Shown: positions 1-64,000 of the stretch, in pieces
Position numbering within the stretch: position 1 is the first letter of the stretch
How the letters are laid out: every line of letters starts with the position of its first letter
The notes under the pieces: generated by a model
Seen by the model: only the letters and a program-made list of their open reading frames with translations
Told to the model about the DNA's origin: nothing
Databases searched by the model: none
Assembly (NCBI GenBank): GCA_022841825.1
Contig: JALHQT010000001.1
Span: forward strand, 930,001-994,000
Direction: 5' to 3'
From: Anaerolineae bacterium
Lineage (GTDB): Bacteria; Chloroflexota; Anaerolineae; Aggregatilineales; Phototrophicaceae
DNA length: 64,000 nt
Position numbers and translations under genes: made by a program

Positions 1-1271
1 GCCGCCCGGAGCTGACGATATGCCCAGTAAAGCAGCAAGCCCCCCACGACGACCGCCGCAGCAATAATGAACCAACCGGGGATAACCGCATCAACGTTCT
101 TCCAGGCATTGATTTGCAGCGACAGGTTCTTTAACACCTGCAAGTTGAGCAGCGTCACAACAACCGCTCCCAACAACACGCCGCGAATTCCCCCCAGCCC
201 ACCGACGATGACCATCGCCAGGATCGAAATCGATTGAATGAGGCTGAAGCTCTCCGGGCTTACAAATGTCTGCTTCGCCCCATACAAGACGCCGAGCGCC
301 CCGGCAAATGCGGCACCGCTGGCGAACGCCATCAGCTTCATCCGTGTCAACGGCACGCCCATCGCAATCGCCGCTGTTTCATCTTCGCGGATCGCCGTCC
401 ATGCGCGCCCAATCGGCGAGTTCTCCAGGTTGCGCGCGACGACGATGATCACCACGATCATCAGGATTGCGATGAAGTAGAAGAGAATCTGATACGCAAG
501 GGGTTCCACGTTGGCAATTGGACGCCCCGTGATCTGCTCCATCCCTATCACGAACGGATGCAGGAAGTCTGCTGACGGTCGCGACACCGTATCCAATCCC
601 TGCGATCCATTGGTGATATTCACTGGAGAGCCAAGGTTATTGGCGACAATTCGGATAATCTCGCCAAAGCCCAGCGTGACGATGGCGAGGTAGTCCCCGC
701 GCAGGCGCAGCACAGGCAGACCGAGGAGGATGCCCGCGACGCCGGCAAAGAACACACCAAGGAAGACAAACCCGTAGAAGGCGTTCGCAGATACTGTCCA
801 GTTATTGATCGTAAAAATGGTATCGATTGGCGAGGTAAACATCGCCCAGGTATAGGCACCCACGGCGAAAAAGGCGATGTAGCCCAGGTCAAGCAGCCCG
901 GCAAAGCCGACGACGATATTCAACCCCAGCGCCAGCCCGGCAAAAATGCAGATCTGAATCGCAAGTTCGAGATAGGTGCTGTCAAAGATGCCTAGCAGCG
1001 GCAAAAGGATGATGAGCTGAATCGCAATCAGCGCCAGTTTGATCTTTCCATCCAGCGGCGACGCGAGAATCAGGAAGGGTGCCAGCACGAATGGCGGGAA
1101 GAAGATCATGCTAAGGAGTGGAAACACGGTGCTGCCGCGATCCAAGCCAATCAGTAGTCCCAGCGACAACAACAAATAAGCGATGATGGCAACCAGCGCC
1201 ACCATCGGCTGCTTCAGAAAGCCAAGCATCTGCGCCAGTGGGTTTGAGGTGGAGGATGTTCTTGCAGTCAT
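1..1271 (-). CDS. livM: Branched-chain amino acid ABC transporter permease, LivM type (3' end off the edge)
   Basis: The frame opens at an ATG (complement of 1269-1271) and runs without a stop off the left edge, so about 423 residues are visible and the C-terminus is missing. It is a very hydrophobic membrane permease. The segment GFAGLLDLGYIAFFAVGAY near residue 121 and a later GGLGGIRGVLLGA segment fit the LivM/BPD_transp_2 family, which forms the membrane channel with LivH. The start lies 2 nt after the livH stop, so the two are translationally linked. The transported solute could be a branched-chain amino acid, another amino acid, an amide or urea; the sequence alone does not decide. The ATPase genes (livG/livF) would be expected beyond the edge. 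Confidence 0.92.
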   Translation of the reverse strand, partial: MTARTSSTSNPLAQMLGFLKQPMVALVAIIAYLLLSLGLLIGLDRGSTVFPLLSMIFFPPFVLAPFLILASPLDGKIKLALIAIQLIILLPLLGIFDSTYLELAIQICIFAGLALGLNIVVGFAGLLDLGYIAFFAVGAYTWAMFTSPIDTIFTINNWTVSANAFYGFVFLGVFFAGVAGILLGLPVLRLRGDYLAIVTLGFGEIIRIVANNLGSPVNITNGSQGLDTVSRPSADFLHPFVIGMEQITGRPIANVEPLAYQILFYFIAILMIVVIIVVARNLENSPIGRAWTAIREDETAAIAMGVPLTRMKLMAFASGAAFAGALGVLYGAKQTFVSPESFSLIQSISILAMVIVGGLGGIRGVLLGAVVVTLLNLQVLKNLSLQINAWKNVDAVIPGWFIIAAAVVVGGLLLYWAYRQLRA

Positions 1272-1273
1272 GA

Positions 1274-2521
1274 TTACACCTTTTCGTCCACTTTAGCGCC
1301 CAAGAGACCGCTGGGGCGGAAGAGCAGTACCAGGATGAGGACTGAGAAGGTGAAGACAGGCGTATAACGCTGACCAAACGCCGGGAAGTAGACGAGAATG
1401 CCATTCAGGAATGTCTCAATCAACCCCAGCGCTAACCCGCCGAGCAGCGCGCCCGTCATATTGCCAATTCCCCCGAGCACTGCCGCCGTGAACGCCGTCA
1501 AACCAGGGATAAAGCCCACAAAGGGCGTCACCGTGCCGACGTTCAAGCCATATAAGACACCCGCAGCGCCGCCAAATGCACCGCCCAGGAAGAATGTCAA
1601 CGAAATCATCAGATTGGCGTTAATGCCCATCAGCCCGGCAGTCGCCATGTCCTGAGAGACCGCACGAATACCACGCCCCTGCTTCGTGCCATTCACAAAC
1701 CAGTTCAGGATGAGCAGCATGAGGATCGCAGCGACGATGATGATCAGCGAAGTCATGCGCAGTCCGATGTCGATTTCATCGCGATTGGCGGCGGTGAACC
1801 AGAACTGGAGCAGCGGCGCGTTTTCGGGAGTCAGCGTGATTTCTGGGCGCTGCTGAAAAAATGAGACCTGACTGACAGGATAGGTCAGGTTGAAGTCATT
1901 GCGGGTAATCGCAGCGAAGCCACGCACTACATCGATCAGCAGAAAAGAGACGCCAATCGCGGAAATGAGCGGCACAAGGCGAGGCGCGCCTCGCAGCGGG
2001 CGGTAAGCAACACGCTCGACAATCACTGCCAGCGTTCCGCTGATCACCATACCCGACAGCACGAGTGCGACGATGAGCAGGATGGGGTTCCATGCCTCAA
2101 GCACCCCTTCTCCGGCTGCGCCGATGCGCTGCATGACCTCAAAACCAACTACAGAACCCACCATGAAAAACTCGCTATGCGCGAAATTGATAAACTTGAG
2201 AACGCCATAGACGAGGGTATAGCCAAGCGCGATCATGGCGTACACAAAACCAATGCTGACGCCACCAATAATCATGTCCGGGAGCTGCCGGGCAATTTGC
2301 TGCGTAAGGTTGATGTTCTCGCGCGGTTCAGGGAAGACCACCGCAAGCAGGAGTGCCAGGACGGTCAGAATGACCGAAACACCAAGGATGAAGCCGAAGA
2401 TTTGTCCCAAGGGGAAGAGGGTGAATTTGTAGAACCAGCTATTTTTGAAGGCTTCCCAACCAGTGACGCTCACGCCCTGGGCAGCGCTTTCCAGTGAGGT
2501 GGAAGTTGTATCTGTTGCCAT
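1274..2521 (-). CDS. livH: Branched-chain amino acid ABC transporter permease, LivH type
   Basis: This 415-residue membrane protein has a roughly 45-residue N-terminal extension before the first hydrophobic segment, longer than typical LivH proteins of about 300 residues. LivH hallmarks include YGVLKFINFAHSEFFMVG (near residue 105), a central VPLISAIGVSFLL stretch, and a C-terminal PGLTAFTAAVLGGIGNMTGA loop. It would form a heterodimeric channel with the LivM-type protein encoded 2 nt downstream. Its start lies 85 nt beyond the stop of the binding-protein gene, with an intrinsic terminator-like hairpin in the gap. That arrangement usually lets the binding protein be made in excess over the permeases. 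Confidence 0.92.
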   Translation of the reverse strand: MATDTTSTSLESAAQGVSVTGWEAFKNSWFYKFTLFPLGQIFGFILGVSVILTVLALLLAVVFPEPRENINLTQQIARQLPDMIIGGVSIGFVYAMIALGYTLVYGVLKFINFAHSEFFMVGSVVGFEVMQRIGAAGEGVLEAWNPILLIVALVLSGMVISGTLAVIVERVAYRPLRGAPRLVPLISAIGVSFLLIDVVRGFAAITRNDFNLTYPVSQVSFFQQRPEITLTPENAPLLQFWFTAANRDEIDIGLRMTSLIIIVAAILMLLILNWFVNGTKQGRGIRAVSQDMATAGLMGINANLMISLTFFLGGAFGGAAGVLYGLNVGTVTPFVGFIPGLTAFTAAVLGGIGNMTGALLGGLALGLIETFLNGILVYFPAFGQRYTPVFTFSVLILVLLFRPSGLLGAKVDEKV

Positions 2522-2542
2522 GAGTTGCTCCGAAAGGTCCCC

Positions 2543-2585
2543 CTATAAAAAAGCGGCGGTGCTGCACCGCTGTGAGCACCGCCGC
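2543..2585 (-). terminator. Intrinsic terminator or attenuator between binding protein and livH
   Basis: An 11-bp perfect inverted repeat (2553-2563 with 2575-2585, loop 11 nt) is followed on the minus strand by a run of six T (2547-2552). It sits directly after the binding-protein stop codon and before livH, so it probably stops part of the transcripts and keeps binding protein above permease. Confidence 0.75.
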
Positions 2586-2601
2586 CCTGTTTCTGCGTAG
2601 C

Positions 2602-4209
2602 CTACATCGGCGGCAGGATCACGTTGTCAATCACATGGATGACACCGTTTGTGCCCTGAATGTCGGCGCTGGTGACATTGGCGGTACGTCCCATACCATC
2701 GGTGATCGTGACACCCGCGTCCGAGACATTGATGGTCAGCGTCGCGCCATTGACCGTCGTCACTTCCATACCGTCGGTGAGCTGACCACTGAGGACAGCA
2801 CCGGGAACAACATGGTACGTGAGGATGCCGGTGAGCAGCTCGGTGTTCGCCAGAACATCTTCAGCCGTCGTGCCGAGTTCGGTCAGCGTTGCAGCGAAGG
2901 CATCGTTGGTCGGCGCGAAGACGGTGAACGGACCATCGCCATTCAGCGTATCGACCAGACCCGCCGCCTGAACCGCCGCGACAAGTGTGCTGAACGCTTC
3001 GTTGCCCGCAGCGATGTCGACGATCGAGCCACGCGCCACGAGTGGCGACGGGATTTCGAGGGACGACAGCAGCGTGTTACCACTCCAGGCAGCCGGGTCA
3101 GCAGACTGAACCTGGAAAACGTAGTAGAGACCAGTTTCCGGGTCACCGTTGCGGTCGAAGGTGACGGTCGCGGTCAGACCTTCGTAACCTTCGGTGGCGC
3201 GGACGGCGTCACGAACGGTCTCACGGGTCAGTTCGCCGCCATCGGCGACAACGCCAGCCATCGCGGAGAGGATAACGCCAGCCGAGTCATACGCCTGGGC
3301 GCTGAAGGGCTGAGGACCTTCGCCGAACTTGGCGGTGTAATCTTCAATGAACTGCGCCGCAGCCGGGTACAGGCTGGCGGGACCAGCAACCGAGGTGAAG
3401 TAGGTGCCGACACCCGCTTCGCCAGCGATCGCAGCAAATTCGCTCGAGTCGAAACCATCCGGACCCATGAACGCACCCTCGAAACCAGCCGCGCGCGCCT
3501 GGTTGATGAAGATCGCGGTCTGGCTGTAGATACCACCGAAGTAGATGATCTCCGGTTCCAGCGCGAGGATCGGGGTGATGATGCCTTCGAAGTTCGCGGC
3601 TTCGGTCGTGCCTTCAAAGCCAAGGACAGTCATACCCTGAGCTCCGGCTTCGATCTGGAAGAACTGCGCAACAGCTTCGCCGTAGGCGGTGGTGTCGTGC
3701 AGAATGTAGGCGCTGGTCGCACCCAATTCTTCTGCCGCATAACGCGCGCCGGTCGGACCCTGAAGGTCGTCACGACCGCAAACACGATTAACGGTGAGCA
3801 GACCACGATCGGTCACGCGCGGGTTGGTGTTGGCGGGCGACACCATGGTGATGTTATTCGCTTCGTAGACTTCCGACGAAGGAATGGCAACACCTGAGTT
3901 CAGGTGACCCACGACGGCAAGAATTGCCGGGTCATTGGCGAGCTGCTGGGCATTCGCCACGCCGACATCCGGGGTCGCCTGGTCATCGAACGGCACATAT
4001 TCAACCGTGAACCCTGCATCGGTCAGAGGACCGGCGAGCTGTTCGATTGCCAGTTCGACGCCATTGCGAATGCCAATACCGAGCACCGACTGAGGACCAC
4101 TCAGCGGGCTTTGCGATGCGATGCGAATGACGTTGTCCTGTGCGCCGACGAATGCAACGCCGGACGCCAGCACCAGCGCCATGAGCGCAAGAACCAGAAC
4201 CTTTTTCAT
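2602..4209 (-). CDS. LivK-type periplasmic binding protein fused to a C-terminal fasciclin (FAS1) domain
   Basis: The protein has 535 residues from the ATG at 4209, which follows a GGAG motif and begins a clear signal peptide (MKKVLVLALMALVLASGVAF, cleavage near AQ). An upstream in-frame start at 4287 would bury that signal peptide. Residues about 27-383 form a type I solute-binding fold of the LivK family (IRIASQSPLSGPQ, later VVGHLNSGVAIPSSEVYE). Residues about 396-534 form a full FAS1 domain with the H1 motif GPFTVFAPTNDAF, a central TYHVVPG and the H2 motif GVIHVIDNVILPP. FAS1 domains usually mediate adhesion or polymer binding, so the fusion may anchor the receptor outside the cell. The transporter role is secure; the reason for the FAS1 tail is not known. 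Confidence 0.9.
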   Translation of the reverse strand: MKKVLVLALMALVLASGVAFVGAQDNVIRIASQSPLSGPQSVLGIGIRNGVELAIEQLAGPLTDAGFTVEYVPFDDQATPDVGVANAQQLANDPAILAVVGHLNSGVAIPSSEVYEANNITMVSPANTNPRVTDRGLLTVNRVCGRDDLQGPTGARYAAEELGATSAYILHDTTAYGEAVAQFFQIEAGAQGMTVLGFEGTTEAANFEGIITPILALEPEIIYFGGIYSQTAIFINQARAAGFEGAFMGPDGFDSSEFAAIAGEAGVGTYFTSVAGPASLYPAAAQFIEDYTAKFGEGPQPFSAQAYDSAGVILSAMAGVVADGGELTRETVRDAVRATEGYEGLTATVTFDRNGDPETGLYYVFQVQSADPAAWSGNTLLSSLEIPSPLVARGSIVDIAAGNEAFSTLVAAVQAAGLVDTLNGDGPFTVFAPTNDAFAATLTELGTTAEDVLANTELLTGILTYHVVPGAVLSGQLTDGMEVTTVNGATLTINVSDAGVTITDGMGRTANVTSADIQGTNGVIHVIDNVILPPM

Positions 4210-4304
4210 AGAGAAACACTCCGTGAGGTGAAAAGAGTGATGAGCATTAGTCGCTCGACTATACCTGACCGCGCTGTCAAGCACCAATGCAGTACATCGC
4301 GGAG

Positions 4305-4332
4305 AGTATAACGAGCGGTGCGATTATCACAA
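4305..4332 (-). promoter_or_regulatory. Possible promoter of the liv-type operon
   Basis: On the minus strand TTGTGA (4327-4332) is followed after 16 nt by TATACT (4305-4310), giving a leader of roughly 95 nt before the ATG at 4209. This is a consensus match by eye only. The 4210-4456 region is the divergent gap between this operon and the EamA gene; I see nothing else definite in it. Confidence 0.4.
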
Positions 4333-4456
4333 GTCGGCAATATTGCACAACAAACTCTCACGAGACTTTTAATATTTGTATCAACCCGAAAGCAAACGTA
4401 ACCTGTGGTATCTTTTTGCATCGCATCCAGCAGACGCCGAAATAAGGGATCACGCC

Positions 4457-5350
4457 ATGACGACCTCGCAACGCGGCATCCTCTACGGGCTACTTGCGGC
4501 AGCCATCTGGGGAGGCATGTACGTAGTCTCGGATCAGGTATTGCGCGTCATCCCGCCCTTCACACTCCTGACGATCCGACTCCTCCTCGGCGTTCTCACC
4601 CTTGCGCTGCTTCTTGTTCTGCGTCAATCGCAACAGCCCAGACGCATTCGTAATGGTCAGCACGGGGCACCAAATACAACCCTCTCCTTCATCCTGGTCG
4701 GGCTGCTCGGCTTTGGCGTCTCGGTCGGCTTGCAGTTCGTCGGCACCGATCTGTCTGACGCAGTCAACGGCGCGCTGATCACCTCGGCATCCCCTGCATT
4801 CATCCTGCTGTTTGCAGCCCTTATCCTGCGCGAAAGACTCACACTGATCCACATCGCCGCGGTTGCGCTCGCCACGGTTGGCGTCATCGTCATCATCGAC
4901 CCCACGCAGGTCGATTTCAGCTCGTCCGCCTTCGCAGGCAACCTCGCGCTGGTCATGGCGGCGCTGACCTGGGGCTTATTCTCAGTACTGTCGCGGCGGG
5001 TTGGGCTGGGGAAGGATACGCTGCTGGTCACACTCTACGGATTCATCGGCGGTCTTCTACTCACAGTGCCCGCAGCGGCAATTGAGCTGCAAAGCCGCTC
5101 GATTGGACAACTGGATGGCAGCACTGTTTTGGGAATACTCTACCTGGGGGTGATTTCGACCGCGGGCGCAATGTGGCTGTGGAACCGCGCCTTTGCCCTG
5201 GTCGATGCTTCAACGGCGTCGCTTACTTTCTTCGCACAGCCGCTCGTCGGGGCGCTGCTCGCTGCCGCGATTGGTCAGGCGATCACACCGGCGCTCATCA
5301 TCGGCGGCATCCTGATTGCGCTCGGCGTGCTGCTGTCGCTGCGTAGGTGA
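4457..5350 (+). CDS. EamA/DMT-family transporter
   Basis: This 297-residue protein has about ten hydrophobic segments arranged as two EamA repeats of five. The first starts at GILYGLLAAAIWGGMYV and the second at GNLALVMAALTWGLFSVLSR. The family exports or imports small metabolites such as amino acids, nucleosides or drugs; the substrate cannot be read from sequence. The ATG at 4457 is preceded by AAGGGAT about 8 nt upstream and is preferred over a TTG at 4376. The gene is divergent from the liv-type operon and appears monocistronic. Confidence 0.9.
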   Translation: MTTSQRGILYGLLAAAIWGGMYVVSDQVLRVIPPFTLLTIRLLLGVLTLALLLVLRQSQQPRRIRNGQHGAPNTTLSFILVGLLGFGVSVGLQFVGTDLSDAVNGALITSASPAFILLFAALILRERLTLIHIAAVALATVGVIVIIDPTQVDFSSSAFAGNLALVMAALTWGLFSVLSRRVGLGKDTLLVTLYGFIGGLLLTVPAAAIELQSRSIGQLDGSTVLGILYLGVISTAGAMWLWNRAFALVDASTASLTFFAQPLVGALLAAAIGQAITPALIIGGILIALGVLLSLRR

Positions 5351-5472
5351 CCCAATCACGCCATCGACGATAAGTTGTCTTGATGATAGCCCGAAGCGAG
5401 CGTCCCCGCTGACAGATGCCGCGCTATACTCTCGGCATAATGACATTACGATACTGACAAAGGGCTTCAACG

Positions 5473-6147
5473 ATGGCACGTTTCGACCGAATGACGACCT
5501 ATAACACGTTTCTTGCAGACGGCATGGTGCCACTGTTCTATCATGCGGATGCTGAAGTCGCCGCCAATGTCGCTTCGGCGCTGGCAAAGGGCGGCGTCCG
5601 CACGCTCGAATTCACCAATCGCGGCGACTTTGCCGTCGAAGTCTTCAGCACGCTCGTCAAGCGCGTCGCGACGGACTCCCCCAGCCTGATCGTTGGCGCG
5701 GGCACCATTGACGATGCCCCAACCGCCGCGCTCTTCATTGCGCATGGTGCCAACTTCATCGTTTCGCCCAGCTTCAACGCCGAAGTCGCCCGCCTTTGCA
5801 ACCGCCGCAAGATCCCCTACCTACCCGGCGTCGGCAGCATCACCGAAATCGCGACGGCAGAAGAGCACGGTGTCGAAATCGTCAAGATGTTCCCGGCGGA
5901 ATCCGTCGGGGGACCGTCTTTCGTCAAGGCAGTGCAGGGCCCCCGCCCCTGGACACGCATTATGCCAACGGGCGGTGTGACGACCGACGAAGGCAACCTG
6001 CGCAGTTGGTTTGATGCCGGGGTCGCCTGTGTGGGCATGGGCAGCAATCTCATCAAAAACGAATGGGTCAAGGCGGGCGATTTTGCCGCCATCGAGCGCG
6101 AAACCGCCGCCGTGCTCGCGCGTATCCAGGCGATTAGGGGGCGCTAG
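5473..6147 (+). CDS. eda: KDPG/KHG-type aldolase (2-keto-3-deoxy-6-phosphogluconate aldolase family)
   Basis: This 224-residue TIM-barrel aldolase is close to the usual length of about 210. The Schiff-base lysine lies in EIVKMFPAES (K138), the conserved acid is the Glu in RTLEFTNRGD (E46), and the phosphate loops are GAGTI, GVGSITE and MPTGGV. Family members cleave KDPG to pyruvate and glyceraldehyde 3-phosphate, or act on related 2-keto-3-deoxy acids. No 6-phosphogluconate dehydratase gene is visible nearby, so a classical Entner-Doudoroff role is unproven. The gene stands alone, with a gap of more than 140 nt on each side except for a small hairpin downstream. Confidence 0.88.
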   Translation: MARFDRMTTYNTFLADGMVPLFYHADAEVAANVASALAKGGVRTLEFTNRGDFAVEVFSTLVKRVATDSPSLIVGAGTIDDAPTAALFIAHGANFIVSPSFNAEVARLCNRRKIPYLPGVGSITEIATAEEHGVEIVKMFPAESVGGPSFVKAVQGPRPWTRIMPTGGVTTDEGNLRSWFDAGVACVGMGSNLIKNEWVKAGDFAAIERETAAVLARIQAIRGR

Positions 6148-6200
6148 TCCGTTTCTTCGTGGGTCGCATCTTTAGTCACGGAAGTTCGGCTTAATGAGAG

Positions 6201-6219
6201 TTGGCGTGCAGAACGCCAA
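6201..6219. repeat. Short inverted repeat downstream of the KDPG aldolase gene
   Basis: TTGGCGT (6201-6207) and ACGCCAA (6213-6219) form a perfect 7-bp stem with a 5-nt loop. No T run follows, so it is a weak terminator candidate for the aldolase gene or an operator for typA. Confidence 0.3.
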
Positions 6220-6302
6220 TCTGAGATCGCACCTATATCGCTTAACATTCCCCTGATACAATGAGCGCATTACACCCAATCCCCTAGTTCATGAGGCAAA
6301 CA

Positions 6303-8159
6303 GTGTTTTCCACCCGCAACGATATTCGCAACATCGCCATCATCGCACATGTCGATCATGGCAAGACCACGCTTGTCGACGGAATGCTGAAGCAGACAAA
6401 AGTCTTCCGCAACGCCGCCGCCGCCGGCGAACGCATCCTTGACAGCAATACGCTCGAACGTGAGCGCGGCATCACCATCCTGGCGAAAAACACCGCCGTC
6501 CACTATGGCGACGTCAAGATCAATATTGTGGACACCCCCGGACACGCCGATTTTGGCGGTGAAGTCGAGCGCGTGCTTAACATGGTCGATGGTGCCCTGC
6601 TGCTGATCGACAGCGTCGAAGGACCAATGCCCCAGACGCGCTTCGTCCTGCGTAAGGCGCTCGAACTCGGTCTGCGCGTGATCGTCGTCATCAACAAGGT
6701 TGACCGTGCCAATGCCCGCCTCGCGGAAGCGCTCAACGAAACCTTCGACCTTTTCATCGAACTCGGAGCAACTGACGAACAGGCGGATTTCCCGGTCGTC
6801 TATGCCATCGGTCTGGAAGGACGCGCCGGTTACAGTGCCAACGCAATGGTCGATGACCTGGCACCCCTTTTCGAGACCATTGTCAAGCACGTCCCGCCGC
6901 CCCGGATCGACGACGATATGCCTGCGCGCCTGCTCGTCACAACGCTCGAATACGATAACTACAAGGGGCAGATTGCAATTGGTCGCCTGCGCAGCGGCAC
7001 CATGCGTAAGGGCATGCCCGTCATCCGCATAACCACCGACGGTCGCCGGGTCAAAGGCAACCTCGATTACCTCTTCACCTTCTCCAACCTCGCCAAGCAG
7101 GAAGTCGATGAAGTCCACGCGGGTGAAATTGTCGCGTTCGGCGGTTTTGACGAAATTGGCATCAGTGACACGGTTGCCGACCCCAGCGTGACCGAACCGC
7201 TGCCCAGCATCGACATCGAGCAGCCTACCGTCCGCATGACCTTCGGCGTCAACACCTCGCCGTTCGCCGGTCGCGAGGGCAAAACTGGATGGGGCACGTC
7301 ACGCCGTCTGCGCGAACGCCTCTATAACGAAACCCGTTCTAACCTGGCGCTGCGCGTCGAAGATGGCGACTCGCCTGAAAAGTTCATCGTCAGCGGGCGC
7401 GGCGAACTGCATCTGGGTATCCTGATCGAAACGATGCGGCGCGAAGGCTACGAATTCGAGATCAGCAAACCCGAAGTCATCCTCATCCGTGACGAAGACA
7501 CGGGTGAAACGATGGAGCCATTCGAGGAAGTGCACATCGAAGTCGCTGACTCGCTGACTGGCACAGTCGTCGAAATGCTCGGTGGGCGGCGCGGGCAGAT
7601 GCTCGACATGCGCACCGAACGCGGGACAACCTTCATGAAATACCTCGTTCCCACACGCGGGTTGCTCGGCTTCCGCACCAAGTTCCTGACTGCCACCAGT
7701 GGAATGGGGCAAATGCACAGCCTATTCCACGGTTATGAACCCCTCGTGGGCAGCATCCCCGGACGCCAGTTCGGCAGCCTGGTCGCCTGGGAAACAGGAA
7801 CGGCTGTTTCCTACGGCATGTTGGCGGTGCAGGATCGTGGACAGTACTTCATCGACGCAGGGACTGAAGTCTACGAAGGCATGATCGTCGGCGAGCACAT
7901 TCGACCGGAAGATCTCGCCGTCAACGTCTGTAAGACCAAGACCCTCTCGGCAGTCCGCACGATCGACCGCTCAGAGGATGCGCGCATGAAGTCCATCCTG
8001 CAATTGACCCTGGACGACTTCATCGAGTTCATCGACGAAGATGAGCTGCTGGAAGTGACGCCAGTCGCGCTGCGTGGGCGCAAGCGCATCCTCAACAACG
8101 AAGAGCGCATCAAGGGCATCAAGAGACGTGAAAAGATGCTGGAGGCGGCGGAGGGTTAA
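6303..8159 (+). CDS. typA: Translational GTPase TypA/BipA
   Basis: This ribosome-binding GTPase of the EF-G family has about 618 residues. The G1 P-loop is AHVDHGKTT, the switch/G2 region is ERERGITI, G3 is [13 protein letters not shown] and G4 is NKVDR. EF-G-like beta-barrel and domain III/V regions follow ([16 protein letters not shown]), then the TypA-specific C-terminal domain containing [10 protein letters not shown] and [13 protein letters not shown]. TypA supports ribosome assembly and stress responses. An ATG at 6291 lacks a Shine-Dalgarno site, whereas the in-frame GTG at 6303 has GAGG 6 nt upstream and is preferred; the difference is four residues. surE follows after 6 nt, so the two probably share a transcript. 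Confidence 0.97.
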
Positions 8160-8165
8160 TCGAAA

Positions 8166-8957
8166 ATGCGCCCGCTCATCCTGCTCTGTAACGACGATGG
8201 AATCTTTTCTCCGGGTTTGCACGCCCTTGCCAACGCAGTCGCCCCACTGGGCGACCTGCTGATCGCCGCACCCCACGAGCAGCAGACGGCGATGGGTCGC
8301 AGCAAACCACGCAAACATGATACCGGCGTGATCGAGAGCGTCGAGATTGAGGTCGGCGGCAGCCCGCACCCCGCCTATGCGATTCGCTGCTCACCAGCGC
8401 TCACGGTCGCACATGCGGTGACGGAACTCGCGCCGCGCCGAATTGACCTGTGTCTGAGTGGGATCAACTACGGCGAGAACATCGGCTTCAGCCTCACTGC
8501 CAGCGGCACGATTGGCGCGGCGCTGGAAGCAGCATCGTTTGGCATCCCGTCGCTCGCGCTCTCGCGGGAGACACCGCTGGAGATTAATTTCCTCCACGAC
8601 TACGCGCCGCTCGACTGGCAGGCTGCGATGCACTTCGCCGCCTACTTCGCAGAGAGGACGCTGCGCGACGGGCTGCCCGACGGCGTTGCACTCCTCAACA
8701 TCAACGTGCCAAACGACGCGACAGCCGCGACACCCTCGCGTCTGACGATCCAAAGCCGGAGCAACTACTACAACCTCTACGGCAGCCCCCACCGCACCCT
8801 CGAAGAGCCGCACATTCTACATGAGACGAAGGGTGCGCCTGCGCATGAGCTGGAATCGAACAGCGATGTGATGGCGATCCTTTACGACCGCGTCGTCTCA
8901 GTCACCCCCATGTCTGGGCTGATGACGGCGCACGATGTAAACATCACGGTCGCGTAA
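8166..8957 (+). CDS. surE: 5'/3'-nucleotidase SurE
   Basis: The protein has 263 residues, the typical SurE length. It carries the N-terminal metal-binding signature LLCNDDGIFSPGLHAL (Asp10/Asp11) and the family motif CLSGINYGENIG followed by SGTIGAALEAASFGIPSLAL. SurE is a divalent-metal-dependent acid phosphatase that removes phosphate from nucleoside 5'- and 3'-monophosphates and short polyphosphate. The ATG at 8166 follows the typA stop by 6 nt, with GGAGG inside the end of typA. In many bacteria surE sits with pcm and rpoS; that linkage is absent here. Confidence 0.95.
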   Translation: MRPLILLCNDDGIFSPGLHALANAVAPLGDLLIAAPHEQQTAMGRSKPRKHDTGVIESVEIEVGGSPHPAYAIRCSPALTVAHAVTELAPRRIDLCLSGINYGENIGFSLTASGTIGAALEAASFGIPSLALSRETPLEINFLHDYAPLDWQAAMHFAAYFAERTLRDGLPDGVALLNINVPNDATAATPSRLTIQSRSNYYNLYGSPHRTLEEPHILHETKGAPAHELESNSDVMAILYDRVVSVTPMSGLMTAHDVNITVA

Positions 8958-8987
8958 AACAAAGGGCGAGGGAATGACCCTCGCCCT
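8957..8987 (-). terminator. Terminator hairpin between convergent surE and the Ig-repeat gene
   Basis: A perfect 10-bp stem (8963-8972 with 8978-8987, loop 5 nt) is followed on the minus strand by a T-rich stretch (TTTGTTTTA). It fits an intrinsic terminator for the minus-strand gene and could also block read-through from surE. Confidence 0.7.
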
Positions 8988-9003
8988 GCCGCTGCTTCTA
9001 CGA

Positions 9004-12000
9004 TTACTCCCCTACCTGAAGCGGTGGGGTAGCACTCTCCACCAGCACAAGCGTACCTGGCTGGTATAGCGTTGCACAGGTGTAGCCTGGGAAAGCGGGC
9101 GTCTGCCACGCGACCATGTCTTGCGGGGTACGTGGAATCCCGCTGGCGGCGAGGAAGACCATCGCCCCAGTCCCGCGCAGGCACACCACCACATCGCCCT
9201 TGAACTCGGTTTCCCCACTCCCAACGAACACATCGACTGACTGAATGACGCCGCGATCGAGAACCGACTGCACGCCAATACTGCCTGCGTTCGTCACTGC
9301 ACCGCCCATCCATGTCATCGGCTGACCATTTTCGTAGAGGATGTTGCAGCCAATCGCGACCGACCCATCTGCCACGACCGAGCGCACGACGCTCTCCGCC
9401 TGGAAGTTGTAGTCCGGGCAGGGCAGCGGCGGTGGCGGCTCTGGAATGACGGGGGGCGTCAGAGAGAGAGTCAGGCTGTAAGTGTTAGAAGTCGTCGCAC
9501 CCGTCGTATCAGACAGCGTGATGGTGAAGCTGTACACACCTTCGACCGTCGGCAAGCCGCTCAGGACACCGCCGGGATCGAGCGTAAGCCCGTCCGGCAA
9601 CGTATCCACCGTCGAGAACGTATAAGGAGGAACGCCGTTCAAACCCGTGAAGGTTTGACTGTAATGCGTGCCCACCACCCCACCGAGCAGGCTGGCGGGT
9701 TCCAGCGTCAGCACAGGGAGATTGACGTTCAGGCTGTAACTGACCATCGTACTCGCCGTCGGAGCGCTGGAGTCGGTCAGTGTGACATCGAAGGTGAAGC
9801 TCCCAGTGTCGAACGTCGTACCGCTCAACGTGCCATCGCTCGCCAGTGTGATGCCGCTGGGCAGTGCGCCGCCGCTGATGGTGAACGAGTAAGGCGGCAC
9901 GCCTGCCGAAGGACTGAAGTTTGCCGTGTAGCCGAAGCCCGTCGTAGCATCCGCCAGTGAGGACGGACTGATCGCCAGCGTTGCCGGATCGATCACCAAC
10001 GAGAAGGTCTGAAACGTGCTGGCAGGCGGCGTCGTCTGGTCGGTAGCCGTGATCTCAATTGGGAACGTCCCGGTCGCGGTCGGCGTGCCGCTGATTGTGC
10101 CACCGCTCAACGTTAAGCCCGCTGGAAGCGTGCCGTTCGTCAGGCTGTAGGTGTAAGTTCCGATTCCGCCGGACGCGCTCACGGACTGGCTGTAGGGTTC
10201 GCCCGCTGTGCCAGATGCCAACGACGAAGGGCTGAGTGAGAGAGTCGGTGCAGCGACATTCAGTGTGTAGCTGCGGCTGCCAGAGGCAGGAGGCGAAGTC
10301 TGATCGCTCGCCGTGATCTCTAAGGTGAAGCTGCCGCTTGCAAGCGGTGTACCGCTCACGGTAGCGGTCGCCGCATCGAAGGTCAGACCTGATGGCAGCG
10401 ATCCACTGGTCATCGCGTAGGTATAGCTGCCGTTCCCACCCGAAGCACTGAAGCTCTGCGAATATGCCGTCCCTGCCGTCGCGCCAGACACAACTGACGG
10501 ATCAACCGTAATGGTCGGCGTTGCAATCGTCAGCGTGTAACCACGAACGCCGCTGCCTGGGGGCGATGTCTGGTCGCTCGCAGTCACGTCGAAGGCGAAG
10601 ATGCCGCTCGCCGTCGGTGTCCCGCTCAGAACGCCGCTGGCAGCATCAAGCGTCAACCCCGCGGGCAGCGCGCCGCTGGAAACGCTGTAGGTATAGCTGC
10701 CGTTCCCCCCGGATGCGCTGATCGTTTGGGTGTACGCGCTGGCGGCAGTGCCGGATACCAGCGACGATGGGCTGACGACGATATTGGGCGGCACCACATT
10801 CAGGGTATAGCTGCGATTCCCGCTCGCGACAGGCGTCGTCTGGTCAGTCGCGGTGATCTCGATAGTAAAGCTGCCGCTTTGCGTGGGAGTTCCACTAAGC
10901 GTCGCCGTGCCCGCGTCGAAAGTCATGCCGACCGGCAGTGTGCCGCCCGTCATGCTGAACGTGTAGCTGCCATTGCCGCCCGACGCGCCAAACGTCTGGG
11001 TGAATGCGACGCCTGCGGTCGCCGCAGAGAGCGATGGCGGGCTGACGACGATCACAGGCGGAGCAATCGTGAGGCTGTACGACCGACTGCCACTTCCCAC
11101 CGGAACCGTCTGATCGGTCGCGGTCACTTCAAAGGAGAAGGTGCCGCTCTCAATGGGCGTACCACTCAGCGTGCCATTACTGAGCGTCAGTCCGGCTGGT
11201 GTCGCGCCGTTCGTGATGCTGTAGGTGTAGGTGCCAATGCCGCCTGACGCCGTGAATGCCTGCGTGAAGGGAACTGCTGCTGTTCCACTCAGACTGGTCG
11301 TCGGCGTCAGCGTGATCACGGGCGGGTTAACGGTCATGGAATACGAGCGAACGGCAGTACAGGTACTGGCATGAGTCGCCGTCACGTCGAACGTGAACGC
11401 GCCGCTCGCCGTCGGCGTGCCGGACAGCACTCCACCAGTCACACTCAACCCATTAGGAAGTGTTCCCCCAGTCACCGCGTAGCTGACACTTCCGGCTCCC
11501 GCTTCGTTGGTGATCGAAAGCACCTGGTTATACGCGACACCTGCTGTCCCTATTGGCAGCGCTGCGGGCAATACTGAAAACGTGGGGCAACCAATGACAA
11601 TGCTGAAGGTCTGCCGCGAGAACCCTACCGGGTTTCGCGCTTCAACCTCCCCAATGAAAGTTCCGGCACGCGACGGCGTTCCCGAAAGCAGCCCCCCACT
11701 GGTCAGCGTCAGTCCATTGGGAAGCGTGCCGCTGTATAGGCTGTAGGTAATGGGCGCATCCCCCGAAGCGGTATACTGCGCGCTGTACGGGCTGTTGACA
11801 GTGCCAGCCGCAGGTTGTGCACTGGTGATGCTTGGGGGAATACCAAACAGGACCGGTGGACCATTAGACGCAGTGTTGAACTGATCCCATGCATCCTTGA
11901 CCCCGCCCGCAGGAACATTAATGGATACATTTCCAAGATTGCTCATGCCATTGACGCTGACAGTGTAAGTGCTGCCACTTCCCGTGAGCACTTTGGTTGT

Positions 12001-12771
12001 AGGGTTTGCTGTCCCGGTCAATTGAATATCAGAAGCCGTGAAGCCGTAAACAGGATTGCTGAATTCGACCGTGAAGTTAATGGGGCCGCTTGCTGCTGGA
12101 TTCGACTGCCCAGCGGCGGGTGTAATCACGGCATAAGGGGGTAATGGGGGTGAACCACCAGGTGGCGTACCTCGGATGTGGTCAACTCGAAAGATACTGC
12201 GCGCACCGGCTCCCCTGTAGTTGATAGGACCTGTGAACGTGACGTCTACGCCCGTGACGCGGGTAAAATCGGCTGAACCCGTGAAAAATGCATATGGATA
12301 GGTAAACAGGTGTGGAGATGAGTACTCAGAGATACCGATGCCCGTTGTCATTGCGGTACCAGACACCGTGTGGACATTAATCTGAACACTGCCCACCGAT
12401 CCATTCGACCCGGTGAAGTTAAGTTCTGTGTTAGCGAACTGGACAAAGAACTGATCGTTCAATCCGCCATCCGTAAAGTCGCGCGGAATCGACCAGCGAT
12501 ATGACAAGCCAACTTGTGTCAGACTGTTGCCATCGGTTGGCAGGGTAATGGTCGCGATACTGCCGCTTTCGCTGAAGGATGGCATGGTGGATAAGCCACC
12601 AAAGTTTGTCAGGCTGGGGGGAGTTCGCGTGCCCAGAAACGTCTGCCCATCAAAATCATCCACCATCACCAGCGCCGCGGAGACGGGCGATGTGAGCAGC
12701 AGCAGTGGGAGCACAGTGGCGAGCACCGTTGCAATCTTCCGAAACATAGAGCGAATCGACATATCAATCAT
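9004..12771 (-). CDS. Large secreted or surface protein with nine putative Ig (He_PIG-like) repeats
   Basis: This 1255-residue protein has an N-terminal signal peptide (hydrophobic core VLATVLPLLLLTSPVSA, cleavage near residue 32). Residues about 36-205 form a unique domain and about 210-315 a Big-like domain (PINFTVEFSNPVYGF). Nine repeats of about 85 residues follow (roughly 316-1100). They share the pattern ASGGxGSYTY, then LPxGLTL, then LSGTPTxSGxF, then TATDQT and SYSL, typical of putative Ig (He_PIG) domains of surface proteins. A proline-rich hinge (PEPPPPLP) leads to a roughly 135-residue C-terminal domain with several Cys. No LPXTG or membrane anchor is visible. Alternative ATGs at 12762 and 12747 are possible. 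A role in adhesion or matrix is inferred. Confidence 0.85.
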   Translation of the reverse strand: MIDMSIRSMFRKIATVLATVLPLLLLTSPVSAALVMVDDFDGQTFLGTRTPPSLTNFGGLSTMPSFSESGSIATITLPTDGNSLTQVGLSYRWSIPRDFTDGGLNDQFFVQFANTELNFTGSNGSVGSVQINVHTVSGTAMTTGIGISEYSSPHLFTYPYAFFTGSADFTRVTGVDVTFTGPINYRGAGARSIFRVDHIRGTPPGGSPPLPPYAVITPAAGQSNPAASGPINFTVEFSNPVYGFTASDIQLTGTANPTTKVLTGSGSTYTVSVNGMSNLGNVSINVPAGGVKDAWDQFNTASNGPPVLFGIPPSITSAQPAAGTVNSPYSAQYTASGDAPITYSLYSGTLPNGLTLTSGGLLSGTPSRAGTFIGEVEARNPVGFSRQTFSIVIGCPTFSVLPAALPIGTAGVAYNQVLSITNEAGAGSVSYAVTGGTLPNGLSVTGGVLSGTPTASGAFTFDVTATHASTCTAVRSYSMTVNPPVITLTPTTSLSGTAAVPFTQAFTASGGIGTYTYSITNGATPAGLTLSNGTLSGTPIESGTFSFEVTATDQTVPVGSGSRSYSLTIAPPVIVVSPPSLSAATAGVAFTQTFGASGGNGSYTFSMTGGTLPVGMTFDAGTATLSGTPTQSGSFTIEITATDQTTPVASGNRSYTLNVVPPNIVVSPSSLVSGTAASAYTQTISASGGNGSYTYSVSSGALPAGLTLDAASGVLSGTPTASGIFAFDVTASDQTSPPGSGVRGYTLTIATPTITVDPSVVSGATAGTAYSQSFSASGGNGSYTYAMTSGSLPSGLTFDAATATVSGTPLASGSFTLEITASDQTSPPASGSRSYTLNVAAPTLSLSPSSLASGTAGEPYSQSVSASGGIGTYTYSLTNGTLPAGLTLSGGTISGTPTATGTFPIEITATDQTTPPASTFQTFSLVIDPATLAISPSSLADATTGFGYTANFSPSAGVPPYSFTISGGALPSGITLASDGTLSGTTFDTGSFTFDVTLTDSSAPTASTMVSYSLNVNLPVLTLEPASLLGGVVGTHYSQTFTGLNGVPPYTFSTVDTLPDGLTLDPGGVLSGLPTVEGVYSFTITLSDTTGATTSNTYSLTLSLTPPVIPEPPPPLPCPDYNFQAESVVRSVVADGSVAIGCNILYENGQPMTWMGGAVTNAGSIGVQSVLDRGVIQSVDVFVGSGETEFKGDVVVCLRGTGAMVFLAASGIPRTPQDMVAWQTPAFPGYTCATLYQPGTLVLVESATPPLQVGE
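9463..11838. repeat. Nine tandem coding repeats of about 260 bp (Ig-like modules)
   Basis: The region encodes nine Ig-like modules in tandem. The phrase encoding the SGTPTxSG turn recurs about every 255-270 bp. The central modules (about 9970-11330) are the most alike and the outer ones more diverged, as expected from internal duplication. The array has no spacers, so it is not a CRISPR. Confidence 0.85.
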
Positions 12772-12975
12772 TGATTTCTGCCGTTCAATAAAGGATAGAG
12801 ACTCATGAATCCTCCAGAATCACACATCAACAAGACGACTGATGCGCGTAATAGTTAATGTTACGTTGCTTTATAAGCGATCCCGACTTAATCCTTCATG
12901 GATAAGTTGCGAATAGCGTAAAAAAGATCGCACCATTGACGTTCAGTAATCGCCATGTTTAGTGGCTTGCATGCC

Positions 12976-13005
12976 TTGGCTGATTCAGTCGCGACGGCGT
13001 ACAAT
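12976..13005 (+). promoter_or_regulatory. Probable promoter of the aldolase-PfkB operon
   Basis: TTGGCT (12976-12981) and TACAAT (13000-13005) are separated by 18 nt. They lie about 50 nt upstream of the ATG at 13054, within the 282-nt divergent gap beside the Ig-repeat gene. This is a consensus match by eye. Confidence 0.5.
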
Positions 13006-13053
13006 TGCGCCCATCTTCACAAGGGTCTATTCAGCGTAAGGAATCTAATCATC

Positions 13054-13845
13054 ATGTCTTTGGGCAAGGCTGTTCGCCTCAACCGCATCTTCTCCCATCC
13101 ATCCGGCAATCTCTGTTCCGTTGCTATCGATCATTTCCCCATCTACCAGATCGGGATGCCAGCCGGCTTGCGGCAGATCGGCAAGACACTGGACGCCATC
13201 ATGGCGGGTCATCCGGACGCCATCACCATGCACAAGGGTCTGGCGAAGTCGCTCTGGGAGCCTTACGCAGGCAAGACGCCCTTCATCCTGCAAACCAGCG
13301 GCGTCCGCCCCGACGACACGGCGATGGTCATCTACAGTGACATGGAAGAGGCAGCGAAGCTTGGCGCGGATGCCATTGCGGTCGTGGCGTTCCTGCGCAA
13401 TGCCAGCGAAGCCGCCTATCTGAAGATGGTTGCCGACGCCGTGCGTGCCAGTGAGTCGTACGGGATACCCGTGATTTGCCACTGCTACCCGCGCGACAAG
13501 GACAATAATGTCGTCTATCACCCGGAAGACATCGCCTGGTGCGTGCGCTGCATCCTTGAGGTAGGCGCAGACATCATCAAAGTCCCCTACTGCGGCGATG
13601 CTATCGCCCACAAGCAGATCGTCGACGACTGCCCGGTGACGATCGTGGCGGCGGGTGGACCCAAAACAAACACCATGCGCGATGCACTCAATGTGTTGAG
13701 GGAAGCCTGCGATGCCGGGGTGCGCGGCGGGACTGTCGGGCGCAACATCTGGGGCAGCCATGACATCACAGGTGCAGTAAAAGCTTACAAAGCCGTCATC
13801 CACGACGGTGCCAGTGCGGATGATGCGTTATCTCTTATGGCGTAA
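13054..13845 (+). CDS. Class I aldolase of the DhnA/LsrF/DeoC-like family
   Basis: This is a TIM-barrel aldolase of 263 residues. The ATG at 13054 follows TAAGGAA at good spacing and begins MSLGKAVRLNRIF; an earlier in-frame ATG at 12955 lies upstream of the promoter. Family features are the N-terminal AIDHFPIYQIG, the strand ADIIKVPYCG carrying the likely Schiff-base lysine, and the phosphate-binding VAAGGPKTNT and GVRGGTVGRNIWG loops. Relatives include archaeal-type fructose-bisphosphate aldolase, LsrF thiolase and ADH synthase, so the exact substrate is open. A PfkB kinase gene starts 2 nt downstream, which suggests the kinase product feeds this aldolase. Confidence 0.8.
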   Translation: MSLGKAVRLNRIFSHPSGNLCSVAIDHFPIYQIGMPAGLRQIGKTLDAIMAGHPDAITMHKGLAKSLWEPYAGKTPFILQTSGVRPDDTAMVIYSDMEEAAKLGADAIAVVAFLRNASEAAYLKMVADAVRASESYGIPVICHCYPRDKDNNVVYHPEDIAWCVRCILEVGADIIKVPYCGDAIAHKQIVDDCPVTIVAAGGPKTNTMRDALNVLREACDAGVRGGTVGRNIWGSHDITGAVKAYKAVIHDGASADDALSLMA

Positions 13846-13847
13846 TC

Positions 13848-14750
13848 ATGATTGACATCCTAGGTATTGGATGCGCAACCGTTGACGACTTCCTGCGTGT
13901 GGATGTATTCCCGACCAAGGACACCAAACAGGCAGTCCTGGGCGAAGATCGCCAGGGAGGAGGACTGGCAGCGACCGCGCTGGTCGCTGCCAGCCGCCTC
14001 GGAATGCGCTGCGCCTACTTCGATATGCTGGGTGACGATGATCTGTCGCGTTGGGTGATCGCCGACTTACAGAACGAGGGGTTAGATACATCCCTCATCA
14101 TACGGCACCCCGATGCCCGTCCCATTCACGCCGTCATCATCGTTGCAAAAGATGGCTCTCGCACGATCCTGTACAGCACGGCAGGCAGATCAGTGGGTGA
14201 TGACGATATACCATCGCTGGACATGATGACAAGTGCACGTCTGTTGTTCATGGACGATGTCAATACGAACGCGCTCGGCGGATTGGCGAGGGCAGCCGCC
14301 GATGCTCGCGCAGCCGGAATCCCGGTCGTCGCAGACCTGGAATTGAGCCACTACCCACCGCTGATCGACCAGATTGACCACTTGATCGTGTCCGCCCGCT
14401 GGGCAGCCGAGGAAACGGGTCGCTCGACGCTCCCGGAAGCAGTGGAAGCGCTGTGGAGCGCACATCGCGCAGCAGTGGTTGTAACCTGTGGAAGCGAGGG
14501 AGCATGGTACATGGACGCACAGCATCGCCCCACTCACCAACCCGCCTTCGCGATCTCGGTGGTGGATACGACCGGCTGTGGAGATGTCTTTCACGGGGCG
14601 TATGCCGTTGGCTTGCTGGAAGCATTACCGCTGAACGAGCGGGTGCGTCTTGCGGCAGCAGCGGCGGCGCTGAAGGCGACACAATTGGGCGGACGACCGG
14701 GTATTCCCACACGCGCGCAGGTTGCCGAATTCCTGCGCACGCATGATTGA
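13848..14750 (+). CDS. PfkB-family carbohydrate kinase
   Basis: This ribokinase-like kinase of 300 residues transfers ATP phosphate to a sugar or nucleoside. PfkB signature 1 is seen as RQGGGLAATALVAASRLG (near residue 42) and signature 2 as DTTGCGDVFHGAYAVGLLE, with the catalytic Asp in GCGD and an anion-hole Gly run. The ATG lies 2 nt after the aldolase stop, so the two are translationally coupled. Together they suggest a phosphorylate-then-cleave step as in tagatose or sulfofructose breakdown, but the substrate is not determinable. The stop is 3 nt from the stop of the convergent SWIM gene. Confidence 0.9.
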   Translation: MIDILGIGCATVDDFLRVDVFPTKDTKQAVLGEDRQGGGLAATALVAASRLGMRCAYFDMLGDDDLSRWVIADLQNEGLDTSLIIRHPDARPIHAVIIVAKDGSRTILYSTAGRSVGDDDIPSLDMMTSARLLFMDDVNTNALGGLARAAADARAAGIPVVADLELSHYPPLIDQIDHLIVSARWAAEETGRSTLPEAVEALWSAHRAAVVVTCGSEGAWYMDAQHRPTHQPAFAISVVDTTGCGDVFHGAYAVGLLEALPLNERVRLAAAAAALKATQLGGRPGIPTRAQVAEFLRTHD

Positions 14751-14753
14751 ACG

Positions 14754-15134
14754 TTATGCCGCGTCTTTGCGTGTTGCAGGACGCGACGAAATGTATATGT
14801 CTTCCCAGCCATCGCCGGTCAGACGCAGAACGCGATGATGCTGACGCTCCGCTTCCTCAGGAGTAGCCCAGAAGCTGATCCGCTTGCGCTGGCGGTCGGC
14901 AATCGTCCTCAAGACCGCCATTACATGGGCGCATCCGAAGCCTCCGTAGACCGACCAGGGACATGTACAGCGTGCGTGGATGGTATGGTCTGGTCGCCAT
15001 TCGACGGTGACGACATGCTGTAGACTTGGGCGTGTTTTGCTGGCGCATACGTAAGTATCCCGCGCGACACGCCTTACGGTCAGCCGCTTGCTCCGCGCCT
15101 GCAGCCGTTTGAGGTGGACAGGTTTATTCGCCAT
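14754..15134 (-). CDS. Small SWIM zinc-finger protein
   Basis: The protein has 126 residues. The ATG at 15134 has GGAGAT about 6 nt upstream and is preferred over a longer frame from 15173. A SWIM motif CxC-x8-CxH is visible as CTCPWSVYGGFGCAH near residues 75-89, which would bind one zinc and could contact DNA or protein. Both flanks are rich in Arg/Lys (KRLQARSKRLTVRRVARD and the IADRQRKR region), compatible with nucleic-acid binding. No SNF2 helicase or transposase domain, which SWIM motifs often accompany, is present. The function is unknown. Confidence 0.7.
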   Translation of the reverse strand: MANKPVHLKRLQARSKRLTVRRVARDTYVCASKTRPSLQHVVTVEWRPDHTIHARCTCPWSVYGGFGCAHVMAVLRTIADRQRKRISFWATPEEAERQHHRVLRLTGDGWEDIYISSRPATRKDAA

Positions 15135-15308
15135 ATTGGCATCTCCAACTCTCACTTTCAACACTGCAATCATAGCTTATTTGTTCTATTTTTGCAAGCC
15201 TTTTTGCCCTCGACCAGGCAATCCCCCACCGAAATTGGGGGGACAAAGTCGACCTCAAGAGACGCATGATCAAGCGTCCGCGGTGCCACCTCAGGCAAGC
15301 CAGAGATA

Positions 15309-15365
15309 TTGACAATTCATTTAGGTATCAACGTACTATACGTCAAACTTTATTTAACGTATACC
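15309..15365 (+). promoter_or_regulatory. Candidate promoter and operator of the cohesin/FAS1/dockerin gene
   Basis: TTGACA (15309-15314) and TACTAT (15334-15339) are 19 nt apart. A perfect 7-bp inverted repeat, TATACGT (15337-15343) and ACGTATA (15357-15363), overlaps the presumed start point. The whole 15135-15452 gap is AT-rich and non-coding. It also holds a CCCCCA/TGGGGG hairpin near 15222-15240 and nothing else I can name. Confidence 0.4.
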
Positions 15366-15452
15366 TTTTTCACAAGGGTCGTGGCGTGACATATCAGACG
15401 TTTCACGCGCCTGCACCCTGCCTTGAAAGTAAAGGACTAGAGGAGCAAAGAG

Positions 15453-17741
15453 ATGCGAACACGCGCGGCACTTTTCGCACTATGCCTGCTGCTCGCAGGG
15501 CTGGGAGTCATGCCAGCTCTGGCACAGGAGACATTCACTACAGCATCCCAGAGTGTCCAGTTCAGCGCCACGCCGAGTACCCACTCATTGGCGATTGGAG
15601 AGTCGGTTGGCATCGTCTTTGCTGTCCAGACGTCAGGACAGAGCATCGATGGGGCAGAACTGCATCTCAACTTCGACCCATCCAAAGTCGAGGTGACAAA
15701 CGTCGCGGCTGGAACGCGGCTTAGCGTACCCATCCTCTCGCTGACTTATAACAATGTACTGGGGCATGTCGATTTCGCCGCCGGGACATTCAACAACTTC
15801 CCAACGCAGTCCTTCGAGTTCATGACGGTTACGTTTCGGGCAATCGCTGCGGTCGAGTCCACCGCGATCTCGATAGCAACCGAAGATGTTCCGCGAAAGA
15901 CGAACATCACATACAGTGGCGTATCGGTCATCAGCCCGACGCAGGTGCCCGCCCTGGCAACCCTGACAATCACCGACCCCAACGTCACGCCACCGCCGTC
16001 ACAGTCGATTGTTGAACTGGTGCAGGCAGCCGCTCAGGGCAATCCCGCACAATTTACGATCCTCCTCCAGGCAATCCTGGCGATAGACCCATCGGTATTC
16101 GCCGCACTCGCGGACAGAGCGGGTCAGTACACGGTCTTCGCGCCCACCGACGATGCATTCAATGCCCTGTTGACAGCGCAGGGGCTGACCATCGGGCAGC
16201 TCGTTTCCGACCCAGTCGCGCTCGCGAACATCCTCAAGTACCATGTTTTGGGTGGCAAGTATGACTCGGTCGCATTGACGGGGATAGCCAACTCCGGCAC
16301 ACCCAGCCTGCCGACCCTCAATGGCGCGACTGTCACATTCAGCCTCCAGAACGGTGCCCTGTTCGTTAATCAGGCGCAGGTGATCACACCAGACATTCAG
16401 GCAGTGAACGGCGTCATTCACGTGATTGACCAGGTACTGCTGCCCCCTGTCTCTGAACCGACCGCAACCCCGGTAACAGAGACTCCCAACCCTGCCACAG
16501 AAACCCCGCTCCCCGTGACCGAGACACCTGTCATTCCCACGGAGACCCCGGTGGTTCCGACGCCGGCGAACACGCCTGAGCCTGTCACCGAGATTCGAGT
16601 GGCGGCAAATACCCCACAGGCGGGGGTCGATATCGGTCAGGATATCTCCGTCGAAATCTGGCTCCAGCAGCCCGCAGGAAGTCCAGGTCTGTTCGCGATT
16701 GATATGCTCTGCTACGCAGAGCAAGGTGCAGGGATCGTCACAGGCAAGTCCGTGACCCCCGGCAGTCTCTTCGGTCCCGATCCGGTTGTCATCACCACCG
16801 GCTTCGTCAACGAGCAGGCGCGTTATGCGGCGGCTCAATCGGGTGCCAATCCCCCTGTAACCGGCAGCGGCATCCTGTTCACCATGGTGTTCAACGCAAT
16901 CGGTCTGGGCGAAACCAAGATTCACTGCGATATCGAGGCGGTGAACGCGGCAGACCAGGAAGTCGTGCTGCCCTATGAGTCCCGCGTCATCCGCACGTTC
17001 CTCCCTGCTCCAACCAACACACCCGTACCGACGGACGATCCGACGCCGACCGAGACACCCGTGACGCCGGAACCAACCCCGACCAATACGCCGGAGGCGA
17101 CGCCCACAAGCACGCCGGAAATCCCATCCACGCCGACCGAGACACCCGTGACGCCGGAAGTGCCACCGACGCCGACCGAGACGCCAGTGACGCCGGAACC
17201 AACCCCGACCAATACGCCGGAGGCGACGCCCACAAGCACGCCGGAAGTGCCACCGACGCCGACCAACACGCCTGAACCCAGTGTTGGCACTATCAGCGGT
17301 GTGGCGCGCCGGTCGAACGGTCCCGCAGCAGGAATCAGCGTCACAATCCTGCTTCAAGGCGGCACATCGCAGGCGGTCTCGATGTCGATGACCACCGCGG
17401 ACGATGGCAGCTTCCGGTTCGAAGGACTGCCGGAAGGCACCTACTTCGTCAGCGCAACCGCCGCAGGACACCTAGCTGCGCAGGGCACCGCGCAGGTGAC
17501 GGCGGGTCAGACGACCGCAGTCGGTACTGCATCCCTACTCGCAGGGGATATCGCCCCCATCCTGACCGCAGACAATGTCATTGATGAGCTGGATGTGGTG
17601 CAACTGGTCGCCTGGTACGGTCAAACGACAAGCACTGTCAACCAGGCAGGCGACCTCAATCTCGACGGACGGATCGGTCTGCGCGACCTACGTGCTCTGG
17701 CACTCAATTTGCGCAGGACGGGTCCCGTCACCTTCCAATAG
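15453..17741 (+). CDS. Secreted cohesin-like / FAS1 / cohesin-like / dockerin-like multidomain protein
   Basis: This is a 762-residue secreted protein with a signal peptide (residues 1-24, ending PALAQ). Domains in order are: a cohesin-like beta-sandwich (about 33-175, GAELHLNFDPSKVEVTNV); a complete FAS1 domain (about 187-332, GQYTVFAPTDDAF and GVIHVIDQVLLPP); a Thr/Pro/Glu linker; a second cohesin-like domain (about 379-518); a longer TP linker (about 519-609); a carboxypeptidase-regulatory-like beta-sandwich (about 611-695, GSFRFEGLPEGTYFVSA); and a C-terminal dockerin-like pair. Its second calcium loop is clear (DLNLDGRIGLRDL) and its first degenerate. The start follows a GAGGAG site. It is probably a scaffold or adhesive surface protein; no catalytic domain is seen. 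No sortase motif is present. Confidence 0.82.
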   Translation: MRTRAALFALCLLLAGLGVMPALAQETFTTASQSVQFSATPSTHSLAIGESVGIVFAVQTSGQSIDGAELHLNFDPSKVEVTNVAAGTRLSVPILSLTYNNVLGHVDFAAGTFNNFPTQSFEFMTVTFRAIAAVESTAISIATEDVPRKTNITYSGVSVISPTQVPALATLTITDPNVTPPPSQSIVELVQAAAQGNPAQFTILLQAILAIDPSVFAALADRAGQYTVFAPTDDAFNALLTAQGLTIGQLVSDPVALANILKYHVLGGKYDSVALTGIANSGTPSLPTLNGATVTFSLQNGALFVNQAQVITPDIQAVNGVIHVIDQVLLPPVSEPTATPVTETPNPATETPLPVTETPVIPTETPVVPTPANTPEPVTEIRVAANTPQAGVDIGQDISVEIWLQQPAGSPGLFAIDMLCYAEQGAGIVTGKSVTPGSLFGPDPVVITTGFVNEQARYAAAQSGANPPVTGSGILFTMVFNAIGLGETKIHCDIEAVNAADQEVVLPYESRVIRTFLPAPTNTPVPTDDPTPTETPVTPEPTPTNTPEATPTSTPEIPSTPTETPVTPEVPPTPTETPVTPEPTPTNTPEATPTSTPEVPPTPTNTPEPSVGTISGVARRSNGPAAGISVTILLQGGTSQAVSMSMTTADDGSFRFEGLPEGTYFVSATAAGHLAAQGTAQVTAGQTTAVGTASLLAGDIAPILTADNVIDELDVVQLVAWYGQTTSTVNQAGDLNLDGRIGLRDLRALALNLRRTGPVTFQ
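17042..17246. repeat. Two 79-bp direct repeats within a Thr/Pro linker
   Basis: 17042-17120 and 17168-17246 are the same 79-bp sequence with two mismatches, offset by 126 nt. Both lie in frame in the TPE-rich linker of the cohesin/FAS1/dockerin gene. This indicates a recent in-frame duplication. Confidence 0.85.
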
Positions 17742-17763
17742 AATACTTCCTACCCCACCCCAC

Positions 17764-17809
17764 CCATTACACCGCCTGCGTCCGCTGGATGACGCAGGGG
17801 GTGTAATGG
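17764..17809. repeat. Long intergenic hairpin before the sugar dehydrogenase gene
   Basis: An inverted repeat with 19-nt arms (17764-17782 and 17791-17809, one mismatch, loop 8 nt) lies between two secreted-protein genes. No T run follows on the plus strand, so it may be a processing or stabilising structure rather than a simple terminator. Confidence 0.55.
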
Positions 17810-17854
17810 CACCCCGCTGCCAGTCGCATGAAGAACCCAGGAGAGATCAGTCGC

Positions 17855-20077
17855 ATGAATTCCTTGACACGACCGGACACGCAGAGAGGACGACTGACCG
17901 TCATGATATGCATGCTGCTACTCGCAGCGCTTTGTTTGACGGCACCTGCATACGCGACAACACTCCCAACGGGCTTTACAGAGAGTCAGCTTGTGACCGG
18001 ACTCAATGCGCCAACTGCAATGCAGTTTGCTCCCGATGGTCGCCTCTTCGTCTCACAACAAGGCGGGCAGTTGCGGGTCATTAAGAATGGGCAGCTTCTG
18101 CCCACGCCGTTCGTCTCGCTTTCGGTCAACAGTAGCGGCGAGCGCGGGCTGCTGGGTATCGCGTTTGATCCCGCTTTCAGCACAAACAACTACATCTACC
18201 TCTACTACACAACATCCTCAAGCCCTATTCGAAATCGCATCAGCCGCTTCACTGCCAACGGGGACGTCGCAGTCGCCAACAGCGAAGTCGTCCTCCTTAA
18301 CCTTGACACATTAAGCAGCGCCACTAACCATAATGGCGGGGCAATGCACTTCGGGAATGATGGCATGCTTTACGTCGCCACGGGCGAAAATGCCAACACC
18401 TCCCTCGCGCAAAACATGAATAGCTCCTACGGGAAGATTCTGAGAATCAACCCAGCCGCCTATGTGGCAGGCAACCCAAATGCGCTGTTCCCCGCTGATA
18501 ACCCGTTCTGGCAGACACCCACCGCAAACCCGCAGTGGCGCAACGCAATTTGGGCGCTCGGTCTGCGTAACCCGTTCACGTTTGACGTGCAGCGCGGCAC
18601 CGGAATGATGTACATCAATGATGTCGGTTCGAGCGGTTCAAGCCGTCGTGAAGAGATTAATCAGGGTGCACGGGGTGCCAATTACGGGTGGCCAAATACA
18701 GAAGGTGGTCCAGGAAGCGGCTTCACCGGTCCCGTTTACGCCTACGGGGGATCGACTGGAGCGATCAGCGGATGCGCGATCACAGGCGGGGCATTCTACA
18801 ACCCGGCGAATCCATCGTTTCCAGCGGCGTACATCGGGGACTACTTCTTCGCGGACTATTGCAGCAGTTGGATCAGCCGCTATGACATCGCCACCAATAC
18901 CGCGTCTGTCTTTGCGACTGCAATCGATGGCTCAACGATCGACCTCAAAGTCGATAGCAATGGCAATCTGTACTATCTGTCACGAAGCAGCGGCTCGGTT
19001 ATGCGAATCAGTGTCAACACCCCCCCCACCCCGACACCGACTCAGACTCCGACACCGACACCCAATCGCCCACCAGCCCCCGTCATCACGTCACCCACGA
19101 ATGGTACCTTCTACAGTGGGGGCGATGTCATCGCATTTTCGGGCACCGGCACCGATCCTGAAGACGGTACGTTAGGTGCAAACCGCTTCGAGTGGGAAAT
19201 CGTCTTCCATCATGACGCGCACACCCACCCCTTCCAGGCACCACTGGCAGGTGTCACCAACGGCAGCTTCGAAATCCCGCGCGAAGGACACCCTGAGACG
19301 ACTGTTTGGTTCCGCATTTACCTGCGTGTCACGGACAGCGCAGGACTGCGCAGCGAGACGTTCGTCGAAATCCGACCGAATGTCGTCAATCTGACTGTGC
19401 AAACAAATCCACCAGGCTTACAAATCACGGTCGATGGACAGCCGCGCACAGCGCCTTACAGTTTCGACGCTGTTGTCGGCAACCTTCAGACGCTTGGGGC
19501 ACCCAGTCCGCAGTTGTTCAACGCACTGCCACACGGTTTTGTCAACTGGTCAAACAGCGGTACACAAACCCAGCAGATGACTATCCCAAGCAGTGCGACC
19601 ACCTATACCGCGAATTTCGCGCCCCAGGCGGGAAGCCTTGTCGGAACTGTCGCGCTCGCCGGGCGAGCGATGGGAACGTCATCCATGAGTGTCCCGCTCA
19701 CGATCAGCATCACCCCTACCGGCGGCAGCCCGCAGACAATAACCACGAATAGTGACACCAATGGGATGTTCACGCTGACCGACTTGGCGCCTGGCGACTA
19801 CGTGATCCGAGTCAAGGCACAGGGTTACCTCTCAAAGTCGATGCCCGTGACCATCGTGGGCAACACGACAGCGGTAGATTTCGGAACACTCAGGGCGGGT
19901 GATGTAAATGGGGACAATACTGTTTCTCTCACCGACTTTTCGCTTCTCGCCAGCAGTTTCAATCGAACCAATGGTCAGCCTGGCTTCAACAGCGCCGCCG
20001 ACCTTAACGGCGACCAGCGCGTCGATCTGACCGATTTCTCGCTGCTCGCGAGCAGCTTTAACACCGCCGGAGCCTGA
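17855..20077 (+). CDS. Secreted PQQ-type glucose/sorbosone dehydrogenase with C-terminal dockerin
   Basis: The ATG at 17855 has AGGAG about 8 nt upstream and gives 740 residues with a signal peptide ending near APAYA. The first 370 or so residues form a six-bladed beta-propeller of the soluble aldose-sugar dehydrogenase (GSDH) family: LNAPTAMQFAPDGRLFVSQ, SGERGLLGIAFDP, NHNGGAMHFGNDGMLYVATG and ALGLRNPFTFD. These oxidise sugars with PQQ outside the cytoplasm. A TP linker, an Ig-like domain, a PEGA-like segment (LTVQTNPPGLQITVDGQP) and a carboxypeptidase-regulatory-like segment follow. The end is a two-loop dockerin (DVNGDNTVSLTDFSLL, DLNGDQRVDLTDFSLL). The dockerin could bind a cohesin such as those encoded just upstream. 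Confidence 0.85.
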   Translation: MNSLTRPDTQRGRLTVMICMLLLAALCLTAPAYATTLPTGFTESQLVTGLNAPTAMQFAPDGRLFVSQQGGQLRVIKNGQLLPTPFVSLSVNSSGERGLLGIAFDPAFSTNNYIYLYYTTSSSPIRNRISRFTANGDVAVANSEVVLLNLDTLSSATNHNGGAMHFGNDGMLYVATGENANTSLAQNMNSSYGKILRINPAAYVAGNPNALFPADNPFWQTPTANPQWRNAIWALGLRNPFTFDVQRGTGMMYINDVGSSGSSRREEINQGARGANYGWPNTEGGPGSGFTGPVYAYGGSTGAISGCAITGGAFYNPANPSFPAAYIGDYFFADYCSSWISRYDIATNTASVFATAIDGSTIDLKVDSNGNLYYLSRSSGSVMRISVNTPPTPTPTQTPTPTPNRPPAPVITSPTNGTFYSGGDVIAFSGTGTDPEDGTLGANRFEWEIVFHHDAHTHPFQAPLAGVTNGSFEIPREGHPETTVWFRIYLRVTDSAGLRSETFVEIRPNVVNLTVQTNPPGLQITVDGQPRTAPYSFDAVVGNLQTLGAPSPQLFNALPHGFVNWSNSGTQTQQMTIPSSATTYTANFAPQAGSLVGTVALAGRAMGTSSMSVPLTISITPTGGSPQTITTNSDTNGMFTLTDLAPGDYVIRVKAQGYLSKSMPVTIVGNTTAVDFGTLRAGDVNGDNTVSLTDFSLLASSFNRTNGQPGFNSAADLNGDQRVDLTDFSLLASSFNTAGA

Positions 20078-20097
20078 CGGGCACACTCCGCGCAATC

Positions 20098-20145
20098 ATA
20101 GCCTCATGATCAGCGGTCATTCTTTTCGCCAGATCATGAGGCTAT
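20098..20145. repeat. Perfect 14-bp inverted repeat overlapping a promoter
   Basis: Arms 20098-20111 and 20132-20145 are perfectly complementary (ATAGCCTCATGATC and its reverse complement) with a 20-nt loop. The right arm runs into a TATAAT box, so this may be an operator, or a terminator hairpin for the upstream dehydrogenase. Confidence 0.65.
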
Positions 20146-20148
20146 AAT
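20120..20148 (+). promoter_or_regulatory. Probable promoter of the UDP-sugar dehydrogenase gene
   Basis: TATAAT (20143-20148) is a perfect -10 box; a weak -35 (TTCTTT, 20120-20125) lies 17 nt upstream. The start of transcription would fall near 20155, 30 nt before the ATG. Confidence 0.5.
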
Positions 20149-20177
20149 GCACCTATTGAGATCTCCAAAAGGTGCAT
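20147..20177 (+). promoter_or_regulatory. Leader hairpin that pairs the Shine-Dalgarno region of the UDP-sugar dehydrogenase gene
   Basis: ATGCACCT (20147-20154) and AGGTGCAT (20170-20177) form a perfect 8-bp stem; the loop contains the palindrome GAGATCTC. The right arm overlaps the only AAAAGG ribosome-binding motif before the ATG at 20185, so folding could limit translation. Confidence 0.4.
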
Positions 20178-20184
20178 ACTCCCT

Positions 20185-21501
20185 ATGAAGCATCATCAAA
20201 TACTCCTCGAACGCCTCGCCAATAAGCAGGCGCGCGTCGGCGTTATCGGGTTGGGTTATGTTGGGCTGCCGCTTGCGGTCGAATTTGCTGAGGCAGGCTA
20301 TGACGTAATCGGGCTTGATGTCTCCCAGGCAAAAGTCGATCAACTCAACCGGGGTGACAGCTATATCCCTGACATACCAGGGACGCGCGTTGCTCCGCTG
20401 GTCTCTCAGCGAAAACTGCGCGCAACAACCGAGTACGCGGATTTGAGCGATGTGGATGCCCTCAGCATCTGCGTGCCTACGCCACTGCGAAAAACCAAAG
20501 ACCCGGACATGTCGTTTGTCATTCAGGCGGTGGATGCGATTGCGGCAGTCGCTCGCCCCGGAATGTTGATTGTGCTGGAAAGCACGACCTATCCGGGCAC
20601 GACCATCGAACTGGTTGTGCCCAAACTGCGCGAACGCGGCTTCACAATCGGCGAGGACATTTTTGTCGCCTTTTCACCGGAGCGTATCGACCCGGGTAAC
20701 CACCAGTACGGTGTGCGCAATACGCCAAAAGTCGTTGGCGGTGTCACCGATGCCTGCACGCAGGCAGCAGCGTGCTACTATGGTGCCGCTATCGACTCTA
20801 TCGTTCAGGTATCATCTCCGACCGCTGCGGAAATGGTCAAACTACTGGAAAACACGTTCCGAGCCGTCAACATCGGTCTTGTGAATGAAGTCGCGTTGAT
20901 GTGCGACAAACTGAATATCGATGTGTGGGAAGTCATTAACGCCGCCAAGAGCAAACCCTTTGGATTCATGGCGTTCTATCCTGGTCCCGGGCTTGGCGGG
21001 CATTGTATCCCCATCGATCCGCTTTATCTTAGCTGGAAGCTCAAGACGCTGAACTATACGGCGCGCTTCATCGAACTCGCCAGCGAAATCAATACCGCCA
21101 TGCCCCTTTATGTGGTCAACAAGATCGGTGACGCCCTGAACGATGATGGCAAGGCAATTCGCGGCGCAAACATTCTCGTGCTGGGTGCCGCCTACAAGCG
21201 TGATGTTGACGATGTGCGCGAAAGCCCTGCGCTGGACGTCATAGAGTTGCTTCGCGCCAAGGGCGCGCATATTCGCTACCATGATCCATATGTACCCACG
21301 CTGAAACTCCACAATGGTCATGCGATGGCATCTGAGACTTACTCGCGCGAATTGCTGGCAGAGACCGACCTCGTGGCAATCATCACCGATCATACTACGT
21401 ACGATTGGCAGGAGATTGCGGAGAACAGCCATGTGATCGTCGATACGCGCCACGCAATCCCAGCAGGGGTCAAGAGCAAAGCGCGCATCGTCGGGCTTTA
21501 G
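20185..21501 (+). CDS. Nucleotide-sugar dehydrogenase, UDP-GlcNAc/UDP-ManNAc 6-dehydrogenase type
   Basis: The protein has 438 residues. The NAD-binding motif is RVGVIGLGYVGLPLAVEFA (from residue 18). The central domain holds VLESTTYPGTT and the substrate-binding FSPERIDPGN. The catalytic cysteine is in GPGLGGHCIPIDPLYL, and the C-terminal UDP-binding domain has VLGAAYKRDVDDVRESPALD. The spacing resembles WecC/TuaD/WbpA-type enzymes, which oxidise UDP-N-acetylhexosamine to the uronic acid with two NAD for surface polysaccharide. No glycosyltransferase gene adjoins it, so the pathway is not shown here. The gene is convergent with the FAA-hydrolase-like gene, 4 nt apart. Confidence 0.9.
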   Translation: MKHHQILLERLANKQARVGVIGLGYVGLPLAVEFAEAGYDVIGLDVSQAKVDQLNRGDSYIPDIPGTRVAPLVSQRKLRATTEYADLSDVDALSICVPTPLRKTKDPDMSFVIQAVDAIAAVARPGMLIVLESTTYPGTTIELVVPKLRERGFTIGEDIFVAFSPERIDPGNHQYGVRNTPKVVGGVTDACTQAAACYYGAAIDSIVQVSSPTAAEMVKLLENTFRAVNIGLVNEVALMCDKLNIDVWEVINAAKSKPFGFMAFYPGPGLGGHCIPIDPLYLSWKLKTLNYTARFIELASEINTAMPLYVVNKIGDALNDDGKAIRGANILVLGAAYKRDVDDVRESPALDVIELLRAKGAHIRYHDPYVPTLKLHNGHAMASETYSRELLAETDLVAIITDHTTYDWQEIAENSHVIVDTRHAIPAGVKSKARIVGL

Positions 21502-21505
21502 CAGG

Positions 21506-22399
21506 TCAGACGAGCATGACCTGGTTGCTGAGTGAACCGATACCATCTGCGGTCACGCGGATGGTGTCGCCCACTCGAACCGAGAAATCGCCCGGCAGGA
21601 TGATTCCGCTGCCCAGCAGCAGCACGACACCGTCCGGGTAAGCGCGGCAACGCCCAAGATAGTCGACAATGGTATTCAGGTCGCGCTGCACCCCCGACGT
21701 ATCAAACTCGCCTTCAAATACCGTCTGGCGGTCACGCGCGACGGTCATCCGTATGTTCACAACGGGCAAAGCGTGAAGTTTTTGAAGGACGAAGCCGGGA
21801 CCCAACGAAAGGGACTGGTTGTACAAGGTTGCCTGGGACAGGTAGAGTGGGTTCTCAGCAGCGATGTCACGCGCGACCATCCCGATGGCGATCGTGTAAC
21901 CGACAATCTCCAGTGCAGGGTTGAGCAGAACCGCTAGTTCCGGCTCGGCGATGGAATTCGCGGCATCTTTACGAATTCCCACCTGCCCATGAGGGTAAGC
22001 AACTTGCCCAGCCTGCGCACGGCACATCAAAGGGGGGCGATGTGAGCCAAAAGCCACCCTGTATGCCTCTCCCCCAACCTTTGCTTCCTGCTCATATGCC
22101 GCGCGCTTGTTGGTGTAGGTTATTCCGGCAGACCAGACATCCTGAACATCAATTGGCGATGTCAACGACGCGAGATTCGGAATTGCAGGCGCATCCACAA
22201 CTGAAGCAAGATAGGAAAGCTTCGCGCCGAGGGCGACGGTTTCAAGGTCATGGATTGCCGCTTGCGCGCGCCCTACGCTGCTCCGCAGCCACCCGCTTAC
22301 AGTAGGGTACCTATCGGTGACATCATGGATGATATTGGAAATTCGCACCCCAACGCGCAGTCCGCGCGCGGGATCATAAAAACGTAGTAGGGTACCCAT
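21506..22399 (-). CDS. Fumarylacetoacetate-hydrolase-family protein (possible 2-keto-3-deoxy acid dehydratase)
   Basis: This 297-residue protein has an N-terminal beta region and a C-terminal FAH fold. The metal-binding pattern is seen as SIAEPELAVLLN with a following Asp in MVARDIAAENPLYL, then GPGFVLQ. The middle region (DVWSAGITYTNKRAAYEQEA) resembles sugar-acid dehydratases of the family (2-keto-3-deoxy-arabinonate or -xylonate type) more than aromatic-pathway hydrolases, judged by eye. It is the last gene of a six-gene minus-strand carbohydrate operon, 74 nt after the shikimate-dehydrogenase-like gene. That context supports a sugar-acid role; acylpyruvase activity is the main alternative. 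Confidence 0.78.
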   Translation of the reverse strand: MGTLLRFYDPARGLRVGVRISNIIHDVTDRYPTVSGWLRSSVGRAQAAIHDLETVALGAKLSYLASVVDAPAIPNLASLTSPIDVQDVWSAGITYTNKRAAYEQEAKVGGEAYRVAFGSHRPPLMCRAQAGQVAYPHGQVGIRKDAANSIAEPELAVLLNPALEIVGYTIAIGMVARDIAAENPLYLSQATLYNQSLSLGPGFVLQKLHALPVVNIRMTVARDRQTVFEGEFDTSGVQRDLNTIVDYLGRCRAYPDGVVLLLGSGIILPGDFSVRVGDTIRVTADGIGSLSNQVMLV

Positions 22400-22473
22400 T
22401 GCTGTTTCGCACTCCTCAAGAATATTCTGATTCTAATGCGAAACAGGCTTACACAGTCTCAATATAACTCCGA

Positions 22474-23421
22474 TCAGCCACGAACTGCCGATGCCGCCGC
22501 ATCCAGACGCATGAAAACACCAGGGGTGAGCCGCGCATCGAAGACTTCCGCCACAACCTGTGCCCACCCATGCAAAAAGTAGACCCAGCCATCCTCGACC
22601 GTCAGCCGACGTGCCTGTACCTGCGCGCGTGCCTGATGCAGGAAATTCAGTTCTCCCCGATAGTTTAGTTCCCAGACGTAGCCATGTTCAGGAAACACTG
22701 CCGCATCGCTGATCGGCGAGCCAGGGCGATCTTTCCCCATACCCGTCGCATTGACAATGACCGAGCCGCGCGGGAGTGACGCCATCAATTCATCGTTGCG
22801 AGAAGCTTCGGCATTCAGGATGTACTCAAAGTTCAGAGGCAAAGCAAGCTGTGCATGCGTCCTCTGAATATGGTCGAGCCGCTCCTGGTTGATATCCACG
22901 ATGATACACCGTCGCGGGCGTCCGCGTCCGGTCGCATTGGAGAGATAGACGCTGATCGCCCCAGCCGCCCCGCCGCCGCCGAAACACAGGACATCCGCCT
23001 CATGTACAGCGAAATGGTCGGCTGGAATGAATGCCTCCCAGGATAAGCCCGACGAGATCGGATCTTTGGCATGTCCGATCAGTCTGCCGCTCCGTTTGCT
23101 GATACTGCTGACTTCGCCGAGCAGTTGTGCATTGGGGTCTAACTCGTCAAACAAGTCATGGCATGCACTTAGAAGGTCGATTTTGTGCGTCGTCACCAAG
23201 CCGCCGCAGGTCATCGGGTCGCGCTTAATGTGCTCGACTATCGCGCGGTAGATCTCGGGTGGCGCGTGCAGAGGCGCATCATAACCCACCAACCGCGCTC
23301 CAAGACCCCACACGTCCGACCAATGTGGGAAGACCTGCATCATCGCCGACTTCCCGGTCGTGACACCGATGAAAACCATTGTCGGTTGGGTTTGCACACG
23401 CAGCGCATCACCATTCGCCAA
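22474..23421 (-). CDS. Shikimate dehydrogenase-like NAD(P)-dependent protein
   Basis: The protein has about 315 residues. The N-terminal substrate domain has FIGVTTGKSAMMQVFP, in place of the usual shikimate-binding SxS, and TTHKIDLL with the conserved Lys. The Rossmann motif is VLCFGGGGAAGAISVYL, followed by VNATGMGKDRPGSPI. The substrate loop differs from true AroE, so quinate, a sugar-derived acid or another polyol is as likely as shikimate. The start is read as TTG at 23421, one base after the upstream FGGY kinase stop, with GGAGGT lying inside the kinase C-terminal codons. An ATG at 23379 is the alternative. Confidence 0.72.
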   Translation of the reverse strand: MANGDALRVQTQPTMVFIGVTTGKSAMMQVFPHWSDVWGLGARLVGYDAPLHAPPEIYRAIVEHIKRDPMTCGGLVTTHKIDLLSACHDLFDELDPNAQLLGEVSSISKRSGRLIGHAKDPISSGLSWEAFIPADHFAVHEADVLCFGGGGAAGAISVYLSNATGRGRPRRCIIVDINQERLDHIQRTHAQLALPLNFEYILNAEASRNDELMASLPRGSVIVNATGMGKDRPGSPISDAAVFPEHGYVWELNYRGELNFLHQARAQVQARRLTVEDGWVYFLHGWAQVVAEVFDARLTPGVFMRLDAAASAVRG

Positions 23422-23422
23422 G

Positions 23423-24949
23423 CTAGACCTCCGCCAGCATGTCATAGATCGGCGACAGGGCATGGTACGCCGCCTCGAATATCGGGTAGAGTTGGGCGTA
23501 AGCTACCATCGGTTCAGCGCGCGGTGTGATGGTCTCGGCGATGGCGTTCATCTGCTCAATGATCGACCAATCCTTGTAGAGACCAATGCCAACGCCACCC
23601 GCGACTGCCGCGCCCATTGAGGTCGCCTCCTCCAAGACGCTGAGGCGCTGGACGGGGATACCATAAATGTCCGCCATGATCTGGTTCCAGAAACGTCCGC
23701 GCGCACCGCCGCCGATCACGCGCATGGCGCTGATCTGCGCGCCCTGGCTGGTGAATGCATCGAGGATGACACGCAGGTTAAACGTAATTCCTTCGAGGGT
23801 CGCGCGGATCAGGTCGGCGCGTGTGTGTCGGATCGTCAAACCAATGTATGCGCCGCGCGCCTTGGGGTTCCAGCGCGGACTGCGCTCGCCCAGCAGATAC
23901 GGCAGGAACAAAAGATTGTGCGCACCCGGCATAGAGGTATCGGCGCTCAGGTTCATCAGCTCATAGGCGCTGACCTTGAGCGCCTTTGCTGCCTCGACTT
24001 CGAGCGCACCAAGATGGTCGCGGCACCATTGGTAGCTCGCACCGGCTGCCTGCATCGTCCCCGTCGGCATCATCATGCCTGGCACCAGGTGCGCAAAAGT
24101 GAAGGTCTTGAGCTGTGGATCATAAATCGGCTTGGGCGAAGCAATGGCTATCCATGAGGACGATCCAACATAGTTATAGGCGCTGCCCTCCTCAATGACC
24201 CCCGCCCCGACCGCCGCGCATGAACCATCACCGCCCCCGGCGACGACGGGCGTGCCTGCCGCGACGCCGACCTCGTCGGCAACCTCAGCCAGCACACCAC
24301 CGACAACTGCCGTAGACGGCACAATCTCGGGCAGTTTGTCCGCATCCAACCCAGCCGCCTCGATGATCGCCGCAGACCATGACCCACTGTCGAGGTCATA
24401 CAGGTTCATGCTGCTGGCGTCGCTCGGTTCGGTCACGAAGCGTCCGGTCAGTCGCGCGACCATCGAGTCTTTGGCGTGCACGAACTTATAGGTTGCGCGG
24501 TACACATCCGGCTGGTGGTCGCGTATCCAAAGGATCTTCGCCAGCGAGTAGGACGAACTGAGGCGATGACCTGTACTCCGGTAGACTGCTTCTGGCGCGA
24601 TGCGTTCCGCGATCCGCTCCTCCTGAGGCACAGCTCGCTGATCCGCCCAGATAATGCCGCTGCGCAGCGGGCGTGCTTTGCGATCCAACGGCACCGCAGC
24701 CATCATCTGCCCGCTGAAGACGATGCAGGCGATTTCTTTGCCACTTGTACCCGTCTCTGCCAGCAGTTGGTGTGTCGTCGTGCAAACCGCTTGCCACCAG
24801 TCCTCTGGGTTCTGTTCCGCCCAACCCACATGCGCAAATTCGGTACCGTAGCCATAAAACGCGCTGCCCAACAGCCGTCCATCGCCATCGTAGAGCGATG
24901 CCTTGTTACCCGTCGTCCCCAAGTCGTGTGCGAGGATATACTTCGTCAT
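23423..24949 (-). CDS. xylB: FGGY-family carbohydrate kinase (xylulokinase-like)
   Basis: This 508-residue kinase has two actin-fold domains. The N-terminal phosphate motif is AHDLGTTGNKASLYD, followed by EQNPEDWW and the substrate region IIWADQRA. The FGGY signature region is GERSPRWNPKARGAYIGLT, and RVIGGGARGRFWNQIMADI is the adenosine motif. Family members phosphorylate xylulose, ribulose, fuculose, gluconate or glycerol; length and motifs are closest to xylulokinase. It lies 6 nt after the aldose epimerase stop and 1 nt before the TTG of the next gene, in a tightly packed operon. The sugar is not proven. Confidence 0.9.
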   Translation of the reverse strand: MTKYILAHDLGTTGNKASLYDGDGRLLGSAFYGYGTEFAHVGWAEQNPEDWWQAVCTTTHQLLAETGTSGKEIACIVFSGQMMAAVPLDRKARPLRSGIIWADQRAVPQEERIAERIAPEAVYRSTGHRLSSSYSLAKILWIRDHQPDVYRATYKFVHAKDSMVARLTGRFVTEPSDASSMNLYDLDSGSWSAAIIEAAGLDADKLPEIVPSTAVVGGVLAEVADEVGVAAGTPVVAGGGDGSCAAVGAGVIEEGSAYNYVGSSSWIAIASPKPIYDPQLKTFTFAHLVPGMMMPTGTMQAAGASYQWCRDHLGALEVEAAKALKVSAYELMNLSADTSMPGAHNLLFLPYLLGERSPRWNPKARGAYIGLTIRHTRADLIRATLEGITFNLRVILDAFTSQGAQISAMRVIGGGARGRFWNQIMADIYGIPVQRLSVLEEATSMGAAVAGGVGIGLYKDWSIIEQMNAIAETITPRAEPMVAYAQLYPIFEAAYHALSPIYDMLAEV

Positions 24950-24955
24950 GATGCG

Positions 24956-25999
24956 CTAGTCAACCATGAAGTGATAAATCGTCTTACTGTTATACGTCTC
25001 GCCCGGACGCAGTATGGTCGACGGGAAGTGCGCATGATGCGGAGCATCGGGATAGTGCTGTGTTTCCAAACACAAGCCGTCGCCCTGGCGATACGTCTTA
25101 CCGGAAGCCCCCACCAGCGTGCCAGTCAGGAAGTTGCCCGTGTAAAGCTGAACTGCGGGTTCTGATGTGTACACCTCCATCACACGACCAGTCAAAGGCT
25201 CGTGCAGCCGCCCCGATAGACGCGCCAGGTCGCCAGACAGTATGAAGTTGTGATCGTAGCCGCTTCCTCGCAGCATCTGAACATCGGAGCTGCGCAGATC
25301 AGCGCCAATCGGCTTCGCCAGCCGGAAATCAAACGGCGTCCCCGCAACCGAGGCAACTTCACCTGTCGGTATCTGGTTTTCATCCACCGGGGTATACGAC
25401 TGAGCATCCAGCATCAGGAGATGATCCTGGATGCCGCCACTGCCTTCTCCTGCCAGATTGAAGTAGCTGTGGTTGGTCAGGTTGAGCACCGTCGGCGCGT
25501 CCGTCACAGCCTCGTATTCGATCTCGAGCGACGACTCTCCGGTCAGGCGATAAATTACCGTCACATCCAGCGTACCCGGATACCCTTCCTCACCCGCAGG
25601 GCTGACATAGCGCATCGCCACGCCATTTTCGACCACAGATGCTGTCCACACCTGCTTATCAAACCCCTTCAGCCCACCATGCAGCGCGTTCTTGCCATTG
25701 TTAACCGCCAGCGTGTATTCAGTACTGTCGAGCGTGAAACGCCCGCCCGCAATACGGTTGGCAAAACGCCCAGTGATCACCCCAAAGTAGGGATGCGCTC
25801 CCAGATATCCCTCCAGCGTGGCAAAGCCGAGAACCACGTTTGACATCTGACCCTTTCGATCTGGAACGCGGATTGAGGTAATCGTGCCGCCATAGGTTAT
25901 CACGCGGACTTCAGCGCCATCGCCGGAAAGCGTGAACTCGTCTATTGCGCGCCCATCCGGCATCGTTCCGTAGCGGCGTTGCTGAACTTTCGTCGTCAT
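24956..25999 (-). CDS. galM: Aldose 1-epimerase (mutarotase)
   Basis: This 347-residue galactose-mutarotase fold protein starts at the ATG at 25999 behind GAGGAG; a longer frame from 26035 lacks support. Motifs are GKNALHGGLKGFDKQVW (catalytic His region), NLTNHSYFNLAGEGSG with the second conserved His, and YTGNFLTG. It interconverts alpha and beta anomers of free aldoses before isomerase or kinase steps. It is the third gene of the minus-strand sugar operon, 89 nt after the cupin PGI-like gene. Substrate specificity is unknown. Confidence 0.92.
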   Translation of the reverse strand: MTTKVQQRRYGTMPDGRAIDEFTLSGDGAEVRVITYGGTITSIRVPDRKGQMSNVVLGFATLEGYLGAHPYFGVITGRFANRIAGGRFTLDSTEYTLAVNNGKNALHGGLKGFDKQVWTASVVENGVAMRYVSPAGEEGYPGTLDVTVIYRLTGESSLEIEYEAVTDAPTVLNLTNHSYFNLAGEGSGGIQDHLLMLDAQSYTPVDENQIPTGEVASVAGTPFDFRLAKPIGADLRSSDVQMLRGSGYDHNFILSGDLARLSGRLHEPLTGRVMEVYTSEPAVQLYTGNFLTGTLVGASGKTYRQGDGLCLETQHYPDAPHHAHFPSTILRPGETYNSKTIYHFMVD

Positions 26000-26088
26000 G
26001 CTATCTGCTCCTCTTTTCGCCCACACACGACACATGCGCCACTGGCGCGCAGTTGCAACTTACGAACCCCGAACTCGCCCACATCACG

Positions 26089-26658
26089 CTAGCGGCGGGG
26101 GTTGGCGATAACCTGAGGCCCACCGTCGCGCTCGACGACGAGGATGCCGAAACCGCGCTCGGCAATCGTTCCATAGTCATACCCCGCGTCGGCCGGGAAA
26201 CATGCCAGGAACACGAATGGCTCGCTGCCCACATTCACGGTTCGATGCGCCCAATAGGGCGGCACGTAAGCGCTCGTGCCCTTGCCCATGGGCTGCGCGT
26301 TCGTTTGCCCGTCCGGCGTTTCCATCACGAGCATCCCGCTCCCGCTCAACCCGAAGTAGAGTTCCGCACGGTCGATCTTGCCGTGAAAATGCCCTTTCGT
26401 CATGTAGTACTCCGCGCCGATTTTGCCGGGATAGATGGTCGTCGTGCAGATCCCTAGTTCGCCCGGCACAGCCTCTGGCACGTAGGCATAATAAACCTCA
26501 TAGATCATCGGGTCGCTTGCAGCCGCCGCTTCCTCTGCCACTGCATCAGCATAAAAGCCGCGCATGTCACTCAAGCGGCGCTGCTGCACCGTCTGCGCAT
26601 TCTCAATCACGCCATCAGGACGCACCATGTTCGTAAACGGTTGTATGTACGAAGTCAT
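26089..26658 (-). CDS. pgi: Cupin-type (archaeal-type) glucose-6-phosphate isomerase
   Basis: This 189-residue single cupin begins at the ATG at 26658, which has AAGGA about 9 nt upstream; a TTG 9 nt further out is less likely. The cupin PGI signature is clear: YYMTKGHFHGKIDRAELYFGLSG carries the metal-binding GHxH...E, and SAYVPPYWAHRTVN carries the last metal His. Such enzymes interconvert glucose 6-phosphate and fructose 6-phosphate with an iron or other divalent metal. They are known from archaea and some bacteria. Its place in a sugar operon, 19 nt after the dehydrogenase gene, leaves open activity on another aldose phosphate. Confidence 0.87.
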   Translation of the reverse strand: MTSYIQPFTNMVRPDGVIENAQTVQQRRLSDMRGFYADAVAEEAAAASDPMIYEVYYAYVPEAVPGELGICTTTIYPGKIGAEYYMTKGHFHGKIDRAELYFGLSGSGMLVMETPDGQTNAQPMGKGTSAYVPPYWAHRTVNVGSEPFVFLACFPADAGYDYGTIAERGFGILVVERDGGPQVIANPRR

Positions 26659-26686
26659 CTGAGACAATCCTTATGATCAGCCAACA

Positions 26687-27631
26687 TCAAGGTTGAACGA
26701 GGTGCGGGCAAGACTCGCCGCGCAGCACGGCGACACAGTTCTGCGCCGCCAGCAGCGCCATACGCGAAATCGCCTCGCGCGTCGCCCCACCCGCATGGGG
26801 AAGCGCAATAAAGTTCGGCAGCGCCAGCAGCGGGCTTCCCTCTGGTGGCTCGTGCGCGAAGACATCCATTGCCGCGCCACCTAGCTTCCCACTCCGAAGC
26901 GCATCGTAGAGCGCAGACTCGTCAATTAAGCCGCCGCGCGCGGTGTTGATGATGTACGCGCCGTCACGGACAGTACGCAGCGACTCCGAATTGACGAGAT
27001 CCCGCGTCTCGTCGGTCAGTGGGACATGCAGACTGATGACATCAGACTCCGCAAGCACTGCCTGGAGGCTTCGCACCTCAGCGCCGAGCCAATCGCCTGA
27101 ATAGAAGGGGTCGTAGCCAGCGACCCGCATTCCAAGCCCAATTCCCCGTTTCGCAACTTCGCGCCCGATAGCGCCGAAGCCCACGACGCCCAGGGTCTTG
27201 CCCGTTAGTTCAATGCCATTCAACCGCGTGAAGACATTCTGGCGCGCGTTGGCTGCCATTGTGGGGATGCTGCGTGCAAGCGCGAACATAAGCCCAAGTG
27301 CAAGTTCCGCAACCGAGATATTGTTGGTATTGGGCGTAATGGTGACGGCGATGCCGCGTGCCTTCGCAGCCCGCAAATCCACCGCTTCCGTACCAACACC
27401 GTACCGCGAGATCACGCGCAGCTTGTCTGCACGCGCGAGGGCAGCGGCATCGCATTGGTCTAAACCAAGGATAACCCCATCATACCCAGGCAGCAGCGCC
27501 GCCAACCCCGTGGAATCCAACGGGTGCTCCGGAGCGCGCAGATCGACCAGGCAGTCATTGGCGGACAAGAACTCATGATGTGCACCGGGCGTTTTGGCAA
27601 ACGAGCGCGCGGTGACGAGGATGCGAAACAT
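26687..27631 (-). CDS. D-2-hydroxyacid dehydrogenase (phosphoglycerate dehydrogenase-like)
   Basis: The ATG at 27631 (a TTG precedes it) gives 314 residues, the length of an enzyme lacking the SerA ACT domain. The NAD-binding motif is LGVVGFGAIGREVAKRG. The catalytic triad regions are seen as RYGVGTEAVDL, NTARGGLIDESALYDAL (with the Arg and later Glu in DVFAHEPP), and the catalytic His in ALPHAGGATREA. It reduces or oxidises 2-hydroxy/2-keto acids with NAD(P). It is the first gene of the minus-strand sugar operon and divergent from the ABC importer operon, so glyoxylate, hydroxypyruvate or a sugar-derived keto acid are plausible substrates. Confidence 0.88.
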   Translation of the reverse strand: MFRILVTARSFAKTPGAHHEFLSANDCLVDLRAPEHPLDSTGLAALLPGYDGVILGLDQCDAAALARADKLRVISRYGVGTEAVDLRAAKARGIAVTITPNTNNISVAELALGLMFALARSIPTMAANARQNVFTRLNGIELTGKTLGVVGFGAIGREVAKRGIGLGMRVAGYDPFYSGDWLGAEVRSLQAVLAESDVISLHVPLTDETRDLVNSESLRTVRDGAYIINTARGGLIDESALYDALRSGKLGGAAMDVFAHEPPEGSPLLALPNFIALPHAGGATREAISRMALLAAQNCVAVLRGESCPHLVQP

Positions 27632-27947
27632 CAAAGCAACCTGAGTACGATAGCAGAATTGAAGTCCGATTGATTGTAACGCCTATGCGCGAAAAAACAC
27701 TGTCTGTGCGCTGGGTGCAAACCGCCGCATGACCAACAGCAACTGTGGGATAGGTGATTGTTAGAAAAGGCAATGTTTGACTGAAAGAGATTTGTACGGC
27801 GCAAGTCCGCACGCTACAATCTTGGAAGCTCCGCGTAAGACATCGTAAGCAATTGAAAGCGCGATGTCATACGGAGTGAGCTGCCGCAGAGGAAACCACC
27901 CTCTGAGTGCTCGTCGTAATGGTCGTCTCTATTTTCGAGGAAGCGTC
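27632..27947. other. Divergent regulatory gap between the two sugar operons
   Basis: This 316-nt gap separates the hydroxyacid dehydrogenase and the sugar-binding protein genes. Besides the promoter listed for the plus arm, I see no convincing minus-strand promoter and no clear LacI-type palindrome. It is the natural place for regulation of both arms. Confidence 0.5.
27792..27820 (+). promoter_or_regulatory. Probable promoter of the sugar ABC importer operon
   Basis: TTGTAC (27792-27797) and TACAAT (27815-27820) are 17 nt apart, about 120 nt before the ATG at 27948. The spacing is ideal; the -35 box is imperfect. Confidence 0.5.
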
Positions 27948-29426
27948 ATGAAGAAAAACTTTGTCCTGTTCGTCGTAGTAATTGCGGTTCTGGCGCTGCT
28001 CGTCGCGCCCGCGACCGCGCAAAGCCCGTTTGCGGGACAGACGATTGTCGTCGTCACGCAGACTGGCTCCGCAATCGGCGGTCCCGCCAATGATCTCGGT
28101 CAGGTATGGGCAGCAGAAAATGGTGCAACGGTCGAAGTGCAGCAGTTCGCCTTCGCCGACCTGTTCCCGCGCATCATCACCGCGCTCCAGACCGGAACGC
28201 AGGAATTCGACGTGCTCATCTATGCCTCCGACTGGATGGGTGACATTGCGGGTGGCGGCTACGTTCTGCCCGTTCCGGACAGCGTGAAGGAAGCGGTCGA
28301 ATGGGAAGACATGATCCCGCTTTACCGCGAACGTATCGCCGATTGGGGCGGCACCACCTACGCTGTTCCGTTCGATGGCGACAGCCACATGATGTACTAC
28401 CGCAAGGATCTGGTCTCGCCCGAATCGGCGTTCGCCGCTGAATTCGAGAGCACCTACGGCTATACGCTGGACGAGCCGCAGACCTGGGCGCAGTACCGCG
28501 ACATCGCCGAATTCTTCCATAACCGAGAAGTGGACACCGCAGGCGTAACCGCACCGATTGCAGGCACCATCGAAGCCCAGCGTCGTCAGGCACAGAGCTT
28601 CTGGTTCCTCATGACCCGCGCATCGGGCTATGCCAAGGTGCCAGGCGACCCCTACTTCTTCTTCGACGAAAACATGACTCCGCTGGTGAACACGGCTGGC
28701 TGGGTGCAGGGTCTCCAGGACTGGATCGACATCAGCCCGTTCGGCGCGCCAGATATGATCAATGCTGACGTGACCAATGTCCGCTCGGTCTTCCCGGCAG
28801 GTCAATCGGTCTTCGGTCTCGACTGGGGCGACGTTGGTCCCATCACCGTTGATCCGAATGCCTCGGTCGTCGGTGGTATTTCGGGCTTTGGTCCCCACCC
28901 CGGCGGCGACCGCTACTGGGATCGCGCAACGGGTGAATGGGTCACCCCGGAAAGCGGCGTCAATCGCGCACCCTTCATCGCTTTCGGTGGTTGGGTGATC
29001 TCGGTCGCGGGTGACAGCGATGTCGCCGATGCAGCGTGGGACTACATCAGCTTCCTGGCGAACAAGGAAAATGCGGGTGTCCTCGCCGTGACCGGTGGTA
29101 CGGGTGTTAACCCGCTCCGCGCCAGCCAGTTCGAGAATCTCGACCTCTGGCTTGGAGCAGGCTTTGACGAAGCGTCGGCGCTCGATTACCTCGATGCGAT
29201 TAGCGCCTCCATCGGCGATCCGAACGCAGTCGTTGACCTCCGTATTCCGGGTGCCTTCGAGTATTTCGCAGCGCTCGACACGGGCATCTCGCGTGCCCTG
29301 GCGGGTGAGCTCTCTGCCCAGGAAGCGCTCGACGGCGTTGCGGCTGAATGGGACGCCATCACGGATCGTCTCGGACGCGAAAGCCAGCTCGAGTTGTACA
29401 AGCAGTCGCTCGGCATCATGGAGTAA
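27948..29426 (+). CDS. Sugar ABC transporter substrate-binding protein (family 1)
   Basis: The ATG at 27948 follows CGAGGA and begins a signal peptide (MKKNFVLFVVVIAVLALLVA, cleavage near TAQ), giving 492 residues. The mature part has the family 1 solute-binding fold: QTIVVVTQTGSAIGGPANDL, then FPRIITALQTGTQEFDVL and YAVPFDGDSHMMYYRKDL, then FAAEFESTYGYTLDEP. The protein would capture a sugar or oligosaccharide and deliver it to the two permeases encoded downstream. No lipobox Cys is seen after the signal, so it may be released or held by another route. No ATPase gene lies in the operon; a shared MsmK/UgpC-type ATPase elsewhere is expected. Confidence 0.88.
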   Translation: MKKNFVLFVVVIAVLALLVAPATAQSPFAGQTIVVVTQTGSAIGGPANDLGQVWAAENGATVEVQQFAFADLFPRIITALQTGTQEFDVLIYASDWMGDIAGGGYVLPVPDSVKEAVEWEDMIPLYRERIADWGGTTYAVPFDGDSHMMYYRKDLVSPESAFAAEFESTYGYTLDEPQTWAQYRDIAEFFHNREVDTAGVTAPIAGTIEAQRRQAQSFWFLMTRASGYAKVPGDPYFFFDENMTPLVNTAGWVQGLQDWIDISPFGAPDMINADVTNVRSVFPAGQSVFGLDWGDVGPITVDPNASVVGGISGFGPHPGGDRYWDRATGEWVTPESGVNRAPFIAFGGWVISVAGDSDVADAAWDYISFLANKENAGVLAVTGGTGVNPLRASQFENLDLWLGAGFDEASALDYLDAISASIGDPNAVVDLRIPGAFEYFAALDTGISRALAGELSAQEALDGVAAEWDAITDRLGRESQLELYKQSLGIME

Positions 29427-29438
29427 GGACTGTTAGTA

Positions 29439-29510
29439 AGAGGATTGGCGTATCCAATCCTCTGAAAACACGCGAATGGGTCGAGGGGGGCGCAGCAACC
29501 ACTGCGCCCC
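29439..29510 (+). promoter_or_regulatory. Two hairpins between the binding-protein and permease genes
   Basis: A perfect 10-bp stem (29439-29448 with 29454-29463, loop 5 nt) is followed by a 9-bp GC stem (29487-29495 with 29502-29510). Neither has a strong T run. Such structures commonly protect or partly terminate the binding-protein message. Confidence 0.6.
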
Positions 29511-29604
29511 TCCTTGAATCGGGTCATGAGCATTCGCAGCACGCTCCAATGTGTTTATGTGGTCACGAATATGTACATGTAGGATTCTTTGAGGGCTTCT
29601 AACT

Positions 29605-30624
29605 TTGGCTACTTCATCAGAGATAAGACCGCTGTCTTCAGCAGAAGATGACAGCCTTAAGCGCGAGCTGCGTGAAGACACGATCTTCAAGCGTATTTTC
29701 CTGTCGCCTGCTGTCACCATCCTCCTTCTGTTGTCGATCTTCCCCCTGTTGTGGTCGCTCGGCGTCAGCTTCACCAATTTTCAACGCAATGCAGCACAGC
29801 AGGCTGCCCAGGCAGCCGGAACGGCAGAGCCATCGGGTTTCCTCGGCTTGGGCTTTGACCTGACGCTGGAAAACTATCAGCGTGTCTTTACCGATGAGCA
29901 TCTTCATACGACGATGCGCAACACCCTGCTCTATGTCGTGGTGGGTGTAGCGGTACAGTACTCGCTTGGGCTGGGGCTGGCAGCACTGCTGAATCAAAAG
30001 TTCTTTGGGCAGACATTCTTCAGACTCGTCTTTATTCTGCCGATGATGATCACGCCTGTCGCGGCTGCGTACCTGGGGCGCATGATGTTCGAGCGGGCAC
30101 CCCCGTCCGCGCTCTCGCATCTGACGACGACGGTCGGCAGATTATTCGGCAATCCTAATCTCAACATTCCCTGGTTCACCGATCCGGGACTCGCCCCCTT
30201 CACGATGGTTATCATCGATAGCTGGCAGTGGATTCCCTTCATGATCCTGCTGCTGCTCGCCGGAATGCAATCAATCCCCGAAGAAATTTACGAAGCAGCC
30301 CGCGTTGACGGTGCCAATAGCTGGAACGCCTTCTGGGGCATCACATTTCCAATCCTGCTGCCGATTTCCCTCACGGCAATTCTCATTCGCGGGCTGGAAC
30401 TCTTCAAACTGGTGGACATCGTCCGCGTGACAACAGGCGGCGGACCTGGCATTGCGACCGAGCCGCTGGTGATGTACGTCTTCCGCACGGCACTGGATTT
30501 CGGCAACTTCGGCTATGCCGCCGCCATTTCGTATATCCTGCTCATTCTCGTCGTCCTCTTCAGCACGATATTCCTGGGCTTCTCCCGGCGAGTGCAAAAG
30601 CAGCAGTTGGGTGTCGAATCATGA
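29605..30624 (+). CDS. Sugar ABC transporter permease (MalF-like)
   Basis: This 339-residue inner-membrane protein starts at a TTG at 29605, with GAGGG about 9 nt upstream. After a charged N-terminus it has about six membrane segments. The EAA loop typical of the family is seen as [21 protein letters not shown], which docks to the ATPase. A MalF-type C-terminus follows ([21 protein letters not shown]). It pairs with the second permease, whose ATG overlaps its stop by 4 nt (ATGA at 30621-30624). The specific sugar is unknown. Confidence 0.93.
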
Positions 30625-31520
30625 ACAAGCGCTCTCCATTCGCCACCTTTATGCTCTATGCCACCGCAAGCCTGTGGGCGTTTGTCTGCCTGTTTCCACT
30701 CTACTGGCTGGTGACAACGTCTTTCAAGCCGCCGCTGGCAGTTAGCCGCGTCCCAACCTATTTCCCGTACCTTGCGGCACAGGAACGCCCTACGCCGGTT
30801 GTCAACAATATCTTCTTCACGCCAACGCTCGATCACTGGAACTTCCTGTTTGACGAACAACGCGACATTACGCTGCGCCATCTGCGCAACAGCGTCATCG
30901 CCGCCGTCTTCTCGACCATCGGAGCAACTGTCATCGGCGCGATGGCAGGTTATGGGTTATCGCGCTTCCGCTACTACTGGAATCGCATGAACTGGAAGAA
31001 CGATAACATCGCCTACTGGATCATCTCGCAGCGCTTCTTGCCTCCGGCGACCATCATCGTGCCATTCGTGATGATCTACGGCGCGCTCGGTTGGACAGAT
31101 ACCCACTGGGGGCTGATTCTGGCGTATACCTCCTTCAATATTCCCTTCGCGGTCTGGATTATGCGCGACTTCTTCAATAGTCTGCCGATTGACCTGGAAG
31201 AAAGCGCGCGCGTCGATGGTGCAACGCGCTGGCAGACCTTCTTCCGGATCGTGCTGCCGCTCGCCACGCCGGGCTTAGTCACGGTCGCGCTCTTCTCGTT
31301 TGTCTTCTCGTGGAACGAATACCTGTTCTCGCTCATGCTCACCAGCTTCGACGCCATCACGATGCCCGTCTACATCGCCGGGCAGAACAACACACGCGGC
31401 GTTGAATGGTGGTACATCGCGGCACTGACGATGGTCATGATCGCACCGGTTATGTTCATCGGACTGTTCCTACAACGGTACATTGCGCGCGGTCTCGTCG
31501 CGGGCGCGCTTAAGGGTTAG
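30621..31520 (+). CDS. Sugar ABC transporter permease (MalG-like)
   Basis: This 299-residue permease is the partner of the preceding one. The segment between the first two hydrophobic regions is long (about residues 30-80), and the EAA loop reads [23 protein letters not shown]. The C-terminus [22 protein letters not shown] is the usual MalG ending. The start codon overlaps the upstream stop, so the subunits are probably made in equal amounts. A fucose-isomerase-like gene follows after 82 nt, on the same strand. Confidence 0.94.
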
Positions 31521-31602
31521 CGCTCATCTGTGGGGTAGAGTGTTTGCACGCCAACACCCCACAGACAACAGATCGGTACGACACAGACAAAAGGATTTCA
31601 TC

Positions 31603-33255
31603 ATGCCCGATTACACACTCCCCAAACTCACGCAGCCTGCCCCCATCGGCAAGAACGAAGCCGTCCTCATCGCCAGCGGCGACCTCCGTCAGACCGCCAA
31701 CCAGGTCTGCTGGGACGCACAAGACGACATGGAACGCGCCGTGATCAAGGCATTCAAGGCGGAGGGCGTCAAGGTCAAGCGCGGTCACGAATATGATGAG
31801 ACGCTCAAGCACGGCTTCATCTACAACCAGCGCATGGGCATGGATGTCTTCAAGACCATCGACCCCAACGCACCGTTGATCGTCGCGGAAGCCGTCTGGC
31901 AGTACAGCCATCACGTCCTCGCCGGGCTGCGCAGCCATCGCGGTCCCATCCTGACGGTCGCCAACTGGAGCGGACAGTGGCCCGGTCTTGTTGGGATGCT
32001 CAACCTCAATGGCTCTCTGACCAAAGCAGGGGTCAAATACAGCACCCTCTGGAGCGAAAAGTTTAACGACGACTTCTTCAAGTCGGGGATTCGCGAGTGG
32101 ATCAAGCATGGCGCGATCAAACATGACACCAGCCATGTCCGCGACCTGCGCACAAAAGACCTTCCCAAAGCCGAAGGCAAGCTGGGCAAGGCGCTCGCCG
32201 AACAGATCCTGCATGAAAAAGCGATCCTCGGCATCTTCGACGAAGGCTGTATGGGCATGTATAACGCCATCATCGACGACGAACTGCTCAATCCACTCGG
32301 TGTCTACAAGGAGCGCCTCAGCCAATCCGCCCTCGTCGCCGCGATGAAGCAGGTCAAAAAGGCTGAAGCGCAGAAGGTGCGCAAGTGGCTGGATGATCGC
32401 GGGATGGTTTTCGTCACGGGCGACAACCCGGAAGCTGACCTGACGGACGACCAGATCCTTGAACAGTGCAAGATGTACATCGCCGCCGTGCGCATCGCCT
32501 ACGAATTTAGCTGCGACGCCGTTGGCATTCAGTACCAGCAGGGCTTGAAAGACATGACGCCTGCGTCCGACCTGGTCGAAGGCTTACTGAATAACGTCGA
32601 ACGCCCGCCCGTCTATCATGCGGAAAACGGCGAGGAACTCTTCGCCGGGCAGGCGGTCACGCACTTCAACGAAGTCGATGAGTGCGCGGGTCTGGACGGC
32701 TTGGTCACCAACCGCGTGTGGCGCGCGATGGGGCTTGATCCCGCAAACACGCTCCATGACCTGCGCTGGGGCGATCACTTCACAAGTGGCGATGTCGATG
32801 CCTACGTCTGGGTCTTCCTGATCAGCGGCGCGGCACCTGCCTCGCACTTCATCGATGGCTACGCGGGCGCGTCGTCCGAACGCCAGCCCGCCATGTACTT
32901 CCGCCTCGGCGGTGGCACGCTCAAGGGCATCAGCAAGCCAGGCGAAATCGTCTGGAGTCGCGTCTTTGTCGAAGGTGGAGAGCTGCATGTCGATATGGGA
33001 CGTGCGAGCGTCGTCAAGCTGCCCAAGAAAGAAACCGAGCGACGCTGGAAGCTGACCACCCCACAATGGCCGATCATGCACGCGGTGCTGCACGGAGTCA
33101 CGCGCGACCAGATGATGGCGCGCCACAAGGCAAATCATATCCAGGTCGCCTACGGCAACGATGCCGCAAGCGCGGACAAGGCGCTGGCAGCGAAAGCAGC
33201 GATGTTTGCGGCGCTTGGCGTCAACGTCCATCTCTGCGGCGACGTGAAGATCTAA
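31603..33255 (+). CDS. L-fucose/D-arabinose isomerase-like protein
   Basis: The ATG at 31603 has AAGGA at good spacing and gives 550 residues. By eye it fits the fucose/arabinose isomerase-like fold: an alpha/beta N-terminal part (PLIVAEAVWQYSHHVLAGL), a stretch with acidic residues suited to metal binding (ILGIFDEGCMGMYNAIIDDE), FSCDAVGIQYQQG, and a C-terminal beta domain (FRLGGGTLKGISKPGEIVWSR). Such enzymes convert aldoses to ketoses with manganese. Its position after a sugar importer and opposite an aldose epimerase and FGGY kinase supports a sugar isomerase. Family assignment is moderate, since catalytic residues were not aligned. Confidence 0.6.
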   Translation: MPDYTLPKLTQPAPIGKNEAVLIASGDLRQTANQVCWDAQDDMERAVIKAFKAEGVKVKRGHEYDETLKHGFIYNQRMGMDVFKTIDPNAPLIVAEAVWQYSHHVLAGLRSHRGPILTVANWSGQWPGLVGMLNLNGSLTKAGVKYSTLWSEKFNDDFFKSGIREWIKHGAIKHDTSHVRDLRTKDLPKAEGKLGKALAEQILHEKAILGIFDEGCMGMYNAIIDDELLNPLGVYKERLSQSALVAAMKQVKKAEAQKVRKWLDDRGMVFVTGDNPEADLTDDQILEQCKMYIAAVRIAYEFSCDAVGIQYQQGLKDMTPASDLVEGLLNNVERPPVYHAENGEELFAGQAVTHFNEVDECAGLDGLVTNRVWRAMGLDPANTLHDLRWGDHFTSGDVDAYVWVFLISGAAPASHFIDGYAGASSERQPAMYFRLGGGTLKGISKPGEIVWSRVFVEGGELHVDMGRASVVKLPKKETERRWKLTTPQWPIMHAVLHGVTRDQMMARHKANHIQVAYGNDAASADKALAAKAAMFAALGVNVHLCGDVKI

Positions 33256-33261
33256 CGTTCG

Positions 33262-34488
33262 ATGACCGCTCGCCGTTACTACGATGACTCGTACACCGCG
33301 CGCTTCCGTGCCATGGTGACGGAAGCGCTCACAATCGAGGGCAAGCCCGCCGTCGTCCTGAACGAAACCTACTTTTATCCGACAGGCGGCGGGCAGCCCC
33401 ATGACGTGGGCACGATGACTGCGGGTGGTCGCACGGCTCAAGTCATCGACGTGCAGACGCGCGGTGACGACAATGCCGTGCTGCATATCCTGAGTGAGCC
33501 GCTGTTTGGCGAGGCGGTCGAATGCGAGATCGACTGGGCGCGCCGCTTCGACCTGATGCAGCAGCATACCGGGCAGCACATCCTCTCACAAGCATTCATC
33601 CGCACTTCAAACGCGGCGACCAACGGATTCCACCTCGGTACCGAGGAAGTAACGATTGATCTGGATAAGCCGGGCTTGGACGCCGATGCCCTGCGAAGCG
33701 TCGAAACGCTCGCCAATGACATTGTGTTTGCAAACAGAACGGTCACCACTCGTCTGATCTCGCGCGAGGATGCGGAAGGTATCCGCATGAGGCGCGTCCC
33801 CGATGCGCTGGCGACCGACGGACTGCGCATCGTCGAGATCTCCGATTTCGATACGACTGCCTGCGGCGGGACCCACGTCGCGCGCACGGGCGAAATCGGC
33901 ATGATCAAAATCCTGACGACCGAAAATTACAAGGGCGGAACGCGCGTCAGCTTCGTCTGCGGCGAACGCGCGCTCCGCGCCGCTCAGATGCGAACCTCCC
34001 TGCTGAATACCCTGGCGGCGGACCTAAGCTGCGCGATCACCGACCTCCCCAACATCGTCGCCAGGCTGCGCGATCAATCCGCCAGCGCGGAAAAGAGCGT
34101 CAAAGGGCTGCGTGCGCGACTGGTCGAGTACGAGGGCGCGGCTCTCATCAAGACTTCCGAGGTACATGAAGGGGTGCGGTGGATCATCCATGTCGAAGAA
34201 GACGGCGATCCTTCCGCGCTTCGGCTTCTGGCAGCGCGCATCGTTCGGGAGCCAGGCAACGTGGCGGTGCTAGGTACGGCGGGCGACAAGACCCAGGTCA
34301 TCTGTGCCCGCAGCAGCGATGTCAGCACAGATATGAACATACTGCTTAAAACGGCGCTCACGCCCCTCGGCGGAAAAGGGGGCGGACAGCCTTCGCAGGC
34401 GCAGGGCGGAGCAGGGGCTGCGAGTCATGAACAGGTATTGGCAGCGCTGCGCGCGGCAGTCGCGTCGATCACTACCCGTAGCGAATGA
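33262..34488 (+). CDS. Alanyl-tRNA editing protein, AlaX long form with DHHA1 domain
   Basis: This 408-residue protein resembles the editing half of alanyl-tRNA synthetase. It has YFYPTGGGQPHDVGTM at the N-terminus and the zinc/editing motifs DLMQQHTGQHILSQAF (HxxxH) and TTACGGTHVARTGEIG (CxxxH). A C-terminal DHHA1-like domain ends in the glycine-rich GGKGGGQPSQAQGGA. It would hydrolyse mischarged Ser- or Gly-tRNA(Ala) in trans. It lies 6 nt after the isomerase-like gene, an unexpected neighbour for a sugar operon. Its last 17 nt overlap the end of the convergent TIR gene. Confidence 0.92.
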   Translation: MTARRYYDDSYTARFRAMVTEALTIEGKPAVVLNETYFYPTGGGQPHDVGTMTAGGRTAQVIDVQTRGDDNAVLHILSEPLFGEAVECEIDWARRFDLMQQHTGQHILSQAFIRTSNAATNGFHLGTEEVTIDLDKPGLDADALRSVETLANDIVFANRTVTTRLISREDAEGIRMRRVPDALATDGLRIVEISDFDTTACGGTHVARTGEIGMIKILTTENYKGGTRVSFVCGERALRAAQMRTSLLNTLAADLSCAITDLPNIVARLRDQSASAEKSVKGLRARLVEYEGAALIKTSEVHEGVRWIIHVEEDGDPSALRLLAARIVREPGNVAVLGTAGDKTQVICARSSDVSTDMNILLKTALTPLGGKGGGQPSQAQGGAGAASHEQVLAALRAAVASITTRSE

Positions 34489-35713
34489 TGCGGAAGCCGC
34501 GAGAGCGGCTGCGACGCCCCGGACGATCCAACTCCTCGCGATAGGTCGTCGTCAGTTTGTACTCCTCGCCCGGTGCTCGCTTGCCTGACCCACCGCGCAT
34601 CATGCGCGGCACATCCGCGTCCAGCGTATTGACCTCGCTGCTAAGAGCCGCTGAAGGAAGTCCGCACTTTAGCCCCGTTCGAGTCCATTCCCAGACATTG
34701 CCGCACATATCCATCACGCCGAACGGGCTGCTGCCTACCGGGTACTGATCGACCGCGCTAGGCGCATAATCGGTCTCGCTCTGCGGCGCGATCTCGATAT
34801 AGTTGCAGCGCTTCTGCTCAAAGTAGATGCCCCAGGGGTATGCGCGTCCGTCGCTGCCCTGCGCTGACCACTGCCATTCCGCCTCCGTCGGCAGCCGAAC
34901 ATCCTCGCCGCTCGTCGCGCTCAACCAGCGGCAGAACGCCACCGCGTCGTACCATGCCACATTCGTGCGCGGCAGGTTCACGCCATGATAGGCGGGTGAT
35001 TGAGGTTTCGCCCCCTCTCCCAGTCGCCATTCCTGCGCCCTGCGCGAAAAATCCCACCAACGCGCATCGTCGTAGCCGTCGCTCCGCTCGATGAACACCT
35101 CGAACTGCTCAACAGTGATCGGATACTTGCTGATAGCGAATGGTGTGACGGCGCGAACGCCGCCCGCAGGACCGTTGCAGGGAAAGTCCGTGAGCGATTT
35201 ACCCTGCAAATCGACCAATTCCACCTCGCCCGCTGAGACTTCGACCCACTCGAATGGCGTTCCCAGAATATTCTTGACGATGTCCGCGCTTTGCGCCTCG
35301 ACCTGACGTAAGCCCGCGACGAACTTACCCAGCGCACGCAGCCCGATCCCCTGTGTAAAGTCAACAAACTGCCGCTCGCGAAACACACCAGGCAGTTCAG
35401 GATCATGTTCAAGCAGCACAGGCAGCACAGGCTTCCCGTGCGCCAAGGCGATCTGAAGCTCTTTGGAGCAGTATTCCGATGCACGCCAGCGCGGAGAGCC
35501 AAAACAGAGGATGGCGTTCGAGGCGCGAATCGCCTGTGCGATCTCGCTCTCCCAGTTCTGGGCACCCTTGAGCGCCGCCGAATCAATCCAGATGTCATAC
35601 CCGCAGTCGCTGAGAAAACCGATCAGCTTATTGACGATCTTGACATCGGCATGTGGGAAGATTGCCCGTCTGGGGTCGCGATCATGCCGCGAATAGCTGA
35701 TAAAGAGCTTCAT
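34472..35713 (-). CDS. TIR domain fused to an FGE/SUMF1-like domain
   Basis: The protein has 413 residues. Residues 1-135 form a TIR domain: KLFISYSRHD box 1, then WIDSAALKGAQNWESEI, then RASEYCSKELQIAL with the candidate catalytic Glu85 of NAD-cleaving TIRs. Residues about 155-413 form a formylglycine-generating-enzyme-like fold: NVAWYDAVAFCRWLS, RLPTEAEWQWSA, YPWG, PFGVMDMCGNVWEW, MRGGS and the final SRGFRIIR. The two catalytic cysteines of true FGE after the RGGS motif are absent, so this half probably binds a ligand or partner. Its ATG overlaps the histidine kinase stop by 4 nt, making it the last gene of the Kai-like operon. An NADase or signalling effector role is inferred. Confidence 0.88.
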   Translation of the reverse strand: MKLFISYSRHDRDPRRAIFPHADVKIVNKLIGFLSDCGYDIWIDSAALKGAQNWESEIAQAIRASNAILCFGSPRWRASEYCSKELQIALAHGKPVLPVLLEHDPELPGVFRERQFVDFTQGIGLRALGKFVAGLRQVEAQSADIVKNILGTPFEWVEVSAGEVELVDLQGKSLTDFPCNGPAGGVRAVTPFAISKYPITVEQFEVFIERSDGYDDARWWDFSRRAQEWRLGEGAKPQSPAYHGVNLPRTNVAWYDAVAFCRWLSATSGEDVRLPTEAEWQWSAQGSDGRAYPWGIYFEQKRCNYIEIAPQSETDYAPSAVDQYPVGSSPFGVMDMCGNVWEWTRTGLKCGLPSAALSSEVNTLDADVPRMMRGGSGKRAPGEEYKLTTTYREELDRPGRRSRSRGFRIIRYG

Positions 35714-37146
35714 GGATGAACCTGCTCCCGTGCCATGACCAGCGGCAGCTTGACCACAAACGTGCTGCCATTCCCCAGGCTGCTTTCCAGGGCAATGCTG
35801 CCGCCGTGTGCGTGCACTGCTTGCCGTGCAATACTCAACCCCAAGCCTGTACCAGGGATCACCTCGGCATTTCGACCGCGATGAAATGGTTCAAACAAAC
35901 GAAATTGATCTTCCGGTGGGATGCCAATGCCCTGATCGCGTATCTCGATCTGGACGAACTGACGAGCCACAGACAGATGAATATCGACTTCGCTCCCAGG
36001 AGATGAATACTTGATAGCATTGCTGATCAGGTTGGTTAGTGCCTGACGCAGCAGCCTGCGATCCACCGATGCCTGTACCATCGCCGTTGGGCAGTTGAAA
36101 TTGATTCGATGGGTCTTGTGATAGTTGAGCTGAAATTCCTCGACAATGCTGCGCACGTAGGTCAGAAGGTCGATGAGTTCTGGCATAAATTCGTCCGCCA
36201 TACGTTCCGCCCGGCTGACGGTCATCACATCACTGACCAGGTCGGTCAGATGTTCGACTTGCGCGCGAATGCTGTCGAGGTACTGCGCGCGTTCCTCTGC
36301 GCTCGCCTTCTCCCCGTATTGATGCAGCATGTCATACGACAAGCGGATGAGCGCCAGCGGCGTGCGCAGTTCGTGCGACATCATCGTAAGAAAGCGGTCT
36401 TTCAGTTCGCGCAGCTCGCGCTCTTTATCCAGCGCGACCTTAATCCGTTCTTTCTCGATCTGCTCCGCGTCCAGCAGCTTACGCAGCGTGATATCGTGCT
36501 GTACGCCCACAATGTGGGTCAGTTCGTGGGCATCATCGTATATCGGCGAAAACCGCAGTTCAGACCAAAACAGCGCCCCGTCCTTGCGCTCGCATTCGAC
36601 AACCTCGACCGCGTCATGCCCATGTGTCAGGGCGTCATCAAGCCGCATATTCGCGTCCAGATGTGGGTTGCACTCGTACAGAAAGCGCGCACCGCGGTCG
36701 ATCACTTCCCATGCGGCATAGCCGGTCATCGCCTCGAACGCCGGGTTGACGTAGATCAGCGGTCTATCCGGATGCAGCGCGTCAATAATCATGATTCCCG
36801 AAGCACTGGCTTCTATCGCTTTGTTGCGCAGCAGAATCGCGGTTTGTGCGAGTTTTCGGTCGGTCACATCGCGCAGAGAAGCCAGGTAGCCGCGCGAGCC
36901 TTCCCATTCGATTTCGACCACCCGCATTTCCGCGCTGATGATTTGACCCTGGCGTAAAATGTCGATCTCGGTGGTTTCCCCGCTTCCTATCGGAAATCCA
37001 AAGAGGGTGCCGATAAGTTCGCTCGCGACCTTTCCGAACATCATCTCTGCCGCGGGATTGCAGAAACGTATCTTTCCACTGTGGTCGATGACGAGGATGC
37101 CATCAGCATTTCGGTGGATGATTGTGAGCAGCGTATCCGTTAACAT
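35710..37146 (-). CDS. PAS-PAS sensor histidine kinase
   Basis: This 478-residue soluble kinase has no membrane segment. PAS 1 covers about residues 5-95 (NADGILVIDHSGKIRFCNPAA) and PAS 2 about 108-225 (GIMIIDALHPDRPLIYVNPAF, ending in a PAC-like GVQHDITLRK). A coiled linker leads to the dimerisation domain with phospho-acceptor His258 in TMMSHELRTPLALIR. The ATPase domain has NLISNAIKYSSPG (N box), IRDQGIGIPPEDQFRLFEPF and GTGLGLSIARQAV. Its start is 9 nt after the kaiC-like stop and its end overlaps the TIR gene start, so it is the likely clock-output kinase, by position analogous to SasA. Unlike SasA it has no thioredoxin-like KaiB fold. No response regulator is in the operon. Confidence 0.93.
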   Translation of the reverse strand: MLTDTLLTIIHRNADGILVIDHSGKIRFCNPAAEMMFGKVASELIGTLFGFPIGSGETTEIDILRQGQIISAEMRVVEIEWEGSRGYLASLRDVTDRKLAQTAILLRNKAIEASASGIMIIDALHPDRPLIYVNPAFEAMTGYAAWEVIDRGARFLYECNPHLDANMRLDDALTHGHDAVEVVECERKDGALFWSELRFSPIYDDAHELTHIVGVQHDITLRKLLDAEQIEKERIKVALDKERELRELKDRFLTMMSHELRTPLALIRLSYDMLHQYGEKASAEERAQYLDSIRAQVEHLTDLVSDVMTVSRAERMADEFMPELIDLLTYVRSIVEEFQLNYHKTHRINFNCPTAMVQASVDRRLLRQALTNLISNAIKYSSPGSEVDIHLSVARQFVQIEIRDQGIGIPPEDQFRLFEPFHRGRNAEVIPGTGLGLSIARQAVHAHGGSIALESSLGNGSTFVVKLPLVMAREQVHP

Positions 37147-37155
37147 ACGATTCGA

Positions 37156-38667
37156 CTACGGTTGGTCGTCTCCATCAAAGAGATCGCGCATACGGTCGAT
37201 CTCACTCGGCTGAACATACATGAATGTACCGGACAAAATGCCGGTGACATCGCGGAATGGACGTCCAATGTGCATCCCACTCGAGTCGATACGAAACTCG
37301 CGGATGTCCTTATCATGCATAGAGCCGCGCATCTTCAGGACCGTCAATCCTCGCCGCATCTCTCCATAGATTTCGACATACCGCAGGAGGATGATTGAAT
37401 CGGTGATCGTCGAGATATGCGCTTCGGTTGTCGATGAGCCGCCCAGCAGATTCGGGGTCGTCGCGGTAAACAAACCCGCGACCTCCTTGTGCTTGATGAA
37501 GCTGGTCAAGCCAATCACAAACTCGCGAAACCCTTTGATGGTCGAGACACGCTCCAAGGCGGAGAGGCTGTCAATCGCTACCCGCTGCGGCTTGAATTCC
37601 TCGATAATCCGCTCCATCTCGATCAGGTGGTCTTCTAAGCCAGCAACCTCCGGGTAGACGCAGTGGACATACAGCTTGCCCTCGCGCTCCATCTTCTCGA
37701 AGTCGTATCCCCAACCGGTCGCATTGCGGAACAACTGGTCGCGGCTCTCTTCAAAAGCGAACAGCAGGCAGCGCTCGTTGTTCGCGTAGCCTCCCGAAAT
37801 GAACATGGTCGAGACCAGCGTCTTCCCTGTCCCTGTCGCGCCGGAGATCAGAATGACCGAGTCACGAAAGAAGCCACCGCCGCACATCTGATCGAGCAGA
37901 TCATTCCCGCTGGTAATGCGCACGCTGGACGAACGCTGTTTGAGTTCGAGCGCAGACAGAGGGATGACGACAATGCCCCTGCCTGGGATGACCGTGAGCG
38001 GAAATTCGCCTTTGCGATGCATCGCGCCGCGAAATTTCAGGATTTCGACGGTGCGGCGACGCTTTTCGCCCTCCAGTACGTTGCGGAGAATCACCACGTT
38101 GTCCGCGACAAATTCTTCAATGCCGTAGCGTGCTACCGGACCATACTCGTCCGACCGCTCCGCCGTCATGACCGCCGTGACTCGCAGCCGCTTGAGTGCC
38201 GACGCGATCCGAAACAGCTCATTGCGAATGGTCGTGGTATCGGGGAACATTGTGAAGACCGCGCCGAGCGAGTCCAGCGACACACGTACCGCCCGAATAT
38301 CACCGACAGCATGTCGAATGCGCGCGATCAACGCATCGAGATCGTATTCGCCGCTGAACACCGCTTCTTCCGACCCGCGCGAAGCATCGACAAAACGCCA
38401 CTTGCCCACAGTCTCCCACTGAGCGATATCCCAACCGAAGCCAAGCATATTTGCGCGGATGTCTTCGACGTTTTCCTCAAACGTGACGAACACCCCCGTC
38501 TCGCCATGCTTCAGGATGCCTTCAGCCAGAAACTGGCAGGCAAAGACCGTTTTTGCCGTCCCTGCGGTCCCACTAATGAGCGTAGTCCGCCCGAACGGCA
38601 GCCCGCCCTGGGCAACGTGGTCAAAACCGGCAATCCCAGTCGATAACTTCTGCAACTCAACTACCAT
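37156..38667 (-). CDS. kaiC: KaiC-like circadian clock ATPase/autokinase
   Basis: The ATG at 38667 follows GAGGA and gives 503 residues, close to cyanobacterial KaiC (519), with two RecA-type domains. CI has Walker A GTAGTAKT (33-40) and the catalytic Glu pair in VTFEEN (64-65). CII has Walker A GATGTGKT (276-283) and FAFEES (306-307). The CII phosphorylation segment TTEAHISTITD keeps the Ser-Thr acceptor pair (Ser419, Thr420) and the Thr five residues before the Ser (Thr414), as in Synechococcus S431/T432/T426. RYVEIYGEMRRGLTVLKMRGS is nearly identical to KaiC. The C-terminal PSEIDRMRDLF resembles the A-loop/KaiA-binding tail. kaiB lies 36 nt upstream and a histidine kinase gene 9 nt downstream. 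Confidence 0.95.
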   Translation of the reverse strand: MVVELQKLSTGIAGFDHVAQGGLPFGRTTLISGTAGTAKTVFACQFLAEGILKHGETGVFVTFEENVEDIRANMLGFGWDIAQWETVGKWRFVDASRGSEEAVFSGEYDLDALIARIRHAVGDIRAVRVSLDSLGAVFTMFPDTTTIRNELFRIASALKRLRVTAVMTAERSDEYGPVARYGIEEFVADNVVILRNVLEGEKRRRTVEILKFRGAMHRKGEFPLTVIPGRGIVVIPLSALELKQRSSSVRITSGNDLLDQMCGGGFFRDSVILISGATGTGKTLVSTMFISGGYANNERCLLFAFEESRDQLFRNATGWGYDFEKMEREGKLYVHCVYPEVAGLEDHLIEMERIIEEFKPQRVAIDSLSALERVSTIKGFREFVIGLTSFIKHKEVAGLFTATTPNLLGGSSTTEAHISTITDSIILLRYVEIYGEMRRGLTVLKMRGSMHDKDIREFRIDSSGMHIGRPFRDVTGILSGTFMYVQPSEIDRMRDLFDGDDQP

Positions 38668-38703
38668 TACATCCTCGCCCAAACAATAAATGAGGCAGGG
38701 TCG

Positions 38704-38994
38704 TTACAACACATCGCCACCTATCGAGATACTTAGCGCTTTCAAGACGGTTGCCTGGTCGGACAGATCGCCAATGATTCGGCGCTCCGGCTGCGGCTGC
38801 TCACGAACGAGCGTAGGCGTCGCCATGATTCGGGCGACCTCAGCGGCTTCCGGACGGCGCAGCACATCGACGATCTGGATCAGGCAGCGCCCAGCAAAGA
38901 ACGCCTCACCAATCTGGCGCAGGTTCTGAATGGCACGTTCCGACCGAGGATTCGCGCCCGCTACATATAAGGTCAATACGACCTGTTCATCCAT
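38704..38994 (-). CDS. kaiB: KaiB-like circadian clock protein
   Basis: This 96-residue protein is about the length of KaiB, with a strong match to its thioredoxin-like fold. VLTLYVAGANPRSERAIQNL is strand 1/helix 1, then LIQIVDVLRRPEAAE, MATPTLVRE (the cis-Pro loop) and RRIIGDLSD near the end. KaiB switches folds to bind the KaiC CI ring and sequester KaiA in cyanobacteria. It lies 21 nt after the PAS/KaiA-RsbU-like gene and 36 nt before kaiC, so the three are almost certainly co-transcribed. No good Shine-Dalgarno site is seen before the ATG at 38994. Confidence 0.95.
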   Translation of the reverse strand: MDEQVVLTLYVAGANPRSERAIQNLRQIGEAFFAGRCLIQIVDVLRRPEAAEVARIMATPTLVREQPQPERRIIGDLSDQATVLKALSISIGGDVL

Positions 38995-39015
38995 GAAAGT
39001 CTGTTCGCGCCCGTT

Positions 39016-39879
39016 CTAAATTCCACGTTGCTCTAAGTCCGCCAATATCATATCGCGGTAATACGCAGCAAGGTAGCCCATGATCTCTATCAGAAGCAGG
39101 CGTCCTTCTTCCAGATACACCTGCATACGAGCTGCCGAGTACTGTTTGGCGCGAACGGACTCCATCGCCCGGGTATGCAGCCCAATCACATCACGCGGAC
39201 CCGCTGTCTGCGTGCCCAGTCCCTTTGCCAGCACCCTCGCCTGAGACTGCAAATCGTTGGTTCCCTTGAACAAGCGGCGCTCGAAGGCTTTTTCCAGCAG
39301 CAACTGGTACTGGCTGTCCAGGTCCGAAGGAACCAGCTCTCGCTCGGTATCCGCCATTCGAGTGTCCGTGCTTTGTATGGCGGCAAACTCACGCGCCTGC
39401 TGGCGGGAAGCCACAGCACGGCGCTGCCGCCGTGCGCGCGCGCGTGCCGCAAGATGCTGCGTCGTAATGTCGATGTGGGAGATAACCAACCCTCGCTCGC
39501 TTTCGCTGCGCAGCGGAGTCACACGCATGAGGTACCAGCGCTCTTCCGTCGGCGAATGGCAGGGGTAGCGCTGCTCAAAAACGCTGCTGCCGTCGGCGAG
39601 CACTCGACGCATTCCGGCAACAGCCTTCTCTGCCAGAGTATCACCGTTCAACGCCGAGCGTTCCGTCACTTCGAGATAGTTGATGCCAACCCCCGTGTAC
39701 CTGAGGTCGGGGTCACCGTTCTCACGCGCGAAGCGATCCCATGCCTCGTTGACGACGAGGATGAACCCCGCCGGATTGACGACCGCGATGCGCGTTTGGA
39801 TCGAGTTCAGGATAGCTCGGCTGAGTGAGTCGTCGCTAGCCCGCTGACCCGACAGTGATGTGGACACATGTCCGTTCAC
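39016..39879 (-). CDS. PAS protein with C-terminal KaiA/RsbU-type four-helix domain
   Basis: This 287-residue protein starts at a GTG (39879) with AAGGGG 6 nt upstream. Residues about 19-140 form a PAS domain (ILNSIQTRIAVVNPAGFILV, then EERWYLMRVTPL and GLVISHIDITTQ). An Arg/Ala-rich linker follows (about 141-187, RARARRQRRAVASRQQ). Residues about 188-280 are helical and match the RsbU N-terminal pattern: QYQLLLEKAF, LAKGLGTQTAGPRDVIGLH, EEGRLLLIEIMGYLAAYYRDM. That fold belongs to the KaiA/RsbU structural superfamily. It is the first gene of the kaiB-kaiC operon. A KaiA-like regulator of the KaiC-like protein is therefore a reasonable hypothesis, with PAS replacing the KaiA pseudo-receiver. 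No RsbU phosphatase domain is present. Confidence 0.82.
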   Translation of the reverse strand: MNGHVSTSLSGQRASDDSLSRAILNSIQTRIAVVNPAGFILVVNEAWDRFARENGDPDLRYTGVGINYLEVTERSALNGDTLAEKAVAGMRRVLADGSSVFEQRYPCHSPTEERWYLMRVTPLRSESERGLVISHIDITTQHLAARARARRQRRAVASRQQAREFAAIQSTDTRMADTERELVPSDLDSQYQLLLEKAFERRLFKGTNDLQSQARVLAKGLGTQTAGPRDVIGLHTRAMESVRAKQYSAARMQVYLEEGRLLLIEIMGYLAAYYRDMILADLEQRGI

Positions 39880-39928
39880 AGACCGCCCCTTCTAAGCTGG
39901 CGTGGAGTATAGCACTCCGCGCCTGAGT

Positions 39929-40900
39929 TCACTGTGACCACTGCGTCGGCTTGCGGTCCCATCGGTGCAGTTTAAGCTTTGCCAGCAGATCAGCGGGTAG
40001 CGCGCGTCCATCGCCGGCAGCAATGTTGGCTTCCACATGATGCAGTTTGCGCATTCCGGGAATGATCGTACTGACAGTCGGATGCGCCAGGATGAAGCGA
40101 AGCGCCAGTTCGGGCATCGTCATCTCGTCTGGAATGAGCGGACGCAGCGCTTCGGCACGGTCCACCGAGGCGTGAAGGTTTTCGGGCACGAAATAGCTGT
40201 TGCGCCAATCGCCTTCAGGAAACTTCGTCTCTTTGGTCAGTGTGCCAGTCAGCGTCCCTTCGTCGAAAGGCACCCGCGCGATAATGGCGACCTTGAGCGC
40301 GTCCGCCAGCGGGAAGAGATGATCTTCCGGGTTCTGATCAAAGATGTTATAGATGACCTGTACCGCATCAATCATGCCAGTCTTGAGCGTCTCAAGGCAG
40401 TTGTCCGGTTCCCATCGATTGACGCTCACACCCCACGCCTGAACTTTGCCCGCATGCTTCAAATCCTCGCAGGTACGCTGCCAGCGGTCGTCCGAAGCCC
40501 AGTCGTCTTCCCAGACATGGAACTGCATCAAGTCGAGCGAATCAGTGCGCAGGTTTCGCAGGCTGGTATCGACCATTTCGCGAATGTAATCTGACGGAAA
40601 TACATCATCCAGCGCCGCGCCACGTCGCGAGGGCCATTTGCGGTTCTTGGGCGGGATTTTCGTCGCCACATAGAGCTTCGTCCCGGGATTCTGACTGAGA
40701 AGCTGTCCCAACAAACGTTCGCTGTGCCCTTCCCCATAAGCAAACGCGGTATCGAAGAAGTTACAGCCGAGCTCGACCGATTTTTGCAGAGAGGTCATCG
40801 ACTCAGCATCTTCAGATCCTGTCCACCCCCCCATTCCCCACATACCATACCCCATCTCCGCGACCTGCCAGCCTGTGCGCCCGAATGTGCGATACCGCAT
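39929..40900 (-). CDS. Aldo/keto reductase
   Basis: The ATG at 40900 follows GGAGAGGG and starts the standard MRYRTFGRTGWQVAEMGYGMW; an in-frame start at 41014 is not needed. The 323-residue TIM barrel has FFDTAFAYGEGHSERLLG with the catalytic Asp and Tyr, KLYVATKIPPKNRKW with the catalytic Lys, and LDLMQFHVWEDDW with the fourth tetrad residue His. NADPH binding is suggested by STIIPGMRKLHHVEANI. It would reduce an aldehyde or ketone; the substrate is unknown. It lies 49 nt upstream of the Kai-like operon on the same strand, so read-through into that operon is possible. Confidence 0.92.
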   Translation of the reverse strand: MRYRTFGRTGWQVAEMGYGMWGMGGWTGSEDAESMTSLQKSVELGCNFFDTAFAYGEGHSERLLGQLLSQNPGTKLYVATKIPPKNRKWPSRRGAALDDVFPSDYIREMVDTSLRNLRTDSLDLMQFHVWEDDWASDDRWQRTCEDLKHAGKVQAWGVSVNRWEPDNCLETLKTGMIDAVQVIYNIFDQNPEDHLFPLADALKVAIIARVPFDEGTLTGTLTKETKFPEGDWRNSYFVPENLHASVDRAEALRPLIPDEMTMPELALRFILAHPTVSTIIPGMRKLHHVEANIAAGDGRALPADLLAKLKLHRWDRKPTQWSQ

Positions 40901-41061
40901 GATTCCCTCTCCAACGCCTGCATGATCAACCTGCGGCAAGTATAGCGCAATCCTTGGCATCAGATGCCTCCACAACTGAACCCTTAACGCCCCCCATCTT
41001 GACCGGTTCGCCATTTCGGCATACGATACCTAGAGAATAGAGGTATGACCACGAGGCGACT

Positions 41062-42021
41062 ATGCAGCGTTTGTTCAGCGTCCAACACCATCACCCACAC
41101 ACGCATCCCAAGATTGACCAGCTCATGACCGCTGTGCGTGCGGGGGTGGTCATCACGGAAGAAAAGCTGCTGCTGCTCGTCGCGGCATTGATTGCAGGGG
41201 GTCATGTCCTGATGGAAGACGTACCAGGCGTGGGCAAGACACTGGTTGCAAAAGCACTCGCTCATGCCATCGGCGGCAGCTTCAAGCGCGTGCAGTGTAC
41301 GCCCGACCTGCTTCCATCTGATGTGACGGGCGGCGCGATCTACAACCAGCGCGAAGGCGTATTCGAATTTGTGCCCGGTCCGTTGTTTGCCAACGTCGTG
41401 CTCGTGGATGAGATCAACCGCGCTAGCCCGCGCACCCAGAGCAGCCTGCTGGAATGCATGGCAGAAGCACAGGTGACAACAGATGGCGTCACCCGCACCC
41501 TGGAAAAGCCATTCTTTCTGATCGCGACCCAGAATCCGGTCGAAATGGCGGGGACTTATCCGCTGCCAGAGGCACAGCTTGATCGATTCCTGATCGCCCT
41601 CAGTCTCGGGTATCCGTCGTTTGAAGACGAGTTGGACATCCTCGAGCGCGAAGAACGCGGCGACTCGCTCGACGATGTCCCGGCTGCCGTCAGACCAGAG
41701 GACATCCGCGATTTACAGCGTGCCGCACTTCAGGTGGATGTTGTGCGCAGCCTCAAGGAGTATATCGTGCGCGTCGTCCAGGAAACCCGCGCGCACCCGG
41801 ACGCGCTGTTGGGCGTCAGCCCGCGCGGGGGCACCTCGCTTCAGCGCTGTGCCCAGGCGCTGGCGCTCATCGCCGGGCGCAGCTTCGTGACGCCCGACGA
41901 CATCAAGCGTGCCGCCCAGGCATGCCTGCCACATCGCCTGCTCGCGCATGACCGCCAGCCGGAGACAGGTGCGCAAATCGTGGATGACGTGCTGAAAAAG
42001 ACCCGGGTCCCGCTCGATTGA
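41062..42021 (+). CDS. MoxR-family AAA+ ATPase
   Basis: The protein has 319 residues. The Walker A is EDVPGVGKTLVAKALAHA, Walker B is VVLVDEINRASPRTQSSLLE, the sensor 1 region is FFLIATQNPVEMAGTYPLPEAQLDRFL, and sensor 2 is in SPRGGTSLQRCAQALA. MoxR ATPases act as chaperones that activate or assemble extracytoplasmic complexes. The ATG has GAGGCG upstream. It heads the conserved MoxR-DUF58-transglutaminase trio, 15 nt before the DUF58 gene, and is probably their ATP-driven maturation factor. Confidence 0.95.
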   Translation: MQRLFSVQHHHPHTHPKIDQLMTAVRAGVVITEEKLLLLVAALIAGGHVLMEDVPGVGKTLVAKALAHAIGGSFKRVQCTPDLLPSDVTGGAIYNQREGVFEFVPGPLFANVVLVDEINRASPRTQSSLLECMAEAQVTTDGVTRTLEKPFFLIATQNPVEMAGTYPLPEAQLDRFLIALSLGYPSFEDELDILEREERGDSLDDVPAAVRPEDIRDLQRAALQVDVVRSLKEYIVRVVQETRAHPDALLGVSPRGGTSLQRCAQALALIAGRSFVTPDDIKRAAQACLPHRLLAHDRQPETGAQIVDDVLKKTRVPLD

Positions 42022-42036
42022 GCGAAGCTGGCAACC

Positions 42037-43320
42037 ATGAAACCAACGACCAAGCCAACCGCGCGCGCAGGCACCCTGCTCGTCGCAGCACTCGTGCTCT
42101 ACTTCTTTGCAAATCAGACGCAGGTCGGTTGGCTGTACGTCATGGCAGCAGTCATGGGAGGCTGCGTCCTGGCAGCCGCCTGGCTCAACCGCGCCATGCT
42201 GCGCTCCGTCATGGCGAGCAGAAGCATTCGCCTCACCACCCCAGCCGCATTTCCTGGTGCGAAAGGCGCGACGGCGCGCATTGCCGATGCCATACACGAA
42301 GGGGACAGGGTTGAAGTCATGCTTCGGCTGCGCGCTGGCAAGTCTACCGCACAGGTCACGCTCACCGAGGTATGCCCACTCACAAGTGATGCGCAACTGC
42401 GAACGCAGGCACTCTACATTCCAATGTTGTCACGCAGCGCCATCATTGAGCATAGTTACGATGTCGATGTGACTCAGCGCGGCATCCACCGATTCGATCC
42501 GCTCAAGGCAACATCGCACGCACCCTTCGGGATATTCGCGCGGCAGGGCACCATCACCGCAGACGCCGCACTGCTCGTGTATCCGGAAGTTCGCCCGCTG
42601 CGCAGGCTGGAATTGCTGGATCGCCGCCAAACGCTCCAGCAGCTGCGCGCACGCGCCGGGCACGGCAGCGAGATCATCGGTACCCGCCCCTACCGCCCAG
42701 GCGACTCGCCGCGCCACATCCATTGGCGGAGTTCCGCGCGGCAGCAGAGCCTCATCAGCAAGGAATTTGCGGACGATGCGCAGCCCGCGCTGCTTCTCAC
42801 ACTCGATTGTTTCGCACATCCCTACCCCACGGCGACCGCGTTTGAGACCAGCGTCAAAATCGCAACAGCAGTAGGTGAATACGCACTGCGCAGCGGCTAT
42901 CGTGTGGAGCTTTTGGCGAACGAGCATACCGACCCCAAAGCAGCCCACATGCCGCACGAGGAAACCTGGCACACACTGCTGGAGCGACTTGCCCGTGTGC
43001 TGCCACGCGGCACACAACACCTCGCCGATCTGCTGCAAAAACCGTCGCAGGCGCAGGTTGCCGCCGTTCTGCCGTATCCCGACCTCACCTGCGCTGCGCA
43101 TCTGAGCAGGCTGCGCGCCGCTGGCATCCAGGTATTGGCAATCGTCGTCAGTGACGCACAAGACGAAGACTGTGCGGCAGTTGCCGCCCGCCTGCGAAGC
43201 GCGGGCGTGGACACACGGATCGTTCAACCGGGTGACGACTGGGAGAACACCCTCGCCGCATCGGCAGCCTATCCAACAGCCTCCAAAGCGAACACCCGGG
43301 CAGAGATCGCAGCCCCATGA
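42037..43320 (+). CDS. DUF58 domain protein (MoxR partner)
   Basis: This 427-residue protein has two membrane segments at the N-terminus (TLLVAALVLYFFANQT and LYVMAAVMGGCVLAAAWL), then a beta-rich region. The DUF58 signature appears as GTRPYRPGDSPRHIHWRSSAR near residue 216, followed by a von Willebrand A-like segment (PALLLTLDCFAHPYPTATAFETS). DUF58 proteins occur with MoxR and transglutaminase-like proteins and are thought to serve cell-surface assembly. Its stop overlaps the next start (ATGA, 43317-43320), indicating coupled translation. Confidence 0.92.
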   Translation: MKPTTKPTARAGTLLVAALVLYFFANQTQVGWLYVMAAVMGGCVLAAAWLNRAMLRSVMASRSIRLTTPAAFPGAKGATARIADAIHEGDRVEVMLRLRAGKSTAQVTLTEVCPLTSDAQLRTQALYIPMLSRSAIIEHSYDVDVTQRGIHRFDPLKATSHAPFGIFARQGTITADAALLVYPEVRPLRRLELLDRRQTLQQLRARAGHGSEIIGTRPYRPGDSPRHIHWRSSARQQSLISKEFADDAQPALLLTLDCFAHPYPTATAFETSVKIATAVGEYALRSGYRVELLANEHTDPKAAHMPHEETWHTLLERLARVLPRGTQHLADLLQKPSQAQVAAVLPYPDLTCAAHLSRLRAAGIQVLAIVVSDAQDEDCAAVAARLRSAGVDTRIVQPGDDWENTLAASAAYPTASKANTRAEIAAP

Positions 43321-45539
43321 AACGACTCTCGACGCTGATCCTCCAGTTATTTCTCTACGGAACGGGGCTTCTTCTCACCCTTGTGTCACTGGGGCTGCGC
43401 ACCTGGACACTCGCTTCATTCGCCCTGCTGGCATTCCTGATGGGGTATCAGTATGGGCGGGCGCGGGCTAGTGCCGCCGCCCCGGAAGATTCTCGGCAGC
43501 TCCGACTGATGGCATATGGCGCGCAGGTGGTCGGCATGGCGGCGTTGGCATGGACGACGCAGCTCTGGTGGCTGTTCATCCCCGCCACCGTCCTCCTCTA
43601 CGGTGGACATCAGATTGCATATCGCACGCGCGCTCGAACCTCGTGGTGGGTGCGCATCGCGGGCTTCATCCTGCTGCACCTCGTCTTTGCCTGGATGTTC
43701 TTCGGCATGTTCAACGGGCAGCCGTACCCACAGGCACAGGCGGCGATATTGGCAACCGTCGCGGTCAGCGCCGCGCTGCGCACCCGCATGAATCTATTCA
43801 GTGGCATCGGCTTGGGCATGGCAAACCTGTATGTTGCCGCGACGCTGGCACGCGACATGAGCTTTCTGGTCTTTCTGGCAGTGTTCGTCGTGCTGCTGCT
43901 CGCCTTCCTTTGGCGCGCGGATGACGAGGACGGACTAAAAGCGAACCTCCGAGTGCTGCGTACGAGCGCTACAGCACGGCAGGCATCTGCCACCCGCTTC
44001 GTGCCCAATGCGCTGGTCGTGCGTGCATCGGCAGCACTGGTCACAATCACAGCGCTGCTGTTCGTCTTCACGCCACGTTTCGCTGGGCATCCCCTGGTGC
44101 CACCCTTCACGCTGCACGCCCCCATCCAGAGCGCGCCGACCGGGCAAATCATCAATCCTGCTGCACCGCTCGTCCGCCTCGCAGGCGCGGTCAACAGCAC
44201 AGGTGATTACTATCCCGGCTTCGACAGCGCGCTCGACCTCAGCTACCGGAGCGGTTTGAGCAGCGACATTATGATGTACGTCCGCAGCCCAGCCGCCAGC
44301 TACTGGCGCAGCCACGCCTATGACACCTATGACGGTCGAACCTGGATGCTGGCGGACGAAAGCGTCGAACGTATCCCGCTGGAGGGTCCGTTTTATGAGT
44401 TGGATCGCTTCTCATTCCGGCGCGATGATGTCTTCGCGCAAACCTACCAGATCGTCCGCCCGCTGCCCAACCTGATCTTCACGGCTGGCAGACCCGTCCA
44501 GTTGTACCTGGCAGCGACCGAGATCGCACGAGACAGCGCGGGCGGCATCCGCATTGGCGAGGCACTGACGCCGAATATGGTGTACTCCGTCATTTCCGCC
44601 GAAAATCGCCTTGACGCCGAGGTTCTGCGCGCCGCGGGTACGACCTATCCGACGGAAATACTCCAACGCTACACCCAGTTACCCGCGTCGGTGAGCGAAC
44701 GAACGCGCGTCCTCGCCGCAGAACTCGCGGACAACCTGCCGACTCCATATGATGTCGCCAAAGCCATCGAGTTACACCTGCGCAGCAATTACGCTTACAC
44801 GTACTTTCCGCCCCCACAGCCTCCCGGCAGCGATGCAGTCGATGTCTTTTTGTTTGAAGATCGGCGCGGCATGTGTGCACTTTATGCCTCGTCAATGGCA
44901 GTCATGCTGCGTACGCTTGGCATTCCCGCGCGTCTCGTCGCAGGATTTGGTACAGGTGACTTCAACCCCTTCACCAACCTCTACGAAGTACGCGCGGATG
45001 ACGCCCATGCCTGGGTGGAGGTGTACTTCCCGGAGCACGGTTGGGTGCCTTTCGAGCCTACGGCAGGCTGGAACGGCGATCCCCAGACGGGCGGCGTACA
45101 ACGTTGGGTGTTCACCGGCGCGTTTGGCACGGTCGATCTTGCGAGCATTCCGACCGAGCAGATCGCCAGCGCAGGCTTAAGCATCCTCGGCGCAGTAGCA
45201 CCTTGGCTGCCGCTCCTGGCGCTCGGCACACTGGCGTTTGTCCTGCTGCGCAGACGGCGACTGCCACGGCTGCATATGCTGAGGCGCATTTTGTCCTGGG
45301 GAGAGCGTCGCACGTCCATCGACCACCCTGGCCGCAAAGCGATCCTGACGCAGTATCGTCGCGCACAACGCAAGCTCAGGCTGCGACGCAATCCTGCCGA
45401 GACGACGCAGGAGCACGCCCGCAGGTCACCGGGGGTTGCCAACCTTGCCACACTTGTCGACATCGCTGCCTATCGCCCTGCCCCGCCCAATGCTGATGAG
45501 ATCCAGCAGGCGAGAGCCTGGAAGCGTGAGGGTCGATGA
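43317..45539 (+). CDS. Membrane transglutaminase-like protein (TgpA type)
   Basis: This 740-residue protein has about six or more membrane segments in the first 250 residues, an extracytoplasmic region, a transglutaminase-like core, then a last membrane segment (APWLPLLALGTLAFVLL) and a basic cytoplasmic tail. The catalytic triad is visible as DRRGMCALYASSMAVML (Cys), DDAHAWVEVYFPEHGW (His) and PFEPTAG (Asp-equivalent region). The family is found with MoxR and DUF58 genes and may be a protease or crosslinking enzyme of the envelope. The tail after residue 640 carries no further recognised domain. It is the last gene of the trio. Confidence 0.92.
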   Translation: MKRLSTLILQLFLYGTGLLLTLVSLGLRTWTLASFALLAFLMGYQYGRARASAAAPEDSRQLRLMAYGAQVVGMAALAWTTQLWWLFIPATVLLYGGHQIAYRTRARTSWWVRIAGFILLHLVFAWMFFGMFNGQPYPQAQAAILATVAVSAALRTRMNLFSGIGLGMANLYVAATLARDMSFLVFLAVFVVLLLAFLWRADDEDGLKANLRVLRTSATARQASATRFVPNALVVRASAALVTITALLFVFTPRFAGHPLVPPFTLHAPIQSAPTGQIINPAAPLVRLAGAVNSTGDYYPGFDSALDLSYRSGLSSDIMMYVRSPAASYWRSHAYDTYDGRTWMLADESVERIPLEGPFYELDRFSFRRDDVFAQTYQIVRPLPNLIFTAGRPVQLYLAATEIARDSAGGIRIGEALTPNMVYSVISAENRLDAEVLRAAGTTYPTEILQRYTQLPASVSERTRVLAAELADNLPTPYDVAKAIELHLRSNYAYTYFPPPQPPGSDAVDVFLFEDRRGMCALYASSMAVMLRTLGIPARLVAGFGTGDFNPFTNLYEVRADDAHAWVEVYFPEHGWVPFEPTAGWNGDPQTGGVQRWVFTGAFGTVDLASIPTEQIASAGLSILGAVAPWLPLLALGTLAFVLLRRRRLPRLHMLRRILSWGERRTSIDHPGRKAILTQYRRAQRKLRLRRNPAETTQEHARRSPGVANLATLVDIAAYRPAPPNADEIQQARAWKREGR

Positions 45540-45610
45540 TCGCACCGGGAATCGGATAGTATGTCCCCACCCCATCCGGTATCCTGTCTGTATGACATAA
45601 GGAGGACGCG

Positions 45611-46660
45611 ATGTCGGCAGCAGAACGAGACATGGAACGCTGGCAGGCAGTCATGCGGCGGGATGCAGCATATGATGGCAACTTCGTTACAGCCGTGAAG
45701 ACAACCGGGGTCTTTTGTCGTCCGTCATGCAGCGCCCGGACGCCACGCCACGAAAATGTGAACTTCTATGAGACATGCGAAGAAGCAGAGGCGGCAGGTT
45801 ACCGCCCCTGTAAGCGCTGCACACCCCATCTGGTCGCCGCCGAAATCGAAATGACCACCCGCCTCTGTGCCTTTATCGACCAGCATTTCGAAGAACGCCT
45901 GACGTTAGACGACCTTGGCGCGGTTGTCCATCTCAGTCCCGATTACGTGCAGCGTGTCTTCAAGCGCATTATCGGGGTCAGCCCGCGCCAGTACATCGAA
46001 GCGCGTCGTGTCGGGCAGCTCAAAGCGAGTCTTCGCAGCGGGGACGAGGTCACGACTGCGCTCTACGACGCGGGTTTCAGTTCGTCCAGCCGCCTGTATG
46101 AAGATGCTTCTAGCAAGCTCGGCATGACACCCGCGACCTATCGCAAAGGAGGACAAGGGATGCAGATTCGCTACGCGGTGCGCGAATGCCCGCTCGGTTA
46201 CCTGCTGGTTGGAATGACCACACGCGGAGTCTGCGAAGTCAGTCTTGGCGATTCAGCCGAGGCGGTTGAAGCATGGCTGATGCACGACTACCCCAATGCT
46301 CAGTTCAGCCGAACGGACGATGACCTGGCGCAGGCGATGGACATGCTCATTCATTATCTCCAGGGGGACTCGCGACAGTTGCAGCTTCCGCTCGACCTCC
46401 AGGCAACCGCCTTCCAACTGCGGGTCTGGGAAGCACTGCGAAACATCCCGTATGGAGAAACGCGCTCCTACCGCCAGATCGCGGAAACGCTGGGTGCGCC
46501 TTCCGCTTCTCGCGCGGTCGCGCGTGCCTGCGCAAGCAACCGGGTGGCACTGGTCATTCCATGCCATCGTGTTGTACGAGAAGGGGGCGCTCTGAGCGGC
46601 TACCGCTGGGGCATCGAACGCAAATCAGCACTGCTCGCCCAGGAACGCCGCAGCCTCTGA
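45611..46660 (+). CDS. ada: Ada-type methylated-DNA repair protein and transcriptional activator
   Basis: The protein has 349 residues and an excellent AAGGAGG site before the ATG. The N-terminal Ada zinc domain has the four Cys in FCRPSCSART and YRPCKRCTPH; the first is the methylphosphotriester acceptor. An AraC-type helix-turn-helix pair follows (LTLDDLGAVVHLSPDYVQRVFK, TTALYDAGFSSSSRLYEDAS). The C-terminal O6-methylguanine methyltransferase has the acceptor Cys in ALVIPCHRVVREGGALSGY. This is the full fused E. coli-like Ada order. It repairs alkylated DNA and would activate its own promoter after methylation. No alkB or alkA is adjacent. Confidence 0.96.
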   Translation: MSAAERDMERWQAVMRRDAAYDGNFVTAVKTTGVFCRPSCSARTPRHENVNFYETCEEAEAAGYRPCKRCTPHLVAAEIEMTTRLCAFIDQHFEERLTLDDLGAVVHLSPDYVQRVFKRIIGVSPRQYIEARRVGQLKASLRSGDEVTTALYDAGFSSSSRLYEDASSKLGMTPATYRKGGQGMQIRYAVRECPLGYLLVGMTTRGVCEVSLGDSAEAVEAWLMHDYPNAQFSRTDDDLAQAMDMLIHYLQGDSRQLQLPLDLQATAFQLRVWEALRNIPYGETRSYRQIAETLGAPSASRAVARACASNRVALVIPCHRVVREGGALSGYRWGIERKSALLAQERRSL

Positions 46661-46662
46661 AC

Positions 46663-46692
46663 CAAAAAAGAGGCGCACTTGCGGTGCGCCTC
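46663..46692 (-). terminator. Intrinsic terminator between convergent ada and osmC-like genes
   Basis: A 9-bp perfect stem (46670-46678 with 46684-46692, loop 5 nt) is followed on the minus strand by six T. It is a textbook terminator for the OsmC gene and probably works for ada in the other direction too. Confidence 0.85.
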
Positions 46693-46715
46693 GCATCGAT
46701 GTCTGATGGTCTTGC

Positions 46716-47144
46716 TTACTTCAGCGTCGCGTTGAGGACGAACTCGATGCTGGGGTTCATAGCACGCGAGATAATGCAGTTGCTCTTCGCCTTATCCGCT
46801 TCCTCCTGGAATTTCGCGGCATCGATACCGGGAACATCGCCCACCGTGTTCAGGGTGATCCGGGTGATGGTCATGCCCGCATCCAGCTTTTCCAGGCTGA
46901 CTTCCGCAGTCGTATGAACCTGCGTGACGGGGAAACCCTGGCGTCCCAGGCTGGCGCTCAGCGCCATCGTGAAGCAGCCCGCTTCAGCGGCTGCGATCAA
47001 TTCTTCAGGATTCGTGCCAGCGCCAGTCTCAAAACGCGACAGGAATGTGTAGGGTCCCTGATACGACCCGCTGCCGAGCTTGAGTTCGCCCGCGCCCTCG
47101 TTCAAAGTCCCCTGCCAGATCGCCTCTGCTGTACGGTTCGCCAT
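46716..47144 (-). CDS. osmC: OsmC-family peroxiredoxin (organic hydroperoxide reductase)
   Basis: The protein has 142 residues with AAGGAG before the ATG. OsmC features are AIWQGTLNEGAGELKLGSG at the start, GTNPEELIAAAEAGCFTMALS carrying the peroxidatic Cys and upstream Glu, and AKSNCIISRAMNP carrying the resolving Cys. It would reduce organic hydroperoxides with two conserved cysteines. The gene is monocistronic, with a strong terminator after it. Two AGTCTAACA direct repeats upstream may be regulatory. Confidence 0.94.
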   Translation of the reverse strand: MANRTAEAIWQGTLNEGAGELKLGSGSYQGPYTFLSRFETGAGTNPEELIAAAEAGCFTMALSASLGRQGFPVTQVHTTAEVSLEKLDAGMTITRITLNTVGDVPGIDAAKFQEEADKAKSNCIISRAMNPSIEFVLNATLK

Positions 47145-47179
47145 ACGGTCGCTCCTTGAATATCATGTGCCATTAAGGA

Positions 47180-47219
47180 AGTCTAACAGGACATTCATCG
47201 CGTCCAAGTGAGTCTAACA
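47180..47219. repeat. Two AGTCTAACA direct repeats upstream of osmC
   Basis: AGTCTAACA occurs at 47180-47188 and 47211-47219, 31 nt apart (about three helical turns), 36-75 nt upstream of the osmC ATG. It could be a regulator site, but chance is not excluded. Confidence 0.25.
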
Positions 47220-47269
47220 AACTGCTCATCACAATGCAGGAGCGCGAACACTTCCAGGTATCGTCTCGG

Positions 47270-48109
47270 TCAGTTCATGTACGACCAACCTGTACCAAGC
47301 GAATAATCGTCGTCTTCATCGGTCCTGCGCAGGTCATCCTCATCATGCTCGCGGGTCAACCAGAGCAGCCCTTTCAGGGCACATTTGCGCATCAACGGGT
47401 CAGCATCGATAAGCTGCTCGATCACCAGCGGCACCACAGGTTCGGACAATGCCCAGAGCGCCTCGGCGACCGCGTGCCAGACCTGGGAATTGCGGGAACG
47501 CAGCGCAAGCAGCAGTGTCGGCACAGACGACAGATCGGCGATTTCGCCAAGGGCGCGTGCGGCGGCATAACGTACATAATCGTTCTCGTCGTTCAGCAGC
47601 GCGTTCTCCAGCACGTCAATAGCCATCGAATCGCCCAATTCGCCAAGAGTTTCCGCTGCGGCATAACGCACATAGCTGTTTTCGTCGGCAGAAAGCGCCT
47701 CGATCAGCGCTGGCAGCGCACTCACGCTGCTTAGGAACTGAAGCGAGCGTGCGGCTTCCCAACGCACGAAGCTGTTTTCATCGCCCAGCAGCACGCCGAC
47801 CAACAGTGGAATCGCACGACTGCTGCCGGTGCGCCCCAGCGCATAAACGACGGCTCGTCGCACCTCTTTTGTCTCGTCCTGGAGCGTTTCGCTCAGATAA
47901 GGTACCGCATCCTCTCCGCCGACGTTTCCCAGCACTTGTGCCGCCAGTGCCCGGATTTGACGGTCGGGATCCTTGAGTTTTTCGACGACGGCTGGCAGTG
48001 CAGCCGAGTCCTTGAGCTGCCCCAATCGCTGCAATGCCAAGCGCTGTTTGAGTTTGTCATTTCCGCGCAGGTCGTTCAACAGCCGCGCCAGTTGCGACAG
48101 ATCGGACAT
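47270..48109 (-). CDS. HEAT-repeat (PBS lyase-like) protein
   Basis: The ATG at 48109 follows GAGGGGA and gives 279 residues. Nearly the whole protein is a run of about seven HEAT-like repeats of roughly 31 residues, such as VVEKLKDPDRQIRALAAQVLG, LSADENSYVRYAAAETLGEL and LLNDENDYVRYAAARALGEI. Such solenoids bind proteins or act as scaffolds; the PBS-lyase name refers to a related repeat and does not imply phycobilin chemistry. The C-terminus is acidic (REHDEDDLRRTDEDDD). It is divergent from the MarR gene across a 177-nt gap. The partner is unknown. Confidence 0.88.
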   Translation of the reverse strand: MSDLSQLARLLNDLRGNDKLKQRLALQRLGQLKDSAALPAVVEKLKDPDRQIRALAAQVLGNVGGEDAVPYLSETLQDETKEVRRAVVYALGRTGSSRAIPLLVGVLLGDENSFVRWEAARSLQFLSSVSALPALIEALSADENSYVRYAAAETLGELGDSMAIDVLENALLNDENDYVRYAAARALGEIADLSSVPTLLLALRSRNSQVWHAVAEALWALSEPVVPLVIEQLIDADPLMRKCALKGLLWLTREHDEDDLRRTDEDDDYSLGTGWSYMN

Positions 48110-48189
48110 GATCAGTCCCCTCACACGTTGCATCGTTCACGAGTGTAAGTCGATTTGCAGAATCCTTCAATCATCCCAATCTGCGAAGC

Positions 48190-48218
48190 TTGACAGACTG
48201 CGACAGATCAGATATTGT
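48190..48218 (+). promoter_or_regulatory. Strong promoter of the MarR-exporter operon
   Basis: A perfect TTGACA (48190-48195) and TATTGT (48213-48218) are 17 nt apart. Transcription would begin near 48225, just where two inverted repeats lie. Confidence 0.65.
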
Positions 48219-48226
48219 TCGTGATA

Positions 48227-48253
48227 CAAATTGTTTGCTTCACAAATCATTTG
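48227..48253. promoter_or_regulatory. Two CAAA-N3-TTTG operators, probable MarR sites
   Basis: CAAATTGTTTG (48227-48237) and CAAATCATTTG (48243-48253) are two copies of the same inverted repeat, centre to centre 16 bp. They lie directly downstream of the -10 box and before the MarR start, a typical autorepressor layout. Confidence 0.6.
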
Positions 48254-48286
48254 AATACCCAACGAAATATCGATAGGTTTGCACTG

Positions 48287-48802
48287 ATGGACGCAGCGAT
48301 CCAGGATGCCGTAGAACTACGCATGATGATCTTCATCCTGACCAAGCTCATAGCTCGACGCGGGGAACAGCGGTTAGCGGAACTGGGACTTGAGATCAGT
48401 TGGCACCAGATGGGAATACTGCGCGCGCTCTGGGGCGCACCCAAAACGCCAGGTGAACTGAGTAAACACTTCATGATCGATCCGTCCACCCTGGTGCCGA
48501 TCATCGACACGCTGGAGCGCAAAGGCTTTATCGAGCGACAGAAAGACCCGCGCGACCGCCGCCGCACCCCGCTCGCCCTCACAGACAAGGGGAATGACCT
48601 GACTCATCAGATTGGCTGGCTAGGGGAGCATGAGCCGTTCGCCGATGCCGTGAGGGTGCTCGGCGATGCAAAGACTAAGCAGCTCCTCGCCCTGCTCCGT
48701 GAACTCTTCGAGCAGCTTCCGGAAAGCGAGGAACAGCTCCATATCATGCACGAACGACTTCGCGCTTTCGGCGCACACACCCCAAAGTCCGACCAGACCT
48801 AG
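48287..48802 (+). CDS. MarR-family transcriptional regulator
   Basis: The ATG at 48287 gives 171 residues; a TTG at 48215 lies inside the promoter and is rejected. The winged helix is seen as LEISWHQMGILRALWGAPKTPGELSKHF, recognition helix DPSTLVPIIDTLERKGFIERQ, and the wing KDPRDRRRTPLALTDKG. Long helices at both ends would form the dimer. It probably represses itself and the two ABC exporter genes that start 82 nt downstream, with release by a small-molecule ligand, often a phenolic or drug. The ligand is unknown. Confidence 0.92.
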   Translation: MDAAIQDAVELRMMIFILTKLIARRGEQRLAELGLEISWHQMGILRALWGAPKTPGELSKHFMIDPSTLVPIIDTLERKGFIERQKDPRDRRRTPLALTDKGNDLTHQIGWLGEHEPFADAVRVLGDAKTKQLLALLRELFEQLPESEEQLHIMHERLRAFGAHTPKSDQT

Positions 48803-48884
48803 AGGAGGGACATCAATCAGCAATGACCCGCAAGAGGCAAGTATTCTAATTCGCAACCATTGAACCGAGAGGGATTCACACGTT

Positions 48885-50810
48885 ATGCAAGCAACCAGCG
48901 CCGCGCCCACGCCGATGGGTCGCAAAGGCGCGCGCCCCAAACGTCCCGCCAGTAAAGGCGGACTCGGTCGCGCTATTCGATACCTGCCAAAGCAGGGCAG
49001 CACCGTTTGGATCGCTTACGGTGCGCTCGTCATCGCCACACTCGCACAGTTGGCGGTGCCATCGCTCACCCGCAATATGATCAATGCGATCACCCAGGGT
49101 TTTGCCTGGGAGCAGGTGCAGCAGACACCGGAGCTGGTTCGCGGCGCTGCGACAGCGCTCGCTGCCACGCGCCTAAACGTCACGCCGGAGCAGTTTTCCG
49201 ACGCAGGCGCGAATGCCGAAACCTGGCTGATCAACGCCGCTGTCTTAGTCGTAATTTTCGCCATCGCGCGCGGCTTGTTCTCGTTCGTCCAGGTCTTCAT
49301 GGCGGAAAAAACATCGCAGGGCATCGCCTTTGATTTCCGTAATGAGATCTACGCCAAAATCCAGCGTCTGTCGTTCAGCTATCATGATCGCAACCAGACA
49401 GGTCAGCTCATGATCCGCGCGACGGATGACGTCGAGAAGGTCCGCCTGTTTCTGGCACAGGGCTTGGTGCTGGCTGCGCAGGCGTTCCTGCTGCTGACCG
49501 TCACACTCATCATCCTCCTGACACAGAACTGGCAGCTTACCCTGGTCATCCTGCCGATTCTACCGCTGGCACTCCTCCTGTTCGTGGTATTCGGGATGCT
49601 GGCGCAGCCGCTGTTCGCCGAAGTCCAGACCCGCCTCTCGACGCTCAACACCATTCTGCAGGAAAGCGTCGCGGGCATCAAAGTGGTCAAGGCATTCACG
49701 CGCGAACATGAGCAGCAAGCGAGGTTTAACCAGGCGACCGACAGCATGTACGCACAAATGCTCAAGGTCGGACGCACGTTTGCCATGCTTTTCCCGATCA
49801 TCTTCCTGCTGGCGCAAGTTGGGCAGGCGCTGCTCACCTATTTCGGTGGACAGCAGATCATCAACGGCACGTTTGATCTGGGCGGCTACCAGGAATTCAG
49901 CCTCTACCTCGTATTCGTGTTCTTCCCACTCGGTCAGCTCGGCTTCATCATCTCGCTGATGGCGCAAGCATCGGCATCCGCCGACCGCATCTTCGAGATT
50001 CTGGATGCCAAAAGCGACGTGAGCGAAAAGCCGAACGCCGAGTTTCTGCCTGCGATTCAGGGCAATGTCGCGTTCCAGAATGTGACGTTCCGTTACTTCG
50101 GCAGCGGCGACCCTGTCCTCAAACGCATCAACTTTGAGGCGCATGCGGGTCAGACCATCGCGCTGCTCGGCTCGACCGGCAGCGGCAAGACGACGATCAT
50201 CAATCTGATCCCGCGCTTCTACGACACCACAGAAGGCGCGATCACCATTGATGGACATGATGTGCGGGATGTCACGATTGAAAGCCTGCGCGCCCAGATT
50301 GGCATTGTCCTTCAGGAGACCAATCTGTTCAGTGGGACGATCCGCGACAATATCGCCTTCGGTCGCCCGGATGCCCCGCTGGACGAGGTCATCGAGGCTG
50401 CAAAAGCAGCGTCGGCTCATGACTTCATCATGAGCTTCCCGCAGGGCTACGAAACGCCCGTCGGTGAACGCGGTACCACGCTGAGCGGCGGTCAGAAACA
50501 GCGCATTGCCATCGCGCGCGCACTGCTGCTCAACCCGCGCATTCTCATCCTGGATGACTCGACGAGCAGCGTCGATCTGCAAACCGAGGCGCACATTCAG
50601 AAGGCACTGGATCGTCTGATGGAAGGGCGCACGAGTTTTGTCATTGCACAGCGCATCACCACAGTTCTCAACGCCGATATGATCCTGGTGTTGGATAAAG
50701 GCGAAATCGTCGCCAGCGGCAGACATCACGACCTGATGGAAGACAGCGCCATTTACGCCGAGATTTACAACTCACAACTCGTAGGCGATGCGGAGGTACA
50801 ACCATCATGA
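48885..50810 (+). CDS. ABC exporter half-transporter 1 (multidrug/lipid type)
   Basis: This 641-residue half-transporter has a six-helix exporter domain (about residues 35-355) and an ATPase domain (about 385-635). The ATPase has Walker A LLGSTGSGKTTIIN, signature TTLSGGQKQRIAIARAL, and Walker B RILILDDSTSSVD in which Asp replaces the usual catalytic Glu after the Walker B Asp. That substitution marks a degenerate ATP site, as in heterodimeric exporters such as TM287/288 and LmrCD. Its stop overlaps the start of the partner gene (ATGA), with GGAGGT upstream. The cargo is unknown. Confidence 0.92.
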   Translation: MQATSAAPTPMGRKGARPKRPASKGGLGRAIRYLPKQGSTVWIAYGALVIATLAQLAVPSLTRNMINAITQGFAWEQVQQTPELVRGAATALAATRLNVTPEQFSDAGANAETWLINAAVLVVIFAIARGLFSFVQVFMAEKTSQGIAFDFRNEIYAKIQRLSFSYHDRNQTGQLMIRATDDVEKVRLFLAQGLVLAAQAFLLLTVTLIILLTQNWQLTLVILPILPLALLLFVVFGMLAQPLFAEVQTRLSTLNTILQESVAGIKVVKAFTREHEQQARFNQATDSMYAQMLKVGRTFAMLFPIIFLLAQVGQALLTYFGGQQIINGTFDLGGYQEFSLYLVFVFFPLGQLGFIISLMAQASASADRIFEILDAKSDVSEKPNAEFLPAIQGNVAFQNVTFRYFGSGDPVLKRINFEAHAGQTIALLGSTGSGKTTIINLIPRFYDTTEGAITIDGHDVRDVTIESLRAQIGIVLQETNLFSGTIRDNIAFGRPDAPLDEVIEAAKAASAHDFIMSFPQGYETPVGERGTTLSGGQKQRIAIARALLLNPRILILDDSTSSVDLQTEAHIQKALDRLMEGRTSFVIAQRITTVLNADMILVLDKGEIVASGRHHDLMEDSAIYAEIYNSQLVGDAEVQPS

Positions 50811-52735
50811 TGGGTCCCGGAGGACTGGACGGTGCTCGCCGTCTGATGAGCGGCGAGACCTCAAAACCTAAGAACATCGCGTCAACTCTGAAGCGCTTCG
50901 GAGCCTACTTCGCACCCTACTGGTGGGCAGTACTGCTGGCAGTCGGGATTATGCTAGCAGCCACCTGGACGCAGATCGAGGCACCCAGGTTGATTGGGCA
51001 AGCCGTGGACTGCTATGTCATCCCGAACCCGACAGGCTGCTGGTATGCCTCCATTACGACCGACATCACCACTGAAGCGCGGATGGCGGGTCTGGGTCAG
51101 CTTGCGCTCGCCCTGCTTGGGCTTTTCATCGTGGGTGCAGCCCTGTCTTCCGTCCAGTTCTTCTCGCTGCGCTGGATCGGTGAGAACGTGCTGAGGACAG
51201 TCCGCCGGGATCTGTTCGCCAAGCTGATGCGGCTTCCGACCGGTTATTATGCGGAGAACGAGACCGGCAACCTGATGAGCCGTATGACGAGCGATACCGA
51301 TACCCTTCAGCAGGTGTTCGCCTTCGGCTTAAACCTCGTCCTCAGCTCGATAATCCTGCTGGTCTGGATCAGCATCGAAATGGTTCGCGCCAATGTGGGC
51401 TATGCCCTCATCTCACTCATCGTCGTCCCCATCATGTTGGTCGCAACCTTCTACTTCAGCGGTGAGGCACGACGCGCCTTCCGCAGGGCGCGAGCAGAGA
51501 TGGGCAGCGTGAATGCCGACCTTCAGGAAAGCATCGCAGGGGTGCGTGAAGCACAGGCGTTCAACCGCGAAGAAGAGAACATCGAGCAGTTTGAACGCAC
51601 CAACGCCGCCAACCGCGACGCGAATGTCCGCGCCGCCGCCTTCACCAGCGCCTTATCCCCCGTGCTCGAAGCGCTCGGTTATGTCTCGCTGGCGATTGTC
51701 GTCGTCGTCGGGGGCGTTTCACTGCTGCGCAACCAGCCCCTCCCCGGCACGACCGAGGTCGTCACGCTGGGCTTGGTCTTCACATTCCTCCAGTATTCGC
51801 AGCGCTTCAACCAGCCGATTCAGCAGATCGCGACGCTGTGGACGAACATTCAAAGCGCCATTGCCGGTGGCGAGCGCATCTTCGGGCTGCTCGATACCCC
51901 GGTCGCCATCGCGGACAAGCCGGATGCGCGCCCCATGCCGGAAATTCAGGGGCATGTCGTCTTCGATAATGTCGGTGCGGAGTACAAGCCCGGCGAACCT
52001 GTTCTCAAAGGCGTCGACTTTGAGGCACAACCCGGCGAAACCATCGCCATCGTCGGTCCTACAGGGGCAGGCAAGACCACTATCATCAACCTGCTCCCGC
52101 GTTTCTACGATGTCACGCTGGGTGCGGTGAAGATCGATGGCATTGATGTGCGCGACGTGACGATGGAAAGCCTGCGCAAGCAGATCGGGATCGTTTTGCA
52201 GGACACATTCCTCTTCAGCGATACCGTCATGAACAACATTCGCTATGGAAAGCCGGACGCAACGGACGAAGAAGTGATCCAGGCGGCGAAACTCGTCGCG
52301 GCGGACGAGTTCATTCAGCGCCTCGAACAAGGTTATCAGACGGTGCTTGGCGAACGCGGCGCGGGGCTTAGCCAGGGGCAGCGCCAGCTCATCGCCATCG
52401 CGCGCGTCGCCCTCAATGACCCACGCATTCTGATCCTCGACGAGGCGACCAGCAGCGTGGATACCCGCACCGAGCGGATCATCCAACGCGCGTTCGAGCA
52501 GCTCCTGCGTGGGCGTACGAGCTTCGTCATCGCCCACCGTCTGAGCACAATTCGCAACGCCAACCAGGTGATGCTGCTCAAGGACGGCATCATCGTCGAG
52601 AAAGGCACACACACCTCCCTGCTCGCCCAGCGTGGTGCTTACTACGACCTCTACATGTCGCAGTTCCGCGCCCAGGATACTGAAGGCGATGCGCCAAACG
52701 CGAGCCTTCAACCTGCGCCTGCGCTTGGAGATTAG
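50807..52735 (+). CDS. ABC exporter half-transporter 2 (catalytically intact partner)
   Basis: This 642-residue partner of the preceding gene has six membrane helices (starting near residue 35, PYWWAVLLAVGIMLAATW), with an extra loop between helices 1 and 2 (about residues 65-90, with two Cys). The ATPase has Walker A VGPTGAGKTTIINL, then QDTFLFSDTVMNNI, signature GLSQGQRQLIAIARVAL and Walker B RILILDEATSSVD with the normal catalytic Glu. Together with the first subunit it should form an asymmetric heterodimeric exporter, presumably controlled by the upstream MarR protein. Confidence 0.93.
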   Translation: MMGPGGLDGARRLMSGETSKPKNIASTLKRFGAYFAPYWWAVLLAVGIMLAATWTQIEAPRLIGQAVDCYVIPNPTGCWYASITTDITTEARMAGLGQLALALLGLFIVGAALSSVQFFSLRWIGENVLRTVRRDLFAKLMRLPTGYYAENETGNLMSRMTSDTDTLQQVFAFGLNLVLSSIILLVWISIEMVRANVGYALISLIVVPIMLVATFYFSGEARRAFRRARAEMGSVNADLQESIAGVREAQAFNREEENIEQFERTNAANRDANVRAAAFTSALSPVLEALGYVSLAIVVVVGGVSLLRNQPLPGTTEVVTLGLVFTFLQYSQRFNQPIQQIATLWTNIQSAIAGGERIFGLLDTPVAIADKPDARPMPEIQGHVVFDNVGAEYKPGEPVLKGVDFEAQPGETIAIVGPTGAGKTTIINLLPRFYDVTLGAVKIDGIDVRDVTMESLRKQIGIVLQDTFLFSDTVMNNIRYGKPDATDEEVIQAAKLVAADEFIQRLEQGYQTVLGERGAGLSQGQRQLIAIARVALNDPRILILDEATSSVDTRTERIIQRAFEQLLRGRTSFVIAHRLSTIRNANQVMLLKDGIIVEKGTHTSLLAQRGAYYDLYMSQFRAQDTEGDAPNASLQPAPALGD

Positions 52736-52746
52736 GAGAGCCACTG

Positions 52747-52772
52747 GAACCGCCATGACAACATGGCGGTTC
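52747..52772 (+). terminator. Hairpin terminator after the exporter operon
   Basis: A perfect 11-bp stem (52747-52757 with 52762-52772, loop ACAA) lies 11 nt after the exporter stop. The following T run is short, so it may be a partial terminator. Confidence 0.6.
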
Positions 52773-52981
52773 TACCCTGCCGTGCATGTCCCCTCCTTAG
52801 TTGCGGAAGGAACCAACCTCGATGCTTGGCGCGCCCCTTTCCGGCAGGATCGATCTCCGCTGGCATGGCAACGGTCAGCGCGCAATTATGAATTATTCCC
52901 TAAAATCTCACCACTCGCCTTGCCGAAAACTCGCTACAATCTTAGAGTTGTTGGGTTCAATTCGCCATCGTCAGCAAAACG

Positions 52982-53010
52982 TTGAGCGCGCGTTTGAATC
53001 TGGGTATACT
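52982..53010 (+). promoter_or_regulatory. Probable promoter of the Ser/Thr kinase gene
   Basis: TTGAGC (52982-52987) and TATACT (53005-53010) are 17 nt apart, about 70 nt before the GTG start. The rest of the 52773-53078 gap shows no further feature I can support. Confidence 0.55.
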
Positions 53011-53078
53011 CTGAGCGCGCAGCAAATGGACGTGCCTCTACCGCACACCTTCGACACGGGACAGGAAATTCGCCACTC

Positions 53079-55010
53079 GTGAGTACGCAACGATTCGGCA
53101 ACGGGAAATACGAGGTCATCGAGCGCCTGGGGCGAGGTGGCATGGCGGAGGTTTATCGCGCCCATCAGGGAAGCCTGGGGCGTGATGTCGCCATCAAGGT
53201 GCTGCATCCCTTCCTGGCAGATGACCCCGAATTCAAGATTCGCTTCCAGAAGGAAGCGCGGAACATCGCAAAACTGCGACACCCCAACATCGTCCAGGTG
53301 TACGATTTCGAAAATGACTCCGAGCAAGAAAACTACTACATGGTGATGGAGCTTGTCGATGGGCCAACGCTCAAAGAACTCCTGACCATGTATGCCGATC
53401 AGGGTAAGCTGATCTCCATCAGCGACACAGTGCGAATTATCCGCGAAGCGGCGAGCGCCCTGTCTTACGCACACAGCATGGGCATGATCCACCGTGATGT
53501 GAAGCCAGCGAACCTGATGCTCGACAGCAGTAATCGAGTCGTCCTGACGGACTTCGGCATCGCCAAAATCGTCACGGGCGTACAATTCACTGCCAGCGGC
53601 GGCATGGTGGGGACGCCAGCTTACATGTCACCTGAGCAAGGTCTGGGCGAGCAAGGTGACGAGCGAAGCGATCTCTACTCGCTGGGCGTCATCTTCTACC
53701 AAATGCTGACGGGCAAGCTCCCTTATGATGGTGACACGCCACTTGCTGTCATCCTCAAGCACCTGAACGACCCGGTCAAATCGCCGAAAGAACTCCGGCG
53801 CGAACTGCCGCAGGAACTCGACGATGCCGTAACCCAGTTGATGGCAAAAGAAGCCAGCGACCGCTACCAGACAGCAACCGAATTAATCGCCCATCTGGAT
53901 CGGTTTGAGCGTACGCACCAGAATATGGGTCTAGACATCCCCGGTGAAGCCAGTTACAGCCTCGACACCGACAACGAAGAACATGACACAAAAGCGCTGC
54001 CACGTGATGCGGCGCAGGACCGCCAGCAGACTCCCCTTACGGGAGCCAAGTTCCGCGCTGCGATGTCGCAGACCGGCGCGCTCCGCGCTTCTCGCCAGAA
54101 TGCAAGCGACGCATCGCGCGCTGCTCCGGAAGGACCCGCCGCGCCAACCTCTGCTCGACGCCGTCTGATTCCCGTCTGGCTGTGGCTTGTGCTGTCGATT
54201 CTGGTAGGCATCGGAATATATGCCCTCATCTGGGGCAGTGGAGATCGCATCCTCACGCTTCTGGGCATCGCACCAACCGCAACAGTCGAAGTCCTGATTG
54301 CCCCAACGGCATCTGATCAACCTTCCGTCACACCCGCTGCGCCTTCGGCTACACCCGTGCAGCCATCGCCCTCCGCGACTTTGTCGCCAACGCCATCTCC
54401 GACGCAACCGACCCAGACTCCGGTCGTGATCATCATCCGCGAAACCGCGCCGCCGACGGCAACTGCAACCGCATCCCCAACCACGCTGCCCCCAACAAGC
54501 ACTGCGACGGCGACCCGTCGCCCCCCCACCGTTACACCGAGCATAACCTTTACACCCTCGATTACGCCGACAGCAACGACGAATTTCAGCGAGACACAGA
54601 CCGCCATCGCCAACATCGCCATCGTTCAGACCGCGACCGCCAGTGCCTGCGACTGGGAATACACCGAGGTATCGCGGCGTTTGGTGGTCAATGGCGTGCA
54701 AATCAATGATGGATTTGTCCCCGCAGGTTCACCCTTTGTCCTGGAGATCGTGCTGCGCAATACCGGCAATTGCCCCTGGGAAATCAATTCGACTTTTCGC
54801 TTCCGCGAGGGCGAGTTCTTCGACAGCGCCCAGCCATTCATCCGTATTCAAAACCAGGTGCGCCAGGGAACGACCTATACCATTCGCTTTGAAGGCATCG
54901 CGCCGATGGAAAACGATGAGCAAACCGGGCTTTGGGAACTGCGCACGGCGGGGAATCTGCCGATTGGGCAGGAACCGATCAGCATTACAGTGCGTGTGTT
55001 TGGAGCATAG
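53079..55010 (+). CDS. Membrane Ser/Thr protein kinase with extracellular NBR1-like Ig domain
   Basis: This 643-residue protein starts at a GTG behind AGGAA. The kinase domain (about residues 10-275) has LGRGGMAEVYRAHQ, the ATP Lys in DVAIKVLHP (K40), HRDVKPANLM (138-147), TDFGIAK and GTPAYMSPEQ. A basic juxtamembrane stretch leads to one membrane helix (about 363-385, LIPVWLWLVLSILVGIGIYAL). Outside is a long Thr/Pro/Ser linker (about 400-505), then a C-terminal beta domain (about 522-643) with LRNTGNCPWEINSTFRF, typical of the NBR1-like Ig fold. PASTA repeats, usual in this kinase class, are absent. The outer domain may sense envelope or matrix; the HD-domain gene follows after 5 nt. Confidence 0.92.
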   Translation: MSTQRFGNGKYEVIERLGRGGMAEVYRAHQGSLGRDVAIKVLHPFLADDPEFKIRFQKEARNIAKLRHPNIVQVYDFENDSEQENYYMVMELVDGPTLKELLTMYADQGKLISISDTVRIIREAASALSYAHSMGMIHRDVKPANLMLDSSNRVVLTDFGIAKIVTGVQFTASGGMVGTPAYMSPEQGLGEQGDERSDLYSLGVIFYQMLTGKLPYDGDTPLAVILKHLNDPVKSPKELRRELPQELDDAVTQLMAKEASDRYQTATELIAHLDRFERTHQNMGLDIPGEASYSLDTDNEEHDTKALPRDAAQDRQQTPLTGAKFRAAMSQTGALRASRQNASDASRAAPEGPAAPTSARRRLIPVWLWLVLSILVGIGIYALIWGSGDRILTLLGIAPTATVEVLIAPTASDQPSVTPAAPSATPVQPSPSATLSPTPSPTQPTQTPVVIIIRETAPPTATATASPTTLPPTSTATATRRPPTVTPSITFTPSITPTATTNFSETQTAIANIAIVQTATASACDWEYTEVSRRLVVNGVQINDGFVPAGSPFVLEIVLRNTGNCPWEINSTFRFREGEFFDSAQPFIRIQNQVRQGTTYTIRFEGIAPMENDEQTGLWELRTAGNLPIGQEPISITVRVFGA

Positions 55011-55015
55011 AACCG

Positions 55016-55582
55016 ATGAATCGTGATCATGCCTGGCAGATCGTCTGCGAGTTCGTTCAATCGGACAGTCTCCGAAAACATATGCTCTCGGTCGAATGTG
55101 CGATGCGCGCGTATGCGATGCATTACGGCGAGGACGTCGAGTCGTGGGGGCTTGTTGGTCTGCTGCACGATTTCGACTGGGAAGTCCATCCTACGCTTGA
55201 GCAGCATCCAATGGACGGTGCCCCTATCCTGCGCGAACGTGGACTGAATGAGGAGGACATTCGTACCATCCTCAGTCATGGACCCTTTGGCGCAGATGAC
55301 CGTGTCACCCTGCGCGACAAGGCATTGTTTGCGGTAGATGAACTCACAGGGCTGATCACCGCCGCAGCGCTGGTGAGACCATCTAAGAATGTACGTGACG
55401 TGGAAGTTCAATCGATTCGCAAGAAGTGGAAAGACAAGGCTTTTGCGCGCGGCGTGAATCGCGAAGATGTGGAACAGGGTGCAGCACTACTGGGAGTCGA
55501 CCTCTGGGATTTTCATGTCCCGCTCGTGCTCAAAGCCATGCAGGACAACGCAGAGACGCTCGGAATTGCCGGCAGCGCCTAA
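55016..55582 (+). CDS. HD-domain phosphohydrolase-like protein
   Basis: The ATG at 55016 with GGAGCA upstream gives 188 residues. The HD-domain pattern is visible as KHMLSVECAMRAYA (first His), GLLHDFDWEVHP (the HD pair), then EQHPMDGAPIL and ILSHGPFGADD with further metal-binding His and Asp. Such proteins hydrolyse phosphate or phosphodiester bonds in nucleotides; the substrate is not evident. It lies 5 nt after the kinase gene and is probably co-transcribed. It ends 11 nt before the stop of the convergent MBL gene. Confidence 0.85.
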   Translation: MNRDHAWQIVCEFVQSDSLRKHMLSVECAMRAYAMHYGEDVESWGLVGLLHDFDWEVHPTLEQHPMDGAPILRERGLNEEDIRTILSHGPFGADDRVTLRDKALFAVDELTGLITAAALVRPSKNVRDVEVQSIRKKWKDKAFARGVNREDVEQGAALLGVDLWDFHVPLVLKAMQDNAETLGIAGSA

Positions 55583-55593
55583 GAGCGACGAAC

Positions 55594-56226
55594 TTACTTG
55601 ATCGCCAGTGCTGCATCGGGAAGAGCAACGCTGGCGACATCCCCGACCTCACGCACCAGACGCTGCGCGTCTAACCGCGTTGCGCCGCTGACCGCAGAAC
55701 CCCAATTAAACGGGATGACCCAACGCGGGCGCATCTTACGAACGACTTCCGCAGCTTCTGTGACGTTCAGCGTCCCGCGACCATCGATAGGAAGCAGTGC
55801 GATGTCGGGGTTAATTCGATCCATTTCGGGGATGATCTGCGTATCCCCTGCGTAATAGATGTCGAAGTAATTCAGCGAGATGATAAATCCCAGCCCCCCA
55901 TCTTCGAGAGGGTGACGCGGATCGGACGAGGAATACGCGGGAACCGCCTTCACACATGCACGTCCCAACGTCAGACTTTGCCAGGGGCGAAGCACCTGTA
56001 CTCGGGGTAGACTGCGGGCGATACGGTCATTTCCAATGATGATGGTCTTTGCGTGGCACAGCTTTTCGACATCCGCGGGAGAAAAATGGTCGTGATGGTC
56101 GTGACTCAGTAGAATCAGGTCTGCGGGTTGGTCTGTTCGCGGAATTCTCCGAGGGTTGATGAAAATGCGAGGCACGGTATCGATGGCGAAGCTGCCATGA
56201 CCAAACCATTGGATTTTTTCCAGCAT
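55594..56226 (-). CDS. Metallo-beta-lactamase-fold hydrolase (UlaG-like)
   Basis: The ATG at 56226 has GAGGT 8 nt upstream and gives about 210 residues; in-frame ATGs at 56241 and 56265 are alternatives. The fold shows IQWFGHGSFAID at the start, the zinc motif LLSHDHHDHF (HxHxDH type), an Asp in YYAGDTQIIPEM and PFNWGSAVSG near the end, where the usual His is not obvious. This resembles the UlaG-like L-ascorbate-6-phosphate lactonase and uncharacterised MBL groups. The natural substrate is unknown. The gene is monocistronic and divergent from the AAA ATPase gene. Confidence 0.87.
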   Translation of the reverse strand: MLEKIQWFGHGSFAIDTVPRIFINPRRIPRTDQPADLILLSHDHHDHFSPADVEKLCHAKTIIIGNDRIARSLPRVQVLRPWQSLTLGRACVKAVPAYSSSDPRHPLEDGGLGFIISLNYFDIYYAGDTQIIPEMDRINPDIALLPIDGRGTLNVTEAAEVVRKMRPRWVIPFNWGSAVSGATRLDAQRLVREVGDVASVALPDAALAIK

Positions 56227-56463
56227 TTCCGCAGACCTCATACTCATTAAACTCGCCGTGACCAATTACGAATTCTGCACCTATTGAACGCAACTTTAGT
56301 GCGCGTATAGTGTTTAGACAAGTTCTATAACCAGATTCAAACGCTATTTCACCGACATTGTGCCATTTGTCACACCCAGCGAAATCTTCCGCCGCGCGAA
56401 CAAGAGCATCGTGCTACAATTTGTACACAACTTCGCTGATGGCGACATAAGAGGCATGGTTTT

Positions 56464-57834
56464 ATGAGTGACCGACCGGGAAATTCAAACCCTAAACTTC
56501 AGTCGATCCGCAATCTCGGCGCCAACCCGCCGCGCCAGACAAGCGATTTGAGCACCAGCGGCACCTGGTCCCCGCCACCTCTGCAAACCCTTGACGACAC
56601 AGGGCTTAACCTGCTCATGGTCGCGGAGTTGGTGCTCAAAGTGCTGTACTTTGGTGGCTATCTGGCAGGGCATGCCATCGCCGAAATCGTGAAGCTGCCG
56701 TTCACCGGTGTTCTTGACGGCGTGATGGACTTTCTCAAACGCGAAAAGTACGTCGAAGTCCGAGGCTCTGGCGGTCTCGGCGAGGCGGGTTACCAGTTCG
56801 TGTTGTCCTCGCTCGGCGTCGCCAAAGCACGCGAAGCCATCGAACGCTCCCAGTACGCAGGTTCCGCGCCCGTCACCCTCAATCAGTACATCGCCGCAAT
56901 GCGCGAGCAAAACCGCGAAAAGATCACGGTTCACGAAGAAGACATGCGCCAGATCATGCGCAACATGGTCGTGAATGAAGATATGCTGGGTCGCATCGGT
57001 CCGGCAGTCAATTCTGGCAAGTCAATCTTTCTTTATGGTCCCCCCGGCAACGGTAAGACCACCATCGCCGAAACCGTCGGGCGCGTGATCCTTGGCAAGG
57101 ATATGTATATTCCGTACGCGATTGACGTTGATGGGCAAGTCATCCGGATCTTTGACGGCGTCAATCATGAAGTGGTCGATGACGGTTCGCAGCGGATGCG
57201 CTTTGGCACCGGTCTTTCGAGCGACCCACGCTGGATCAAGATCAAGCGCCCGGTCATCATGGTCGGTGGTGAACTCACGCTTCAGGGGCTTGATCTCGTT
57301 TACGACTCGACGAACAAATACTACGAAGCGCCTTTCCAGGTCAAGGCGAACGGTGGCATGTTCCTGATTGACGACTTCGGTCGCCAGCAGGTACGACCCC
57401 GCGACCTACTCAACCGCTGGATCGTCCCGCTCGAAAAAGGCGTGGACTTCCTGACGCTGGCAACCGGACGCAAGATCGAGCTACCGTTCTATGTCATGAT
57501 TGTCTTCTCCACCAACCTGGAGCCGCGCGACCTGGTCGATGAGGCGTTCCTCCGCCGTATCCGCCACAAAATTGAGGTCGGCGACCCCACCTACGACCAG
57601 TTCCGCGAAATCTTCAAGCGCGTGTGCGAGGCAAAAGGCATCAAATACGACGAGCAGGGCTTGGCTTACCTGCTGAAAGAATGGTATATCAAACATGAGC
57701 GACCGCTGCGCTCAGTCCATCCGCGCGACATTCTGACGCAGCTGCTCGACATCGCAGTCTACCTGAATCGCCCCCCCGTCCTCACCAAAGACCTGATTGA
57801 TCGAGCGGCGGCGAGCTATTTCGTCCGCCTGTAA
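56464..57834 (+). CDS. AAA ATPase with N-terminal helical and winged-helix-like region
   Basis: This 456-residue protein has AGAGG before the ATG. Residues 1-45 are low-complexity and polar. About 45-125 form a helical, winged-helix-like unit (LMVAELVLKVLYFGGYLAGH, then DFLKREKYVEVRGSGGLGE). About 150-420 form an AAA ATPase: Walker A LYGPPGNGKTTIAETVG, Walker B GGMFLIDDFGRQQ, sensor 1 IVFSTNLEPRDLVDEAFLRRI. The Walker B ends in Asp-Asp rather than Asp-Glu. Its role is unknown; MoxR- or secretion-type motors are possible. A hairpin terminator follows it. Confidence 0.85.
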   Translation: MSDRPGNSNPKLQSIRNLGANPPRQTSDLSTSGTWSPPPLQTLDDTGLNLLMVAELVLKVLYFGGYLAGHAIAEIVKLPFTGVLDGVMDFLKREKYVEVRGSGGLGEAGYQFVLSSLGVAKAREAIERSQYAGSAPVTLNQYIAAMREQNREKITVHEEDMRQIMRNMVVNEDMLGRIGPAVNSGKSIFLYGPPGNGKTTIAETVGRVILGKDMYIPYAIDVDGQVIRIFDGVNHEVVDDGSQRMRFGTGLSSDPRWIKIKRPVIMVGGELTLQGLDLVYDSTNKYYEAPFQVKANGGMFLIDDFGRQQVRPRDLLNRWIVPLEKGVDFLTLATGRKIELPFYVMIVFSTNLEPRDLVDEAFLRRIRHKIEVGDPTYDQFREIFKRVCEAKGIKYDEQGLAYLLKEWYIKHERPLRSVHPRDILTQLLDIAVYLNRPPVLTKDLIDRAAASYFVRL

Positions 57835-57851
57835 TGCCAACCGTCAACATG

Positions 57852-57876
57852 CTGAGGGATGTGCGGCATCCCTCAG
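57852..57876 (+). terminator. Hairpin after the AAA ATPase gene
   Basis: A perfect 10-bp stem (57852-57861 with 57867-57876, loop TGCGG) lies 18 nt after the stop codon. No T run follows, so termination is probable but not certain. Confidence 0.6.
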
Positions 57877-57960
57877 TCAGCGACAATTTCGCGGTTGACC
57901 GCAGATGATCCTACTGGCAGAATCTCTCCAATCGAGAAGAAACGACGCAGGCAAGAGACC

Positions 57961-58584
57961 ATGATTTGGGCACTTGCGGCGATAATTCTGGCGGTTATAG
58001 TCCTGATGGCATCAAACCCAAGCAAAGTCCCCTGGCTCAACAAAATGCGGCGACTTCAAACTGGCAGCGCCATGATCGATTGGATGGCACCCGATGGAGT
58101 CGTCAACAAGGTCAAGACCGACTACCTTGTCGCCATGGAATGGATGCAATCCAGCCCCGTAATGCCATTTCCTCATCATTGGCGAAGCGCGCCGGATTAT
58201 CTTTCAGGCGCGTTTCTGTGTCGCTATCAGCAGGTCCTTATCCGTCAACGCAGCGAGCGAGATCGACTGTTCTACGGCGTCCTGCGCGCCGACCATGACG
58301 TCAACATTCAGGGCTTTTCTGCCGACGGGGGGCGGTGCTGGCTCATCGACCACCAAAGTGGTCGCAGGATAGCAACCTACAAATGTGATACACACGAGCG
58401 GATCATGACTCAGGATATGGGTGATGGTGCCGTTGTCATGCAAATGCGCTACGATGGCGAGCATCACCGCTGGAAGATCGAAGCCCTCGTTCAGGAGCTG
58501 CCGACCGGCTGGGACAGGCGGAGAAAGCTGTCGCTGAGTCCGGAACACACCCCACTCCCGCGCCCACTGGGGCGCGACTCATAG
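57961..58584 (+). CDS. Membrane-anchored protein of unknown function
   Basis: The ATG at 57961 gives 207 residues starting with a hydrophobic segment (MIWALAAIILAVIVLMAS) that is either a signal anchor or an uncleaved signal. The rest is soluble and mixed alpha/beta, with IDWMAPDGVVNKVKTDYLVA and a later QDMGDGAVVMQMRYDGEHHRWKI section. I do not recognise a family. A longer frame from 57859 includes the upstream terminator hairpin and is rejected. The next gene (epimerase) starts 20 nt downstream, so the two are likely co-transcribed. Confidence 0.65.
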   Translation: MIWALAAIILAVIVLMASNPSKVPWLNKMRRLQTGSAMIDWMAPDGVVNKVKTDYLVAMEWMQSSPVMPFPHHWRSAPDYLSGAFLCRYQQVLIRQRSERDRLFYGVLRADHDVNIQGFSADGGRCWLIDHQSGRRIATYKCDTHERIMTQDMGDGAVVMQMRYDGEHHRWKIEALVQELPTGWDRRRKLSLSPEHTPLPRPLGRDS

Positions 58585-58604
58585 CGTCGGCGAAGCCCAG
58601 ACCG

Positions 58605-59570
58605 TTGGACACCGTCTTCGTCACGGGCGGCACAGGCTTTCTTGGGCATCATCTGCTGCCCGCGCTCGTCGCCCGTGGTCTGCGCGTGCGCGCGCTCGTC
58701 CGACACCCCGACCAGCACCCCTGGGTGCAGTCACTCCCCGTCGAAATCGTGCAGGGCGATATCCTCGATACCACAGCATTGAAGCGCGGGATGCAAGGCG
58801 CGGACGCAGTCATTCATGCGGCGGGTATGTTTCGCTTCTGGGGCACCGACTCCGAGTTCGAGCGAGTCAACCTCGGCGGAACGCAAGCGGTTGTCGAGAC
58901 CGCAAGCGCGGTACGATGCCCACGCCTGATACACATCTCCACAATCTATCTCATCGGGCAGCCTCCACCTGACCGCATGATCGACGAAAAGTACCCCCCA
59001 AGCCCCGTCGAACCGTATCAGCGCAGCAAGCTCGCCGCAGAACAGACTGTCCTCCAGCAAACCCATACGCCAGCCATCGTGCTTCGCCCTGGCGCATTTT
59101 ACGGACCAGGCAGCGACTATGCCTTTAATCGTCTGTTCTTTCACGACCCGATGCGTGGCTTGATCATGCAGCTCAACGGCGGACGATACATCATCCTACC
59201 CGTCTTCGTCCCCGATGTCGCCCAGGCTGCGATATCGGCACTGGCGCAAGGCACGCCAGGAGAGATCTACCACATCTGCGACGACCCGATTAATCATCGC
59301 GATGCCTATGACATTGTCTGCCGCGAGGCGAAGCTGTGGTTCCCGCGCCTCGTTTTGCCCGATTGGGCTGGGTTGGCGGCATCCCACTTTTTAGAGACAT
59401 TGGCGCAGATCACACGCCGCGAACCATTCTACCCGCTGAACCTTCGTTCCTATGTGTATAATTACTGGCGTGTATCCCATGAAAAAGCAGCGCGCGATCT
59501 GGGTTTCGTTCCTACACCTTTTTCTGAAGGTGCCCGGCAAACGATTGCCTGGTATCGTTCGCGGCGTTGA
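58605..59570 (+). CDS. NAD-dependent epimerase/dehydratase (extended SDR)
   Basis: This 321-residue extended short-chain dehydrogenase starts at a TTG (58605) because no ATG precedes the nucleotide-binding motif TVFVTGGTGFLGHHLLPAL. The catalytic Ser lies in LIHISTIYLIG and the Tyr-x3-Lys in EPYQRSKLAAEQ; VLRPGAFYGPGSDYAFN follows. These enzymes act on nucleotide sugars, sterols or dihydroflavonol-like substrates; the substrate is not set by the sequence. The stop overlaps a possible upstream TTG of the obg gene, showing a compact operon. Confidence 0.9.
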   Translation: MDTVFVTGGTGFLGHHLLPALVARGLRVRALVRHPDQHPWVQSLPVEIVQGDILDTTALKRGMQGADAVIHAAGMFRFWGTDSEFERVNLGGTQAVVETASAVRCPRLIHISTIYLIGQPPPDRMIDEKYPPSPVEPYQRSKLAAEQTVLQQTHTPAIVLRPGAFYGPGSDYAFNRLFFHDPMRGLIMQLNGGRYIILPVFVPDVAQAAISALAQGTPGEIYHICDDPINHRDAYDIVCREAKLWFPRLVLPDWAGLAASHFLETLAQITRREPFYPLNLRSYVYNYWRVSHEKAARDLGFVPTPFSEGARQTIAWYRSRR

Positions 59571-59584
59571 TCGAAAGCGAAAGC

Positions 59585-60844
59585 ATGCTCGATAAAGTCA
59601 AGATTTTCGTCGAAAGTGGCGCAGGCGGAAACGGCACAGTCGCCTTCCGACGCGAGAAGTATGTCCCCAAGGGGGGTCCGGCAGGTGGCGATGGCGGACG
59701 GGGTGGCAATGTGATCCTCCGGGTCAATCCCGCGCTGAATACCCTCGCAAGCTTCAGCCGAAGAATCCATTTCAAAGCAGCGCGCGGCGACAACGGGATG
59801 GGGTCGAACAAGACCGGTTCCAGCGCCGACCATATCATCATTGACGTCCCACCGGGCACTGTCGTGCGCGACGCCGAGACCAATGAAGTTCTTGCTGACC
59901 TGGTGACCCCTGGCGAAACCATCGTCGTCGCCCCTGGCGGACGCGGAGGGCGCGGCAATCAACACTTTGCGAACTCTCGCAGGCAGGCACCCCGCATGGC
60001 GGAAAAAGGTGAACCGGGTGAGGAGCACTGGCTCTGGCTGGAACTCAAACTGATCGCTGATGTGGGTATCGTGGGCGTGCCGAACGCGGGCAAAAGCACG
60101 CTGCTGTCAGTCATCAGCAATGCCAAGCCCAAAATCGCCGACTATCCCTTCACGACTTTGGAGCCGAACCTCGGCGTCGTACTGTACGACGACCGCGATG
60201 TCGTCGTTGCCGATATTCCAGGCTTGGTCGAAGGAGCGAACCGCGGTGTTGGCTTGGGGCACTCCTTTCTTCGCCATGTCCAGCGCACCCGTCTGCTCAT
60301 CCACTTAATCAACGGGGCATCAGACAATCCACTGGCAGACTTCAACCAAATCAATGTCGAACTCACGCTGTTCGACGACCGTCTGAAGGAGCGCCCTCAG
60401 ATCGTCGTCTTCAACAAGATGGATTTGCCGGAAGCACAGGAACGTTGGCTGACGCTTGAGCCGGAGCTGCGCGCGCTGGGCTACGAGCCGATGGCGATCA
60501 GCGGTGCCACTCAACAGGGGGTGGATAAACTGCTTCAGCGAATGTTTGCGACACTGGACAGCCTGCCCAAATCCGTTCCCATCGTGGAGACGCCGGTCTA
60601 CATGTTGCCGGAGGAAGATGAAAAGGTCTTCTGGCTCGAACCGGAAGATGAGGGCATCTTCGTCGTACATGGTAAGCGCATCGAACGCGCGGCAGCGATG
60701 ACCTATTGGGAAAACGAAGAAGCGGTGATGCGCTTCCAACGCATTCTCGAAGCGCTCGGCATAACCTCTGCGCTGCGCGAAGCGGGCATTCAGGAAGGCG
60801 ACACGGTGCAGATCGGCAAGCATGAATTGGAATGGTCTGACTGA
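59585..60844 (+). CDS. obg: GTPase Obg (CgtA)
   Basis: The ATG at 59585 gives 419 residues; a TTG at 59567 is an alternative. The glycine-rich Obg fold is at the start (DKVKIFVESGAGGNGTVAFR, GGDGGRGGNVILRVN). The G domain has G1 VGVPNAGKSTLLS, G3 VVADIPGLVEGA and G4 VVFNKMDLPEA. The C-terminal OCT domain is present (about residues 340-419, ending VQIGKHELEWSD). Obg is an essential ribosome-assembly GTPase of the 50S subunit. It is followed by nadD, as in many bacteria. Confidence 0.97.
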   Translation: MLDKVKIFVESGAGGNGTVAFRREKYVPKGGPAGGDGGRGGNVILRVNPALNTLASFSRRIHFKAARGDNGMGSNKTGSSADHIIIDVPPGTVVRDAETNEVLADLVTPGETIVVAPGGRGGRGNQHFANSRRQAPRMAEKGEPGEEHWLWLELKLIADVGIVGVPNAGKSTLLSVISNAKPKIADYPFTTLEPNLGVVLYDDRDVVVADIPGLVEGANRGVGLGHSFLRHVQRTRLLIHLINGASDNPLADFNQINVELTLFDDRLKERPQIVVFNKMDLPEAQERWLTLEPELRALGYEPMAISGATQQGVDKLLQRMFATLDSLPKSVPIVETPVYMLPEEDEKVFWLEPEDEGIFVVHGKRIERAAAMTYWENEEAVMRFQRILEALGITSALREAGIQEGDTVQIGKHELEWSD

Positions 60845-60845
60845 A

Positions 60846-61436
60846 GTGAAGATCGGCATCCTCGGCGGCACGTTCGATCCGCCGCATATCGGACATCTCC
60901 TGCTGGCGGAGTTCGCACAGCACGCGCTCGACCTTGCGCAGGTCATCTTCGTGCCCGCAGGCGATCCGCCCCACAAGGACGCAACGCGCACCTCGGCAGT
61001 ACATCGCCTGGCGATGATCGAAATGGCAATTGCGGGTCGCCCAGACTGGGCGATCTCGCGCGTCGATCTCGACCGTCCGGGACCGCACTATACCGTCGAT
61101 ATGCTGCGTCTCCTCGCGTCGCACTATCCACAGGGAGATCTGTACTTCCTTATGGGCGGCGACTCATACCGCGATCTGCTCACCTGGAGTCGTCCCGCTG
61201 AACTCATCGAGATCTGCCAGATCGTGGTCATGCAGCGCCCGGCTGTGGACATTTATCCCGACATGCACGCCGCCGCGCTGCCCGGGCTGGCAGAACGCAG
61301 CCGATTTATCGATGCGCCCCTGATCGGCGTATCCTCGACCGATGTGGTGCGCTGGCTCCGAAGGCATGCGCCTGCTGCCCGCCTGCTGCCTCCGGGCGTA
61401 CACGATTACATCCAGGCACATGGGTTGTACAAATGA
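60846..61436 (+). CDS. nadD: Nicotinate-nucleotide adenylyltransferase
   Basis: A GTG at 60846, right after the obg stop, gives 196 residues starting VKIGILGGTFDPPHIGHLLL, the family's usual start. An ATG at 60822 overlapping obg is the alternative and adds eight residues. The nucleotidyltransferase motif GGTFDPPHIGH holds the catalytic His pair. DLYFLMGGDSYRDLLTW and the ISSTxxR-like GVSSTDVVRWLRR are also seen. The enzyme makes deamido-NAD from nicotinate mononucleotide and ATP in NAD synthesis. Its stop overlaps the next start by 4 nt. Confidence 0.95.
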   Translation: MKIGILGGTFDPPHIGHLLLAEFAQHALDLAQVIFVPAGDPPHKDATRTSAVHRLAMIEMAIAGRPDWAISRVDLDRPGPHYTVDMLRLLASHYPQGDLYFLMGGDSYRDLLTWSRPAELIEICQIVVMQRPAVDIYPDMHAAALPGLAERSRFIDAPLIGVSSTDVVRWLRRHAPAARLLPPGVHDYIQAHGLYK

Positions 61437-63175
61437 CTATGCGCAAACGACTACGCTCGACCTGCATTCTTGCGCTTCTCATGCTGATGATGCAGCCCAC
61501 GAGCTTTGCCCAGGACATCGCCCCTACGCTTATTCCTCCGACCTTGGTCCCGCAGCAGTCAGTCACTACGATTGATGCGCTGCCCAGCGAAAGCGCTGTC
61601 GCTCAGATCATGCGAACAGGCACCGTAAGGGTCGGTATCCTCTTCAACGAGCCGCCATTTGGCGAACTCAACGTACGCGGCGAAGTCAGTGGCTTTGACG
61701 CCGACCTGGCGCGCGCGCTGGTCGAAGCATGGGGTGCTCAGATCGAATTTGTTCAGGTGACGCGCCAGACAGCGCTCGATACGCTCATCGCGGGCGAAAT
61801 CGAAATGCTGCTCGCAGCGCTGCCCCACACCCGAACTACGGATACACTGGTCGAATTCAGTCAGACCTACTACCCCAGCATGCAGGCGATGATGGTGCGT
61901 GAAGCCGATAGCGCCCAGACCCTCAATGAGATGGCAGGGCGGCGTGTCGGCGTTGTGGTCGGCACGCGGGCAGAACAGGCGGTCGCCTACTGGCAGGAGC
62001 GCAGCAGCATCACCATTCAGGCACAAACGTACTTCAACCTCGACATTGCGATTGCTGCGCTCGTCAATAACGAAGTGGATGGAGTCGTCGCCAACCGCAT
62101 CCGCCTGGCGCGCGCCGTTCAGACCCCAGGCATCGTCCGCTTGCTCGATCAAGCCGTCATGCCAGAACCGTATGCCGTCGCCTTACGCCGCCAGGACATC
62201 CATATGCGCAACCTGGTGAATCGCACCCTGCAATATCTGGAATCGCAGGGTCGGCTCGACGAAATACACCGTGCCAGCTTCGCCGGTGCCGCCTACCCCA
62301 ACGCCAACTTCATGCGCTACGATAACATTGGCGATGCGCCCATCGGTCCTGACCAGTACGGGCAGGACATTCCGTTTCCAACCCAGTACGTGATCCCGCA
62401 GATGCAGGCAACCAGCGCCATCCGTGTCGCTGGACTGCGCGACCTGCCGCCAGAAGCGCCCGAAAGCGAACGTCGCCTGGATGCCGCCAACCGCGCCGTC
62501 ATCGATGCTATGGCAGCGCGCTGGGGAGTTATGGTCAGCATCGTCCCCGGCGATGACCCCGTCGGGCTGGTCGCCAGCGGCGCGGCAGATCTCGCCGTCG
62601 GACTCAACGCGGATTGGAACGCAGCTCAAAATGTCGATTTCACGGGCGATTACTTGCTGCGTGGCGAACTGCTGCTTGTGCCCGCCAACAGCAACATCAA
62701 CGGTTTTGCCGACCTGCGAGGGCGCACGGTTGGCGTGTTCGCCAGCGAGCAGGGTGCCGCGCAGCGTGTCGCGGACATTGGAGAGTCCGCGCGCGCGATC
62801 ATTCGCAGCACCTTCAGCATCACGCGCGAACAGGATGCCGCATTCGGAATGTTATCGGATCTCAACTACAATGCGGTCTTCGGGGACAGTCTGCGTATCG
62901 TGCCGCTTTTGCAGGCACAGCCGAACGATCTCCGCATCATCACCAACGAAGATGGGGAACCGCGCTGGTACAGTCGCCGCACGCTTCACATGGCAGTCCC
63001 ACGCAACGACATCGATTTTCGCCTATTGGTGGAATACACGCTGCAAGAAATAGCGCTGGACAACACTTTGGCGAGCGCCGTAAGCGGCGTCGTGCCACCG
63101 AACGGTCTGACGCTGATTGATGTCTGGCCAGGTACTCGCGAGTACCTGGGTTATAATCTGGGCTTCACAGGCTAA
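61433..63175 (+). CDS. Secreted protein with two tandem family 3 solute-binding domains
   Basis: This 580-residue protein has a signal peptide (hydrophobic CILALLMLMMQPTSFA, cleavage near residue 27). Domain 1 (about residues 50-290) has the SBP_bac_3 pattern TVRVGILFNEPPFGELN, GEVSGFDADLARALVEAW, GRRVGVVVGTRAEQA. Domain 2 (about 325-565) repeats it in more divergent form (VDFTGDYLLRGELLLVPAN, GRTVGVFASEQGAAQ). No permease or ATPase gene is adjacent and no membrane helix or kinase follows, so it may be an orphan receptor rather than a transporter subunit. It overlaps nadD by 4 nt and is the last gene of this operon. Confidence 0.87.
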   Translation: MTMRKRLRSTCILALLMLMMQPTSFAQDIAPTLIPPTLVPQQSVTTIDALPSESAVAQIMRTGTVRVGILFNEPPFGELNVRGEVSGFDADLARALVEAWGAQIEFVQVTRQTALDTLIAGEIEMLLAALPHTRTTDTLVEFSQTYYPSMQAMMVREADSAQTLNEMAGRRVGVVVGTRAEQAVAYWQERSSITIQAQTYFNLDIAIAALVNNEVDGVVANRIRLARAVQTPGIVRLLDQAVMPEPYAVALRRQDIHMRNLVNRTLQYLESQGRLDEIHRASFAGAAYPNANFMRYDNIGDAPIGPDQYGQDIPFPTQYVIPQMQATSAIRVAGLRDLPPEAPESERRLDAANRAVIDAMAARWGVMVSIVPGDDPVGLVASGAADLAVGLNADWNAAQNVDFTGDYLLRGELLLVPANSNINGFADLRGRTVGVFASEQGAAQRVADIGESARAIIRSTFSITREQDAAFGMLSDLNYNAVFGDSLRIVPLLQAQPNDLRIITNEDGEPRWYSRRTLHMAVPRNDIDFRLLVEYTLQEIALDNTLASAVSGVVPPNGLTLIDVWPGTREYLGYNLGFTG

Positions 63176-63195
63176 TTCACAATTCAGTGTGGAGC

Positions 63196-63240
63196 GTGCG
63201 CCGTGCGAAGATATGGCTTCTGATTGTTCGCACCGCGCAC
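63196..63240. terminator. Bidirectional terminator-like hairpin between convergent genes
   Basis: Arms of 14 nt (63196-63209 and 63227-63240, one mismatch, 17-nt loop) lie between the double solute-binding protein and the small GNAT gene. No strong T run is seen on either side. Confidence 0.5.
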
Positions 63241-63256
63241 TGCGCACGAATGAGGC

Positions 63257-63553
63257 TCAATTGCCCCAGGTAAGCACCTTATACTCCGGGTGGCGCTCGA
63301 TGTACTGCTTGATGTACGGGCACAGCGGATTGACCATCATCTCGTGATCCCGCGCATAGTCGAGAGCGAATTTCGCCATCTTGCCAGCGATGCCTTTGCC
63401 TTCGAAGGCTACAGGTACTTCTGTATGCGTGAAGGTGATGTTCTTGCCGTGCAGCATATACTCGACCATACCGATTTCACCATTCAGCTTGACCTCAAAT
63501 CGGCTCTCCGCGCTGTTGTTGACGACTTCCAAAGCGTTGACGTTGACATCCAT
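63257..63553 (-). CDS. Small GNAT-type N-acetyltransferase (YidJ/GCN5-related)
   Basis: This 98-residue protein with GAGGAT before the ATG matches the short GNAT-like group (Acetyltransf_CG type). It shows RFEVKLNGEIGMVEYMLHG and TFTHTEVPVAFEGKGIAGKMAKFALDYARD with the acetyl-CoA-binding GKGIAGK loop, then VNPLCPYIKQYIERHPEY. It would transfer acetyl from acetyl-CoA to an unknown small target. An EamA gene lies upstream on the same strand, 63 nt away. Confidence 0.9.
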   Translation of the reverse strand: MDVNVNALEVVNNSAESRFEVKLNGEIGMVEYMLHGKNITFTHTEVPVAFEGKGIAGKMAKFALDYARDHEMMVNPLCPYIKQYIERHPEYKVLTWGN

Positions 63554-63616
63554 GTCAGATCCTCAGTTTGTCTCTTCCTGCGTATCACTTATCTGATGAG
63601 GTGAGCGCTGATGAGC

Positions 63617-64000
63617 TTACGCACGGTTGGCGCGTCCTTGTCCCCAGATAGCGACGGCAACACCGCAAAGCAGAACCAGACTGCCAGCAAGCTGCGCCCA
63701 AGTCGGCACTTCACTGAACAACAGAAACGCCGCAATCGCACTTCCTATCGGCTCGACCTGCGTCGCAATACTGACCAAAGTCGCGGGAAGATAGCCAAGC
63801 GCATAATTGAACGAAGAATGACCGATTAACTGCGGCACCAGTCCCATGATGAGTATCCACAGGTAGCCCTCCCCACTGTAGCCTGTAACCGGCGTGCGGG
63901 TCACAAATATCACGATCAGCAGCAGCAGCGCAGCGATGGAATAGACCAACCAGATGTAAGGGAGCACCGCCACGCGCGGGCGCAGCTCACGACCAATCAC
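63617..64000 (-). CDS. EamA/DMT-family transporter, C-terminal part (5' end off the edge)
   Basis: Only the last 127 or so residues are visible; the frame is open to the right edge. The GTG at 63998-64000 is simply the edge, so the true start lies outside the window. The visible part holds the second EamA repeat, with GLVPQLIGHSSFNYALGYLP, SIATQVEPIGSAIAAFLLF and LAGSLVLLCGVAVAIWGQG. It is a small-metabolite transporter with an unknown substrate, not closely similar by eye to the EamA gene at 4457. Confidence 0.85.
   Translation of the reverse strand: MIGRELRPRVAVLPYIWLVYSIAALLLLIVIFVTRTPVTGYSGEGYLWILIMGLVPQLIGHSSFNYALGYLPATLVSIATQVEPIGSAIAAFLLFSEVPTWAQLAGSLVLLCGVAVAIWGQGRANRA

Follow-up and report, generated by a model that had tools for sequence, protein, structure and literature searches.

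The window, i.e., the whole stretch of 64,000 nucleotides that was analyzed, contains a run of five close frames on the minus strand, which encode a PAS-KaiA protein, KaiB, KaiC, a histidine kinase and a TIR-FGE protein. The PAS-KaiA gene (39016..39879) is an open reading frame of 287 aa with a GTG start. Its kaiA-like product combines a PAS domain (PAS_4 of Pfam, residues 24-142, 39454..39810) with a KaiA/RsbU-type four-helix domain (residues ~171-283, 39031..39369), the latter located by family profiles, a structure model and hhalign. The next gene, kaiB (38704..38994, 96 aa), matches PF07689 with an E-value of 3.6e-23 (81.5 bits, cut-off 27) but does not reach the thresholds of the curated KaiB equivalogs. 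It is followed by kaiC (37156..38682, 508 aa, TTG start as listed), which passes the circadian KaiC model TIGR02655 with 625.6 bits (cut-off 546.25). The PAS-PAS histidine kinase gene downstream of kaiC (35710..37146) was identified by Pfam and curated models and may encode an output or input partner of the clock. The last frame (34472..35713) codes for a TIR + FGE-sulfatase-like protein, overlaps the kinase gene by 4 bases and has no relative among the 16 stretches compared; its product probably stands outside the clock.

With the listed starts, the gaps along the run are 21, 21 and 9 bases, followed by the 4-base overlap; these values are approximate because the start codons are the mechanical pick of the open reading frame listing. 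The original prediction placed the gene beside kaiB-kaiC, and this holds true: it lies directly upstream of the pair, at the position of a kaiA gene and on the same strand, and the arrangement is kept in relatives. A further frame on the same strand (39929-41014, an aldo-keto reductase by eye) stops 49 bases before the PAS-KaiA gene, which therefore need not be the first gene of its operon. The genome of the window has one KaiB match and one copy of the helical domain. On the plus strand, a MoxR - DUF58 - transglutaminase-like cluster (41062-45539) and an Ada-like methyltransferase frame (45611-46660) were recognized by eye.

Relationship of the C-terminal domain to KaiA and RsbU

Taken alone, the C-terminal part of the window protein matched no Pfam family and no sequence of the PDB. 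In the window genome, no match to KaiA (PF07688) was found over the Pfam cut-off and none to RsbU_N (PF08673) at E ≤ 0.001. For family profiles, we used a set of relatives from 61 genomes. The whole protein is matched in 24 of them, mostly through the PAS domain only; five genomes besides that of the window match over nearly the full length and two via the C-terminal part only. Profile A1 comprises eight C-terminal domains from this set, including that of the window, A2 comprises 31 members, A4 35 members from two phyla and A5 14 Pseudomonadota members with a receiver as front domain. According to the alignments A2 and A4, the helical domain is common to the window protein and the receiver-type members, and five residues of the window domain (R67, D68, R98, Y112 and R113) do not vary in either of them (31 and 35 rows).

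The profiles were searched against 177,635 distinct PDB sequences. Profile A1 placed KaiA at ranks 1-3 (E 0.0049-0.035), followed by an unrelated row (0.16) and RsbU (0.18-0.28), and A4 returned eight KaiA sequences as ranks 1-8 (E 0.0011-0.054) before the first unrelated row (0.11). With A2, the helical protein SHERP came first (E 0.0057), KaiA appeared at 0.052 and apolipoproteins from 0.074. The A5 search yielded two rows, one for a designed repeat protein (E 0.0003) and one for an apolipoprotein, and none for KaiA. SHERP, the apolipoproteins and the designed repeat protein were taken as noise of helical composition. The KaiA model of Pfam matched 5 of 35 family members at E up to 1, with a best value of 0.0037; among eight members compared with Pfam, KaiA was weakly matched by three and RsbU_N weakly by two. 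The sequence link to KaiA is thus near the detection limit, with modest E-values that depend on the membership of the profile. In a tree built from the helical domain alone (39 rows, 122 columns), most of the branching is unresolved.

The original prediction was based on an RsbU N-terminal pattern, the quoted motifs of which lie at residues 190-199, 225-235 and 257-274, as counted on the translation. An alignment of 21 RsbU_N domains (A3) was compared with the family alignments by hhalign. A2 gave a probability of 92.9 (E 3.7e-7 for that single comparison), A1 92.4 and A4 88.9. The paired columns include QY..LL with QY..LL, GPRDVIGLH with PPEEIVSVH and LIEIM with LIEVM (family and RsbU_N, respectively). 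In a separate run of A2 against RsbU_N the score was 39.4, the maximum in 300 column shuffles being 25.3, so that none of the shuffles scored as high; the reversed and HATPase controls of the same run reached 11.5 and 14.9. The kinship of the helical domain to RsbU_N is real according to these alignments and becomes visible only with relatives. As a whole, the predicted likeness to KaiA and RsbU_N was recovered with the family profiles A1 and A4 and with hhalign, but not in sequence searches with the window domain alone. RsbU carries a PP2C phosphatase. The window protein shares the three motifs with the RsbU N-terminal domain (PF08673), whereas it carries a PAS domain, and no PP2C phosphatase family was found in it at E up to 1.

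Residues 148-287 were modeled by AlphaFold2 from the window sequence only, without an alignment, which makes the model independent of the relatives. It has a pLDDT of 71.4 and a pTM of 0.57, with mean pLDDT values of 69-93 in blocks of ten residues from model residue 41 on. Four helices are predicted at residues 187-205, 210-223, 228-243 and 249-284 (40-58, 63-76, 81-96 and 102-137 in model numbering). The full-length model reached a pLDDT of 48.5 and was left out of the fold search. A Foldseek search against 350,542 PDB chains gave KaiA at all of the ranks 1-9, with probabilities of 0.98-1.00, E-values of 0.064-0.14 and TM values of 0.45-0.51; 13 of the first 16 rows are KaiA. In VIA-align, KaiA 4g86 was aligned over 98 residues with a Z-score of 10.0 at 2.8 Å, and five further KaiA entries reached 9.5-9.9, 5c5e 9.4 and 1q6a 7.9, all KaiA alignments covering 90-101 residues. 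Non-KaiA entries scored similarly, namely the stressosome domain 3zta (10.8), 3pmd (10.1) and a chorismate mutase (9.3); rows within one Z unit count as tied, and helical bundles can reach such values by a common arrangement. For this model, the Z-scores of KaiA (7.9-10.0) are therefore modest and tied with those of stressosome and other sensor domains. The 50 VIA-align rows shown do not include RsbU, an absence that excludes nothing. Foldseek, VIA-align and the A4 profile agree on the KaiA C-terminal four-helix fold, and the anticipated resemblance of a predicted structure to the KaiA C-domain is borne out.

Association with kaiB and the partner KaiC

We searched 400 genomes of the phylum for the helical domain and found 48 matches in 33 of them; two of these matches (both in G154) look like gene pieces. 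In the same 400 genomes, KaiB is over the cut-off in 41. For 32 of the 48 matches, one per genome, KaiB follows on the same strand at a distance of 52-357 bases, which applies to 32 of the 33 genomes; the 33rd, G133, has no KaiB over the cut-off. KaiB also occurs in nine genomes that lack the domain. The Fisher p for the co-occurrence is 6e-38, kinship ignored. In the family of the window, 9 of 98 genomes match the domain, that of the window included; the match in one of them, G010 (E 4e-4), is probably due to chance.

The domain is also found in Pseudomonadota, the phylum to which the Rhodoferax genome with locus L003 belongs, where 21 of 398 genomes gave 26 matches. All of the 20 loci examined there are receiver-type and 19 contain kaiB and kaiC. 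kaiB lies behind the gene in 16 loci and in front of it in three (L139-L141); the latter show the order kaiB - receiver-type kaiA - kaiC, and their helical domain is more distant. One locus (L131) shows neither kaiB nor kaiC. In the loci seen of the window's phylum, kaiB does not adjoin eleven copies of the domain, ten of them receiver-type and one PAS-PAS. Loci that show a receiver-type protein with the KaiA domain but no kaiB within the stretch seen are L046-L052, L054-L056 and L074 (3047-5111), all of family f32.

The KaiC of the window has two P-loops, two Glu-Glu pairs, the Ser424-Thr425 site and a short tail. All 12 complete KaiCs beside the domain, including that of the window, carry the Ser-Thr pair and end 37-51 residues after the reference column (the KaiC of L066 is truncated where its contig stops and does not enter the tail count). 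By contrast, ten KaiCs from kaiB loci that lack the domain, taken from ten genomes and chosen from 40 KaiB matches not adjoining the domain, have SS (7), AS (2) or AG (1) at this site and 95-110 residues after the reference column; L097 and L098, retained among the ten, have C-termini that look odd by eye, perhaps through frame errors. In the KaiC tree, 27 domain-linked and 10 domain-less rows are split by a 100/100 branch. The partner KaiCs examined belong to the KaiA-responsive class (KaiC1/KaiC3). Behind a long-tailed kaiC, L091 (3526-4672) has three kaiB-like frames in a row.

Front domains and neighboring genes

The pseudo-receiver of KaiA binds quinone. A PAS domain in its place had been predicted for the window protein and was found: PAS_4 reaches 35.1 bits at residues 24-142 (Pfam cut-off 23.1, E 1.6e-8), and no receiver or pseudo-receiver was met in front of the window domain. 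The PAS domain belongs to a subfamily with a YPCHSPxExRWF-like motif. Members of this subfamily (39454-39810, minus strand, in the window) also occur in other sensor proteins. Inspection by eye recognized neither LOV nor haem signatures in it. A conserved cysteine is present in 14 of 18 aligned KaiA-linked PAS rows (with the window present twice) and in 24 of 25 other PAS rows; that it might serve redox sensing by the PAS domain is a guess from the alignment. A scan of genome contigs with the whole protein gave four loci whose similarity is confined to the PAS domain; no frame in them is hit by the helical-domain profile. This profile gives no match in the genomes of L001 and L003 either.

To describe the variety of front domains, we compiled 37 distinct proteins of the phylum, including that of the window, seven from loci of the relatives set and 30 from the scan of 400 genomes; L005 repeats the window (L035) and was left out of the trees, the kinase count and the 37. 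Front types were called by profiles built from members and for 20 of the 37 by Pfam. Twenty-one proteins have a receiver, 15 a PAS or PAS-PAS front and one (L040:1456-2337) neither; its front appears weakly GAF-like by eye and has no Pfam match. The receiver of L044 (1471-2427) is degenerate and recalls the pseudo-receiver of cyanobacterial KaiA. kaiB adjoins 14 of the 15 PAS-type genes, 11 of the 21 receiver-type genes and the gene of L040. Within the genus of the window (15 genomes), a single PAS (window, G005), PAS-PAS (G014) and a receiver (G002, G006) are all represented. In the KaiC tree, at least three changes among the three front types are required, with 2-4 for PAS in bootstraps, and from these counts a single front swap and several swaps are not distinguishable.

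A histidine kinase gene lies upstream of 8 of the 11 receiver-type genes beside kaiB and of 11 of the 20 Pseudomonadota receiver-type genes; it was seen for none of the 15 PAS-type genes, the ten receiver-type genes away from kaiB or the GAF-like one, in a view that reaches at most ~1.5 kb upstream, shrinks to ~0.5 kb at many PAS-PAS loci and is absent at L007, so that kinases may be missed. Comparison of receiver-type genes beside kaiB (19 of 31, one of the 31 sitting at a contig end) with PAS-type genes (0 of 15) gave a Fisher p of 5e-5, kinship ignored. Longer stretches were examined for 15 loci. In L070, L071, L072, L075 and L076, the receiver-type gene is preceded by a kinase gene, with gaps of 11-445 bases; in L074 the kinase gene lies directly behind the receiver-type gene, the two genes overlapping, and L079 shows none. 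Of the seven PAS-type stretches, four (L069, L073, L077, L080) have an upstream gene that Pfam identifies as something other than a kinase; in the remaining three (L066-L068), the upstream gene runs on the opposite strand. At least one genome, G298, combines a PAS-PAS form beside kaiBC (L073) with a receiver form elsewhere (L074).

Behind kaiC, a kinase was found by Pfam or similarity in L067, L068, L070, L075 and L079, a PAS-PAS-GGDEF-EAL protein in L073 and L077, and an FAD oxidase in L072. The fronts of the two PAS-PAS-GGDEF-EAL proteins (L073:751-3297, L077:6364-8901) resemble that of the KaiA-type protein, with 30% identity over 280-325 aa. Judged from this domain make-up, c-di-GMP is a possible clock output. 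In five of the eight operons compared (L067, L068, L073, L075, L077), the kaiA-type gene has a sensor module in common with the gene that follows kaiC; the operons of the window, L070 and L079 lack such a shared module.

Predicted function and comparison with known Kai systems

With KaiA, the plain KaiBC timer becomes a self-sustained clock; the front domain of KaiA is among the places at which resetting signals enter. With the domain make-up, the conserved neighborhood and the association with KaiA-responsive KaiC established, we consider it likely that the window protein is a KaiA-type activator of the KaiB-KaiC of its host, belonging to the KaiA3 line and carrying a PAS domain at the position of the KaiA3 receiver. 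The receiver-type relatives resemble the published KaiA3 (PMC11372060), which makes the window protein a KaiA3-type protein with a different sensor and no lone analogue. Of the original designation as a KaiA analogue, the KaiA-like fold, the PAS domain and the adjacency to kaiBC therefore stand, but the notion of an isolated analogue does not.

In such an activator, the helical domain would dimerize and the dimer would bind the short tail of KaiC, keeping its A-loop out. Holding the A-loop out would increase KaiC autophosphorylation at Ser424/Thr425, and KaiB bound to phosphorylated KaiC would later capture the activator and thus close the cycle. A signal perceived by the PAS domain, at the position of the pseudo-receiver or receiver, could adjust the activator itself, with no need for a histidine kinase as a further protein. 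The PAS front suggests that a signal could act directly on the clock proteins, and a change of the predicted KaiA3-type activator's input from two-component to one-component is the best reading of the data.

The activator reading has to be weighed against other roles. A brake or output, in which the protein binds KaiC as a KaiC-reading adaptor or as a competitor of a receiver-type KaiA, would be in line with the presence of both forms in at least one genome (G298, the PAS-PAS form beside kaiBC), and also with the finding that in five of eight operons, though not in that of the window, the enzyme encoded after kaiC has the same sensor module. Nevertheless, the window genome has a single KaiB match and a single copy of the domain, so no second activator is seen there, and the gene order is that of kaiA3B3C3, whose first gene encodes the activator according to PMC11372060; we regard this role as unlikely. 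We find it rather unlikely, too, that the protein works as a partner-switch regulator of the RsbU kind, with a helical domain that contacts an RsbT-like kinase or some other protein instead of KaiC, and that it adjoins kaiBC for other reasons. Such a regulator could account for the profile-profile likeness to RsbU_N, the weak Pfam matches of two of eight members (compared with three of eight for KaiA) and the stressosome sensor domains among the structural neighbors, but not readily for a protein without a phosphatase domain, for KaiA at the top of one sequence profile search (A4) and of Foldseek, or for kaiB adjoining in 32 of 33 genomes with KaiCs of the KaiA-responsive class in those examined.

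The helical domain is short, and the window sequence is invisible to curated models; together with the eleven copies not adjoining kaiB in the loci seen, this would also fit a generic dimerizing output domain that lies near kaiBC without a role in the clock. Given the co-occurrence with KaiB in 32 of 33 domain genomes among 400, and with kaiB and kaiC at 19 of 20 Pseudomonadota loci, this explanation is very improbable.

Starting from the KaiA3-type activator, a wider and only tentative proposal is that Chloroflexota, and probably Chloroflexus too, run complete KaiABC oscillators, in which PAS-KaiA, as a one-component sensor, would detect a signal (chemical, redox or light) and directly set the phosphorylation of KaiC. 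The enzyme behind kaiC, a kinase or a c-di-GMP enzyme, would often carry the same sensor, so that one signal would reach input and output. If true, KaiABC-type clocks would become testable in cultivable anoxygenic phototrophs. The front of the KaiA-type protein (receiver, PAS, PAS-PAS) is exchangeable even within one genus; this illustrates a way in which the input of a clock can evolve, and it provides a natural chimera set for testing it. According to PMC11372060, Chloroflexus aggregans is a named exception to the kaiA3B3C3 synteny among non-cyanobacterial genomes. If G298 is C. aggregans, L073 and L074 would explain this exception, and its PAS-PAS-KaiA may close a gap in the published KaiA3 survey. 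The term PAS domain is absent from the main text of PMC11372060 and PAS from that of PMC8113500, and in the titles and abstract openings of the openly accessible literature searched, no description of a PAS-KaiA was found.

Among known systems, the cyanobacterial KaiA of Synechococcus, Thermosynechococcus and Nostoc (PF07688) provides the best PDB matches of the profiles A1 and A4 and of the model, and its gene likewise precedes kaiBC. It differs in its front, which is a pseudo-receiver or missing, and the window domain is below Pfam detection; the identity is 12-20% in seven VIA alignments and 8% in an eighth. Fronts of cyanobacterial KaiA include OmpR-like, REC, AtoC and PHA02030, and KaiA is also reported from two bacteria that are not cyanobacteria, according to PMC8113500. 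In the Rhodobacter KaiB-KaiC hourglass, kaiB and kaiC also occur together, but its KaiC has a long coiled-coil tail and functions without KaiA, as described in PMC10076222, whereas the window KaiC is without such a tail. The closest counterpart is KaiA3 (Sll0485) of Synechocystis, which the receiver-type members represent by architecture and synteny and not by its sequence. According to PMC11372060, KaiA3 consists of a receiver and a KaiA-like domain, its gene is the first in the order kaiA3B3C3, and it raises the phosphorylation of KaiC3 in vitro, the sites being Ser423 and Thr424. The window protein shares with it the KaiA-like C-terminal helical domain behind a regulatory front domain, the position of the gene upstream of kaiB and kaiC and a KaiC with a Ser-Thr site; in contrast to KaiA3, it has a PAS domain instead of the receiver and no histidine kinase gene is seen upstream.
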